Shown: piece by piece, positions 1-47,329 of the stretch
Layout: the number at the start of each line of letters is the position of its first letter
How positions within the stretch are numbered: position 1 is the stretch's first letter
Origin: Zetaproteobacteria bacterium
GTDB lineage: Bacteria > Pseudomonadota > Zetaproteobacteria > Mariprofundales > Mariprofundaceae
Reading direction: 5' to 3'
Length of the DNA: 47,329 nucleotides
Assembly: GCA_002746295.2 (NCBI GenBank)
Contig: NVWS02000057.1
Span: 1-47,329 of the forward strand
Translations under genes and position numbers: made by a program
The notes under the pieces: generated by a model
What the model saw: the letters and a program-made list of their open reading frames with translations, nothing else
Databases searched by the model: none
Told to the model about the DNA's origin: nothing

Positions 1-1070
1 AAGATTTTCCAGACCCTCTTACATGGCTTTTGGGACAAGTTGGGGAACTTCCTTTGCCAAGAAGGTCAAAGAAGAGGGCTGTCTGTAACCCGTTGATTTT
101 ACTGGCTGTCCCGTCTTAAAAGGGAAGCCGTCTTATGTATGCCTGTAAAGCATGCTCAAACCTTTTTTCTGAGACGAAAAACACGGCATTGGCAGGTCTT
201 AGAACCGACATGGATACCATTACAAAAGTGATGAGTTCTCTCAATGATGGAATGAGTATCAATGCTACTTCCCGAATATTTCAAATAAGTCGAAATACAG
301 TTAGAAGCTGGTTAGATAAGCTAGGAAACACTGTTATTATACTCTCGGTGTCAACATTTTGTTAAGCAAGTGATCGAAGGCGATGAGCTTTATACCAAGG
401 TTGATAAAAACAGCCCGCAAGATGAATCAAAAGGCTGGACAATTGTTCTTATGGATCGTGCTTCTCGCTTTATTTGGCATTTAGAATGTGGTGAAAAAGA
501 CCGTGATTTATTTATGGATGCGATGAAAGTTGTTACACAAGTTATTGAAAAAACAGGCGGACTTTTTCTATTTACGGATGGAGAGCGTCGTTATGGAAAT
601 ATGCCATGAGGTTATTCGTACTGGAAAACGAGGTCGCCCTGCCAAGACATTGGTTGAAAATGTCATTGTCCGTGTTAAAAATAAGGGGGCTCAAGCACAT
701 AAAAAAGGACCTAAAAGAGAGAAATATCAGGCACCACAACCTGAACACCCAGCAACAACACTTTCTCCTGAAAATCACGAGATTCATGCCAATCATTTGG
801 AAGCTTTTAATAGTGCATTACGACGAAAACTTTCCTGTTACAGACGTAGAACAAACACATACGCTAAGGATACAGAGAGATTGCAAACGCGACTCAATGT
901 ACACTCGGTTTTTCACAACTTTATTTGCAAGCACTTCACAACCAAAAAAGTGCCTGCTGTAGGTTTAGGAATCGTTGAAAAAGGATTTTCTATCGCTGAT
1001 ATGTTTAGAATACAGGTGCTGCCAACAGATCACCAATAAATCACATCAAACTCAACTGACCCAGTACCCT
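1..1070 (+). mobile_element. Remnant of an IS1-type insertion sequence (left end outside the window)
   Basis: The broken transposase reading frames at 135-1039 fill most of this stretch. Bases 1-134 have no clean frame but sit where the N-terminal zinc-finger coding part should be, with stops in every frame I translated. The segment after the transposase, around 1058-1070 (GACCCAGTACCC), is a plausible right inverted-repeat end, but the left end is not in the window, so neither the matching repeat nor a target duplication can be checked. The next gene, on the minus strand, ends at 1106. Confidence 0.6.
135..1039 (+). pseudogene. IS1-family-like transposase, broken by at least two frameshifts
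   Basis: Three successive frames together spell one transposase. The first (135 to about 330) has the second Cys pair of a zinc finger (YACKACSNLF) and a helix-turn-helix (SINATSRIFQISRNTVRSWLDKLG). The second (about 331-600) has the first two acidic residues of a DDE-type core, in EGDELYTKV and FTDGERRYGN. The third (about 596-1039) has EICHEVIRTGKRGRP, VKNKGAQAHKKGPKR and the third acidic residue in HANHLEAFNSALRR. The first switch needs a +1 shift near 325-333. The second, at 595-600, looks like a small deletion, because two or three residues expected between YGN and EICHE are absent. An upstream stop (the TAA at 114-116 in the first frame) is a further lesion. I expect no active enzyme. 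Confidence is high that this is a transposase relic and moderate for the IS1 family label. Confidence 0.8.
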
Positions 1071-1105
1071 ATATATCGGTTTTTAATACCTTTCCAAGCT
1101 TCGAC

Positions 1106-3532
1106 TTACATTGCCGAATAAATAAAGTCATTGTAATCAATCACACCATCCATCGCCAATTGAAAGGCAACTTTGGCTTTGGGTTCCATGCCTGATTCCA
1201 CCGCAATGCGCTGTAACTCTTGCCCTGTCACACCATCATGAATCGCCTGACGCACCACTTCATTCACCACCAAAAATTCATACGCCATCACACGTCCTGA
1301 ATAACCTGTTTCATGGCATTCAGAGCAACCCACTGCTTCATAAAGCTGCGCAGCTTCACCAAATCCAAAGCTTTTCACCCTTGCATAAGCCACATCATCC
1401 ACAGCCACAGCTTGGCGACATTCTAAACACAGCTTTTTCAATAATGTCTGGCTCATCACACCCAACAAAGAGGGTGCAATCAAGTAGTTGGGAATATTTA
1501 AGTCATTCAATCGAATAATCGTATCAACCGCTGAATTGGTATGCAGTGTTGAAAGCATCAAATGCCCCGTCAAAGCCGCTTCAATCCCAATGGACGCAGT
1601 TTCTTCATCACGCATCTCACCAATCATAATCACATCAGGATCGTGACGAAGAACATTGCGTAGTACACGTGCAAAGGTTAGACCAATTTGATTGTTTACC
1701 TGAATTTGATTGGCATCTTTGATTTCCGATTCTACGGGGTCTTCAATCGTTAAAATATGCACGGGCATATCTGATAAAGATTTTAAAACCGCAAACAAGG
1801 TTGTCGATTTACCAGAACCCGTCGGACCTGTAACAAGAATGAGTCCATAAGGTTTGTGAGCCATGTCTGATAAGTGTTGAATATCCTCATCACGCAGCCC
1901 CAGCATATCCAAATCCACAGCCATATCTTTGTTCAACACACGCAATACCAAGGATTCACCATAAGCATTGGGAATACAGGAGACACGAAATTCATACTTC
2001 CGTTTACCATCCCGTAAAATCATACGCCCATCCTGCGGCATACGCCGTTCTGCAATATTCATCCCACTTAAGATTTTAATACGTGCCGAAATTTTCGCAT
2101 GTAAACTCTTGTCCAAGGCACTTTCAGAAATCAATTGCCCATTCAGCCGATATGCCAGAATGATTTTATTGGTCTGTGGTAAAATATGAATATCCGAAGC
2201 TTCTTTTTTCAAGCCATTGCTGATAATACGGTTCACCAAACGAACAATCGGGGCATCTTGTGTAGACTCAGTAATTTCTAATTCACTGTACTCCTCATCA
2301 CCCATATCTCCATCTTGATGCAAGAATTCACACGACAACTCATCACTGTACTCTTCTTCTTCCACATAATGATCAATTCGCGCCTTCAATTGCGAACCTT
2401 TGACCATGACTTCATGGATTTTTTTTCCTGTGGCAAAAGCAATTTGATCATAAGCTTCCAAGCCCAAAGGATCACTCAAAGCAATGGTTAAGGTGTGTTG
2501 ATCCGAGTCAATGGGTAACACTTGGTATTTTTCAATAACACTGCGCGTCACTTCACTTTCAGCCATTTCATTGATGCTATAGGTATCCAAATCCACCGCA
2601 GGCAAACGAAATTTTTTCGCCAAAACATACAACAGTTGATCCTCTGTAATCACCTCAGTGCTCAATAAAATCTCACCCAAACGTAAACCACGAACCTTTT
2701 GCTCTGCCAATGCCAGATCCAAATCCATATCTGTAATCAGCTTGGCTTCGACTAAAATTTCACCCAGCCGCAATTTTTGGTGCTTTTGAAAGTGCAATGC
2801 CGACAACAACTCTTTGGAAGTAATCACACCTGTCTCGACAAAAATAGTCCCCAGTGCTTTCTTCGAGCGGATCTGTTCTTTCAGACCTGCTTTGATTTGC
2901 ATCTGGGTTACCTGCTTTCTTTCCATCAGAATATCACCAAGCTTGATGTCCTTATGTCGCTGAACATCCAAAGCATGCTTGATATCTTTAACGGTGATTT
3001 TCCCCTGCTCTTTTAACACGACACCCAGAGGCGGCGTTTCTTTTTTTTGTAAATCAAGTGCGTTCTGAATTTCTTGTGGTGATGCTAAATTCTCACTGAT
3101 TAACAAATCACCCAATTTATCAGGCTGTTCTTCAAAATGAATACCGCGCCGATAAAAGAAAATACGTCGATAAGGGGTAAACTTATTGTTGCTAATGGCA
3201 AAGAAACCAGGCGCATGGGGCAATGCTGGATATGCCTGTACATGGAACGTTTCCGAGTGAATGGTGGTGATTTTGAGTTCTTCTAATTTTTGTTCTTGAT
3301 ACGTTGGCAAGTCATTGCTTTGCTCATTATGATGCTGACCAATATAGACAATATCTTTGGCTGACAACAATTGCTCAATCACTTGACCATCTGCACCCGT
3401 ACGAAAAAAATGCAGCTCATGCATCGCCGATGAGAAGCCCCGTAAATAACCGTCAAGCGTTTCACCTGAAAGTAAATTGATACTGACAGTTTGGGATGAT
3501 GCTTGACTGGGAGGAGAGGCAATTTTTTTCAT
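1106..3532 (-). CDS. GspE/PilB-family ATPase with six tandem MshEN-type (c-di-GMP-binding-like) motifs
   Basis: A secretion/pilus-type hexameric ATPase, 808 residues from the ATG at 3532, longer than a usual PilB (about 570). Order: an unassigned N-terminal region (about 1-135); six copies of a 24-residue motif starting near residues 139, 168, 197, 226, 255 and 284 (KLGDLL..., PLGVVL..., KLGDIL..., ALGTIF..., RLGEIL..., RLGEIL...); a T2SSE N-terminal-like domain to about 400; then the ATPase core. The core has Walker A GPTGSGKS (569-576), Walker B VIMIGEMRD (about 634-642), the His box LSTLHTNSA, and a CxxC pair plus a second CxxC pair (C702/C705, C736/C739) for a zinc site. An in-frame TTG at 3553 could add seven residues; neither start has a clear ribosome site. 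It lies alone, away from the pil cluster at 9312-16076, so it may drive a second machine (MshE-like pilus or type II secretion) or act as an alternative extension motor. The machine it serves is unknown. Confidence 0.85.
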   Translation of the reverse strand: MKKIASPPSQASSQTVSINLLSGETLDGYLRGFSSAMHELHFFRTGADGQVIEQLLSAKDIVYIGQHHNEQSNDLPTYQEQKLEELKITTIHSETFHVQAYPALPHAPGFFAISNNKFTPYRRIFFYRRGIHFEEQPDKLGDLLISENLASPQEIQNALDLQKKETPPLGVVLKEQGKITVKDIKHALDVQRHKDIKLGDILMERKQVTQMQIKAGLKEQIRSKKALGTIFVETGVITSKELLSALHFQKHQKLRLGEILVEAKLITDMDLDLALAEQKVRGLRLGEILLSTEVITEDQLLYVLAKKFRLPAVDLDTYSINEMAESEVTRSVIEKYQVLPIDSDQHTLTIALSDPLGLEAYDQIAFATGKKIHEVMVKGSQLKARIDHYVEEEEYSDELSCEFLHQDGDMGDEEYSELEITESTQDAPIVRLVNRIISNGLKKEASDIHILPQTNKIILAYRLNGQLISESALDKSLHAKISARIKILSGMNIAERRMPQDGRMILRDGKRKYEFRVSCIPNAYGESLVLRVLNKDMAVDLDMLGLRDEDIQHLSDMAHKPYGLILVTGPTGSGKSTTLFAVLKSLSDMPVHILTIEDPVESEIKDANQIQVNNQIGLTFARVLRNVLRHDPDVIMIGEMRDEETASIGIEAALTGHLMLSTLHTNSAVDTIIRLNDLNIPNYLIAPSLLGVMSQTLLKKLCLECRQAVAVDDVAYARVKSFGFGEAAQLYEAVGCSECHETGYSGRVMAYEFLVVNEVVRQAIHDGVTGQELQRIAVESGMEPKAKVAFQLAMDGVIDYNDFIYSAM
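2612..3118 (-). repeat. Six tandem 29-codon repeats inside the ATPase gene
   Basis: The Leu-Gly of each unit recurs at exact 29-residue intervals, six times. Each unit fits x-L-G-x-x-hydrophobic(2)-x-x-x-hydrophobic(2)-x4-hydrophobic-x3-L-x-x-Q followed by a five-residue spacer, which is the spacing described for the two-motif MshEN c-di-GMP-binding domain. The last unit ends in K rather than Q. Protein similarity is clear while the DNA copies have diverged, so the expansion is old and probably kept by selection. Confidence 0.85.
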
Positions 3533-3573
3533 ACTAACACGATGGATAAGCAACCCAAGCGTGTCAAGAGATC

Positions 3574-3601
3574 TTACTGCATCATCGAGCCAATGCAGTA
3601 A
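3574..3601. repeat. Perfect 9-bp inverted repeat between dapD and the ATPase gene
   Basis: TTACTGCAT (3574-3582) and ATGCAGTAA (3593-3601) are perfect reverse complements around a 10-base loop. The site lies between the dapD stop (3620) and the start of the ATPase gene. On the minus strand no T run follows the stem, so it is not a classical terminator; it could protect an mRNA 3' end or be an operator. A TTGACA sequence on the minus strand (3562-3567) lies just downstream of it, with only a poor -10. Confidence 0.5.
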
Positions 3602-3619
3602 AAACTCCCTTCAAACCGA

Positions 3620-4441
3620 TTATTCACGTAATAATTCAGTAATACCTGTTTTTGAACGTGTTTTTTCATCGACTGTTTTCACAATCACAGCACAATAAAG
3701 GTTCGGGCCGCCCGAAGCACCGGGCATGGAACCTGAAACGACTACGGAATACGCAGGTACTTCACCATAGGTCACTTCACCTGTTGCGCGGTTAAAAATA
3801 CGTGTTGACTGCCCAATATACACACCCATGGAAATCACCGAGCCTTCACGCACAATCACACCTTCCACAATTTCAGAACGCGCACCAATAAAGCAGTTAT
3901 CTTCAATAATCGTTGGTGTCGCTTGCAATGGCTCAAGCACACCACCAATACCTACGCCCCCAGATAAATGAACATTTTTACCAATTTGCGCACATGAACC
4001 CACGGTTGCCCATGTATCCACCATCGTGCCTTCATCCACATAAGCACCAATATTCACATACGATGGCATCAATACGACTTTATTGGCAATATAAGAGCCT
4101 TTACGCACCGATGCAGGCGGAACAACACGCATCCCACCCTTGCGAAACATATCTTCACCCCAGTTGGCAAATTTTTGCGGCACTTTATCAAAATAGGTGG
4201 TGCCTGCACCATGTACCACTTCATTATCATGCAGTTTGAAAAATAATAATACTGCTTTTTTTAACCATTCATTGGTTTTCCACACACCATCCGCGCCTTT
4301 CTCTGCCACACGGATACCACCAGCATCCAATAAATCCACCGCACGAATCACCGCAGAACGAACTTCTGCATCCGCAGAATCCATATTCCAATCGTTGCGT
4401 GTATCCCAAGCTTGCTCAATCACTTCTTGTAAATGGTTCAT
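3620..4441 (-). CDS. dapD: 2,3,4,5-tetrahydropyridine-2,6-dicarboxylate N-succinyltransferase
   Basis: Cytoplasmic enzyme that succinylates tetrahydrodipicolinate in the succinylase branch of lysine/meso-diaminopimelate synthesis, feeding peptidoglycan. The protein is 273 residues, the usual length. After an N-terminal helical domain, the middle is a left-handed beta-helix of hexapeptide repeats ([20 protein letters not shown], then [20 protein letters not shown]), and the C-terminus [14 protein letters not shown] is family-typical. The ATG at 4441 is preceded by AGGAG at a good distance. It follows slyX by 29 bases on the same strand and is probably cotranscribed with it. Identification is secure. 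Confidence 0.95.
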
Positions 4442-4470
4442 AACTTCTCCTTGTCATTCAATTTAATCAT

Positions 4471-4680
4471 CTAATAATGCGGTGGTGGAACGTCTTCTTC
4501 AGGTCGGGCAAGTTGCGAACCCATGATGCCCCTCAAGGACTCCCGCATACGATTCATATCATCTTTCAAAGATGTCAGTTCTTGTTGTTGCTGAGTGACC
4601 ACATCATTCAATGTCTGCAACAAATCTTCCTGATAAGCATATTTGGTTTGTAACTCAATCATGCCTTGTTCTATATTCAT
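4471..4680 (-). CDS. slyX: SlyX family protein
   Basis: A 69-residue coiled-coil protein with heptad-like spacing through residues 8-50 (LQTKYAYQEDLLQTLNDVV) and the characteristic PPPHY C-terminus of SlyX. Its biochemical role is not established; in enterobacteria it neighbours the slyD peptidyl-prolyl isomerase gene, which is not present here. The ATG overlaps the stop of the upstream permease gene as ATGA (4677-4680), so translation is probably coupled. Confidence 0.85.
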   Translation of the reverse strand: MNIEQGMIELQTKYAYQEDLLQTLNDVVTQQQQELTSLKDDMNRMRESLRGIMGSQLARPEEDVPPPHY

Positions 4681-5732
4681 TGCAATACTCCTTTCTCTTT
4701 CAGAGGGTCAATGGGTGGTTCAATATCAGGACCTAAAAGAACAGCCAACCATTGTGTTTTTTCATTCGCTTCCAACGCCAATTTAACAATCATCGTCAAA
4801 GGCACGGATAACAGCATACCCACAGAACCCAACAACCAACCCCAAAAGACCAAAGACAAAAATACAACAAGCGTAGATAAGCCCACACCTTTGCCCAAAA
4901 AGCGTGGTTCAACCACGCTGCCCATGACAATATTAATCACCATATAAAGCACTGCCGTGTAAATAGCACCTTCACCACCCAATTGAATCCATGCCAGTAA
5001 TACCGCAGGAACAGCCGCAATCATCGAACCAATATTGGGAACGTAATTTAACAAAAATGCCAACAAGCCCCAAAGAATCGGGTAGTCCACACCCAATAAT
5101 GATAAACCCAACACCACCAACAAGCCTGTCAGCAAACTCACCGCCGTTTTAATCAATAAATACTGATTCACACTATCTAAAAATTTCTGAACGGCGGTCG
5201 TTTTGGGCGCATGTTCGCCCAAGTGTTGCCATTTATGGGGTAAAGAAATGGCTTCGGACAGTAAAAAAATCACCGTCAATATGATAAAAAAGGTGTTCGC
5301 CAATACATTGCCAAAGCCTGCCAGTAATTTGCCAGCAAAGCCCATCGCAATCGATGGATCAAGTGCCGCAAGAATACTTTGATTGGAAAGGTGCAAACCC
5401 AAGCCATTCAATGTTTGCAATAAATCTTCCATTTGAAGCTTTAAACGACTTTGATATGTCGGTAAATTTTGTGAAAAATCTGCGACCGATGCACCTGCAA
5501 AGGTTGCCACAAACACACCCAACAAGACCAAACCCATCATCACCAAAGCAATCGCCCATGTCGATGGCACACCTTTATCCAGCAAGTAGCGCAGAGGTGG
5601 CAAACAAATACATGCCATAAACAACGATAACAATAAGGGTATCAACACCGAAGCGGCAGCTTGTATGCCCGCCATCACAATCACCAAACAAGCAAGTGAC
5701 ACCAATACGGGTGAGTGTTGACGTATCAGCAT
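4677..5732 (-). CDS. AI-2E family transporter (PerM/YdiK-type permease)
   Basis: A 351-residue integral membrane protein. Two hydrophobic hairpins lie near the N-terminus (about 10-45 and 60-85). A soluble stretch (about 90-135) and more membrane segments follow, with the family's C-terminal region (NYVPNIGSMIAAVPAVLLA, then VVEPRFLGKGVGLS and LSLVFWGWLLGSVGMLLSVP). Family members were named for autoinducer-2 export in one case; others handle ions or metabolites, so the substrate is unknown. It begins five bases after the Bfd-like gene and overlaps slyX. No strong ribosome site is visible, which suggests reinitiation from the upstream gene. Confidence 0.88.
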   Translation of the reverse strand: MLIRQHSPVLVSLACLVIVMAGIQAAASVLIPLLLSLFMACICLPPLRYLLDKGVPSTWAIALVMMGLVLLGVFVATFAGASVADFSQNLPTYQSRLKLQMEDLLQTLNGLGLHLSNQSILAALDPSIAMGFAGKLLAGFGNVLANTFFIILTVIFLLSEAISLPHKWQHLGEHAPKTTAVQKFLDSVNQYLLIKTAVSLLTGLLVVLGLSLLGVDYPILWGLLAFLLNYVPNIGSMIAAVPAVLLAWIQLGGEGAIYTAVLYMVINIVMGSVVEPRFLGKGVGLSTLVVFLSLVFWGWLLGSVGMLLSVPLTMIVKLALEANEKTQWLAVLLGPDIEPPIDPLKEKGVLQ

Positions 5733-5737
5733 GTCAT

Positions 5738-5938
5738 TTATTCGTATTGACTTAAACGCGGGTCTTCAAGCTCAAAAGCATCCTCACCTGAAGCAAAGGC
5801 TAATTTCAAATAGGGTAAACAGCCTTCACATTCTTGACCTGCTCCCGCAGCCACCACAGCTTCCAACGAACCCATTTCTTTTAATTGAGCAAAGGTTTTC
5901 CCCAAACATTCACAACGGTTGACCTTTTCTTCACACAT
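5738..5938 (-). CDS. Small Bfd-like [2Fe-2S]-binding protein
   Basis: 66 residues with cysteines at 9, 11, 37 and 40 (CEC...CEGC), the CxC-(about 25)-CxxC layout of BFD-like [2Fe-2S] domains such as bacterioferritin-associated ferredoxin. The region around the second pair (AGAGQECEGCLPYLK) also fits. Bfd proper uses its cluster to release iron from bacterioferritin; whether this copy does so is unknown, since no bacterioferritin gene is in the window. The ATG at 5938 has AAGGAG upstream. It lies between a small membrane protein gene and the permease gene, all on the minus strand. Confidence 0.75.
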   Translation of the reverse strand: MCEEKVNRCECLGKTFAQLKEMGSLEAVVAAGAGQECEGCLPYLKLAFASGEDAFELEDPRLSQYE

Positions 5939-5958
5939 AATTCAAGCTCCTTATGCCT

Positions 5959-6156
5959 TTATCGTTTGATGAACATCGGTATCACCATCAATACCCCACC
6001 CACAAGTAATATGAGTATCCAATTTGTTATAAAATAGGGAAAAATACAAAGCCCAATACCCACCAACAAGGGAACAATCTTGCTCTGTTTTTTGCCATAC
6101 AAGAAGAAGCCAAAACCTATGCTACCAAATAAGAAGCCCAGCCAAAGTGCTGTCAC
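5959..6156 (-). CDS. Small two/three-helix membrane protein, translationally coupled to lspA
   Basis: From the GTG at 6156 the protein has 65 residues and is almost entirely hydrophobic: TALWLGFLFGSIGFGFF, a basic loop YGKKQSK, IVPLLVGIGLCIFPYF, then ILILLVGGVLMVIPMF and a basic end. I recall similar small proteins in proteobacterial genomes that carry vague transport-like names; no function is known to me. The GTG starts one base after the lspA stop (6158-6160), and the purine-rich lspA end (AAAAGAGTAAG) can act as ribosome site. A longer frame from 6300 runs inside lspA in another frame, and its N-terminal half is not family-like, so I reject that start. Confidence 0.7.
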   Translation of the reverse strand: MTALWLGFLFGSIGFGFFLYGKKQSKIVPLLVGIGLCIFPYFITNWILILLVGGVLMVIPMFIKR

Positions 6157-6157
6157 C

Positions 6158-6649
6158 TTACTCTTTTTTTTCTTGTTTAAAGTTGGATATAAGCAGCCCC
6201 ACCACCGCCACTGAAATACAACTATCGGCCACATTAAAGGCAGGCCAATGGTATTCAACACCCTGCCAAACCACATACCAATCAATAAAATCAACCACAT
6301 AACCCAAGGTTAAACGATCCCAAATATTACCCGTTGCACCCGCAAGAATCAGTACAAACATCCATGTTTCTAAACCTGCTTTGGCGCGTTCTTTCCACCA
6401 CCAAAAAGCAACCACAGATGCAATGCCTCCTGTCATCAATAACAATAAATTCGTACGCCAAGCATGATTCCAATCGGCAAACATCGAGAAAGCCACGCCA
6501 AAGTTGTGCGCTTTGACCAAGTCAAAATAACCTTCTACCACGGACATCTGAAAAAATGGCAATTGCTGCTCAATCCAATGTTTACTCCACTGATCCAATA
6601 AGACCAAAGAAACCAGTAGTGAAAACTGCACATACATCCGCGCTGACAT
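6158..6649 (-). CDS. lspA: Lipoprotein signal peptidase (signal peptidase II)
   Basis: Inner-membrane aspartyl protease that removes signal peptides from diacylglyceryl-prolipoproteins. 163 residues with four membrane segments. Motifs: LLDQWSKHWIE near residue 18, HNFGVAFSMF near 49, GNIWDRLTLGYVVDFID near 107-123 and PAFNVADSCIS near 136-146. The catalytic Asp pair should be the one in VVDF and the one in NVADS. The ATG overlaps the rho stop by one base (TAATG at 6647-6651), so it is read from the rho mRNA. Identification is secure. Confidence 0.95.
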   Translation of the reverse strand: MSARMYVQFSLLVSLVLLDQWSKHWIEQQLPFFQMSVVEGYFDLVKAHNFGVAFSMFADWNHAWRTNLLLLMTGGIASVVAFWWWKERAKAGLETWMFVLILAGATGNIWDRLTLGYVVDFIDWYVVWQGVEYHWPAFNVADSCISVAVVGLLISNFKQEKKE

Positions 6650-8553
6650 TATTGATTCATGCGTTCAAAGAATTCATCATTATCTTTCGTGGTGCTAAGT
6701 TTATCCAGCAAAAATTCCATCGAAGATACGGCATTCATCGGTGATAAAATTCGACGCAACACCCAAATTTTCTGCAACATTTCAGCGTCAATCAATAGCT
6801 CTTCTTTACGTGTACCCGATGGCGCAATATCAATGGCAGGAAACACACGTTTATCCACCAACTTGCGATTCAAGTTGATTTCCATATTGCCTGTGCCTTT
6901 GAATTCTTCAAAAATCACTTCATCCATTTTTGAACCCGTATCCACCAAGGCTGTGGCAATAATCGTTAAAGAGCCGCCGCCTTCGATATTACGCGCCGCG
7001 CCAAAGAAACGTTTGGGACGATGCAAAGCATTGGCATCCACACCACCCGTTAGAATTTTTCCAGAGGATGGTACAACCGTATTGTATGCACGCGCCAAGC
7101 GAGTGATTGAATCCAATAAAATAATCACATCTTTGCCATGTTCCACCAAACGCTTGGCTTTTTCAATCACCATTTCAGCCACTTGCACATGACGGCTGGC
7201 TGGCTCATCAAAGGTGGATGCGACCACATCACCCTTCACTGAACGTTTCATATCGGTCACTTCTTCAGGGCGTTCATCAATCAATAATACCATCAACGTT
7301 GCTTCGGGATGATTCTGTTCAATCGAATGGGCAATCGACTGCATCATCATCGTTTTACCTGTGCGCGGTGGAGCCACCAACAAACCACGTTGCCCCTTGC
7401 CAATCGGTGACACCAAATCAATCACACGCCCTGTTTTATCCTTATGGGTTGGATCCGCAACCTCCATAATTAAGCGTTCATCAGGATATAACGGTGTTAA
7501 ATTATCAAACAACACCTTGGTTCTAGCCACAGCAGGGGGTTCACCATTGATACTGTCCACTGTTTTTAAGGCAGAATACTTTTCACCTTTTCGCGGAATA
7601 CGAATTTCACCCGTGACCGTATCACCTTTACGCAAAAAAGAGCGGCGTATTTGATGGGTGGACACATACACATCATCCGGACCCGAAAGATAATTGGCTT
7701 CAGCAGAACGCAAAAAACCAAAACCATCGGGTAAAATCTCCAACACTCCTTCTGAATAAATCGTACCACCACGTAAACCGTGTGCGCGTAAAATAGCCGA
7801 TACTTGTTCCTGTTTTCGCATACCTGCCAAATTATCAATGCCAAGCGCATCCGCTTTTTCCAACAGTTCACTTGGCGACATCGCTGCCACATCACGAATA
7901 TCCATGGGAACACCTGATAATTCATCCGACACGGCTTCATCTTCTTCAAACTTAGGGTTGTTGCGGCGACGTTTATCAAAGTTACGGTTACTATTGTTAC
8001 TATTGTTACGGTTTTTATTGTTATTACGATTACTGTTACTACTGTTATTACTACTGTTATTACGGCTGTTGTGAGGGCGAGGCGCACGGTTTTCATCTTT
8101 TTCAGGTGATTGCGTTGAAACTTGCTTCGCCTCTTCTGTTGTTTTTTCCACCACAGGGGGGGTGGCTTCAACAACTTTGGGCTTACGTGGCGCACGTGTT
8201 CGCTTTGGTTTTGGCGCAGCTTTCTCAATATCTCCAGCCGTCGCAACCTCTGCCATAGAAGCACCAGTTTCAACAGAGTTTTTCACACTTTCTGTGGCTA
8301 TTTTTTTCTGTTCTATATCCACTTTACGGGGTCGACCACGACGTTTGGCAGGAGCTTTCTTTTCAGATTCTACAGCAGGAACATCACTGGAACCTGCTTG
8401 CACCACAGAACTCGTATCCTCAACAACCACTTTACGCGGACGACCGCGACGCTTCACAGCTACCGCCTTCTTCACATCCGACTTTTCAGACACATGATCC
8501 TCAGGTTTTTTAACTACTTTTTTTTCAATAACTGAATTTTCTTCAGATGACAT
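6649..8553 (-). CDS. rho: Transcription termination factor Rho with a long low-complexity N-terminal extension
   Basis: Hexameric RNA helicase for factor-dependent termination. The ATG at 8553 (MSSEENSV...) is preceded by TTGGAG seven bases upstream and is preferred over an in-frame ATG at 8604; it gives 634 residues versus about 419 in E. coli. Residues 1-210 are extra: two KRRGRPRK motifs (34-41, 70-77), a related [12 protein letters not shown] (115-126) and an Asn/Ser/Arg-rich tract (about 161-191). The standard Rho follows: N-terminal domain with [15 protein letters not shown], cold-shock-like RNA-binding fold ([15 protein letters not shown]), Walker A APPRTGKT (394-401), Walker [10 protein letters not shown] (475-483), and Q/R-loop region [19 protein letters not shown]. 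The upstream 148 bases (8554-8701) presumably hold its promoter, but I could not pick a convincing one. It heads the rho-lspA-small ORF run. Confidence 0.95.
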
Positions 8554-8701
8554 ACAAACTCCAATAAGGTCGGGGGAACACAGCAAGAAACAACGTAATC
8601 GCACTTAAATTTAAATGAATGAACAACGCACATGGGCGAACCGTGTAAAAATGAACTGCCGAACGGCAACAGCGCATTTCTACAAACCATCGACAAAACC
8701 G

Positions 8702-9295
8702 TCAACCATAATCACGCATCCATTGCTGGTGCAAGGTCATAACTTGTAAGGTTAAGACCCTGAGTTCACCCGAATTTTCTAAGATATAGTCCGCCTTTAT
8801 TCGACGTAATACATCATCACACTGGCGTTTCAAAATTTGCTCAAAGGCAGCGGCATCTTGATAGCCGCGCTCCACCACCCGTTGCCGACGTAACGCAAGG
8901 TCAGCCATCACCACCACTACAGCATCCATGCGGGCTTCTCCCGCCGACTCCAATAACACGGGTGCTTCTATGATGACATAAGGTGCCGATTGCTGCGCAA
9001 CCCAAATTTTCTCTTTGGCAAGAATCACAGGGTGTAAGATACGATTGAGTTGCTGAGTTGTCTTGGTATCCAAAAAAGCCTTCGCTGCCAATTTTTTTCG
9101 TTGCACAAAGCCCTTTACATCCAAAATGTCCGCACCAAAGGCTGCCTGCAACTGTTCTCGTACAACAAGGCCATCCAAACAACGATGTCCCACTTGATCC
9201 AAATCCAAGACTGGCACATTTATTTCGGTAAACATCGCAGCAACTGTACTTTTACCACTGCCAATCCCGCCTGTCAGCGCAATCCTTCGTGTCAC
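8702..9295 (-). CDS. coaE: Dephospho-CoA kinase
   Basis: Phosphorylates the 3'-OH of dephospho-CoA, the last step of coenzyme A synthesis. 197 residues, normal length. The P-loop GGIGSGKST lies at residues 9-17, followed by the substrate-binding LDLDQVGHR and the LID-type region with VVERGYQDAAAFEQILKRQ. The start codon is GTG (MTRRIALTGG). It lies 16 bases after pilD. The pilD-coaE pairing is common in gammaproteobacteria, where it sits downstream of pilB-pilC as here. Confidence 0.93.
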   Translation of the reverse strand: MTRRIALTGGIGSGKSTVAAMFTEINVPVLDLDQVGHRCLDGLVVREQLQAAFGADILDVKGFVQRKKLAAKAFLDTKTTQQLNRILHPVILAKEKIWVAQQSAPYVIIEAPVLLESAGEARMDAVVVVMADLALRRQRVVERGYQDAAAFEQILKRQCDDVLRRIKADYILENSGELRVLTLQVMTLHQQWMRDYG

Positions 9296-9311
9296 AGCTT
9301 ACGCCCTATAT

Positions 9312-10085
9312 TCAAGGAAACAACAAGCTTCGATAACTCGATAAGATCTCATGCCCCCATAAAAACCACAACATACCTGCCATGGCCAAATAAGGTCCAA
9401 AAGGAATTTCAGTATCTCTTCCCTGTTTCGATAATTTCAAGTATGCAAAGCCCACCACAGCTCCCACCAAAGAAGATACAAACACAATAAAGGGCAAGGC
9501 TTGCCAGCCCATAAAGGCACCCAACATAGCAAGCAGTTTAAAATCACCCGCGCCCATACCTTCTTTTTTAGTCACCAAGAAAAATAATTTAGCCACCAAC
9601 CAAAAGGCACCATAGCCCACCACCGCGCCCCACAATGATGATTGAATATCCCCAACCCACCATGCGAAAGCCACACCGATGAACACACCTGGTAAGGTCA
9701 AAACATCGGGTAAATAGCCTGTTTCATAGTCTATCAAACTTAAGATCCATAACAAACTCACCAAAACAATGGCTTCCAACAACATGGGGCTTGGACCAAA
9801 TTTCCATGCCAAAAATGCCCAACTGAGGCCCATTAAAACCTCTAAAAAAGGATAACGCGCTGAAATCGCAAGCTGACAATGGCGACATTTCCCTTGTAAT
9901 ATCAACCAGGAAAACAAGGGGATATTATCATACCAAGCAATATCATGGTTACAATTGGGGCAGTGGCTACCAGGAAAGGCCACCGATTCACCGCGCGGAA
10001 TACGATAAACACAAACATTGGAAAAACTTCCCACCATCAAGCCAACCATACCACTCATCAAAATTACAAACGTCTGCACATCCAT
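9312..10085 (-). CDS. pilD: Type IV prepilin peptidase / N-methyltransferase
   Basis: Membrane aspartic protease (A24) that cleaves the leader of type IV prepilins and pseudopilins and N-methylates the new N-terminus. 257 residues with several membrane helices. The cytoplasmic loop carries the two CxxC pairs (CPNCNHDIAWYDNIP, CRHCQ). The catalytic aspartates are in LIDYETGYLPDVLT and in GMGAGDFKLLAMLGAFMGW (GxGD motif). It abuts pilR directly, with no gap. It could also process type II secretion pseudopilins. Confidence 0.95.
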   Translation of the reverse strand: MDVQTFVILMSGMVGLMVGSFSNVCVYRIPRGESVAFPGSHCPNCNHDIAWYDNIPLFSWLILQGKCRHCQLAISARYPFLEVLMGLSWAFLAWKFGPSPMLLEAIVLVSLLWILSLIDYETGYLPDVLTLPGVFIGVAFAWWVGDIQSSLWGAVVGYGAFWLVAKLFFLVTKKEGMGAGDFKLLAMLGAFMGWQALPFIVFVSSLVGAVVGFAYLKLSKQGRDTEIPFGPYLAMAGMLWFLWGHEILSSYRSLLFP

Positions 10086-11474
10086 CTATATATCCTTCAT
10101 GTCTAATTTTTGTAAGCGATAACGAATGGAACGAAAACTGATACCCAAAGATTTTGCTGCTTGGGTGGCATTGCCTCGGGTTTGATCCAAGGCTTCTTGT
10201 AACAACTGCTTCTCAATCATTGCCAACACTTGATCCAAATCAAGGTTTTCACGTTGCATATCTGCCAAAGATATCTGTCCCATATCACGGGGTTGTGACA
10301 TATCATCCAACAGGCTTACATCCAATACATTATCATCTGACAGGGCCATCAAGCGTTGTAAGGTGTTTTCCAACTCACGCACATTGCCCAACAAAGGTAG
10401 TGCGACCAAGGCTTGCATACACGCCTCGGGAATGATAACCCCACCACCTGCACGCTCCACCAGTACCGATACAATATCTGGAATATCTTCTCGCCGCTGA
10501 CGTAATGCGGGTAAATGTACGGGAATCACATTCAAACGATAAAACAAGTCTTCACGAAAACGACCTTGTTTCACTTCTTCCATTAAATCACGGTTCGTTG
10601 CCGCCACAATACGAATATCCGCAACTATTTCTTCATCAGAACCAACGGGGCGAAAGCTTTTTTCCTGCAATACACGCAACAGTTTGACTTGAATACTTAA
10701 TGGCATTTCACCAATCTCATCCAAAAACAGTGTGCCGCCTTGAGCCGATTCCACCAAACCAACGCGGTTGCTATCGGCACTTGTAAAAGCCCCCTTTCGG
10801 TGTCCAAACAACTCCGATTCAAACAAGCCTTCAGGAATAGCACCGCAATGAATGGCAACCAATGGTGATGTAGCCCGTTTGGAGTGCGCATGAACAAAAC
10901 GCGCTGCCAACTCTTTGCCTGTTCCCGATTCACCCGTCACCAAAACTGTAAAATCACGTTGCGATGCTCGCTCAAGTCGGTCTTTCACACGTTGCATCAC
11001 TGCCGACTCCCCCACCAAATCAAAGCCTGCCCCATCAGTACGTAATTTACTGGGTTTTTTAATCCCAAGCTTGGCTTTACCCACAGGCACCGCTACCTGC
11101 TCTTGTTCATGTAAAGCACTTAAAGCACGCTCCACTGCACCACTTAACTCCTCATTGGAAACAGGTTTAGTGAGATAATCAAAAGCGCCTTCCCGCATCG
11201 CTTCCACCGCAGTTTCGGCGCTGGCATAGGCAGTCAGCAACAACACTTGCGCACGTGGACATAAATTCGCAGCCATACGGATCACATCCAAACCTGCATC
11301 TCGACCATCCATCCGCAAATCGGTCAAAATCACATCAAAAGCCTGTGTTTTGAGTGCTTTCTCAGCTTCATAGGGATCTGCACAGGTCAACACATCATGA
11401 CCCACAGTCTCTAAACCCAAAGACAATACCTGTCGCGCATTCCACTCATCTTCGACCAATAAAATATTAGCCAT
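10086..11474 (-). CDS. pilR: Type IV pilus sigma-54 response regulator PilR
   Basis: NtrC-family activator of 462 residues. The receiver domain has its phospho-acceptor at D52 (VILTDLRMD). The AAA+ domain has Walker A GESGTGKE (181-188) and Walker B GGTLFLDEIGE. The C-terminal Fis-type helix-turn-helix is NATQAAKSLGISFRSIRYRLQKL. It should be phosphorylated by the adjacent PilS and, in the best-known case, activates pilin gene transcription with sigma-54. The loop that contacts sigma-54, normally GAFTGA, reads GAFTSA here (228-233), so G is replaced by S at 232. It overlaps pilS by eight bases. No pilin gene is in the window. Confidence 0.92.
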   Translation of the reverse strand: MANILLVEDEWNARQVLSLGLETVGHDVLTCADPYEAEKALKTQAFDVILTDLRMDGRDAGLDVIRMAANLCPRAQVLLLTAYASAETAVEAMREGAFDYLTKPVSNEELSGAVERALSALHEQEQVAVPVGKAKLGIKKPSKLRTDGAGFDLVGESAVMQRVKDRLERASQRDFTVLVTGESGTGKELAARFVHAHSKRATSPLVAIHCGAIPEGLFESELFGHRKGAFTSADSNRVGLVESAQGGTLFLDEIGEMPLSIQVKLLRVLQEKSFRPVGSDEEIVADIRIVAATNRDLMEEVKQGRFREDLFYRLNVIPVHLPALRQRREDIPDIVSVLVERAGGGVIIPEACMQALVALPLLGNVRELENTLQRLMALSDDNVLDVSLLDDMSQPRDMGQISLADMQRENLDLDQVLAMIEKQLLQEALDQTRGNATQAAKSLGISFRSIRYRLQKLDMKDI

Positions 11475-13020
11475 GCTCTACCCCACCATCCATTTGCGAT
11501 TTCACACATATACATGTCATATTCTGATCACTTTCCACCGTCAAATGCCAACCATCCGCTTCGCAAATCTGCCACACCGTTGCCAAACCCAAACCTGTTC
11601 CAGCCCTGTGCGTGCCAAAAGGTTCAAACATCTGCAACCGCATACCTTCGCTCAACATATCCCCATGATCTTGCACAGATAAACACCAGCGACCGCCTTC
11701 TTCGTTCACAACAACATTCACACTTTCAGCCTCGGGAGAGGCTGCAACTGCATGATGCAACAAGTTTTCCAACACCCGACACCAGTGGTGTTCATCCACA
11801 TTTATCATATCCAAACAGATACGAACACCGACATGATAAGCTAAAAATTCATCCTTCTGCACAACTTCTTCAACCACCGCACGCACATCCATGCGCACCA
11901 CATCCGTATGTACAGGGCGCGAATAGTCCAACATATCTGTCACCAAGCAGTTCAACCGTTGCACCTCCTCTGCCACAATACGCTGCACTTTGTGCTGCGT
12001 TTTTTCAGGCAAACGTGGCATCAATTCCGTCGCTTGGGCAATGGTTTGCATGGGGTTACGAAATTCATGTGCCAACATGGCCGCCAAACGCCCCAAAGAA
12101 GCCAAGCGTTCTTGCTCCGTTATTTTTTCTTGCAACTCACGTAACATGCTAACATCGACCAAGGTCAACCAGCAGTAAACATCCCCTTCTGTTTGTGAGA
12201 AATAACCCACCGTTAATAAATAGGTGGCACCATCATGTTGCCACTCCATACGCAAAGCCTGTTTCTGCTTCGATGCTAGCGATGACATCAATGCTTCAGG
12301 CATATTGACCAAAAGCGACAGTTTTACGCCCAAAACCACATCCCTATTTAGCACATCTAAAAAAGCAGGGTTGCAGTCCATCACCGTTAAATTCGCATCC
12401 AACACCAATACCCCTTCTTGCATCGAAGCCATCAAATCACTATGTAAACGCTGTAAATCTTGATGTTCTTGTACGGCTCGATGGCTTTCAATGGTTAATA
12501 CTGCATGACGACGAGCAATCATCGCCATCACACCACCCACCAGAAAAAAAACAGATGTTTGCAACAAAAGTTTTAAGGTCGCACCATCGCGTAAAGGCGC
12601 AGATTGAAGCCATGCAAACATGTATACCGATGATAAATAGGTCATGCATGCAAGCACCGCGATACTTAACACCAAAAGAACCCGAGCCTGCGTACCTGCA
12701 ACCACGATAATCAAACCAAGAAGCAACACAAAAGGACTGTGGAACCCACCCGTAATAAAAATCAGTATACCCATCATCAAAAGATCCGATGACAGCTGAT
12801 AAAACAACTGCATAGAGAAGGCTTGGTAAACATAACGGCACAACAAGCCCTGCACCGAAAAATTGACGAACCAAAACAACATCAAGTCAATAAGATAACC
12901 CTGTTGCTGCGCATCCGTAATGGGCCAGTACAGTGATGTCGTGACAAGCAATAAAAGCGTGGTTGCTACGCCTCGCCATAACAGTAACGCAAATAAGCGC
13001 TTACCTTGATCTGAAATCAA
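11467..13020 (-). CDS. pilS: Membrane sensor histidine kinase PilS
   Basis: 517 residues. The N-terminal part (about 10-170) is a multi-helix membrane domain. A PAS-like domain (about 195-295: VLVLDANLTVMDCNPAFLDVL) follows, then the dimerisation/phospho-acceptor helix with H in LAAMLAHEFRNPMQTIAQ. The ATPase domain has an N-box (LENLLHHAVAASPEA), D-box and G-box (HRAGTGLGLATVWQI). In P. aeruginosa PilS senses pilin in the inner membrane and controls PilR. The start is TTG at 13020; no strong ribosome site is seen, and it follows pilC by 12 bases. The N-box His-His after Leu-Leu is a slight departure from the usual N-A-x-x-A context. Confidence 0.9.
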   Translation of the reverse strand: MISDQGKRLFALLLWRGVATTLLLLVTTSLYWPITDAQQQGYLIDLMLFWFVNFSVQGLLCRYVYQAFSMQLFYQLSSDLLMMGILIFITGGFHSPFVLLLGLIIVVAGTQARVLLVLSIAVLACMTYLSSVYMFAWLQSAPLRDGATLKLLLQTSVFFLVGGVMAMIARRHAVLTIESHRAVQEHQDLQRLHSDLMASMQEGVLVLDANLTVMDCNPAFLDVLNRDVVLGVKLSLLVNMPEALMSSLASKQKQALRMEWQHDGATYLLTVGYFSQTEGDVYCWLTLVDVSMLRELQEKITEQERLASLGRLAAMLAHEFRNPMQTIAQATELMPRLPEKTQHKVQRIVAEEVQRLNCLVTDMLDYSRPVHTDVVRMDVRAVVEEVVQKDEFLAYHVGVRICLDMINVDEHHWCRVLENLLHHAVAASPEAESVNVVVNEEGGRWCLSVQDHGDMLSEGMRLQMFEPFGTHRAGTGLGLATVWQICEADGWHLTVESDQNMTCICVKSQMDGGVEHG

Positions 13021-13032
13021 TCGTCAGCTACT

Positions 13033-14364
13033 TTAATCTGAAACTATCGATGCCATTTGGAAGATAGGTAGATACATCGCAATTACCAAACCACCAATCA
13101 CCACACCCAAGAATGCCATAATAATCGGTTCCATCAGTGCTGTCATGCCATCCACTGCGACTTCCACCTCGGCTTCATAAAAATCTGCAATTTTACCCAG
13201 CATCTCTTCCAGTGCGCCCGTTTGCTCACCAATCGAAATCATTTGTGTCACCATAATTGGAAAAATTTTACTATCTTCTAACGGTTCGGCTAAAGTTTGA
13301 CCTTGGCTAATCGAGTCTTTACAAGAAAGAATCACCTCTTCAATCACAATATTCCCAGATGTTTCTGCCACCGTATCCAAAGAGTCCAGAATGGGTACGC
13401 CCGCCGCAGTTAAGGTTGAAAAGGTTCGACAAAAACGTGCCACTGCCCCCTTACGCAACACATCGCCAATCACAGGCAGGTTGAGAAGTAATTTATCCAA
13501 TTGGTAGTGACCTTTGGGGGTTTTATAAATCGCCTTGATACTCCAAATCAGTATAAAAGGAGCTGAAACCACCACATACCAATAGGCTACAAACACATCC
13601 GAAATGTTCATCGCAATTTGAGTTGGCACGGGTAACTCTGCCCCCATCGACGAAAACATTTCACTAAACACTGGAATCACAAAAATCATCAAAATCGATG
13701 TCACAATAAAAGATACTGCCAAAATCGCGACAGGATAAATCATGGCTGATTTAATTTTTGATTTAAGTGCCATGGATTTTTCTTTGTAGGTACAGACACG
13801 CAATAAAATCGTATCCAAAATACCACCTTGCTCACCCGCTTCCACCAAAGCACAAGATAAACGGTCAAACTCATCAGGAAATTTACGTAAAGTTTCGCCC
13901 AACGGGGTACCACTCTCAAGCTCGTTACGAATTCCCGCCAATAACTTGGTCAGTGCTTTTTTATCACTTCCTTTTTCTGCCAACTCAAAGCATTGCACCA
14001 ATGGTAAGCCTGTATCAATCATGGTGGATAACTGACGGAAGAAAATAGAAATATCTTTTTCTTCTACCTTCTCGGCGAACATCTCCATTTCAAGGGGTTT
14101 TGCTTTAACTTTAACATCTCTCAAGCCTTTCCTACGCAAAGATGCAATGGCTATATCTTTGTTGGCAAACGAAACTTCACCATTGGTCGCTTTCCCATCT
14201 CTTGTCTTGGCAGTCCAAGTAAACTCAGGCCTTTTTTTAGCCTTAATACCCGTCATTCCCTGGTTTTTCAGTGTTTCTATTACAATTTTCTTATCGGGAG
14301 CATCCATTTCCCCATTTGTCTGACGTCCACCTTTAGCTTTCGCTGTCCAAATAAAAATAGACAT
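13033..14364 (-). CDS. pilC: Type IV pilus inner-membrane platform protein PilC, with a duplicated N-terminal module
   Basis: Platform protein that couples the PilB/PilT motors to pilin insertion and removal. 443 residues. Two repeated T2SSF domains: first with LSTMIDTGLPLVQCFELAE and membrane helices near 210-235, second with FSTLTAAGVPILDSLDTVAE and the closing PIIMAFLGVVIGGLVIAMYLP. The cytoplasmic N-terminus has the family's F-x-W-T-A-K...G...G-E motif twice, 44 residues apart (W6/W50, GE at 18-19 and 62-63); most PilC proteins have it once. Overlaps the pilB stop by one base (TGATG). Confidence 0.94.
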   Translation of the reverse strand: MSIFIWTAKAKGGRQTNGEMDAPDKKIVIETLKNQGMTGIKAKKRPEFTWTAKTRDGKATNGEVSFANKDIAIASLRRKGLRDVKVKAKPLEMEMFAEKVEEKDISIFFRQLSTMIDTGLPLVQCFELAEKGSDKKALTKLLAGIRNELESGTPLGETLRKFPDEFDRLSCALVEAGEQGGILDTILLRVCTYKEKSMALKSKIKSAMIYPVAILAVSFIVTSILMIFVIPVFSEMFSSMGAELPVPTQIAMNISDVFVAYWYVVVSAPFILIWSIKAIYKTPKGHYQLDKLLLNLPVIGDVLRKGAVARFCRTFSTLTAAGVPILDSLDTVAETSGNIVIEEVILSCKDSISQGQTLAEPLEDSKIFPIMVTQMISIGEQTGALEEMLGKIADFYEAEVEVAVDGMTALMEPIIMAFLGVVIGGLVIAMYLPIFQMASIVSD

Positions 14365-16076
14365 CAGTCACCCACCGTTACACGTAAACATTCTTCCAAA
14401 GAGACCGCCCCTTCTTTCACCTTATTTAAAGCTGACATTCGCAATGTTTTCACACCTTGGGATACGGCAATATCATTGAGTTCATCCGAGTTCTTACCTG
14501 CATAGACAGCATCTCGAATTTCATCAGTCACAGGCATCACCTGATAAATACCCACACGCCCTTTATAGCCCGTGCCATTACAAACCTTACAACCTTTACC
14601 TTGCATCGGTTGAAATGTACCGACATCTGACTCTAAAAAACCAGCATCCAACAAGGCTTGCTTGGGTATATCAATCGGAGCCGAGCACTCTTTGCATGTT
14701 CTGCGTCCCAAACGTTGTGCTGTCACCAAATTGACCGCCGAGCCCACAAGAAAAGACTCAATACCCATATTAATCATACGTGTCATCGTCGAAGGTGCAT
14801 CATTGGTATGCAAAGTTGCCAACACCAAATGACCTGTTAATGCCGCTTTGATACCAATGGCAGCCGTATCATAATCACGAATTTCACCAATCAGAATAAT
14901 ATCGGGGTCTTGACGTAAAAAAGATTTCAATGCGGCTGGAAAATCCATGCCAACCGCAGGATTCACATTGACTTGGTTGATGCCCATAAAGTTAAACTCC
15001 ACAGGATCCTCTGCGGTACAAATATTTACGCCTGGCTGATTGAGTTCTGCCACCGCTGAATACAAGCTCACTGTTTTCCCCGAACCCGTTGGTCCTGTCA
15101 CCAAGACCATACCATACGGTTGATGAATGTGGTGTTGAAAGTTCGCCAAATCTTCGGCTTCATAACCCAACTTCGTCATGTCCAACTGCAAACTGGATTG
15201 ATCCAAAAGGCGCATCACCACTTTTTCACCAAACAACGTCGGCAAAATTGACACACGAAAATCAACACTTTTGGCTTTGGATAAGCGCAATTTAATACGC
15301 CCATCTTGAGGAACACGCCGCTCAGCAATATTCAGCCTCGCTTGAATCTTAATACGAGACACCATGGCATCACGCATTTTCATCGGGGGCCGCATTATTT
15401 CTTGCAACACACCATCCACACGGTAGCGCACACGCAATGTTTTCTCATAAGGTTCAATATGAATATCAGAAGCACCGCGCTTCACCGCATCCAAAAAAAT
15501 TAAATTAACCAGCTTCACCACGGGTGCTTCTTCTGTTGCGGCAGTGAGCGAGGCGCCATCCATATTGCTTTCTTCTGACTCAACAACTTCAATCTCATCT
15601 GCACCAATCGCACTCATCACATCTTCAATCTGTTGCCCTGCACCACCCAACTCATCCAGCTTCATCAACAATTCAGACTCAGGAACGATCACAACATCAA
15701 TTTGTGCGCCACTCATAAACGCCATGGCATCCAAGCCATCAATATCATAAGGATCAGCCACTGCCAATGTAATCGTATTACCCTTACGACCAATGGGAAT
15801 CGCTTTCTTTTCCTGCATCATGTCAACGGATATACTGGACACATTCGCTTGTTTGATATTTTTACTCACATCCACTTTACTCAGGTCAATCACGGGTCTA
15901 CCAAAGCTTTTGCCAATAAATTGCGTCAGCTGAAGTTCATTGAATATATCTTGCTTCACCAACTCTGATATCAAGCTCACGCCATTCATCTTCATTTCAC
16001 GCATGACAGTATGCAATTGATCTTCAGTAATGGCTTTCTTTCTCAATAAAATATCACCCAAGCGACTACGTTTCAT
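14364..16076 (-). CDS. pilB: Type IV pilus extension ATPase PilB
   Basis: Hexameric motor powering pilin polymerisation, 570 residues, normal length. An N-terminal GspE/MshEN-like domain (RLGDILLRKKAITEDQL at 5-21, with a degenerate second unit) precedes the core. The core has Walker A GPTGSGKT (328-335), Walker B DIILIGEIRD, His box LATLHTNDAPST, and a tetracysteine zinc site (CKEC, CKVC). It overlaps the end of aroE by 11 bases and leads the pilB-pilC-pilS-pilR-pilD run. It is clearly distinct from the six-motif ATPase at 1106-3532. Confidence 0.94.
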   Translation of the reverse strand: MKRSRLGDILLRKKAITEDQLHTVMREMKMNGVSLISELVKQDIFNELQLTQFIGKSFGRPVIDLSKVDVSKNIKQANVSSISVDMMQEKKAIPIGRKGNTITLAVADPYDIDGLDAMAFMSGAQIDVVIVPESELLMKLDELGGAGQQIEDVMSAIGADEIEVVESEESNMDGASLTAATEEAPVVKLVNLIFLDAVKRGASDIHIEPYEKTLRVRYRVDGVLQEIMRPPMKMRDAMVSRIKIQARLNIAERRVPQDGRIKLRLSKAKSVDFRVSILPTLFGEKVVMRLLDQSSLQLDMTKLGYEAEDLANFQHHIHQPYGMVLVTGPTGSGKTVSLYSAVAELNQPGVNICTAEDPVEFNFMGINQVNVNPAVGMDFPAALKSFLRQDPDIILIGEIRDYDTAAIGIKAALTGHLVLATLHTNDAPSTMTRMINMGIESFLVGSAVNLVTAQRLGRRTCKECSAPIDIPKQALLDAGFLESDVGTFQPMQGKGCKVCNGTGYKGRVGIYQVMPVTDEIRDAVYAGKNSDELNDIAVSQGVKTLRMSALNKVKEGAVSLEECLRVTVGD

Positions 16077-16959
16077 CGGTATTCTCCCAGGTAGGCAAAC
16101 TTAATGGTGCTCGATTTAACTTTTTCACCATCCAGTGCAGTACATCTAAGGTGTCCAATTTTTGTTCAGGATGCCATATTTCAAAAGCTTTCATGCCTTG
16201 AGCCAGCAACATAGGCAAGCCATCCACCACCAGACGCCCCGCCCCCCGTGCTGCCAATACAAATGCCGTTTCGCCATCAGGTCGATATACCGCATCCATA
16301 GCCCAGCCTTCGCCCGACAACTGAAAAGGGAATGTTTGATCGGGTGATAAACCAATACTTGTGGTGTTCATCATCAAGCTCGAACCTACACTCGCCTGAT
16401 CCACTGCACTTTGCTCCCATGCCACAGGTTCACATATCATCTGTGGGTACTGCTGCATGGCATGTTGACATAAGCTATCACAACGATTATTGGAGCGGTT
16501 ACAAATCAAAACACTTGCAAAACCCAAGGCTGCCGCAGCATGTAACACTGCACGTGCTGTTCCGCCAGCACCAAACATCAACAACTGCCCGCCTTGCAAG
16601 GCTAAACCTGTTCCCAACATAACCTCACGCACACCCTGCCAATCTGTATTATAGGCACACCACTGCCCATCGATGAGCTTCAAAGTATTGGCTGCGCCGA
16701 TACAACGCACATCATCATCCATACAAACATAAGGAAGTACCGTCTCTTTAAAGGGTACTGTAATATTCAAACCCTGCACCGATGCATACCTTAGACCTAG
16801 CAATGCAGATGAAAAATTTTCAGGGCAAACAGGAAAAGGAGCATACATCACATCAACCATACATTGTTCGGCAAAATACCCTTGAAAAACAGGTGACAAT
16901 GAGTGCGTCACAGGGTGACCGATGATACCATAAACCTTTGTTTTCCCTGTAAGCATCAT
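16066..16959 (-). CDS. aroE: Shikimate dehydrogenase (NADP+)
   Basis: Reduces 3-dehydroshikimate to shikimate in aromatic amino acid synthesis. 297 residues, slightly longer than usual at the C-terminus. Motifs: GHPVTHSLSPVFQGYF (substrate Ser pair), NITVPFKE (catalytic Lys), GAANTL, NTDWQG (catalytic Asp), the Rossmann loop GAGGTARAV and NRS for NADP+ choice. The ATG at 16959 follows the glmS stop by one base, and its end overlaps pilB, so it lies inside one long transcription unit. Confidence 0.94.
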   Translation of the reverse strand: MMLTGKTKVYGIIGHPVTHSLSPVFQGYFAEQCMVDVMYAPFPVCPENFSSALLGLRYASVQGLNITVPFKETVLPYVCMDDDVRCIGAANTLKLIDGQWCAYNTDWQGVREVMLGTGLALQGGQLLMFGAGGTARAVLHAAAALGFASVLICNRSNNRCDSLCQHAMQQYPQMICEPVAWEQSAVDQASVGSSLMMNTTSIGLSPDQTFPFQLSGEGWAMDAVYRPDGETAFVLAARGAGRLVVDGLPMLLAQGMKAFEIWHPEQKLDTLDVLHWMVKKLNRAPLSLPTWENTDET

Positions 16960-16960
16960 G

Positions 16961-18790
16961 TTATTCCACTGTCACCGATTTTGCCAAATTCCTCGGTTGA
17001 TCTATATCAGTTCCTTTAAACTTCGCCACCTCATAAGCCAAAAGTTGCAAGGGAATCGATGCCAACAAGGGTGCTGTAAAATAATCACCTGTGGGCAGTG
17101 GAATGATCTTTTCAACCTCATCCGAATAGTCGTCCATACTTACATCCGTCAGTAAAATAACCTTGGCTCCACGTGCCTTCACTTCATGTAAACTAGAAAT
17201 CACTTTATCCAAATGATACTGCTTGGGTGCAATAATCACTACGGGTAATTGTGCATCAATCAAGGCAATGGGACCATGTTTCATTTCACCTGCAGCATAG
17301 CCTTCTGCATGCAAGTAGGAAATTTCCTTGAGTTTTAGAGCTCCTTCCAATGCCAATGGAAAGCTCGGGCCTCGCCCTAAAAAAAGTACACCATGAATGT
17401 TCGCAAACAACGGTGTTAAAGATTGAATATCTGGCACACATTTCAAAGTTTCGTTCATATCCACTTCAAGATGGCACATGGATTGATAATGCTCCTGCCA
17501 TACTTGTTCAGACATACTGCCTGAACGCACCGCAAGTTTCATGGCCAACAACGCCAACACTGCCAACTGTGCGGTGTAGGCTTTGGTTGAAGCAACACCA
17601 ATTTCAACACCCGCTTTCAAAGCAATAAAACCATCGGACTCTCGCACCAAAGATGAGCTCGCCACATTACAAATAGCCAACGTTCGATTGTCAGGCGTTC
17701 GACGTTTAAATAAACGTAATGCTTCCAGTGTATCCGCTGTCTCACCTGACTGTGAAAGCGTGATAAGCCACGTATTCGATCCGATAATGGGGTTGCGATA
17801 GCGGTATTCAGAAGCTACATCGACTTCCACTGGCACTTGTAGATAACGTTCCAACCAATAGCGCGCTGTCAAAGCAGCATGATAGGATGTCCCACAAGCC
17901 ACCATGACAATGCGTTCAGGAAGTACAGCATCATTTAACCATGCAACATTGGGGAATTGCACACCTCGTTTGCTTGCATACGTCGTCATGATGTCAGTCA
18001 TGATGGATGGTTGCTCATGAATTTCTTTTAGCATAAAGTGTTCGTATCCACACTTATCTGTGCTTGCAGAAAGTTGTGGCATACGTTGCCATGTATGATC
18101 ACTCATTTCACAACCTTCTTGGTTAAAAACTCTCACCCCATGTTGAGAAATACATCCCCATTCACCTTCATTAAGGTAAAGCATCTCCGTTGCCACGCCA
18201 GCAACCGCCAAACCATCCGATGCAATGTAATAGCCACGTGAACCACGCGCTAACAGTAACGGGCTGCCTTTTCGGGCAAACCACAAAACATCAGACGTTT
18301 CCACATTCAAAATGCCCAAGGCATACGCCCCTTCCAGTTGCGATAGCAACACAGGCATAACATGTTCCATATCAGGTTCTTGCTTGAGCAATTTGCTTAA
18401 CAAGGCAGGAATCACTTCCGTATCCGTATCCGAGACAAAACGCATACCATGGGTCTCAAGCTTGCGACGTAAACCTATATGATTCTCAATGATACCATTG
18501 TGAACCACCGCAATATTTCCACTGCAATGGGGGTGAGCATTTTCAACCGTTGGCTCACCATGTGTCGCCCAACGCGTATGGCCAATGCCAATCACCCCAG
18601 TATGTTCTTTTTTTTCTAAATCTCCTGCTAAATTAACAAGTTTTCCAGCAGCTTTGGACACCGCCAACTGCATACCATCGATCGTACAAATACCCGCACT
18701 ATCATAACCACGGTACTCCATGTTCTTCAGACCTTGTAACAAATCAGCTTGTACTGACTTACTTGTAATCGCACCAATAATTCCACACAT
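16961..18790 (-). CDS. glmS: Glutamine-fructose-6-phosphate aminotransferase (isomerizing)
   Basis: Makes glucosamine-6-phosphate from fructose-6-phosphate and glutamine, the entry to peptidoglycan and LPS amino sugars. 609 residues. The N-terminal glutaminase has catalytic Cys2 (MCGIIGAI) and RGYDSAG. Two SIS isomerase domains follow (GTSYHAALTARYWLE, SQSGETADTLEAL, GRGPSFPLALEGALKLKEIS), and the C-terminus KSVTVE is canonical. Its start overlaps the glmU stop (TAATG), giving a coupled glmU-glmS pair as in many proteobacteria. No glmS ribozyme is expected or seen. Confidence 0.96.
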   Translation of the reverse strand: MCGIIGAITSKSVQADLLQGLKNMEYRGYDSAGICTIDGMQLAVSKAAGKLVNLAGDLEKKEHTGVIGIGHTRWATHGEPTVENAHPHCSGNIAVVHNGIIENHIGLRRKLETHGMRFVSDTDTEVIPALLSKLLKQEPDMEHVMPVLLSQLEGAYALGILNVETSDVLWFARKGSPLLLARGSRGYYIASDGLAVAGVATEMLYLNEGEWGCISQHGVRVFNQEGCEMSDHTWQRMPQLSASTDKCGYEHFMLKEIHEQPSIMTDIMTTYASKRGVQFPNVAWLNDAVLPERIVMVACGTSYHAALTARYWLERYLQVPVEVDVASEYRYRNPIIGSNTWLITLSQSGETADTLEALRLFKRRTPDNRTLAICNVASSSLVRESDGFIALKAGVEIGVASTKAYTAQLAVLALLAMKLAVRSGSMSEQVWQEHYQSMCHLEVDMNETLKCVPDIQSLTPLFANIHGVLFLGRGPSFPLALEGALKLKEISYLHAEGYAAGEMKHGPIALIDAQLPVVIIAPKQYHLDKVISSLHEVKARGAKVILLTDVSMDDYSDEVEKIIPLPTGDYFTAPLLASIPLQLLAYEVAKFKGTDIDQPRNLAKSVTVE

Positions 18791-20181
18791 TATTTTTTAG
18801 TCGCCCTCTTCCAGTCTTTCACATAGCGTTGCTCAGAGCGCACTGACAAAGTCAGACCATGCTTCTGCACATCCCGTGTAATAATACTACCAGCCCCCAA
18901 GGTTGCCCCATCGCCCACTTCAACAGGTGCAATCAATCGCGTACCAGACCCCACAAACACATCATCACCAATCACTGTTCGATGTTTATTGGCACCATCA
19001 TAATTACAGGTAATCGAACCTGCACCAATATTACAGTTCTTACCAATTTCAGTATCACCAATATAGCTCAGATGATTCACTTTGCTGCCCTCACCAATCA
19101 CAGCCTTCTTAATTTCAACAAAGTTACCAATTTTCACGCCTTCATCCAAATGGGCATCAGGGCGTAAACGCGCATAGGGACCAACTTCCCCGCGCATGGA
19201 GATATGTGCACATTCAACATGGGAAAAGGCATGGATATTCACATCATCATCCACCCAAGATCGGTCAACCACAGCATAAGGGCCAATATCACAGCCATCA
19301 CCAATATGTGTATTTCCCAACAGTTGGGTACCCGAGCGAATCAGTGTATCTGTACCAATATGAACCGATACATCAATCCGAACCGTCTCTGCTTGCTCAA
19401 TCGAAACGCCTTGACTTTCCCAGTCCATCACCACCCTAGCTTGTAAAACTTTTATCGCTTGCCTAAGTTGACTGCGATCATTGATGCCCAACATTTCATC
19501 AGCATCATCCATTTGAGATGCCTGCAACTTACAACCATCGTTGGCTGCCAATGAGACAATACTTGGGAGGTAATATTCAGCTTGCTCATTGTTGTTGTCG
19601 ACTTTCTTTAAATAATCAAATAAAATCGACTTACGCACACAGAAAATACCCGAACTCACTTCCTGAATCGCTCGGGTACTTTCATCCGCATCACGCTCTT
19701 CCACAATATGAAGCATCGATCCGTGTTCATCACGAACAACCCGACCATAACCATGCGGTTTATCTTGAAACGCCGATAGTAAAGAAATATCTGCTGACGA
19801 TGTAATATGTTCTTTCAAGAGTTTTGCCAAGGTCTCCGAACGCAAAAGCGGGGTATCCCCACATACAATCAATACATGTTCAGCATCAGCACAACTCAAT
19901 TCACCCTGTTGAACAGCATGACCCGTTCCCAACTGTTCAGCTTGCAAAACCCAGCCCACTTGGTGGTGCATATTGATAGAAGCTTGCACCTGACTCGAAC
20001 CATGACCTGTCACAATAGAAATTCCCGCAACATTAAGGCTCTCCAGTGTTATTAAGACATGCTCCAACATACTTTTACCCAACAATTCATGTAAAACTTT
20101 GGGTTTCGCGGAACGCATTCTTGTACCTTGCCCTGCGGCTAAAACCAATACTTGCACATCAGAAAATGAATAGGGAATCAC
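18790..20181 (-). CDS. glmU: Bifunctional GlcN-1-P acetyltransferase / GlcNAc-1-P uridyltransferase
   Basis: Makes UDP-N-acetylglucosamine. 463 residues. The N-terminal uridyltransferase has LAAGQGTRMRSAKPKVLHEL (about residues 14-33) and the QLGTGHAVQQ and CGDTPLL motifs. The C-terminal left-handed beta-helix acetyltransferase has hexapeptide repeats and GAGSITCNYDGANKHRTVIG. The start is GTG at 20181, with CGAGG about six bases upstream. A sigma-70-type promoter lies about 50 bases upstream. First gene of the glmU-glmS-aroE-pil run. Confidence 0.96.
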   Translation of the reverse strand: MIPYSFSDVQVLVLAAGQGTRMRSAKPKVLHELLGKSMLEHVLITLESLNVAGISIVTGHGSSQVQASINMHHQVGWVLQAEQLGTGHAVQQGELSCADAEHVLIVCGDTPLLRSETLAKLLKEHITSSADISLLSAFQDKPHGYGRVVRDEHGSMLHIVEERDADESTRAIQEVSSGIFCVRKSILFDYLKKVDNNNEQAEYYLPSIVSLAANDGCKLQASQMDDADEMLGINDRSQLRQAIKVLQARVVMDWESQGVSIEQAETVRIDVSVHIGTDTLIRSGTQLLGNTHIGDGCDIGPYAVVDRSWVDDDVNIHAFSHVECAHISMRGEVGPYARLRPDAHLDEGVKIGNFVEIKKAVIGEGSKVNHLSYIGDTEIGKNCNIGAGSITCNYDGANKHRTVIGDDVFVGSGTRLIAPVEVGDGATLGAGSIITRDVQKHGLTLSVRSEQRYVKDWKRATKK

Positions 20182-20231
20182 AAAAAACCTCGGAAGAAGA
20201 AAGTTAGTTAGCTTTTTTATAACGATTCATC

Positions 20232-20261
20232 ATTATAATATAAAAACCTGTAGTTCTTCAA
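20232..20261 (-). promoter_or_regulatory. Sigma-70-type promoter for glmU
   Basis: On the minus strand, TTGAAG (20261-20256) and a perfect TATAAT (20237-20232) are separated by 18 bases. The expected start point is about 20225, giving a leader of roughly 45 bases before the GTG of glmU. It probably drives the whole glmU-glmS-aroE-pilBCSRD-coaE run. Confidence 0.65.
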
Positions 20262-20500
20262 CTTACCATTGATTTATTCAATCACAACGTTAAAAAAGCA
20301 GAGCTTCATCCAGCTTGCCGTACCTTCTAAACCCTGCTATATGATTCAAGAATAGAAACATCCTATACCTTCACAGTCATTGCATACTTGATTTGGAATC
20401 AAGCTCCGAATAACATTTAACATGATAAGGATAACTTAATACCTGAACTAGCATACAAGAAAAATCAACAGTAAACCAAATAACTACCGATTTTTAGCAC
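20262..20500 (-). other. Intergenic stretch; hairpin plus U run, possible end of a small transcript
   Basis: This is most of the only gene-free stretch above 300 bases (20182-20559). On the minus strand AGCAGGG (20338-20332) can pair with CTCTGCT (20303-20297) with one G-U, and six T follow (20297-20292). This is terminator-like, but the loop is long (28 bases). It lies just upstream of the glmU promoter and downstream of the atp terminator, so it could end a short RNA transcribed from 20350-20490, or catch readthrough from atp. I recognise no known RNA family and see no ORF. Confidence 0.3.
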
Positions 20501-20526
20501 AAAAAAAAGGGTCGCACAAGCGACCC
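20501..20526 (-). terminator. Rho-independent terminator of the atp operon
   Basis: On the minus strand GGGTCGC (20526-20520), loop TTGT, GCGACCC (20515-20509), then eight T (20508-20501). The 7-bp GC-rich stem is perfect. It lies 34 bases after the atpC stop. The plus-strand reading has no comparable T run directly after the stem. Confidence 0.9.
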
Positions 20527-20559
20527 CTTCTTTATAATTTGAAACAATGTTTCAATGGC

Positions 20560-20966
20560 TTATTTTTTACGTTTTCTCAAGAATGCCAAACGTGCAGTCG
20601 CAATCGCAAGCTCATTGGCTGCGCGAGCATAATCCATCTCACTATTATGTGTATCAACGACATCTTTCGCTTTACGTTCAGCTTCCAATGCTACTGCTTC
20701 ATCCACATCTGAAGCACGCTCTGCTGTATCAGCCAAAACCGTAATACAATCAGGTTGAACTTCTAAAAAACCACCCGAGATAAACACTTCATCAATGTCT
20801 TCACCGCGCGTTATTTTTAGTTCACCTGCACACAAAGCACTCAGCAACGGTGTATGCTTTGGCATAATACCCAACTCTCCAGCTGCACCAGGAGCAACTA
20901 CAAAATCAGCTTGACCACGATACACTTCACGCTCTGCTGTCGCTACAAGAACTTCAAAGCTGGACA

Positions 20967-20967
<1 letters not shown>
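20560..20967 (-). CDS. atpC: ATP synthase F1 epsilon subunit
   Basis: 135 residues, usual length. The N-terminal beta-sandwich (VLVATAEREVYRGQADFVVAPGAAGELGIMPKHTPLL) has the conserved GELGI...HTP element, and a C-terminal helical hairpin (about 90-135, rich in Ala and Arg) follows. It is part of the central rotor stalk and can inhibit ATP hydrolysis. It overlaps the atpD stop by one base, is the last gene of the operon and is followed by a strong terminator. Confidence 0.95.
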
Positions 20968-22379
<1,412 letters not shown>

Positions 22380-22399
22380 TCAAACTTCTAAATTACTGA

Positions 22400-23254
22400 T
22401 TAGGCCGAAGCCGCTGCACCCGAACAAATTTCGGCAATTTCTTGCGTAATCGCTGCTTGTCGAGCTTTGTTATATGTCACTTGCAAATCTTTTACAATGT
22501 CTCTTGCATTATCTGTTGCAGACTTCATTGCTACCATGCGAGCAGAATGTTCACATGCCTTGTTTTCCAAAACACTGTGATAAACCAGCGCCTCAATGTA
22601 ACGGCGCAACAAACCATCCAACACAACTTGACTATCAGGCTCATATAAATAGTCCCAATATGTTTCTTGTTCACTTACATTTGAATCATCACAAGGCAAC
22701 AAGCGCATACTTGTCGGCTTTTGAGTCATGGTATTCACATACTGACTATACACCAAGTGAACTTCATCCAATTCACCCGCCATGTATTTATCCATGGCCA
22801 CTTGCACAACACCCAAAATTTCATCCAGAGATGGGGCATCATTCACATCTTCAACACTGGCAAGAACCTTCCCACCAAAACGCCGCATAAACTGACTGGC
22901 TCGACGACCAATATTCATAAAGTCTACATCAACAGGAGCGGACTCCATCAGTGACAAAACTTTTTTCATGGCATTGGTATTTAAACCGCCACATAAACCT
23001 TTATCCGTCGAAACGGCTATCACGCCCATGCGTTTCACATCGCGTTTCACCAAAAAAGGATGTTTATATTCGGGATGTGAACGCATCAAATTGTGAATAA
23101 CACGCTCAATACCTTCAGCATAAGAGCGTGCATCCAACACCCGTTCTTGAGCTTTCCGCATCTTGGAAGCAGCAACCATCTCCATCGCTTTGGTGATTTT
23201 TGCCGTATTCTGAGTGGCCTTTATTTGACCACGTATCTCTTTTGCAGAAGCCAC
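22400..23254 (-). CDS. atpG: ATP synthase F1 gamma subunit
   Basis: Central rotor shaft, 284 residues. The N-terminal helix MASAKEIRGQIKATQNTAKITKAMEMVAASKMRKAQ and the C-terminal helix (ESHARMVAMKSATDNA-like, here SARMVAMKSATDNARDI...YNKARQAAITQEIAEI) form the coiled coil. The central domain has STDKGLCGGLN. It lies between atpA and atpD, as usual. Confidence 0.96.
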   Translation of the reverse strand: MASAKEIRGQIKATQNTAKITKAMEMVAASKMRKAQERVLDARSYAEGIERVIHNLMRSHPEYKHPFLVKRDVKRMGVIAVSTDKGLCGGLNTNAMKKVLSLMESAPVDVDFMNIGRRASQFMRRFGGKVLASVEDVNDAPSLDEILGVVQVAMDKYMAGELDEVHLVYSQYVNTMTQKPTSMRLLPCDDSNVSEQETYWDYLYEPDSQVVLDGLLRRYIEALVYHSVLENKACEHSARMVAMKSATDNARDIVKDLQVTYNKARQAAITQEIAEICSGAAASA

Positions 23255-23264
23255 TATCTACTCC

Positions 23265-24806
23265 TTACCAAGTGCCAGTTTCTTTAAAGTCAGAAATTGC
23301 CTTCTGTAAACCTGCAACAATTTCATCCGTCAACGCAAGTTTTTCATTCAAGTCATCCACCAATGATTTCCGCTCATGAGCTAAGAAGCTTAAGAAAGCA
23401 CTTTCAAAGGATACAATGGCTGATACTTCAACATCATCCAAGTCACCGTTGCCCAAAGCGTATAAAATAGCCGTCATTTCAGCAATGGATTGTGGGGAAT
23501 TTTCTTCTTGTTTCAACACTTCCATACCGCGTTTTCCACGTTCAATTTGAGCACGTGTTGCAGCATCCAAATCCGATGCAAATTGAGCAAAGGCTGCCAA
23601 TTCACGGTACTGAGCCAAGTCCAAACGTAAACCACCGCCCACTTTCTTTACCGCTTTGGTTTGAGCTGCGCCACCCACACGAGATACAGATAAACCAACA
23701 TTCACCGCTGGACGTTGACCAGAATTAAACAAGCCTGTTTCCAAGAAAATCTGACCATCTGTAATAGAAATAACATTGGTCGGAACGAAAGCTGATACAT
23801 CACCTTCTTGCGTTTCAATGATTGGCAATGCAGTCAAAGAACCTGTCTTACCTTTAACTTCGCCCTTGGTGAATGCTTCAACATAGGCTTCAGATACACG
23901 AGATGCGCGTTCCAACAAACGGGAATGCAAATAGAAAACATCGCCCGGATAAGCTTCGCGACCTGGAGGACGACGAAGAATCAATGATACTTGACGATAA
24001 GCCCAAGCTTGCTTGGTCAAATCATCATATACAATCAATGCATCTTCACCACGATCACGGAAATATTCACCCATGGTGCAGCCTGTATACGGTGCGATAT
24101 ATTGCAATGCAGCCGATTCAGAAGCAGAAGCAGCTACAATAATGGTGTTATCCAGTGCGCCGTGTTCTTTCAAGGTGCGAACCACAGTCGCCACTGTTGA
24201 AGCTTTTTGCCCCACAGCCACATAAATACAAGTCACGCCCGAATCTTTTTGATTGATAATCGTATCAATCGCAATCGCAGTTTTACCCGTTTGGCGATCT
24301 CCAATAATCAATTCACGTTGACCGCGACCCACAGGAATCATCGCATCAATGGATTTAATACCCGTACCCATCGGTTGATCCACAGACTTACGATCAATCA
24401 CGCCAGGGGCAACTTTTTCAACAACATCTGTACAACTTGCTTTGATAGGACCCAAGCCATCAATAGGACGACCCAAAGCATCAACCACACGACCTTTTAA
24501 CTCAGGACCTGTGGGTACCGAGAAAATACGACCTGTTGACTTAACTTCATCGCCTTCACCCAGGTGTGTGTACTCACCAAAAATAACGGCACCCACACTA
24601 TCTTCTTCAAGATTGAGAACCATGCCCATGGTATCATCTGGAAACTCCAGCATTTCACCAGCCATCGCACCAGCCAAACCATGGATAAGAGCAACACCAT
24701 CTGCAACAGATACAATACTACCTACATTTGCATCCACTGCCGCTGCTTCAAACCCTTTGATTTGCTCTTTAATAATGGAACTAATTTCCGCTGTATCGAG
24801 CTTCAT
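23265..24806 (-). CDS. atpA: ATP synthase F1 alpha subunit
   Basis: 513 residues, non-catalytic nucleotide-binding subunit. P-loop [15 protein letters not shown] lies near residue 170, [12 protein letters not shown] and the signature [22 protein letters not shown] are present, and [11 protein letters not shown] gives the arginine-finger region. It is 10 bases from atpG and 30 bases from atpH. Confidence 0.97.
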
Positions 24807-24836
24807 ATTATCAACCTCTGACCTAATCTTTAAATC

Positions 24837-25364
24837 TTATGAGCCAACAATGGTACGTTTCATACCATCAAGCTTACTCTTCACCGAGCAATCAATCTTG
24901 CGATCCCCTATGCGTATTACCAACCCACCCAATAAGCTTGGATCTTCATGTGCAACGAGGCTTACTTTCTTACCAATTTGAGAACCAAGGCTATCTGACA
25001 ATGCTTTCAATGATAATGCATCAAGCGGAACCGCTGAAACGACTTCAGCCTCCACAGAAATTCCAGCTTGAGAAATTAATAGCTCAAGCTCGCTCAAAAT
25101 TTCTGGCAACAACGTGATTTTTCCACGAGAGGCTAACAATGCAACCAAACGCATCACTTCTTCACGTCCATCATCACTTAATACTTTATCAAAAATCGCA
25201 CATTTCACAGCTTCTGAATAGCCAGAGGATGCAAAAACATCCTTTGCTTCATCGCACGACGTTAAATCTGAAGCTTGTTTTAATGCAGGAAGCAACATCA
25301 CACCTTCCTGTATCAAGTCAAACAATGCTACAGCGTAGCGGCGTGAAATCTTTGAGGTACTCAT
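24837..25364 (-). CDS. atpH: ATP synthase F1 delta subunit
   Basis: 175 residues, peripheral stalk cap (OSCP-type). The N-terminal helical domain starts SKISRRYAVALFDL, and the C-terminal region has the conserved DPSLLGGLVIRIGDRKIDCSV. It overlaps atpF by four bases (ATGA), so translation is coupled. Confidence 0.95.
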   Translation of the reverse strand: MSTSKISRRYAVALFDLIQEGVMLLPALKQASDLTSCDEAKDVFASSGYSEAVKCAIFDKVLSDDGREEVMRLVALLASRGKITLLPEILSELELLISQAGISVEAEVVSAVPLDALSLKALSDSLGSQIGKKVSLVAHEDPSLLGGLVIRIGDRKIDCSVKSKLDGMKRTIVGS

Positions 25365-25843
25365 GCCGCATCAAAGCCTTTAGAAATACTAGCATTAATC
25401 AATGATGCATGACGCTTCGCATCCAGTTCAACACCGATAATCTTCTCCGCAGCTTGCAATGCAATGCCAGCCACTTCTTCACGAAGATCCTGCTTGGCAC
25501 GACTCACTTCTGAAGCCAGCTCCTCTTTACCAGCATCAACAATTGCCACAGCTTCAAGACGAGCTTTTATAACCGCTTCTTCTTTCACTTCAGCCGCACG
25601 TCGTTCAGCCGCAGAAACAATTTCTTGTGCCTTTGATTTCGCAGCATCCAATTGCAATGCGGCATCTGCATCCGCCTTAGCTTTAGCTTCTAAACCTGCA
25701 TCAGCAGCAGCCAAACCTGCTTCAATCTTTTGTGTTCTTGCTTCCATTGCATCATTCAATGGAACATACAACATTTTCTTCATCAATAGCAGCATTGTAA
25801 TAAAAACAATAAACTGCCCGACTAGGGTTAAATCAATACTCAT
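25361..25843 (-). CDS. atpF: ATP synthase Fo b subunit
   Basis: 160 residues with one N-terminal membrane helix (TLVGQFIVFITMLLLMKKML) and a long, charged, Ala-rich coiled coil to the C-terminus (peripheral stalk). Only one b-type gene is present, so a homodimer is expected rather than a b/b' pair. Confidence 0.95.
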   Translation of the reverse strand: MSIDLTLVGQFIVFITMLLLMKKMLYVPLNDAMEARTQKIEAGLAAADAGLEAKAKADADAALQLDAAKSKAQEIVSAAERRAAEVKEEAVIKARLEAVAIVDAGKEELASEVSRAKQDLREEVAGIALQAAEKIIGVELDAKRHASLINASISKGFDAA

Positions 25844-25878
25844 ACGACCGCCTCTCGTTCTTATTTACCAGCTACTAC

Positions 25879-26133
25879 TTAACCTAAGAATGGGTTAGCG
25901 AACAAGAACCACAATGCGAAAGCCATGATAATGAAAGGAAAAGATTCCATCAAACCAGCAAAAATAAACATGTTAAACATCAATTGAGGGCGCATTTCAG
26001 GTTGACGCGAAATACCTTCCAATGTTTTTGAACAAATCAAGCCCCAACCAATCGCCGAACCCAAACCTGCGGCGGCTAAAATAACCCCGACTGAAATTGC
26101 CGTTGCGGCTGTGATAATTACTTCTGCTTCCAT
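25879..26133 (-). CDS. atpE: ATP synthase Fo c subunit
   Basis: 84 residues, two helices joined by the polar loop SRQPEMRP. The ion-carrying carboxylate is Glu in GLMESFPFI of helix 2 (E. coli has Asp). The helix 1 site that is Gln in sodium-binding rings is Trp here (SAIGWG), so a proton-driven enzyme is likely. It forms the rotor ring in the inner membrane. Confidence 0.96.
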   Translation of the reverse strand: MEAEVIITAATAISVGVILAAAGLGSAIGWGLICSKTLEGISRQPEMRPQLMFNMFIFAGLMESFPFIIMAFALWFLFANPFLG

Positions 26134-26179
26134 TTTATACTCTCCTATTTAATTAAAAACTACGATTTTAAAGCTAAAC

Positions 26180-27067
26180 TTAATGTTCTACAGGCTGATG
26201 TGCAATCGACAAGTACACCACTGTTAGAATCATAAAAATAAAGGCTTGCAACAAGCCAATAAACATATGGAAGAACGACCAAGCCAAGCCCACCAATAAT
26301 CCCATAATTTCAGACACGATACCACCAAAGCTCATGAGATCGTGCATATTATCCACCAGAAGAAGTGAAGCAATCAAGAGAAAAATCACTTCGCCAGCAA
26401 ACATATTACCAAAAAGCCGAAAGGATAGACTTAAGGGTTTAGCCAGCTCTTCAATGAGTTTTAGTGTTAAATTCAATGGAATCAAAAGAACACCTAGAAA
26501 CTTCACGACTGGGTTTTTCGAATCCAAAAGAAGACTCGCAAAAGGTTGCAACAATAAGTCTTTCATGAAGTGAATAGGCTTAAGTTTGAATTCATAGTAA
26601 AGAACCAAAGCAAACACCACCAAAGCCATGGCTACAGGTAAGTTTAAATCATTGGTTGGTACAGGGCGAAACGCTGGAGCACCCAAACCCTCAGCAATAT
26701 GACCCAATAAGTATGCAGGTAAAATATCAAAGAAATTACACAAGAAAATAAAAACAAAAATAGTCAGTGCTAAAGGCGCAACCAATGGATTATGAACTGG
26801 GAAGTTATCTTTCACAGTATCATTCACAAACCCAACAATGGACTCCACGGCGTTCTGCGCACCTGTTGGCGCACCCTCAACAATACGTCCTTTCAGCCAT
26901 GCTGAAAAACCTAATATAAGGCATGCTACAAAACCAGTCACCAACATGGTGTCTATATGAATTTGCATAAATGGATTACGTTCATCTACGGGTAAATTCT
27001 GCTGAAACGAGTATGTCCAATACTGTAAGTGCTCAGCAATCCCAGTGCTATGTTCCTCAGCTGCCAA
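26180..27067 (-). CDS. atpB: ATP synthase Fo a subunit
   Basis: 295 residues, membrane stator that carries protons to the c-ring. The conserved helix has the essential Arg (LSLSFRLFGNMFAGEV), and the last helix has LLQAFIFMILTVVYLS. Several hydrophobic segments precede these. It follows atpI by 29 bases. Normal for a proteobacterial a subunit. Confidence 0.96.
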   Translation of the reverse strand: MAAEEHSTGIAEHLQYWTYSFQQNLPVDERNPFMQIHIDTMLVTGFVACLILGFSAWLKGRIVEGAPTGAQNAVESIVGFVNDTVKDNFPVHNPLVAPLALTIFVFIFLCNFFDILPAYLLGHIAEGLGAPAFRPVPTNDLNLPVAMALVVFALVLYYEFKLKPIHFMKDLLLQPFASLLLDSKNPVVKFLGVLLIPLNLTLKLIEELAKPLSLSFRLFGNMFAGEVIFLLIASLLLVDNMHDLMSFGGIVSEIMGLLVGLAWSFFHMFIGLLQAFIFMILTVVYLSIAHQPVEH

Positions 27068-27096
27068 TGCAACCTCCCATTAAATCAATCATCCAG

Positions 27097-27483
27097 TCAC
27101 CTTCTGCCAATGCTTAACAAGGTGTAGGCAGAAAAAAAGTACGACACCACATATGCGAGAACCATCCCACCAAGCACAGCCAATAAGTTCAAGCCTAGCC
27201 AAACAAAGGAGAGAAGCACCCCAATAAACAACATATATCTTAACGCGGCCGATAAATAAATATCGCGTTGACTCACATCTTCACGGCGAAAGACACGCTG
27301 CATCAACCATGCATTCAAAGCAACCAATAGAGAACCTAAAAGAACACTGATACCCTGAGATGAACCCCAAAAAACATACAGTGCCAGCGAGATTAAAGAA
27401 CTTACAACCATTTGAGACGTGATTAAAAAAGAAATCCCCTCAAACCATTCAGAAGCACCCTTATCTTGCATATTCGAATTCAA
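27097..27483 (-). CDS. atpI: ATP synthase protein I (AtpI family)
   Basis: 128 residues with four hydrophobic segments (about 15-45, 48-65, 85-105, 105-122). AtpI proteins help c-ring assembly or magnesium/calcium supply and are first in many atp operons, as here. The start is TTG at 27483, chosen because GGAGG lies six bases before it; the ATG twelve bases further in is too far from that site. The upstream gap (27484-27589) should hold the operon promoter, but only weak hexamers are visible. Confidence 0.82.
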   Translation of the reverse strand: MNSNMQDKGASEWFEGISFLITSQMVVSSLISLALYVFWGSSQGISVLLGSLLVALNAWLMQRVFRREDVSQRDIYLSAALRYMLFIGVLLSFVWLGLNLLAVLGGMVLAYVVSYFFSAYTLLSIGRR

Positions 27484-27589
27484 TCGAATCCTCCAACCCT
27501 CTAAATATGGCGGCGATTTCTAGCGTCATCATAGCCACTTGGCAAGATAAAAATAAGCACTTGAAAAAATGCAAGTTAAAAATCTACAC

Positions 27590-28222
27590 CTAACCACACT
27601 TGGAGTACCCGCATTCTAAACATGTATCACACCCATCCATGCGAACCAAGGTCATGGCCGCACACTTCGGACATTGCATGGCATTTTTCATCGCAGCGTC
27701 ACCCAAACGTTCTTTGATCTTTTGTTTTTTCGCTTCAAGCTCTGGTGTATCCAATACACCTTCCAACATACCAATGGAAATCAGGTGCTGCTGGATCACT
27801 TCGCCAATATCTGCCACCAATGAGGGCATATATTTGCCACCTTTTTTAAAATAACCACCACGCGGATCAAAAACAGCCTTCAACTCTTCAACCAAAAAGG
27901 TGACATCCCCGCCTTTTCGGAAAATAGCTGAAATCACACGGGTCAAGGCAACAATCCACATAAAATGTTCCATATTTTTGGAATTGATAAAAATTTCAAA
28001 GGGTCGGCGATGCTCATTTTCTTCACCTTGGTTGATAATCACATCATTGATCGTGATATACATCGCATGCTCTGATGCAGGTGTTTTGATCTTATAGGTA
28101 CTTCCTTCAAGAATCTCATCACGCTCCAACAAAGGGGCATCCACATTTTCAACAACAAGCGATGGTGACGCTGAATTGACAACTTCATACGCAGTAATTT
28201 TTTTAACAATCTTCACAACCAT
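27590..28222 (-). CDS. nrdJb: Small subunit/C-terminal part of a split class II ribonucleotide reductase (TSCPD domain)
   Basis: 210 residues. The middle (about 85-150: FMWIVALTRVISAIFRKGGDV, FLVEELKAVFDPRGGYF, KYMPSLVADIGEVI) is a TSCPD-type domain found at the C-terminal end of single-chain NrdJ enzymes. The C-terminus has two CxxC pairs and a final Cys (CPKCAAMTLVRMDGCDTCLECGYSKCG region, 184-210), fitting the zinc/redox tail that re-reduces the active site. It lies 9 bases after nrdJ on the same strand. The split resembles the NrdJa/NrdJb pair known from Pseudomonas. Confidence 0.85.
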   Translation of the reverse strand: MVVKIVKKITAYEVVNSASPSLVVENVDAPLLERDEILEGSTYKIKTPASEHAMYITINDVIINQGEENEHRRPFEIFINSKNMEHFMWIVALTRVISAIFRKGGDVTFLVEELKAVFDPRGGYFKKGGKYMPSLVADIGEVIQQHLISIGMLEGVLDTPELEAKKQKIKERLGDAAMKNAMQCPKCAAMTLVRMDGCDTCLECGYSKCG

Positions 28223-28231
28223 GATATACCC

Positions 28232-30388
28232 CTAAAACTTACCATAATAACCCTCTTTAAGTGCATCAAAGAGGTTTGCTGCCGTATGCATTTCACCATC
28301 ATATTCAATATCCTCATTCCCCTTCACTTCAAGCACAGTGCCATCTTCCAAGGTGAATTTATACGTTGTTTTTGCCAAATCCTCCTCTTTCACCAACACA
28401 CCTTGAAATACACTTGGGTTATAACGAAATGTTGTACACCCCTTTAAGCCTTGGTCATAAGCATACATATAAATATCCTTAAAATCCTCATAAGGAAAAT
28501 CCGTTGGCACATTGGCTGTTTTGGAAATAGAGGAGTCCACCCAAATTTGCGCTGCTGCTTGAATATCCACATGCTGTTTTGGCGTGACTTCATCTGCCGC
28601 TATAAAATATGCTGGAAGCTGGCTTTCTTCACCATGAGTTGCTGGCATCGCATCCGCATCAATCAACTCACGATATGCCAATAATTCATAAGAAAAAACA
28701 TCGATTTTCTCTTTTGATTTTTTACCTTCACGGATCACATTACGTGCATAATGATGGGCAAACGATGGCTCAATGCCATTCGATGCATTGTTTGCCAAAC
28801 TCAAAGAAATCGTACCCGTCGGCGCAATCGAAGAATGATGGGTAAAACGGCATCCTTTTTCAATCAACGCATCCAACAAGTCCTGATCTTCTTTTCGCCC
28901 AGTTTGGCCAAATTTCTGCATATATTTTGAGTATTTTGCCCATAAAATGCGAGCTTTCACCTTGTGCCCAACCTTAATACCATCATCAGCCATTTCAGGG
29001 CGTTTTGCCATGATTTCGGGTGTAATTTCAACATCATCATTCATCACCGGTGCGACACCCTTTTCTTCACCCAGTTGCAACCCAACCTCAAAACCAGTGC
29101 GTGCTAGCTCATAGGATACTTTTTCTGTGAAGACCAAAGACTCCGAAGATCCATACTTGCAACCCATCATGGTCAAGGTTGAACCCAAACCCAAGAAACC
29201 CATCCCATGCCGACGTTTTGACACAATCGCATCGCGTTGCTTCTCTAAAGGTAGACCGTTGATTTCAACCACATTATCCAACATGCGGGTAAATATCGCC
29301 ACCACGTCACGGTACATATCCCAATCAAATTCCACTTGATCCGTAAATGGATATTTAACAAATTTCGTTAAGTTCACAGAACCCAGCAAGCATGCACCAT
29401 AAGGCGGCAAAGGCTGTTCGCCGCAAGGGTTGGTAGCGCGCACATCTTCACAAAACCAATTGTTATTCTTCTCATTCACTTCATCAATCAGTATAAACCC
29501 AGGTTCCGCATAATCATACGTGGATGCCATCATCACGTCCCATAAACGCTTCGCCTTAATCGTCCTATACACCTTGCAAGCCACTTCACCACAGTCATTA
29601 CGCACGACATCATTTTTAAAGTGCGACATCTGCCGCCAAACAATGGTGTTTTCAGCATCATCCAACTCTGATTGATTGGCGGGAAAAATAAGCGGCCAAT
29701 CTGCATCACTTTTCACCGCCTCTATAAAATCTTTGGTAATCAGACACGATAAATTAAACTGACGTAAACGACCATCTTCACGCTTGGCTTTGATAAATTC
29801 AATCACATCAGGGTGAGAAATATCAAACGTACCCATTTGTGCGCCACGGCGACCACCCGCAGATGAAACAGTAAAACACATTTTATCATAAATATCCATA
29901 AAAGATAAAGGCCCTGATGTGTATGCACCAGCACCTGTGACATACGCTCCCTTGGGGCGCAAGGTAGAAAATTCATAACCAATACCACAGCCTGCTTTCA
30001 GCGTTAAACCCGCTTCCTTTACCATCGATAAAATACCATCCATCGAATCGGGTATCGTGCCTGAAACCGTACAGTTAATGGTGGATGTCGCAGGTTTATA
30101 AGCTTCAGCCCCCGCATTGGACATAATCCGCCCAGCAGGAATAGCACCATGTGCCAAAGCCCACGTAAAACGATTGAACCAATATTCTTGTTTCCCTTCA
30201 TCTTCAACATTGGATAAAGCATGCGCCACGCGCTCCCAAGTTGCCGACAAATCAGCATCTACAGCTTTACTATTTTTATCTTTCAAACGGTATTTGGTGT
30301 CCCAAATATCCTGACTTGCAGGCTGTAGTGGAATATCTTTCTCGATGTTTTGAACTGGTGCTAAGGACGCTTGAATTTGCGATGTCAT
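28232..30388 (-). CDS. nrdJ: Adenosylcobalamin-dependent ribonucleotide reductase, catalytic chain (class II)
   Basis: Makes deoxyribonucleotides without oxygen dependence, using vitamin B12. The ATG at 30388 (MTSQIQASL) has CGGAGA eight bases upstream and is preferred over the ATG at 30442, which lacks a ribosome site; this gives 718 residues. Features of the ten-stranded barrel: SNAGAEAYKPATSTINCTVSG (first redox Cys), KAGCGIGYEFSTLRPKGAYV, SAGGRRGAQMGTFD, NPCGEQPLPPYGACLLGSVNL (radical Cys region) and SIAPTGTISLSLANNASNGIEPSFAHHYAR. The C-terminal redox tail is absent here and lies in the next gene. An NrdR-type operator covers the promoter. Confidence 0.93.
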   Translation of the reverse strand: MTSQIQASLAPVQNIEKDIPLQPASQDIWDTKYRLKDKNSKAVDADLSATWERVAHALSNVEDEGKQEYWFNRFTWALAHGAIPAGRIMSNAGAEAYKPATSTINCTVSGTIPDSMDGILSMVKEAGLTLKAGCGIGYEFSTLRPKGAYVTGAGAYTSGPLSFMDIYDKMCFTVSSAGGRRGAQMGTFDISHPDVIEFIKAKREDGRLRQFNLSCLITKDFIEAVKSDADWPLIFPANQSELDDAENTIVWRQMSHFKNDVVRNDCGEVACKVYRTIKAKRLWDVMMASTYDYAEPGFILIDEVNEKNNNWFCEDVRATNPCGEQPLPPYGACLLGSVNLTKFVKYPFTDQVEFDWDMYRDVVAIFTRMLDNVVEINGLPLEKQRDAIVSKRRHGMGFLGLGSTLTMMGCKYGSSESLVFTEKVSYELARTGFEVGLQLGEEKGVAPVMNDDVEITPEIMAKRPEMADDGIKVGHKVKARILWAKYSKYMQKFGQTGRKEDQDLLDALIEKGCRFTHHSSIAPTGTISLSLANNASNGIEPSFAHHYARNVIREGKKSKEKIDVFSYELLAYRELIDADAMPATHGEESQLPAYFIAADEVTPKQHVDIQAAAQIWVDSSISKTANVPTDFPYEDFKDIYMYAYDQGLKGCTTFRYNPSVFQGVLVKEEDLAKTTYKFTLEDGTVLEVKGNEDIEYDGEMHTAANLFDALKEGYYGKF

Positions 30389-30471
30389 GGCATGATCTCC
30401 GTACGCCAAGGAGAAACAGTACTTATCAAAAGCATTGCTCATCCACAGGCTAGTCCCATAAGGGGCGACGC

Positions 30472-30499
30472 ATCATAGGTACTACATATAGTGTGTCAA
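30472..30499 (-). promoter_or_regulatory. Promoter of nrdJ
   Basis: On the minus strand a perfect -35 TTGACA (30499-30494) is followed after 16 bases by TATGAT (30477-30472). The predicted start point is about 30465, leaving a leader of roughly 75 bases to the preferred ATG. The spacer is almost filled by an NrdR-like box. Confidence 0.75.
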
Positions 30500-30525
30500 T
30501 ATCATTCAACCACAATAAGTAGTAT
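30481..30525. promoter_or_regulatory. Pair of NrdR-like boxes at the nrdJ promoter
   Basis: ACTACATATAGTGT (30481-30494) and ACAATAAGTAGTAT (30512-30525) resemble the AT-rich palindromic NrdR box (minus strand of the first reads ACACTATATGTAGT). They start 31 bases apart, i.e. about three helical turns, which is the spacing known for NrdR operators. The first lies between -35 and -10, the second just upstream of -35. Repression by NrdR with dATP/ATP sensing is inferred; the nrdR gene is not in the window. Confidence 0.7.
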
Positions 30526-30622
30526 AAAACAGTCATACTTTGCACTCAGATTATTCACGAGTTATCTATAGATATTTGCCAGTTTACTGGAGCTTATATA
30601 GCTAGATGCTAGCATTCCAAAC

Positions 30623-31381
30623 ATGAATCAACACACACATTTTGGTTATGAAACGGTTTCCACGGATGAAAAAGCAGGCAAGGTGATGGGTGTCTTCTCA
30701 TCCGTTGCCAGTAAATATGACATCATGAATGATACGATGAGCATGGGCATGCACCGATTATGGAAGTCCCGCATGATTGCACGCTCGTCCCTTCGCTCAG
30801 ACGGCATCGCATTGGATGTTGCCGCAGGGTCGGGTGATATCGCCATTGGATTACTGAAAAAAATGCAGGTGCAAGCAAACGGTTCAGGGCGGGCTATTTT
30901 AACAGACTTGAATGGTCCGATGTTAGCCGAAGGTGCAAGGCGCATTGTCGATGCGGGATACCTGCCCAGCACGGCAGACTGCATTCAGTCGGATGGCACA
31001 GAACTACCCTTTGCCGACAATAGTTTTGACTCTGTCACCATTGCTTTTGGTATTCGAAATTTTGTTGATGTTGATGCTGGTCTTGCTGAGTTTTATCGCG
31101 TGTTGAAGCCTGGTGGACAATTCATGTGCTTGGAGTTTTCCAAGCCCGTTCTACCTCTTCTTGATGTCATTTATGATGCTTATTCATTCAATGTGATTCC
31201 TTCTATGGGGCAATGGATTACGGGTGATCGTGATTCCTATCAATATTTGGTCGAATCCATTCGCCGCTTTCCCGATCAACATCGTTTTGAGCGTATGATT
31301 CAACACGCGGATTTTGATTTGGTTCGGCATGAAAATATGACAGGTGGCATTGTTGCCCTGCATCGAGGTTACAAAATATGA
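30623..31381 (+). CDS. ubiE: Demethylmenaquinone / 2-methoxy-6-polyprenyl-benzoquinol C-methyltransferase
   Basis: SAM-dependent C-methyltransferase of ubiquinone (and/or menaquinone) synthesis, 252 residues. N-terminal HFGYETVSTDEKAGKVMGVFSSVASKYDIMND is family-typical. The SAM loop is LDVAAGSGDIA, followed by NSFDSVTIAFGIRNFVD and the post-motif RVLKPGGQFMCLEFSKP, and the C-terminus MTGGIVALHRGYKI. The ATG has no clear ribosome site. First gene of the ubiE-ubiJ-ubiB-rnhA run, with ATGA overlap to ubiJ. Confidence 0.94.
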   Translation: MNQHTHFGYETVSTDEKAGKVMGVFSSVASKYDIMNDTMSMGMHRLWKSRMIARSSLRSDGIALDVAAGSGDIAIGLLKKMQVQANGSGRAILTDLNGPMLAEGARRIVDAGYLPSTADCIQSDGTELPFADNSFDSVTIAFGIRNFVDVDAGLAEFYRVLKPGGQFMCLEFSKPVLPLLDVIYDAYSFNVIPSMGQWITGDRDSYQYLVESIRRFPDQHRFERMIQHADFDLVRHENMTGGIVALHRGYKI

Positions 31382-32037
31382 GTGTGATGTTTTTACCCTT
31401 GCGACTCATCCCTTTACCTGTTCAATGCGTGGTCATGTCAACGGTATTGGACTTAGCCTTTTCACGTGAAGCATCCTTGAAAGAACATTTGAATGGCTTA
31501 AATCAAAAAGTTTTTCGTATTCATGTGAGTGATTTGGACAGTATTTTTTACCTTGGCTTTAAGGCAGGGCGAACTTGGGTTCACCCGCAATACTCGGGGG
31601 ATATTGCCGTAAAAATCACGGCCAGTACGACAGGTTTTTCACGCATGTGTTTTGCCCACGAAGATCCTGATGATCTGGTCTTTCAGCAAGTCCTTCAACT
31701 GTCAGGCGACTCTGAAGCCATGCTTCGCTTCAAAAAGTTACTTGCCGCTGCCGATTTGAATTGGGAAGATGAATTGCGCGCATCCTTTGGTGAGTTTTTT
31801 GGTAGCCGTGTGGCCAAAGCCGCATACGCACTGGTGAAGGTTGAAAGCAAGCTGACATCCACATCCAAAGAAACCTTACAACACTATCTCAACCGTATTG
31901 AGGCTCCCAATCAACAACGTTTACAAACATGGCAAGCAGGCGTGGAACAGATCGCACACCAAAACAATCGCCTCAAAAGCAAAATAACGCGCTTAGAACA
32001 CCGTACTGAACATCTTGATAAGTCTCAAAACACATGA
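31378..32037 (+). CDS. ubiJ: UbiJ-like SCP2-domain ubiquinone biosynthesis protein
   Basis: 219 residues. An SCP2-type lipid-binding domain occupies about residues 20-120 (FRIHVSDLDSIFYLGF, GDIAVKITASTTGFSRM, VLQLSGDSEAMLRFKKLL), and a C-terminal helical region (about 150-219) with coiled-coil character follows. UbiJ is an accessory lipid-binding factor of the aerobic ubiquinone assembly complex. The gene position between ubiE and ubiB, as in E. coli, is the main support. Overlaps both neighbours by four bases (ATGA). Confidence 0.82.
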   Translation: MSVMFLPLRLIPLPVQCVVMSTVLDLAFSREASLKEHLNGLNQKVFRIHVSDLDSIFYLGFKAGRTWVHPQYSGDIAVKITASTTGFSRMCFAHEDPDDLVFQQVLQLSGDSEAMLRFKKLLAAADLNWEDELRASFGEFFGSRVAKAAYALVKVESKLTSTSKETLQHYLNRIEAPNQQRLQTWQAGVEQIAHQNNRLKSKITRLEHRTEHLDKSQNT

Positions 32038-33638
32038 AATTATCTGGCAATATTCGACGCAACCTTCGACTTTTACGCATTGGCTACATTTTAACCTCGC
32101 ACGGCATGGCTGCCCTTGCCATGCGTATGCGTTTGCTTCGCCCTTATGCTTGGTTGATTCAGCTCTTTCGTGATGACACCCTACCGCATGATTTGGGCGG
32201 TCAAATTCGTGAAGCTCTTGAAAAACTAGGGCCAACCTTTATCAAATTTGGTCAAATGCTTTCAACACGCGTGGACTTATTACCACTCGAAGTCGCACTG
32301 GAACTGAAAAAACTGCAAGATCATGTACCTCCCGCTCCTTTTGAACACGTCCAAAGCGTCATTGAGCGCACGTTTAAAAAGCCTCTAACAGGTGAAGGTG
32401 GGCTTTATCAATCTTTTGATGAAACCCCAATTGCAGCAGCTTCGATTGCGCAAGTTCACTTTGCGATTCTGCCTGATGGGCAACAAGTCGCCGTCAAAGT
32501 TCGTCGCCCCCATATTCATAAAACGATTGAAGCGGATTTAGCCATTCTTCGCTTGCTTGCGGCGATGTTTGAACGTTATTTTCCTGAATATCAACGTCTC
32601 AAAGCCAAGTGTGTCGTTGAAGAATTTGCCACCAGTATTCGCGGGGAGTTAAACCTACGCGCTGAAGCCGCTCATGCCAGTCGTTTTGAAGAAAATTTCA
32701 AAGCCTTGGATGGTGTTCGTGTCCCCCATGTTATTTGGGATTACACCCATGTGGAAGTGCTTACCACTGAACGCATTATGGGTTTTCCTATTGATGAACG
32801 CGCCTCTATTATAGCAGCGGGTCTGGATCCCCTTAAAATCTGCGAACGTGCCACCACATTATTTTTTCACATGGTGTTTGTGGATGGTTATTTTCATGCT
32901 GACATGCACCCTGGCAATATTTTCGTCGCTCAAAATGGTGATATTGTGCTGCTTGATTTTGGCATTGTTGGTCGTTTGGATTTACGACCCCGCCGCTATC
33001 TTGCGGATATGTTGCTGGCATTTTTACGCGCGGATTACCATCAAGCTGCCATTGTTCATGTTGAAGCAGGTTATGTCCCGCGTGACACCAACATTTCTGC
33101 TTTTGAAGATGCCTTACGTGAAGTGGCCGTACCCATTTTCAATCGACCGCTGGCTGACATCTCCATTGCTGAATTGTTGCTTTGTATGTTTGCCGTCACA
33201 GAACGCTTTCAAATGGAAACCCAACCTGAACTACTCTTGTTGCAAAAAACCATGGTGGTGATTGAAGGTGTTGCCAGAGAGTTGGCCGATGATGTGAATA
33301 TTTGGGAACTCGCTAAACCCCTTGTCAGCACATGGATGATGAAACACCTCGGTCCTAAAGCCAAAATCGAACATGTCGCAGAAGATTTAAAAACACAACT
33401 GCATGATTGGATGACACTGCCCACGCGCATGGACACCATGATTGAACACGTCATACAAAGTAAGTTGATGGAACCGCCCAAGCCTTCCATTCTTCCCTTA
33501 TTGATGGGTGGACTTTTAAGTGCCGCAGGTATTGCCATGCTACTGGGGCAAACCTTACACATTCCCCATTGGCACCTTATTTTAGGTAGCAGCCTGTTAA
33601 TTTTCGGCATTATTATGATTTTTCAACGTAAATCCTAA
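32034..33638 (+). CDS. ubiB: UbiB, atypical kinase/ATPase of ubiquinone biosynthesis
   Basis: 534 residues. The protein-kinase-like fold has the KxGQ motif ([20 protein letters not shown], about 62-81), the Ala-rich nucleotide loop ([13 protein letters not shown]), invariant Lys in VAVKVRRP, catalytic [10 protein letters not shown] and metal-binding [10 protein letters not shown]. Two C-terminal membrane segments (about 490-530: [33 protein letters not shown]) anchor it. It is needed for ubiquinone production, probably for lipid precursor handling. It overlaps ubiJ (ATGA) and rnhA (TAATG). Confidence 0.95.
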
Positions 33639-34081
33639 TGGATACACCCAAGCTCATTGCTTACACCGATGGCGCATGCTCTGGAAACCCTGGTCCTGGA
33701 GGATGGGGGGTATGGTTGCGCTATGGCGAACATGAAAAAAAACTTTGTGGCGGTGAAAACCACACGACCAATCAACGCATGGAGTTACGCGCGGCCATTG
33801 AAGCACTAAAAGCACTCAAAAAACCATCACACATCACCATTTATTCAGATTCCAAATATGTGATTCAAGGCATCACCGAATGGATTTCAGGCTGGAAAAA
33901 GCGTGGCTGGAAAAATTCAGCCAAAAAGCCTGTTGTTAGCCAAGACTTATGGGAAACATTGGATGCCTTGAATCATATTCATACGGTAGATTGGCAATGG
34001 GTGAAAGGTCATGCGGGCAATGAAGGCAATGAAAAAGCGGATGAACTTGCACGCCAAGGCATTCCCAAACTTAATCCTTAA
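33638..34081 (+). CDS. rnhA: Ribonuclease HI
   Basis: Cleaves RNA in RNA-DNA hybrids. 147 residues. Metal ligands: Asp in [17 protein letters not shown], Glu in [13 protein letters not shown], Asp in [11 protein letters not shown] and Asp in [10 protein letters not shown]. The basic protrusion [12 protein letters not shown] is present, as in E. coli. The stop TAA (34079-34081) lies inside a 7-bp target duplication left by a mobile element inserted directly after it. The last gene of the ubi run, facing ntrC tail to tail. Confidence 0.95.
34075..34081 (+). repeat. Left copy of the 7-bp target site duplication (TCCTTAA)
   Basis: TCCTTAA here and again at 34332-34338 directly flank the terminal inverted repeats of the element at 34082-34331. 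The left copy contains the rnhA stop codon; the right copy encodes, on the minus strand, part of the last three ntrC codons. Confidence 0.85.
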
Positions 34082-34331
34082 CTGATGTTACGCGAAAAAA
34101 CAACCACAGAGGTACAAAAAAAAGCATTTAAAGTCGTGAGCCAATCTAGTTTTCATGCTTCTCTGTGGGAACAGTTTTTAGGTATACATTCCCACTGAGG
34201 ACGCTGGGAATGAGAAGAAACTTAACCTCCTCTGTGGTGAAAAAAGAAGTCAACGCTAGTTCCCATGCTCCTGTGAGGGGATTCATACCTTTGAAAATAA
34301 CCCCTATTCTTCATTAAGTGCGTAACATCAG
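34082..34331. mobile_element. 250-bp MITE-like element with perfect 12-bp terminal inverted repeats
   Basis: CTGATGTTACGC (34082-34093) and GCGTAACATCAG (34320-34331) are perfect reverse complements and are flanked by a TCCTTAA duplication. Inside are further inverted repeats: ACCACAGAGG (34103-34112) against CCTCTGTGGT (34229-34238), and GTGGGAA (34165-34171) against TTCCCAC (34189-34195). There is no ORF of note, so it must be moved by a transposase supplied elsewhere. It sits exactly between two convergent genes, and its right end provides the ntrC stop codon. The repeats could also fold in RNA and separate the two transcripts. The parent IS family is not recognised. Confidence 0.85.
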
Positions 34332-35758
34332 TCCTTAAATTCAGTCGGGTCAATCTCATATTGACGAATCAATTTACGTACAGTATTGCGATTCAAACCC
34401 AACATATTTGCAGCCTTAAGTTGATTACCCCGACATTTATCCAGCACCAAATTTAACAAGGCAGGCTCCACCATCGACAAAAGGTGGTGGTGTAAACCTG
34501 TTGCCTCTGCATAGCCCAATTTATCCATGTAGGCGCGTAAACAGCGGGTCACGGCCTCATCCAAAGATTCCAAGCCACCCAAAGATTGTTGCCCACCATC
34601 ATGCCCCAAGGCCAGTGCCACATCCGATACCGTAATACTCGCACCAGGGGTTAACACTGCCAAACGCCGCATGACATTTTTTAATTCACGGACATTGCCA
34701 TACCAATCATGGCGTTTGAGTAAATCAACCGAGTGATCCAATAAAATCGGTGCTGTCATGGATAATTCATCCGAGGCTTGTTGCAATAGGGTTGCTGCCA
34801 ATTCGGGAATATCATCCCGCCGCTCACGCAAGGGTGGAATATGCACGGGAATCACATTCAGACGGTAATATAAATCTTCACGAAATTGTCCATCACGAAT
34901 TTTTTGCTGTAAATTTTGATGCGTGGCTGCCAACAAACGCACATTGACCTTTTTTTCTTCATTGCCACCAATACGTTGCACCATGCCCATTTCTAAAACA
35001 CGCAACATTTTCGATTGCAATACCATGGGCATGTCACCAATTTCATCCAAAAAAAGCGTGCCGCCATCCGCATCTTCAAAGCGTCCTGCACGATGTTTAT
35101 CCGCGCCTGTAAACGCTCCTTTTTCATGTCCAAACAGTTCCGATTCCAATAATTCGGCTGGAATCGCAGCTGTATTAATGGCGATAAACGACTTGTCCTT
35201 ACGATGACTCAAACGATGCAATTCATGCGCGACCAGTTCTTTTCCTGTTCCCGATTCACCAGTAATCAAAACCGTTAAGTCTGACGGTGCAACCCGTCCC
35301 AACGTCCGAAACAACACTTGCATGGCAGGGCTTCGCCCAATAATCATGCTCTTTTTTTCTTTTTCAGCAGCTTGTTGTTTTTTTGAAATTTTCGCTTGTT
35401 TTTTAGGTTTTTTAACACTGCCCAACACACGTTGCGCCAAACGCCGCACTTCATCCAAATCAAAAGGTTTCGGGAGATATTCCATCGCCCCTTCTCGGTA
35501 TGCCTCCGCCGCATGTCCAAAGGTTGTTTCCGCTGTCAACATAATCACTGGCGCTGAAAAAACGCCCGAAGATAAGGCTTGCATACCATTGCCATCAGGC
35601 AAAAACACATCCAAAAAGACCAAGTCTATGGTTTGAGATTGCAAGGCTTTCGCATCGGCTAAATTTTCCGCTTCAAGCACATCAAAACCTTCTTCTTTCA
35701 ATACACGCGTCAAAATCCAGCGAATACCAGCATCATCATCGACAATCAATGCGCGCAT
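34328..35758 (-). CDS. ntrC: Nitrogen regulation response regulator NtrC
   Basis: Sigma-54 activator, 476 residues from the ATG at 35758, chosen because CAGGAG lies just upstream; a longer frame from 35806 overlaps ntrB further. Receiver domain with Asp50 (LVFLDVFLPDGNG), a Lys-rich linker (116-136), AAA+ domain with Walker A GESGTGKE (167-174), an intact GAFTGA (214-219) and GGTLFLDEIGD, then a C-terminal Fis-type helix-turn-helix (NQLKAANMLGLNRNTVRKLI). It overlaps ntrB by 13 bases. The stop TGA (34330-34328) is supplied by the terminal repeat of the adjacent MITE; the empty site would have ended Asp-TAA at the same residue. Its position after dusB and ntrB supports NtrC over other NtrC-family regulators. 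Confidence 0.9.
   Translation of the reverse strand: MRALIVDDDAGIRWILTRVLKEEGFDVLEAENLADAKALQSQTIDLVFLDVFLPDGNGMQALSSGVFSAPVIMLTAETTFGHAAEAYREGAMEYLPKPFDLDEVRRLAQRVLGSVKKPKKQAKISKKQQAAEKEKKSMIIGRSPAMQVLFRTLGRVAPSDLTVLITGESGTGKELVAHELHRLSHRKDKSFIAINTAAIPAELLESELFGHEKGAFTGADKHRAGRFEDADGGTLFLDEIGDMPMVLQSKMLRVLEMGMVQRIGGNEEKKVNVRLLAATHQNLQQKIRDGQFREDLYYRLNVIPVHIPPLRERRDDIPELAATLLQQASDELSMTAPILLDHSVDLLKRHDWYGNVRELKNVMRRLAVLTPGASITVSDVALALGHDGGQQSLGGLESLDEAVTRCLRAYMDKLGYAEATGLHHHLLSMVEPALLNLVLDKCRGNQLKAANMLGLNRNTVRKLIRQYEIDPTEFKD
34332..34338 (+). repeat. Right copy of the 7-bp target site duplication (TCCTTAA)
   Basis: Matches 34075-34081 exactly. On the minus strand it reads TTAAGGA and lies in the codons for Phe-Lys-Asp at the end of ntrC. 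Confidence 0.85.
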
Positions 35759-36798
35759 ACATGCTCCTGATTGCCTATACATACGGGCAAGTGCATGATG
35801 AAACATGTTTCACCACGACGTGATTTTACACTCACTCGGCCACCATGTTCTTGCATCACACGCTGAACAATCGCCAAGCCCAAACCACTGCCACGTGCTT
35901 TACCTGACACATAAGGTTCAAATAAACGATGTTTTAAATGTTCTGGAACTGCTTTGCCATTACTACGGATGCACAGCTCCAACACCATGCCTTGATGCCC
36001 TCTCAATGCCACCATCGGCGCGACACGCGTTTCCCAAACAATCCGATTTGCACCTGCTTCCAATGCATTTTGCCATAAATTTTCAATGGCTTGGCGGAAA
36101 CGTTCTTCATGCAATAAAATATCAGGTAAACTGGGGTCAAAGACACGTTGTACACGCACCCCTTCCACATTCATACATACTTCATCAATCAGCGCATGAA
36201 TATTGACCGCTGATTTAGCAATATTGGCATGCGGACCCACTTGTAAAAAAAGATCAATACGCTGACGAATACGATCCACTTCATCCATAATATGCTGACT
36301 AATTTCCTTGGCATCCCCTTCACTTTGTTCATGCAATAACTGGGCTGCACCGCGCAAGGATGCCAGTGGATTCTTCACTTCATGCGCCATTTCTAAGGCA
36401 ATGCGCGCCACGGCTTCTGCCATTTCATGGCGGTGGGCATGTTCTTCCACTTCCGAACGGTTGGCTTCAGGAAGCAATGCAATGACCACACCCTCTTCAT
36501 CTTGCCGACACGAAAAGTGTAAGGAATACGGCATATGGTTATCACGCCCACAAAACCCATCATCCGCCACCGTTTCACCCAATAATGCGCGTGATAACAT
36601 CGCTTCCACTTCCGAAGAAGGCTGCATAAAGCGTGATAAATGAACGCCTGATAAACGTCGCAAGGATGTGCCCAAATAACTTTGCGCCAACTCATTCGCA
36701 TGCGTAATATGCCCAACTTTATCCAATAAAACAACGGCAACAGGCATCATGCCCAACAATGGAAACGTCACATCTTGTTGTCTTTCGTCAAATTTCAT
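35746..36798 (-). CDS. ntrB: Nitrogen regulation sensor histidine kinase NtrB
   Basis: 350 residues from the ATG at 36798, which overlaps the dusB stop (TGATG); a longer frame from 36870 lies within dusB. No membrane segment, as expected for cytoplasmic NtrB. PAS-like domain (about 10-100: GMMPVAVVLLDKVGHITHANELAQSYLG), phospho-acceptor His in LEMAHEVKNPLASLRGAAQLL, N-box AIENLWQNALEAGAN and G-box ARGSGLGLAIVQRVMQEHGG. It should respond to PII protein and phosphorylate NtrC. Overlaps ntrC. Confidence 0.9.
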   Translation of the reverse strand: MKFDERQQDVTFPLLGMMPVAVVLLDKVGHITHANELAQSYLGTSLRRLSGVHLSRFMQPSSEVEAMLSRALLGETVADDGFCGRDNHMPYSLHFSCRQDEEGVVIALLPEANRSEVEEHAHRHEMAEAVARIALEMAHEVKNPLASLRGAAQLLHEQSEGDAKEISQHIMDEVDRIRQRIDLFLQVGPHANIAKSAVNIHALIDEVCMNVEGVRVQRVFDPSLPDILLHEERFRQAIENLWQNALEAGANRIVWETRVAPMVALRGHQGMVLELCIRSNGKAVPEHLKHRLFEPYVSGKARGSGLGLAIVQRVMQEHGGRVSVKSRRGETCFIMHLPVCIGNQEHVCAH

Positions 36799-37808
36799 CA
36801 AACCGATGCCACCACGTCTGAATCCAAGGCTAAAAAATATGCTTGCGCCGTATCCAACTGCGCTTGCCAATCATCCAAGCGTTGAAAGTGACCGCGAAAT
36901 TCTGCCGAATCACGAAAGCCTTTGCTGTACCAAGCCACATGTTTTCGAGAGACTTTGGAGGCAAATTTCACCCCATGGTGCGCTGCCAAGTGTTGCATAT
37001 GTTCCAACACCACATCCCAACGCGCTTGGGCTGTCGGTTTTGCAGGTTTAGCCAAGCCCATGATGGCAGCATGCACTTCTTCCAAGACCCAAGGGTTCCC
37101 TTGCACGGCACGCCCAACCATCACCCCATCACACCCTGAAATGCGCAGCATCTCCAAAGCACTGTCACCGTCCACCACATCACCATTGCCAATCACAGGA
37201 ATAGATACGGCATCTTTTGCCAAGCCAATATCTTCCCAATTGGCATGACCATTGAACATTTGAGAACGGGTACGCCCATGCACAGTCAGCATTTGAATGC
37301 CTTCATCTTCGGCAATTTTGGCGATCCGAGCTACATTTTTACTGGGTTCATCCCAGCCAGTACGAATTTTAAGCGTCACGGGAATATCAATCGCATCCAC
37401 CACCGCCCGAATGGTGCGTGCCACCAAAGCTTCATCTTTTAACATGGCTGAACCTGCCACTTGCTTACAGATTTTCTTCACAGGGCAACCCATATTGATG
37501 TCCACAAAATCTGCACCGTGTGCCACTGCCCAATGCGCGGCATCGACCACAAATTTTGAATCTGAACCTGCGATTTGTATCGAAACAGGGGATTCATCGG
37601 CATCCAATTCCGCCATGCGCTCCGTTCGTTCGCGCCCTTGCTCCACCGCTCGTGAGGCAATCATTTCCGTCACCGTTAAACCAATACCATAACGCCTGCA
37701 AATTCGTCGAAACGGTAAATCCGTGATACCCGCCATGGGCGCTAAAACCACAGGCGATGAAATATGATGTGTACCCAATTGAAAACCAGAAAGAACTGCT
37801 TGTGCCAA
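36798..37808 (-). CDS. dusB: tRNA-dihydrouridine synthase B (NifR3 family)
   Basis: FMN-dependent reductase making dihydrouridine in the tRNA D-loop. 336 residues. TIM-barrel motifs: VLAPMAGITDLPFR, catalytic Cys in VDINMGCPVKKI, LKIRTGWDE, VHGRTRSQMFNG, IPVIGNGDVVD and VMVGRAVQGNPWV. The start is TTG at 37808, with AGAGG eight bases upstream; no earlier ATG fits. First gene of dusB-ntrB-ntrC, an order well known as nifR3-ntrBC in alphaproteobacteria. A short hairpin (TGCCT/AGGCA) lies just before the ribosome site; too weak to call. Confidence 0.92.
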   Translation of the reverse strand: MAQAVLSGFQLGTHHISSPVVLAPMAGITDLPFRRICRRYGIGLTVTEMIASRAVEQGRERTERMAELDADESPVSIQIAGSDSKFVVDAAHWAVAHGADFVDINMGCPVKKICKQVAGSAMLKDEALVARTIRAVVDAIDIPVTLKIRTGWDEPSKNVARIAKIAEDEGIQMLTVHGRTRSQMFNGHANWEDIGLAKDAVSIPVIGNGDVVDGDSALEMLRISGCDGVMVGRAVQGNPWVLEEVHAAIMGLAKPAKPTAQARWDVVLEHMQHLAAHHGVKFASKVSRKHVAWYSKGFRDSAEFRGHFQRLDDWQAQLDTAQAYFLALDSDVVASV

Positions 37809-37964
37809 AATCGAAACCTCTGCCTAAAAAAGAGGCAAGGATATAAAATATTGTGTGTTTGTCGAACCATCATTGTGCTTATTTTCTGGACACACGCCAT
37901 CACCCTCGGCATGGTTCAAGTGGGCGGAGTAGCACATTTACTGTAGAGCTATAGGGAGGAAACC

Positions 37965-38294
37965 ATGCAACCAGGGCTTTGTTTACGACTTTATTTATCT
38001 GAATCCGATCACATTGAGCATGTTCCAGCTTTGCAGGCCATTCTTAACCTCTGCAAAGATGCAGGCTTGCATGGCGTATCGGTCATGCGTGGCATTGAAG
38101 GCATGGGTAAGCACGGCATTCATAGTACATCTTTCTTATCACTCTCCAGTAGCCTACCATTGATTGTTGAAGTCGTCGCCAGTGAAGCTGTCATTCAACA
38201 TGCTATCCAAATGATTCAGCCTAAATTACCCAACGTCACCATGGTTACATGGAACATTCAAATCATCCAACCCCAAGGAAACGTTCGTACATGA
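37965..38294 (+). CDS. DUF190 family protein (PII-like fold)
   Basis: 109 residues. DUF190 proteins share a small ferredoxin-like, PII-like fold and often neighbour the fluoride channel gene crcB, which is absent here. Seen: CLRLYLSESDHIEHVPALQAILNLCKDAGLHGVSVMRGIEGMG, then LPLIVEVVASEAVIQHAIQ. A strong ribosome site GGGAGG lies six bases before the ATG. It overlaps the Crp/Fnr gene (ATGA at 38291-38294), so the two are made together. A regulatory or ligand-sensing role is inferred from the fold only. The 156 bases upstream, shared with divergent dusB, give no convincing promoter. Confidence 0.82.
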   Translation: MQPGLCLRLYLSESDHIEHVPALQAILNLCKDAGLHGVSVMRGIEGMGKHGIHSTSFLSLSSSLPLIVEVVASEAVIQHAIQMIQPKLPNVTMVTWNIQIIQPQGNVRT

Positions 38295-38974
38295 AGACCC
38301 TTTTTAAGAGTATTTATCTTTTCTCAGAGCTTGATGATACAGAACTGGATGCCATTGCAGCCTTGGCAACCACCCACCACTTCGCCAAACACAACATGAT
38401 CGTTCAAGAGGGCGAACGTGGTGAAGCTTTATATATCATTCTTGAAGGCTCGGTTAAAATATCCACCTATTCATGCGATGGTCGTGAAGTTATTTTATCA
38501 CTACTTGAACCTGGCGCATTTTTTGGTGAAATGTCACTTTTGGATCGCCAACCCCGCTCAGCCAATGCTACCTCCCTAGAATCCACCACCGTCGTTCAAA
38601 TTCGCCGTAAAAATTTTGAACATCTCTTACTGCAAACACCTCGCCTAACCATTAAGCTCCTCACTGAAGTTGTCAGCCGTTTACGTAGAACCAGTTTAAT
38701 TTTGGAACGTATCAGTACCATGGATGTCCCACATCGTTTATATAGCTACCTGCAAGATTTTTGCGAACGCTTCGGTGAATTAAAAAACAATCAGATGCTT
38801 GTTCGACTTCCCACCCATCAACTGATTGCTGACCAGCTATCCACAAGCCGTGAAACCATTTCACGCGCCATCAGTTCATTAAAGAAAGAAAAAATTATTT
38901 GTCCTACTCCCAATAGCCGACATGTCTGCATTGATATGGATGCCATTGAAACCCTCTTATTGGCGATGCAATAA
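38291..38974 (+). CDS. Crp/Fnr family transcriptional regulator
   Basis: 227 residues from the ATG at 38291, which overlaps the stop of the DUF190 gene. The N-terminal cyclic-nucleotide-binding-type domain (about 5-120) has LEGSVKISTYSCDGREVILSLLEPGAFFGEMSLLDRQPRSA, including the GEMSLLD...PRSA cassette close to the phosphate-binding motif of cAMP receptors. A dimer helix follows, then a winged helix-turn-helix (LPTHQLIADQLSTSRETISRAISSLKKEKII). The cysteines do not form an FNR iron-sulfur cluster pattern. The ligand and targets are unknown. Confidence 0.88.
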   Translation: MKTLFKSIYLFSELDDTELDAIAALATTHHFAKHNMIVQEGERGEALYIILEGSVKISTYSCDGREVILSLLEPGAFFGEMSLLDRQPRSANATSLESTTVVQIRRKNFEHLLLQTPRLTIKLLTEVVSRLRRTSLILERISTMDVPHRLYSYLQDFCERFGELKNNQMLVRLPTHQLIADQLSTSRETISRAISSLKKEKIICPTPNSRHVCIDMDAIETLLLAMQ

Positions 38975-38980
38975 TAAATA

Positions 38981-39008
38981 TTGACATAGGGAATAAGGAC
39001 GATACAGT
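38981..39008 (+). promoter_or_regulatory. Promoter of the initiator tRNA gene
   Basis: TTGACA (38981-38986), 16-base spacer, TACAGT (39003-39008). The predicted start is about 39015, eight bases before the mature tRNA. It begins six bases after the crp-type stop codon. Confidence 0.7.
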
Positions 39009-39022
39009 TCGCCGCAATTCAA

Positions 39023-39097
<75 letters not shown>

Positions 39098-39103
39098 AAC
39101 ATA

Positions 39104-39148
39104 AAGCCAGCAAGACCATATATGTAAAAGGTCTTGCTGGCTTTTTTT
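39104..39148 (+). terminator. Rho-independent terminator after the tRNA gene
   Basis: AAGCCAGCAAGACC (39104-39117) and GGTCTTGCTGGCTT (39130-39143) form a perfect 14-bp stem with a 12-base loop, followed by a T run to 39148. Very strong and only seven bases after the tRNA 3' end. Confidence 0.95.
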
Positions 39149-39227
39149 GTTTTCCGAATATTTTAATTGATTTTCAACATCCTCAAAAAAACTTGGGCAT
39201 TTTCTATGGCGATGTAGTCTCCCGCGA

Positions 39228-39899
39228 ATGACTCAACAAACCCCCAAACCCCAAGCCCTTTCAGGGCAAGCTAGAACAGGCACCTTACCTTTTTCTCCTC
39301 AAGGCTGGCCATATATGATTGCCCTACTGGCAACCACGGTCATTGCTTATGCTTTATCTTGGACGATTCCTACCATTATTTCAGCTCTATTGTTCCTTTT
39401 TGTGGTCAATTTTTTTCGAGATTTTGAACGTGATATTCCTCAAGGCGATGGGCTGGTGATTTGTCCTGCGGATGGCAAGGTCATTCGCGCTGAAAAAACA
39501 GATACAGGCTTACGCGTTGATATTTTTATGAATGTCTTTGATGTGCATGTGAACCGCGCACCCATGTCAGGTAAAATCACAGCCATTACCTATATTCCTG
39601 GAAAATTTGTCAATGCAAGTTTTGACAGTGCCAGCGTGGATAATGAACGCAATCGTTTTGAACTTGAAACAACCGATGGCTTAAAAATCCAGTTCACCCA
39701 AATTGCGGGGCTGGTCGCTCGCCGTATCATTTCTTATGTCAAGGTGGGTGATGAGGTTCAAGCAGGTCAACGTATTGGCATGATTCGCTTTGGTTCACGT
39801 GTCGATTGTGAAATCCCAGAAGGCTTTGAGTTGAATGTGAAAGTCGGTGATAAAGTATCATCTGCCAGCACTATTTTGGCTCGTAAAATCACATCATGA
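39228..39899 (+). CDS. psd: Phosphatidylserine decarboxylase, short archaeal-type form
   Basis: Converts phosphatidylserine to phosphatidylethanolamine. 223 residues, the short form. Two N-terminal membrane segments (about 28-60) are followed by DFERDIPQGDGLVICPADGKVI, FMNVFDVHVNRAP, KFVNASFDSASVDNERN and the self-cleavage Gly-Ser in IRFGSRVD, where the Ser becomes the pyruvoyl cofactor. The ATG at 39228 lacks a clear ribosome site. It overlaps pssA by four bases (ATGA), giving consecutive steps of one pathway. Confidence 0.92.
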   Translation: MTQQTPKPQALSGQARTGTLPFSPQGWPYMIALLATTVIAYALSWTIPTIISALLFLFVVNFFRDFERDIPQGDGLVICPADGKVIRAEKTDTGLRVDIFMNVFDVHVNRAPMSGKITAITYIPGKFVNASFDSASVDNERNRFELETTDGLKIQFTQIAGLVARRIISYVKVGDEVQAGQRIGMIRFGSRVDCEIPEGFELNVKVGDKVSSASTILARKITS

Positions 39900-40672
39900 G
39901 CGAGCAGACAACTCACAAACCAAGCCGTGGTATTTATTTACTCCCCAGTTTATTCACCATGATGGGCTTGTTTGCAGGTTTTTATGCCTTGATTGCTGCC
40001 ATTCAAGGCAAGTATGAACTCGCTGCATGGGCGATTATTGCTGCCGCCGTGTTTGATATGTTGGATGGGCGAGTTGCACGCTTATTGCACGCTGAAACTG
40101 ATTTTGGTGCTGAGCTGGACTCGTTGTGTGATATGACATCGTTTGGCATTGCCCCCGCTGTTTTACTTTACCTTTGGTCACTGACCACTTTAGGTAAACT
40201 CGGATGGTTGGCGGCCTTTTTAATTGCTGCATGTTCGGCACTGCGTTTGGCGCGTTTTAATGTCCGCCATGATGTGCAGGATAAAAAGTATTTCCAAGGT
40301 CTTCCAACACCTGCAACCGCATTACTGATTGCATCAGCAGTATTATTTCATGAACAAAGCCAGCTCGCACCAACACCTTGGTTATGGGGTGTCTTGGGTG
40401 CATTTTTAGCATGGCTGATGGTCAGCAATGTTCGTTTTATTTCAGGTAAAGATATTGATTTAAAACAAAAACGATCCTTTGCTGTGATTGTCATTATGCT
40501 GATTACAATGGTATTGATTATGGTCGATCCTTATCGCATTTTATTTGCTGTCTTCCTCGCTTATGTCTTACATGGTCCGATGCTCAGTCTTTGGCAGTGC
40601 AAAAAGGTGAGGCACTTTATCTTGATACAACGAAAAGCACGCAAGGATAAGAAGCCAGCAAGTAATGATTGA
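39896..40672 (+). CDS. pssA: CDP-diacylglycerol-serine O-phosphatidyltransferase
   Basis: Makes phosphatidylserine from CDP-diacylglycerol and serine, supplying Psd. 258 residues, about eight membrane segments. The CDP-alcohol phosphotransferase motif is complete: DMLDGRVARLLHAETDFGAELDSLCD (about 50-75). A basic C-terminal tail (KARKDKKPASND) follows the last helix. The stop overlaps the -35 of the leu promoter. Confidence 0.93.
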   Translation: MSEQTTHKPSRGIYLLPSLFTMMGLFAGFYALIAAIQGKYELAAWAIIAAAVFDMLDGRVARLLHAETDFGAELDSLCDMTSFGIAPAVLLYLWSLTTLGKLGWLAAFLIAACSALRLARFNVRHDVQDKKYFQGLPTPATALLIASAVLFHEQSQLAPTPWLWGVLGAFLAWLMVSNVRFISGKDIDLKQKRSFAVIVIMLITMVLIMVDPYRILFAVFLAYVLHGPMLSLWQCKKVRHFILIQRKARKDKKPASND

Positions 40673-40698
40673 CCATAGCCATATAAGCCACGCATAAT
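40669..40698 (+). promoter_or_regulatory. Promoter of the leuA leader
   Basis: TTGACC (40669-40674), 18-base spacer, CATAAT (40693-40698). It overlaps the pssA stop codon. The predicted start is 40704-40706, i.e. at or next to the ATG of the leader peptide, so the leader mRNA may have no 5' untranslated region. Confidence 0.6.
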
Positions 40699-40705
40699 CC
40701 GCCGC

Positions 40706-40783
40706 ATGAAATTTTTTGCTTTGTACCTGCTCTTTTGGAATCACACGCTATTACTGCGTCGTGCAGGCTTGTACACGAACTAA
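40706..40783 (+). CDS. leuL: Leucine-rich leader peptide of the leuA attenuator
   Basis: A 25-residue frame starting MKFFALYLLFW, with Leu at 6, 8, 9, 15, 16, 17 and 22, including the run CTA-TTA-CTG at 40748-40756. Seven of 25 codons for the end product of the downstream gene is the hallmark of ribosome-mediated attenuation. No ribosome site precedes it, but the promoter predicts a start at its ATG (leaderless translation). Three mutually exclusive RNA pairings follow it (see the terminator entry). Too short for automatic gene calls. Confidence 0.75.
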   Translation: MKFFALYLLFWNHTLLLRRAGLYTN

Positions 40784-40823
40784 ATTTACTTTTTGATTGA
40801 TTGAGTGATGAAGTTTACGAGCC
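40759..40823 (+). promoter_or_regulatory. Pause hairpin and antiterminator of the leu leader
   Basis: Pause hairpin: TCGTG (40759-40763) with CACGA (40774-40778). Antiterminator: GGCTTGTA (40766-40773) with TACGAGCC (40816-40823), eight pairs with one G-U. The antiterminator uses the loop and part of the region of the first hairpin, and takes AGCC (40820-40823) away from the terminator stem. A ribosome held at the Leu codons 40748-40756 would mask 40759-40763 and favour the antiterminator. Confidence 0.6.
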
Positions 40824-40847
40824 GCGGTTAACCCCGTGGCTTTTTTT
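40820..40847 (+). terminator. Attenuator terminator before leuA
   Basis: AGCCGCGG (40820-40827) pairs with CCGTGGCT (40834-40841), one G-U, six-base loop, then seven T (40841-40847). It ends only about 17 bases before the leuA ATG, leaving just room for the ribosome site. Confidence 0.85.
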
Positions 40848-40863
40848 ATTTGAGGAGAAGCGT

Positions 40864-42408
40864 ATGTCTGACCGTTTATATATTTTTGATACAACCTTGC
40901 GTGATGGCGAACAGTCACCCGGCTGCTCGATGAATATCGAAGAAAAATTACGTGTCGCACACGGGCTTTCAGCTTTGGGCGTGGATGTGATTGAAGCAGG
41001 TTTTCCTGTCGCTTCGCCAGGTGATTTTGAAGCGGTCAACCGCATTGCACGTGAAGTTCAAGGCTCGATTATCACAGGGCTTGCCCGCGCTCATCCCAAA
41101 GATATTGAAGGGGCAGCTAAGGCCATCGAACCTGCAGGCGATCGCGCACGTATTCATACCTTTATCGCCACCAGTCCCATTCACATGCAAGCCAAATTAC
41201 GCATGCAGCCCGATGAAGTCGTGCAACGCGCCGTTGAAGCCGTAACCTTGGCACGCTCGCTTGCTCCCGAAGTCGAATTTTCAGCCGAAGATGCAGGACG
41301 CTCCGATATTGATTTTTTATGTCGTATTGTCGAAGCGACCATCAAGGCAGGTGCGCGCATCATCAATATCCCTGATACGGTGGGCTATATGACACCCTTT
41401 GAATTTGGCAACCGCATCAAAACCTTGATGGAACGCGTGCCTAATTCCGATCAAGCGATTTTTTCAGTGCATTGCCACAATGATTTGGGGCTTGCCGTTG
41501 CCAACTCCTTGGCAGCCGTGGAAGCAGGTGCAAGACAAGTCGAATGTACCATGAATGGCTTGGGTGAACGCGCAGGCAATGCTGCCTTGGAAGAAATTGT
41601 CATGACCTTGAAAACACGTGCTGATTATTATGGCATTGATACAGGCATTGATACGACAAAAATCATCCCGACATCCAAATTGGTCAGTCAAATCACGGGG
41701 ATGCCTGTGCAAGCCAACAAAGCCATTGTCGGCGCGAATGCCTTTGCCCATGAGTCGGGCATTCATCAAGATGGTGTGTTAAAACACAAACAAACCTATG
41801 AAATCATGACCCCTGAATCGGTAGGTTTGAACACCAACCGCATGGTTCTGGGGAAACATTCAGGGCGTGCAGCACTGAAGTCACGTTATGCAGCATTGGG
41901 CACTGAGCTTGATGGTGATGAACTCAATGCCGTGTTTGCGCGTTTCAAAATACTTGCAGACAAGAAAAAAGACATTTTTGATGAAGATTTAATGACCATT
42001 TTGTCGGGTGATTCAGAAGTGAATATGGAGCGTATCAAGCTGGTGAGTTTACATGCTGCCTCAGGCACAGGTGATACACCTGTCGCCGCAGTTGAGCTGG
42101 ATATTGAAGGTGAAATTCTTAAAGCAACGGGTGAGGGTGATGGACCTGTCGATGCAGCATTCAAAGCCATCAAATCATTGGTTGAACCCAAAGGAAAACT
42201 TCTTTTGTATTCGGTCAATGCCATTACAGCAGGGACAGATGCCCAAGGTGAGGTCACGGTTCGCTTGCAAAACGAAGATTTCATTGTCAACGGGCAAGGA
42301 TCGGATACCGATATTGTGGTGGCATCGGCCAAAGCATTGATTGCGGCACTGAATAAACTGCCGAATATGCATGCGCGTGAAGTTCATGCCCAATATTCAG
42401 GCGTGTGA
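40864..42408 (+). CDS. leuA: 2-isopropylmalate synthase
   Basis: First committed step of leucine synthesis: acetyl-CoA plus 2-ketoisovalerate. 514 residues. N-terminal TIM barrel with [16 protein letters not shown], metal ligands in [14 protein letters not shown] and [15 protein letters not shown]-terminal regulatory domain (about 390-514) that binds leucine for feedback control ([28 protein letters not shown]). The ATG at 40864 has GAGGAG upstream. A longer frame from 40801 would read through the terminator and is rejected. Control is both by attenuation and by feedback. Confidence 0.95.
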
Positions 42409-42413
42409 GGTTT

Positions 42414-43286
42414 ATGTTGAAGCAGCACCCCACTATTTTTGAAGAAAACGCCAAAATACTTGCCCATGTTCACCATGATGGAGAACAAGCCATCATGCGT
42501 TTACATGCACCCAAAACTGCCCAACAAGCCAAAGCAGGGCAATTTGTACACCTTCGGGTATCACAAGCCAAAGCCTTGCGCCGTCCTATTTCTATCATGT
42601 TATGTAACGCTGAAAAGGGTACGATTGATTTATTGTATAAGAAAATTGGCGAGGGAACACATCAACTTGCCGAGCGGCAAGTGGGTGAATCCCTTGCCAT
42701 GCTGGGTCCGATTGGTATGCCATTTGATTTATCAGATATATCCAAGCGTTATATCTGTATTGGTGGCGGCGTGGGTATTCCGCCGATGATTTTTGCAGCA
42801 GACACACTGCAAAAAAACGGTGCTAAGTCGATTGTGTTTGCAGGTTCAGAAGTCGCATTTCCTTTTGCCTTAAAACCATCGACTTTTTTATTACCCGGTA
42901 TGCAGGGCAATACCACGTTAACCATCACATCCTTGGAAGAACGCGATATTCCCTGCCGCTTGGCATCCAATGCTGGACTTTATGGCTGTTATGAAGGGCA
43001 TGTTCCAAATTTAGCGCGTGATTATTTATTGGCTTTGAGCGAAGAAAAACGCAAGCAATGCGTGCTTCTTTCCTGTGGCCCTCATCCCATGTTGCATGCC
43101 GTCGCACGTTTGGGGCGTGAGTTAAATATTCCAGCCCAACTATCTTTGGAAGAACACATGGCATGTGCTGTGGGTGGGTGTGCGGGATGCGTGGTGAAAA
43201 CACTGGAAGATGGGCAAGAAAAATATCGCCGTGTCTGTGTCGATGGTCCTGTCTTTGATGCCAATATCTTGCCTGAATTTTCTTGA
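42414..43286 (+). CDS. PyrK-like dihydroorotate dehydrogenase electron-transfer subunit (FAD, [2Fe-2S])
   Basis: 290 residues from the ATG at 42414, with GAGG just before it; a GTG at 42405 overlapping leuA is possible. N-terminal FAD-binding barrel with RRPISIMLCN and GEGTHQLAERQVGESLAMLGP, NAD-binding part with ICIGGGVGIPPMIFAADTL and LLSCGPHPMLHAVA, C-terminal cluster-binding cysteines in EEHMACAVGGCAGCVVKT and YRRVCVDGPVFD. PyrK pairs with PyrD to pass electrons from dihydroorotate to NAD+, but no pyrD lies nearby. Other members of this family serve sulfur or glutamate enzymes, so the partner is open. Confidence 0.82.
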   Translation: MLKQHPTIFEENAKILAHVHHDGEQAIMRLHAPKTAQQAKAGQFVHLRVSQAKALRRPISIMLCNAEKGTIDLLYKKIGEGTHQLAERQVGESLAMLGPIGMPFDLSDISKRYICIGGGVGIPPMIFAADTLQKNGAKSIVFAGSEVAFPFALKPSTFLLPGMQGNTTLTITSLEERDIPCRLASNAGLYGCYEGHVPNLARDYLLALSEEKRKQCVLLSCGPHPMLHAVARLGRELNIPAQLSLEEHMACAVGGCAGCVVKTLEDGQEKYRRVCVDGPVFDANILPEFS

Positions 43287-43298
43287 ATCGTCCCCCGA

Positions 43299-43377
43299 TG
43301 TAGGGGTAGGTCTTGTGCCTGTCCTATATCAATGCCGTGATGTGGAAAATAGGGTAACCACAAGCGTCGCCCCTACA
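43299..43377. repeat. 79-bp imperfect inverted-repeat element
   Basis: TGTAGGGG (43299-43306) faces CCCCTACA (43370-43377). Inside, TTGTG (43313-43317) also matches CACAA (43359-43363) in mirrored order, so the ends agree over about 20 bases with mismatches. It lies in the only gap between the PyrK-like gene and trpF. It could be a dispersed palindromic repeat or a relic of a short mobile element; it has no T run, so it is not an obvious terminator. Confidence 0.55.
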
Positions 43378-43440
43378 GATTATCGTATCAATTACGGTGA
43401 TTTCATTTCATCTTAGCTTATCCTTTGCTATGCTTCGTTA

Positions 43441-44100
43441 ATGACTTATTTTTCCCAACCTTCCCTGCGTACCCGCATCAAAATTTGTGGCATCACCCGC
43501 TTGGAAGATGCTTTGACGGCATCCTCATTGGGTGTCGATGCTGTGGGGTTTGTGTTCTATAAAAACTCACCCCGTTACATTGAACCCATGAAGGCTGCGG
43601 CCATCATTCGCAAGCTTCCGCCCTTTGTTTCGGCTGTGGGTTTGTTTGTCAATCCCAGTCAGCAAGAGATTGATGACGTTTTGAGCTACTGCCCTTTGGG
43701 TGTGATTCAATTACACGGGCATGAAAGCCCTGAATTTTGCCAAGCACAAAGTCGGCGCGTCATCAAAGCCATTGCAGTGCATAGTCTGGATGATTTAACC
43801 CGCGCCAAACAATATGACTGTCCTGTATTGCTGGATGCCAAAGCACCCAAAGGTGTTTTTGGTGGCACAGGTCACAGTTTTGATTGGTCATTGTTGTCAA
43901 ACTTCACCCATGATTATCCACTGATGTTAGCGGGTGGTTTAAATATTGATAATATTGAGGCAGCACTTTCCCATCGCCAATGGTTTGCCCTCGATGTATC
44001 TTCTGGCGTAGAAATTTCGCCAGGCATTAAAAATCAGGCAAAGATGAAAACTCTGATTGAGCGTGTGAACACTGGCAGCATAAAAGTAGAGGAAGCATGA
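43441..44100 (+). CDS. trpF: Phosphoribosylanthranilate isomerase
   Basis: Third step from anthranilate to tryptophan. 219 residues, (beta/alpha)8 barrel. Conserved: [13 protein letters not shown] (catalytic Cys), [42 protein letters not shown], catalytic Asp in [34 protein letters not shown], and [16 protein letters not shown]. No ribosome site precedes the ATG; a weak TATGCT seven bases upstream hints at leaderless mRNA, not strongly. Overlaps trpB by four bases (ATGA). Confidence 0.94.
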
Positions 44101-45344
44101 GCACTGACTTCACATACGATTTAACCATTCACCATGCGCCCGATGAGGGCGGACACTTTCTTGCCAATGGCACCTTATTTGGTGGCTGCTTTGCCGCTGA
44201 AACCTTGATGCAACCACTCAAAGAAATTGAAACCGCTTTTTTTGAAGCGTGGGCAGATGATGAATTTCAAGCCGAACGGCTATCTCTTCTCAAACATTAT
44301 GCAGGGCGTGCCACCCCACTTTATCATGCTCAACGTCTATCAAAAGAAGTCGGTGGTGCGCAAATTTACCTGAAACGTGAAGATTTGAATCATACTGGCG
44401 CACATAAACTCAACAATACCATTGGTCAGGCACTGTTGGCTCGCCGTATGGGTAAAAAGAAAGTCATTGCTGAAACTGGCGCAGGGCAACATGGTGTAGC
44501 AACGGCAACCGTTGCCGCTTTATTTGATATGCAGTGTGATATTTATATGGGGCGTGAAGACATGCGCCGCCAAGCTCCCAATGTTTTTCGCATGAAGTTG
44601 TTGGGCGCGAATGTGATTCCAGTGGATTCAGGCACGGCCACCTTGAAAGATGCCGTCAATGAAGCCTTGCGAGTTTGGGTCGCCAACTGTGAAGACACCT
44701 TTTATATTTTTGGTACAGCCGCAGGGCCGCACCCATTCCCCATTATGGTACGGCAATTTCATACGGTGATTGGACAAGAAGCGCGCGCCCAGTGTTTAGA
44801 ACAAGCAGGCAAGTTACCTGATGTCGCCGTGGCTTGCGTCGGTGGCGGCTCAAATGCCATTGGCTTATTGCATCCGTTGCGAGATGATGATATTCGTTTG
44901 GTTGCCGTGGAAGCCGCTGGCTATGGGCTTGAAACAAAAGAACATGCCGCAGCCCTTTGCAAAGGAAAAGCGGGGATTATTCATGGTAGTTTAAGTTATT
45001 TATTGGAAAATGATGAAGGACAAGTGCAGCCCACACATAGTATTTCAGCAGGTTTGGATTATCCAGGGGTCGGACCTGAACTGGCAGCTATGATGGAATC
45101 TGGGCGTTTGGAAGTCGATAGTGCGACGGATGATGAGGCACTGGCAGCCTTTCAAACCCTCACCAAAATCGAAGGCATTATTCCAGCTTTAGAATCCAGT
45201 CACGCCATTGCCGCAGGCATGCGTATCGCGGCAGGGATGAAACCTGAACACATCGTGTTGATTAACCTTTCAGGGCGTGGTGATAAAGATTTGGGCACAG
45301 TGATGGATAAACTTGCCGTAAATGCTGAAGGAGAAGCTGCATGA
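44097..45344 (+). CDS. trpB: Tryptophan synthase beta chain
   Basis: PLP enzyme joining indole and serine. 415 residues. PLP Lys in [18 protein letters not shown], catalytic Glu in [13 protein letters not shown], phosphate loop [10 protein letters not shown], and [13 protein letters not shown] at the end. It is the standard TrpB1 type, expected to pair with TrpA, whose gene overlaps by four bases. N-terminal [20 protein letters not shown] is slightly variant from the usual GRFGGxYVPETLM. Confidence 0.96.
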
Positions 45345-46141
45345 GTCGCTTATCGGATGTTTTTTCTCGCTGTAAATCAGCACATCGATCAGCCTTGGTG
45401 AGTTACCTGACCGCTGGTGATCCTAATATTAAAACCTCTGAAATATTGTTAAACACGCTGGCAGCACAAAGTGATATTTTAGAAATTGGTATGCCTTTTT
45501 CCGATCCCATGGCAGATGGACCTGTGATTCAAGCTGCCAGTGAACGTGCTTTGGCAGCAGGCACGCATATTCAAGATGTTTTTCGACTCACCGCTCAAGT
45601 GCGTCAACAACACCCTGATTTGGGTATTGTCTTGATGGGCTACGCCAATATTCCTTTTGTTTTAGGTTTTGAGAACTTTGCCAAACAAGCCGTATCGGCA
45701 GGTGCTGATGCTGTTCTTTTGGTGGATATTCCACCTGAAGAAGGGCATATTTGTGATGCAATTTTTCAACAGTATGGGCTTGATCGTATTCTTTTACTTT
45801 CGCCCACCTCAACAGAAGAGCGTATTCAATTGGTGTGTAAACATGCCAGTGGCTTTATTTATTATGTTTCTTTAAATGGCATCACAGGTGCAGATATGGG
45901 AGACATGGCAGCTATTGAACAGCAAGTTGGTCATATTCGAAAACATACAACATTGCCCCTGTGCGTTGGTTTTGGTGTTAAAACTGCCAAACAAGCCCAA
46001 GAGGTGGGTAATTTTGCCGATGGTGTGGTGATTGGCAGTCATTTTGTTCACACCATTCCCACACATATCGCTGATTTAGAAACCATGAATCAAGCTTTAA
46101 AACAAGCATCTTTATCCATCAAAGAAGCATTACTCGCATGA
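45341..46141 (+). CDS. trpA: Tryptophan synthase alpha chain
   Basis: Cleaves indole-3-glycerol phosphate to indole, which is channelled to TrpB. 266 residues, TIM barrel. Catalytic Glu in [19 protein letters not shown], Asp in [12 protein letters not shown], phosphate loop [11 protein letters not shown] and [21 protein letters not shown] is the usual loop 6. Overlaps trpB and the next gene by four bases each. Confidence 0.95.
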
Positions 46142-46923
46142 AAATTCGTGTGCTAGGATGTTATGGTGGGCAACTTTTAGGCTTTCACCTCAGCTCCTTT
46201 CTCATCAATGATAGCATCTTACTGGATGCAGGCGCGCCTACTGTCTGCTTAACCTTGGAAGAACAACGTCATATTGAGCATATTTTTGTTTCTCACACAC
46301 ACTTGGATCATATCCAAGACATTGCTTTTTTATCCGATAACCGTTCTTTGAAACGCCTTTCAGGTGAAATTGTGAACCGATGTATCACCATTCATAGTGT
46401 TCAAGAAAACTTGGATATTTTATCCAAACACTTTCTCAACAACCTTGTCTGGCCCGATTTCACCATGATTCCAAATTCTGAAGACCCCATCCTTAAACTA
46501 CAAGCGATTGAAAACTACCAAGCCTCTGTTATTGATGGTTTAAGTATTACGCCCATCCCCATGAATCACCCCGTGCCATGCACGGGTTTTTTACTGGATC
46601 AAGATGGCAAACAATTTATCTATTCTGCGGATACAGGCGTGAGCGATGCCATTTGGGATGTTGCCAATGCCCAACCCAACTTATGCGGACTCATCATTGA
46701 TTGTTCATTCCCCAATGATTATGAATTTTTAGCCAATATCAGTGGTCACATGACCCCCAAGCAAATGGCACAAGACCTCAAAAAACTCAATAAACTGGGC
46801 GAAGTTCCCATTTATCTATTCCATATGAAGCCCGAAACACTCGCCATCATGAGCAAAGAAATTGATAAAGAAAATATTCCTCACTTGCGCATGCTCACGC
46901 AAGTGGATGAATTCTTACTGTAA
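46138..46923 (+). CDS. Metallo-beta-lactamase-fold hydrolase, class II cyclic-nucleotide phosphodiesterase-like
   Basis: 261 residues. The metal motif is HTHLDHIQD (about residues 53-61), with further ligands likely in PMNHPVPCTGF, YSADTG and the His of NISGHMTPKQM. The N-terminus ([25 protein letters not shown]) and the family order resemble class II 3',5'-cyclic-nucleotide phosphodiesterases (CpdP/PDE1 type), which hydrolyse cAMP. No substrate can be proven. It lies in an overlap chain with trpA and 10 bases before accD, so it is cotranscribed with biosynthetic genes; a Crp/Fnr gene with a cAMP-like binding cassette lies 7 kb upstream. Confidence 0.75.
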   Translation: MKIRVLGCYGGQLLGFHLSSFLINDSILLDAGAPTVCLTLEEQRHIEHIFVSHTHLDHIQDIAFLSDNRSLKRLSGEIVNRCITIHSVQENLDILSKHFLNNLVWPDFTMIPNSEDPILKLQAIENYQASVIDGLSITPIPMNHPVPCTGFLLDQDGKQFIYSADTGVSDAIWDVANAQPNLCGLIIDCSFPNDYEFLANISGHMTPKQMAQDLKKLNKLGEVPIYLFHMKPETLAIMSKEIDKENIPHLRMLTQVDEFLL

Positions 46924-46933
46924 GGACTCCCCC

Positions 46934-47329
46934 ATGAACTGGATTACACGCCTGATTGAAAACCCAACATCATTGTTATCTTCCAACCCTGAAAGCAATA
47001 CACCCGAAGGTCTATGGGTCAAATGCCCTGGATGTTCTGAAACCTTATACAATAAAGAGTTGGAACGCTCAAACATGGTCTGCCCACGCTGTTCTCAGCA
47101 CTTGCGCATTGGTGCTGAAGAACGTGCCAACTATTTATTTGACGACAGCTGCTATCAAGAACTGGATGCTCAACTGCATTCGACCGACCCACTCAATTTT
47201 AAAGATCTAAAACGCTATAAGGATCGCCTGAAAGATGCCGATAAAAAAGTTGGCAAGCACGATGCCATGCGTAATTACTTGGGCATGATTGAAAACATTC
47301 AAACATCTGTCTCTATATTTGAATTCAAA
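46934..47329 (+). CDS. accD: Acetyl-CoA carboxylase carboxyltransferase beta subunit (5' part; runs off the window)
   Basis: The first 132 codons are open to the window end. N-terminal C4 zinc ribbon: WVKCPGCSETLYNKELE then MVCPRCSQHLRI; then ANYLFDDSCYQELDAQL, DPLNFKDLKRYKDRL and the beginning of the carboxyltransferase domain. AccD with AccA transfers CO2 from biotin to acetyl-CoA to start fatty acid synthesis. The trpFBA-accD order is common in proteobacteria. It starts 10 bases after the hydrolase gene. Confidence 0.93.
   Translation, partial: MNWITRLIENPTSLLSSNPESNTPEGLWVKCPGCSETLYNKELERSNMVCPRCSQHLRIGAEERANYLFDDSCYQELDAQLHSTDPLNFKDLKRYKDRLKDADKKVGKHDAMRNYLGMIENIQTSVSIFEFK

Follow-up and report, generated by a model that had tools for sequence, protein, structure and literature searches.

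A Zetaproteobacteria-centred assembly-type ATPase with six MshEN-type motifs, best read as three two-motif units of the c-di-GMP-binding fold

The window analysed here, a stretch of 47,329 nucleotides from a marine, iron-oxidising zetaproteobacterium of the family Mariprofundaceae (contig NVWS02000057.1), codes for an orphan assembly-type ATPase with four successive parts (Table 1): an N-terminal region, six motifs of 24 residues, a single MshEN C-terminal subdomain and a T2SSE ATPase domain. Of the two possible starts the ATG is favoured, as the orthologues align from MKK... in sequence alignment. The Pfam matches place the MshEN C-subdomain at residues 315-400, directly after the motifs, and the T2SSE domain (PF00437) at residues 430-804. 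The former is the only match to PF05157 in the protein, and this family, named MshEN, covers the adjacent C-subdomain only and not the six motifs. The Walker A motif, Asp box, Walker B motif, His box and the tetracysteine formed by two CxxC pairs are intact in the full-length orthologues examined. The N-terminal 135 residues are conserved in both the six-motif proteins and their four-motif relatives; they matched no family in Pfam, and a fold search with them gave weak Sm/Hfq/Tudor-like matches. An artefact of assembly or frame is ruled out: the gene is intact in 24 genomes, and named isolates, M. ferrooxydans PV-1 among them, have it too.

Table 1. Features of the orphan ATPase gene and its product, in window positions.
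Feature	Positions	Strand	Basis or remark
Orphan assembly-type ATPase, open reading frame	1106..3553	-	815 aa from TTG; likely start ATG at 3532, 808 aa
N-terminal unclassified region, two small beta barrels predicted	3128..3493	-	AlphaFold2 strands 14-135
Motif M1 KLGDLLISENLASPQEIQNALDLQ	3047..3118	-	weight-matrix hit, orthologue alignment
Motif M2 PLGVVLKEQGKITVKDIKHALDVQ	2960..3031	-	unit A = M1+M2; as a pair aligns with MshE 5htl residues 8-61
Motif M3 KLGDILMERKQVTQMQIKAGLKEQ	2873..2944	-	weight-matrix hit, orthologue alignment
Motif M4 ALGTIFVETGVITSKELLSALHFQ	2786..2857	-	unit B = M3+M4; unit B missing from four-motif relatives
Motif M5 RLGEILVEAKLITDMDLDLALAEQ	2699..2770	-	weight-matrix hit, orthologue alignment
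Motif M6 RLGEILLSTEVITEDQLLYVLAKK	2612..2683	-	Lys replaces last Gln; unit C = M5+M6
MshEN C-terminal subdomain, Pfam PF05157	2354..2611	-	64.1 bits, cut-off 23.1
T2SSE ATPase domain: Walker A, Asp box, Walker B, His box, two CxxC	1142..2266	-	392.8 bits

A preliminary description of this DNA had placed the gene outside the pil cluster and next to an IS relic. The first of these statements is right: the pil cluster, with a kinase, PilC and PilB, occupies 11.5-16.1 kb (pilB itself 14.4-16.1 kb), and between it and the ATPase gene (1.1-3.5 kb) lie dapD, a permease-like gene, lspA, rho and coaE, as named from their translations. As to the second, window positions 280-1060, which had no hit in Pfam, are a possible IS remnant: pieces of it are repeated elsewhere in the genome (152 bp at 94% on contig C10, 35 bp at 100% on contig C16). 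This neighbourhood is incidental, and carriage of the gene by an IS element is rejected: a relative with a 97% identical protein has trmFO in that place and no element beside the gene.

A more regular neighbour is seen in Mariprofundus, where a same-strand FimV-like gene is found 14-113 bp upstream of the ATPase gene in 11 of 12 loci (recognized by sequence likeness, with FimV_N confirmed via Pfam in one). The gene product at one locus (L121, 7468-9093), with matching genes in L037-L045, L047 and L048, combines FimV_N with a TPR-like part and is shorter than the usual FimV. This FimV_N/TPR-like protein is possibly a partner of the six-motif ATPase. One Mariprofundus locus examined additionally has a PilZ gene just downstream of the latter. 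The FimV linkage is absent in the window's genus: the window locus has dapD in that place, and two FimV_N genes lie elsewhere in its genome.

The motifs were delineated with a 24-position weight matrix trained solely on the motifs of characterised PilB/PilF proteins. Over the whole 815-aa protein its six top hits start at residues 146, 175, 204, 233, 262 and 291, a distance of 29 residues at every step, with scores of 12.5-35.5; the next best hit, at 3.6, is background. In 2000 shuffles of the motif region the best hit had a mean of 3.1 and a maximum of 16.8, and even the weakest motif lies well above that mean; a chance repeat is excluded by this comparison. The NCBIfam model NF053729 (c-di-GMP_motif, MshE-related) matched three stretches with 132 bits against a cut-off of 38, and at the DNA level gave four overlapping matches, each above cut-off. 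DUF4388 was rejected as the identity of the repeat, with 24.8 bits against a cut-off of 25, far below NF053729. The preliminary description, which had proposed six MshEN-type motifs in exact 29-residue register at 2612-3118, is thus borne out to the base, on the minus strand. It had named a missing MshEN match in profile searches or a predicted structure of a different fold lacking ligand sites as outcomes that would speak against it; both checks were run and neither outcome occurred.

The structural evidence comes from two models of moderate confidence (pTM about 0.4): an AlphaFold2 model of the N-terminal part, from an alignment of 23 sequences (mean pLDDT 73.6, pTM 0.39), and a separate one of M1-M4 (pLDDT 69.5). 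In the AlphaFold2 model each motif has a short helix that leads through a loop into a longer one, and the four-helix bundle of the solved MshEN_N structures is found in these moderately confident models. In Foldseek searches the best PDB match of the N-terminal model was MshE with c-di-GMP (5htl; E 1.7e-9, TM 0.86, 2.2 A), and its top 20 PDB matches were all MshEN/GSPII N-domains; the matches include PilB-PilZ complexes and XpsE. The top 14 matches of the M1-M4 model were exclusively MshEN/GSPII domains, mostly c-di-GMP-bound, the best ten superposing at 0.7-1.6 A over 52-60 columns with probability 1.00 and with weak E-values (best 0.13). By profile, by PDB sequence search and by comparison of the modelled fold, the six motifs belong to the MshEN/GSPII c-di-GMP-binding fold.

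The array is most readily interpreted as three units of two motifs each (M1-M2, M3-M4 and M5-M6), after which come a single MshEN C-subdomain and the motor. The stretches of the AlphaFold2 model with pLDDT below 50 inside the array are residues 191-196, between M2 and M3, and 247-254, between M4 and M5: these hinges fall between the pairs and hence support the pairing. Foldseek output carries no query ranges, so the units were placed by sequence profiles: against a profile of M1-M4, MshE aligns to M1-M2, and Geobacter PilB and the PilF GSPII-B domain align to M3-M4, with the exception of PilF GSPII-C, which spans M2-M4. By sequence comparison the last-named domain (T. thermophilus PilF, PDB 6f8l, residues 302-387) itself appears to contain three motif-like units, not two. 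The signatures of the motifs alternate, M1 being similar to M3 (mean identity 47%) and M2 to M4 (44%); M2 and M4 both have an inner Gly that never varies and begin with a residue other than Arg. In the four-motif relatives the alignment gap totals 58 residues, i.e. two motif lengths. In a tree of units, A groups with the first unit ('ab') of these relatives (90/87) and C with the second ('cd') (100/99), leaving B without counterpart; the inner forks of this tree are weak, as it uses 48 columns.

The published ligand motif, (R/K/L)LGxx..., has its Arg dispensable for binding in PilF GSPII-B (PMC11731258), and the relaxed motif of the original authors also accommodates an initial Pro and a final Lys (PMC5013675). 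Of the corresponding residues in our protein ((R/K/L)LG, L17, L21 and Q24) the Gly and Gln are kept in M1-M5, and in M6 a Lys takes the place of the Gln. Gly3 does not vary among the 15 orthologues in any of the six motifs, and Gln24 is invariant in M2-M5 and present in 14 of 15 in M1, with the flanking positions 22-23 highly variable in M1-M4. The Lys of M6 is found in all 23 sequences compared (15 of 15 orthologues and eight of eight four-motif relatives). The first positions of M1-M6 are K, P, K, A, R and R, and in the orthologues M2 and M4 begin with Pro, Ala or Ser, not Arg. Compared with random sets of positions, the six ligand positions of M1-M4 vary less (558 of 100000 sets reached as low a value); some of this conservation is structural.

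These patterns make three sites plausible, since the Gly and Gln contacts are kept, the Arg is dispensable and the relaxed motif allows both Pro and Lys; on sequence grounds, three c-di-GMP sites per subunit are likely. The family-wide Lys in M6 implies that canonical pair C may bind weakly or not at all. The earlier suggestion of several ligand sites therefore holds as far as three pairs with conserved contacts at predicted sites go, qualified by the one Gln that is Lys in all members compared; cooperativity between the sites is speculation. Alternatively, the extra units could act as a structural arm, or as a surface on which the stator or FimV or PilZ-like partners dock, having kept the MshEN fold and lost binding, such that one pair at most binds the ligand. 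The non-binding N-domain of GspE/XpsE and the Xanthomonas PilB-PilZ association are models for such a role. The M6 Lys, the M2 and M4 motifs lacking Arg and the fold matches to PilB-PilZ complexes and XpsE all suit it, as does a degenerate paralogue in M. erugo (described below). However, the invariance of Gly3 in every motif and of Gln24 in M2-M5, the excess conservation at the M1-M4 ligand positions and the precedent of Arg-independent binding in PilF GSPII-B (PMC11731258) speak for retained binding, and we regard a docking-only role as improbable, if deserving of serious attention.

The same description had called the protein a PilB/GspE-type ATPase. This is apt for the fold; the ATPase core forms a clade of its own apart from both. 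It falls short of the equivalog models for PilB (TIGR02538; 507 versus 676 bits), GspE (TIGR02533; 472 versus 630 bits) and TfpB (NF053534; 405 versus 850 bits), the PilB score being above that for GspE with both under cut-off. In a tree of the ATPase core from which the motif columns were left out, the six-motif proteins form one clade (99%), nested in a larger clade (100%) separate from PilB, GspE (whose sequences form their own 98% clade) and the receiver-fused ATPase. The latter is a second orphan PilB-like ATPase of 733 aa in the same genome (L179, 6853-9054, on contig C29), with a C-terminal receiver (REC) domain and degenerate MshEN motifs, encoded in a chemotaxis-type locus. In total the genome has four assembly-type ATPases and three of the PilT/PilU type, together with 10 GGDEF and two PilZ genes. 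The only platforms are PilC and GspF, with their genes confined to the pil cluster and the T2SS locus. With two platforms for four assembly ATPases, the motor described here must share one of them or act otherwise.

We consider it probably an auxiliary, c-di-GMP-controlled motor of the T4P/T2S type. It could instead serve a machine other than pili, with c-di-GMP bound in the same manner. The separate clade of the core, within neither PilB nor GspE, the presence of a T2SS locus with PilC and GspF as the only platforms and the fusion of the second orphan ATPase to a receiver domain in a chemotaxis locus are compatible with this. Against it, the FimV-like gene directly upstream in 11 of 12 Mariprofundus loci points to pili and pole functions, and the PilB model outscores that of GspE, albeit both below cut-off; we find such a non-pilus role doubtful.

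Of the 399 Pseudomonadota genomes sampled, 24 gave a match to all six motifs, three from the window's genus and 21 from Mariprofundus (genus g9), and other relatives in the sample match over about four motifs; coverage of other phyla amounted to 16 genomes. M. ferrooxydans PV-1, M. micogutta and M. erugo all have orthologues. The third unit was gained a single time, in the clade uniting Mariprofundus and the window's genus. The sister proteins carry two units (four motifs), more frequent in related motors than any other multiple number; these ATPases constitute a Zetaproteobacteria-centred subfamily. A second paralogue in M. erugo (L169, ~792 aa) has a decayed M3, and its M4 and M5 are apparently fused via a 29-residue deletion. 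Proteins of ~300 aa without a motor domain in Geobacter and relatives (L072-L112) display four MshEN motifs in exact 29-residue register. An exact register in more than two copies is therefore not unique to this ATPase, and arrays of more than two motifs are common, in four-motif form, among its relatives and in Geobacter proteins.

The exact register recurs in the two closest relatives (97% and 82% identical). In the Mariprofundus orthologues all steps are 29 residues except that between M3 and M4, which is 30, 31 or 35. This variable linker lies within unit B and is a point against strict pairing, though known PilB pairs have linkers of 5-7 residues. A continuous solenoid of six stacked hairpins, with overlapping or absent ligand sites and no real pairing, would accommodate both the perfect register in three genomes and these indels within a proposed pair, yet it is very unlikely given the hinges between pairs, the alternating signatures, the gain or loss of two-motif units as a 58-residue block and the linker tolerance of known pairs.

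Taking these lines together, the best explanation overall, to which we assign a probability of roughly 60%, is that of an extra ATPase with three tandem c-di-GMP-binding MshEN_N units and a motor gated by this nucleotide. The N-terminal arm would consist of three tandem four-helix units (MshEN_N x3) ahead of one MshEN_C and the motor. Each motif pair (1-2, 3-4 and 5-6) would close on one c-di-GMP, so that a subunit could hold as many as three and a hexamer 18. Binding might then alter how rigid the arm is and how it contacts the pilus or secretion base, such that the auxiliary motor, plausibly of a T4P rather than a T2S system, would be gated at high c-di-GMP, i.e. in the attached state. As c-di-GMP binding in MshE and PilF changes piliation or twitching (PMC11656802, review; PMC11731258), gating of assembly is the natural reading. 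A bolder and much less probable version is that the three MshEN_N units sharing one MshEN_C bind their three c-di-GMP molecules (18 per hexamer) with graded affinity, giving a stepwise or ultrasensitive response of the motor in bacteria alternating between a swimming state and stalked attachment on iron. In the Zetaproteobacteria, this ATPase is a candidate for coupling surface attachment to c-di-GMP. Pan-genome work has proposed that stalk attachment is under c-di-GMP control (PMC8250860); a search of its text found no mention of pili, PilB, GspE or MshE.

As a rule, the c-di-GMP receptors by which pilus and secretion motors are controlled possess a single two-motif domain. MshE of Vibrio cholerae (PDB 5htl; PMC5013675) shares with our protein the 24-residue motifs joined by a 5-residue spacer, the fold and the succession of motifs, MshEN_C and T2SSE ATPase; it differs in having one unit instead of three, Gln in both motifs and a role in the MSHA pilus system. 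PilF of Thermus thermophilus likewise has three c-di-GMP-type domains (GSPII-A/B/C) in one motor, two of which have been shown to bind, with very different affinities and no requirement for the Arg (PMC11731258). Each PilF domain has its own C-subdomain, whereas our protein has three N-units connected by 5-residue links and one C-subdomain; with its single PF05157 match it is distinct from the PilF-type series of three complete N+C domains. TfpB of Acinetobacter baylyi (PMC11656802) is a precedent for a second, phylogenetically distinct extension ATPase on one pilus system, from which ours is set apart by its score below the TfpB cut-off. The closest counterparts are the four-motif orthologues of the Zetaproteobacteria and some other Proteobacteria (e.g. 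L011-L017): these have the same N-terminal region, ATPase clade, units A and C and Gln-to-Lys change in the last motif, and differ in being without unit B (58 residues). Close relatives thus differ naturally by a single step, having the same motor with either two or three units, the third of single origin; hence the effect of extra ligand sites on a motor can be tested directly by comparing them. The six-motif ATPase is thus not a categorically new system but a clean, lineage-specific elaboration of a known c-di-GMP receptor domain.

Follow-up and report, generated by a model that had tools for sequence, protein, structure and literature searches.

The window, a 47,329-nt stretch of DNA from a Zetaproteobacteria genome, contains a non-autonomous transposon (MITE) at positions 34082–34331, between the convergent ORFs of rnhA and ntrC. 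As judged from sequence comparison, the 250-bp element has the ends of a subgroup of ISAba11-family insertion sequences (IS), was probably moved in trans by their transposase, and survived where genes were spared (probability about 0.88). Here, C-numbers are contigs of the named genome (own genome), and positions such as 34082 are window positions.

The element is bounded by a left terminal inverted repeat (TIR), CTGATGTTACGC (34082–34093, plus strand; supported by genome-wide TIR counts), and a right TIR, GCGTAACATCAG (34320–34331), which reads CTGATGTTACGC on the minus strand. Both TIRs are identical over 12/12 bp. Perfect copies of a 7-bp target-site duplication (TSD), TCCTTAA, abut the element on each side, the left at 34075–34081 (read from the sequence and from the empty site of a relative) and the right at 34332–34338 (read directly), and every coordinate that the earlier note gave for ends and duplications was confirmed in the sequence. 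Within the window, CTGATGTTACGC is matched solely by these two TIRs, with up to 2 mismatches allowed, and the chance of a 12-bp perfect inverted repeat with an abutting 7-bp direct repeat is estimated at about 5e-5 per window. The element has no transposase gene, since no ORF of at least 100 aa is listed inside the 250 bp. It forms a long imperfect hairpin and folds more strongly than shuffled sequences (z-score of −5.28 as DNA and −4.2 as RNA). Together with the dispersed copies and the empty site described below, the TIRs, the 7–8-bp TSDs, and the small size without transposase identify it as a MITE.

To the left of the element lies rnhA (33638–34081, plus strand), which encodes a 147-aa ribonuclease HI (Pfam/NCBIfam; NF001236, 223 bits). 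On the other side lies a gene for a 492-aa ntrC-like sigma-54 response regulator (34328–35806, minus strand; Pfam/NCBIfam), whose score against TIGR01818 (ntrC), 536, is slightly below the cut-off of 559. With the flanks joined, the sequence reads ...CCC AAA CTT AAT CCT TAA ATTC, and the ntrC strand reads GAA TTT AAG GAT TAA. The reconstructed pre-insertion ORFs overlap by 11 bp, while they are now 246 bp apart. Thus, the proposal that removal of the element restores overlapping gene ends is borne out, and the separation that the earlier note proposed for two overlapping transcripts holds at the level of ORFs only.

The two genes tolerated the insertion in different ways. The C-terminus and stop codon of rnhA are unaltered, because the TAA (34079–34081) sits within the duplication, where it closes the left TSD. 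The ntrC ORF is read from the right TSD into the element and ends GAC-TGA. Specifically, its TGA is the complement of 34328–34330, and the element contributes this stop as well as the third base (C) of GAC, so that GA/T TAA became GA/C TGA and the stop changed from TAA to TGA. In the genetic code, NNT and NNC invariably specify the same amino acid; for this reason the last residue of ntrC remains Asp, and wherever the last codon of a gene ends in T, a CTGA-starting end inserted at this phase does no harm. The junction TAA/CTGA carries stops in two of the three frames. The earlier note had described this exchange, with rnhA keeping its stop, ntrC taking its TGA from the element, and both proteins keeping their last residues, and the same exchange recurs at a second locus on C92.

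The closest relative, the Mariprofundaceae MAG AMOR20_M1292 (GenBank JAUZQO01; G005), has an RNase HI with 97% identity. In G005, rnhA and ntrC meet directly without the element (...CCCAAAGTCACTCCTTAAAGACGCTTGGATCAAT...), with ORFs overlapping by 11 bp, and the site is empty at the exact point of insertion. The window minus the element and one TSD (...CCCAAACTTAATCCTTAAATTCAGTCGGGTCAAT...) shows no length difference from G005, with the same gene spacing. In G005, ntrC ends Lys-Glu-TGA, and the putative ancestral end GAT-TAA of the window lineage is taken from the element's own flanks and not from G005. In two more distant congeners, rnhA and ntrC are separated by a gap of 44–48 bp, and therefore the overlap itself is probably a derived state of the window lineage. 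The 250-bp element is absent from the 30 relatives searched, the sole match being a 26-bp end stretch in G005. The second event in the same genome is at C92:33327–33607, where a gene with the element ends CAC TTA TGT GA/C TGA. The corresponding empty site in G005 reads CAC TTA TGT GAT TAA, and both versions encode ...HLCD followed by a stop.

The window element matches 11 further places in its own genome as full or partial copies. Two of these are full-length at 88% identity and have their own TSDs, C133:24919–25185 (TAAGTAA) and C95:310–542 (ATAGGTAA). Thus, both the further copies and the empty site by which the earlier note proposed to judge the element exist, and the 250 bases were not found with different ends, which would have pointed to ordinary intergenic DNA. 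The 12-bp end has 101 matches in the own genome with at most 1 mismatch, versus 3 for the reversed control, and in the fetched stretches of this genome 16 pairs of TIRs are flanked by TSDs of 7 or 8 bp (at most 1 mismatch).

The same 12-bp end, with TSDs of 7–8 bp, is found around several interiors that are unrelated to each other (about 150, 172, 240–250, and 280 bp). Subfamilies with 150-, 172-, and 240-bp interiors (for example, C49:32596–32835 and C6:15515–15686) contain palindromic repeats of type CGTCATCCCCGAAATCTTTTATCGGGGATCTA. Because such repeats occur in several subfamilies, it seems that identical ends have captured different interiors. A second short repeat, with ends near CTATAGTGATTCAAGTAT, is nested in several MITE copies (C2, C24, C66, C78, C95, and C137; example loci L045:1–130 and L044 near 5940), which suggests a younger second MITE family of the own genome.

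The search for the parent IS led to the cyanobacterial MAG MH1_Bin12, where an element of 611 bp (L221:1198–1808) has identical 12-bp TIRs and a 7-bp TSD, TGATTAA. It encodes N- and C-terminal transposase fragments that match NCBIfam transpos_IS701_2, indicating an internally deleted IS. Using this element as the query against plasmids, we found complete IS of about 1.1 kb on plasmids of Cyanobacterium, Stanieria, Polaromonas, Thiothrix, and Acinetobacter (CP024913.1, AP017376.1, NC_008757.1, NZ_CP072795.1, and NZ_CP044464.1), each bounded by CTGATGTTACGC on either side and containing a single transposase ORF. Full-length IS with the ends of the window element, which the earlier note had considered, are thus found on plasmids, and the own genome has relics only, none of them intact. 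Two of the plasmid IS have 7-bp TSDs, TATTTAA (NC_008757.1) and TTATTTA (NZ_CP044464.1); the other three are without a clear TSD. Each of the five is a match to NF049921 (best E 4e-109), and CTGATGTTACGC-ended IS score above the cut-off of this model, as does the ISAba11 transposase of A. baumannii (examples with 344 and 394 bits). In most IS of the subgroup (L226–L229 and L221), the TAA stop of the transposase lies inside the right TIR, GCG-TAA-CATCAG. Therefore, this end can be read as a stop inward and outward, and the TIR is also constrained as coding sequence. Relatives in Piscirickettsia, Moraxella, and Chloroflexi have TIR variants such as CTCACCTTACGC and CTGAAGTTACGC.

In the own genome, C-terminal relics of the transposase adjoin a TIR at C44 and C75, and a further genome, G010, has several broken transposase copies. 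An intact transposase of the ISAba11/IS701_2 family was not found in the own assembly, a draft that is 95% complete. Because no intact parent IS was seen in this assembly, trans-mobilisation by the IS701_2 family is our working explanation, with the mobilising enzyme presumed. The ends of the MITE and of the relic IS have just the 12-bp TIR in common, and the MITE is therefore not a simple internal deletion of the relic IS.

Several other candidates for the parent were rejected. ISAba11 proper has TIR TAGGACTTACGCA and a 5-bp repeat, CATAT (copy L263), versus CTGATGTTACGC and 7–8 bp here. A PF01609 transposase search of the own genome returned one ISAs1-like IS on C93, whose TIR AGGGCAATCGCATTAAAA is unrelated to the MITE. 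A 2.5-kb TIR-to-TIR stretch in G010 (C7) contains ordinary genes, and TIR pairs of 1.2–1.4 kb in Marithrix and in the Thiotrichales genome BB2 are without transposase. The AGGGCAATCGCATTAAAA-type IS, with an 18-bp TIR and a DDE transposase (L151; C93:1594–2846), interrupts an ORF. A decayed copy with in-frame stops is present in G005 (L152, C22), and a AGGGCAATCGCATTAAAA end also adjoins one MITE end at C15:2585.

The 12-bp end has a patchy distribution. Among 399 sampled genomes of the phylum, its counts are raised in G005 (34), G007 (27), G010 (121, exact), G011 (13), and G169 (105), and the remaining genomes have 0–4 copies, about the control level. When GTDB contigs were scanned, this end turned up, paired and with T/A-rich 7–8-bp duplications, in Thiotrichales BB2, a cyanobacterial MAG, Chloroflexi, and Anaerolineales. 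Its copies number 22 in the cyanobacterial MAG, 11, 23, and 7 in Chloroflexi, and 6 in Anaerolineales (control 2), and Marithrix has 20 exact ones. The largest load of the repeat seen here is that of BB2 (G043, L206–L220), with 347 exact ends per about 4.2 Mb (control 0). The BB2 copies are mostly 60–225-bp MITEs, with ends that start CTGATGTTACGCAAAGGC and CTGATGTTACGCACTAAG. One of them, L218:4515–4645 (G043 C4), lies between convergent ORFs, where the TIR gives TGA on both sides; the reconstructed ORFs were shortened by 6 and 5 residues. No IMG/VR match to the extended TIR pattern has a paired element. The identical end across phyla points to a broad-host-range subgroup of the ISAba11 family.

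These observations can be assembled into a probable course of events. The 12-bp ends would belong to a subgroup of the IS in the ISAba11 family (NCBIfam transpos_IS701_2), and a DDE transposase of this family, acting in trans, would have excised the element from another site. Insertion would have proceeded by a 7-bp staggered cut at TCCTTAA, within the 11-bp tail-to-tail overlap of rnhA and ntrC. Each TSD copy would then have preserved what its gene needed: the left copy kept the TAA of rnhA, and on the ntrC strand, where the break would have cut off the third base of the last codon, the C-TGA of the element would have replaced T-TAA. Copies landing where genes were spared presumably persisted, on a timescale and with a neutrality that we assume.

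The positions of the copies relative to genes bear on this last step. In a convenience sample of fetched loci from several genomes, with approximate gene calls and hence a provisional effect size, 3 of 49 elements damage an ORF, versus about 64% of random sites drawn from the same flanks and matched for the last three target bases (p about 1e-17). Of the 46 tolerated copies in this sample, 10 are located at a stop codon, versus 6.6% expected (p 7e-4). A target preference of the element itself would offer another explanation: if the element actively preferred targets resembling stop codons (TTA..TAA), a trait favoured in evolution for sparing genes, it would seek out gene ends. Consistent with this, TSDs end in TAA on the left in 26/49 cases and read TAA on the right strand in 26/49, and gene ends remain about 3x over-represented when tolerated sites are matched on their last three bases. 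When ancestral ORF ends were reconstructed by joining the flanks of 56 TSD-flanked elements from all sampled genomes, on 9 sides the TSD closed with the TAA of the gene itself, and on 7 sides the TIR supplied a TGA at +4, all 7 within 7 residues of the ancestral end. However, AT-rich intergenic sequence is also rich in TAA targets, and the same pattern could be obtained from selection on survivors alone; active seeking is judged unlikely. We infer that selection against gene damage, and not active stop-codon seeking, accounts for the positions. It is a tentative idea, somewhat doubtful at present, that TTA..TAA targets and CTGA-starting ends jointly spare gene 3' ends, by placing an in-frame stop in two frames out of three and by changing NNT silently to NNC at the C-TGA phase. 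If true, a gene-sparing end and target would make it cheap for one 12-bp end to multiply into the hundreds in compact genomes from several phyla.

Two further readings concern the element at the rnhA/ntrC join. Two convergent genes that overlapped by 11 bp and are now 246 bp apart, with an element of strong hairpin potential in between, might suggest retention for a function such as that of an insulator or a bidirectional terminator. However, terminator, promoter, and Rfam scans at the element region gave nothing above threshold, with 0 intrinsic-terminator-like sites of the kind that a bidirectional terminator would need, a stem-loop followed by a U-run. In addition, many copies lie between tandem genes, and hairpins are expected in any MITE. 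Since the scans returned neither a terminator-like site nor an Rfam family, nothing at present supports a regulatory role of the insertion, and retention for function is improbable. That the segment is ordinary intergenic DNA, whose inverted and short direct repeats arose by chance, is refuted by the dispersed copies, the TSDs, and the two empty sites, and its probability is negligible. The reading as a MITE mobilised in trans and retained where genes were spared is therefore preferred.

The class of MITEs is well known. In open papers, the exact TIR gave nothing relevant, and searches for MITEs of IS701/ISAba11 and of Zetaproteobacteria gave nothing matching, with subscription journals mostly outside the search. 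The family, its link to the ISAba11 subgroup, the ends in common across phyla, and the repeated silent take-over of the stop codon appear to be undescribed in the open papers searched, a statement that does not establish priority. Together, the occupied and the empty site, a second independent event in which the codon changed in the same way, more copies, and a full-length IS that explains the ends make a near-complete natural case. It shows a mobile element entering a fully coding, overlapping junction with the length and last residue of both proteins unaltered.

Four known systems can be compared with the window element. In marine Beggiatoaceae, TAACTGA occurs as direct repeats in tandem heptamers (PMC4679880). 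The target/TIR junction here also reads TAACTGA, and BB2, with its 347 exact TIRs, belongs to the Thiotrichales; tandem TAACTGA was found in none of the loaded stretches, and the resemblance is probably a coincidence. The 611-bp MH1_Bin12 remnant has the same 12-bp TIRs and a 7-bp TSD, but it retains transposase fragments, whereas nothing derived from a transposase could be recognised in the window MITE. Similar to ISAba11 (IS701 family, NF049921), the plasmid IS are about 1.1 kb long, with one DDE transposase and the TIR core TTACGCA. However, the transposase of the NZ_CP044464.1 IS is about 25% identical to the reference, the TIR of ISAba11 and the 5-bp repeat of its examined copy differ as given above, and the window element is without transposase. 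The ISAba11 family paper is reportedly that of Rieck et al. 2012. The fourth system is MITEAba12 of Acinetobacter, a non-autonomous, 113-bp element with 16-bp imperfect TIRs and a 9-bp TSD, mobilised by its co-resident parent, ISAba12, via common TIRs (PMC6382973). MITEAba12 carries stops in all frames, has become fused to a gene end, and truncated its host gene by 398 aa (PMC6382973). Thus, the host protein is truncated there, whereas both proteins flanking the window element keep their length.
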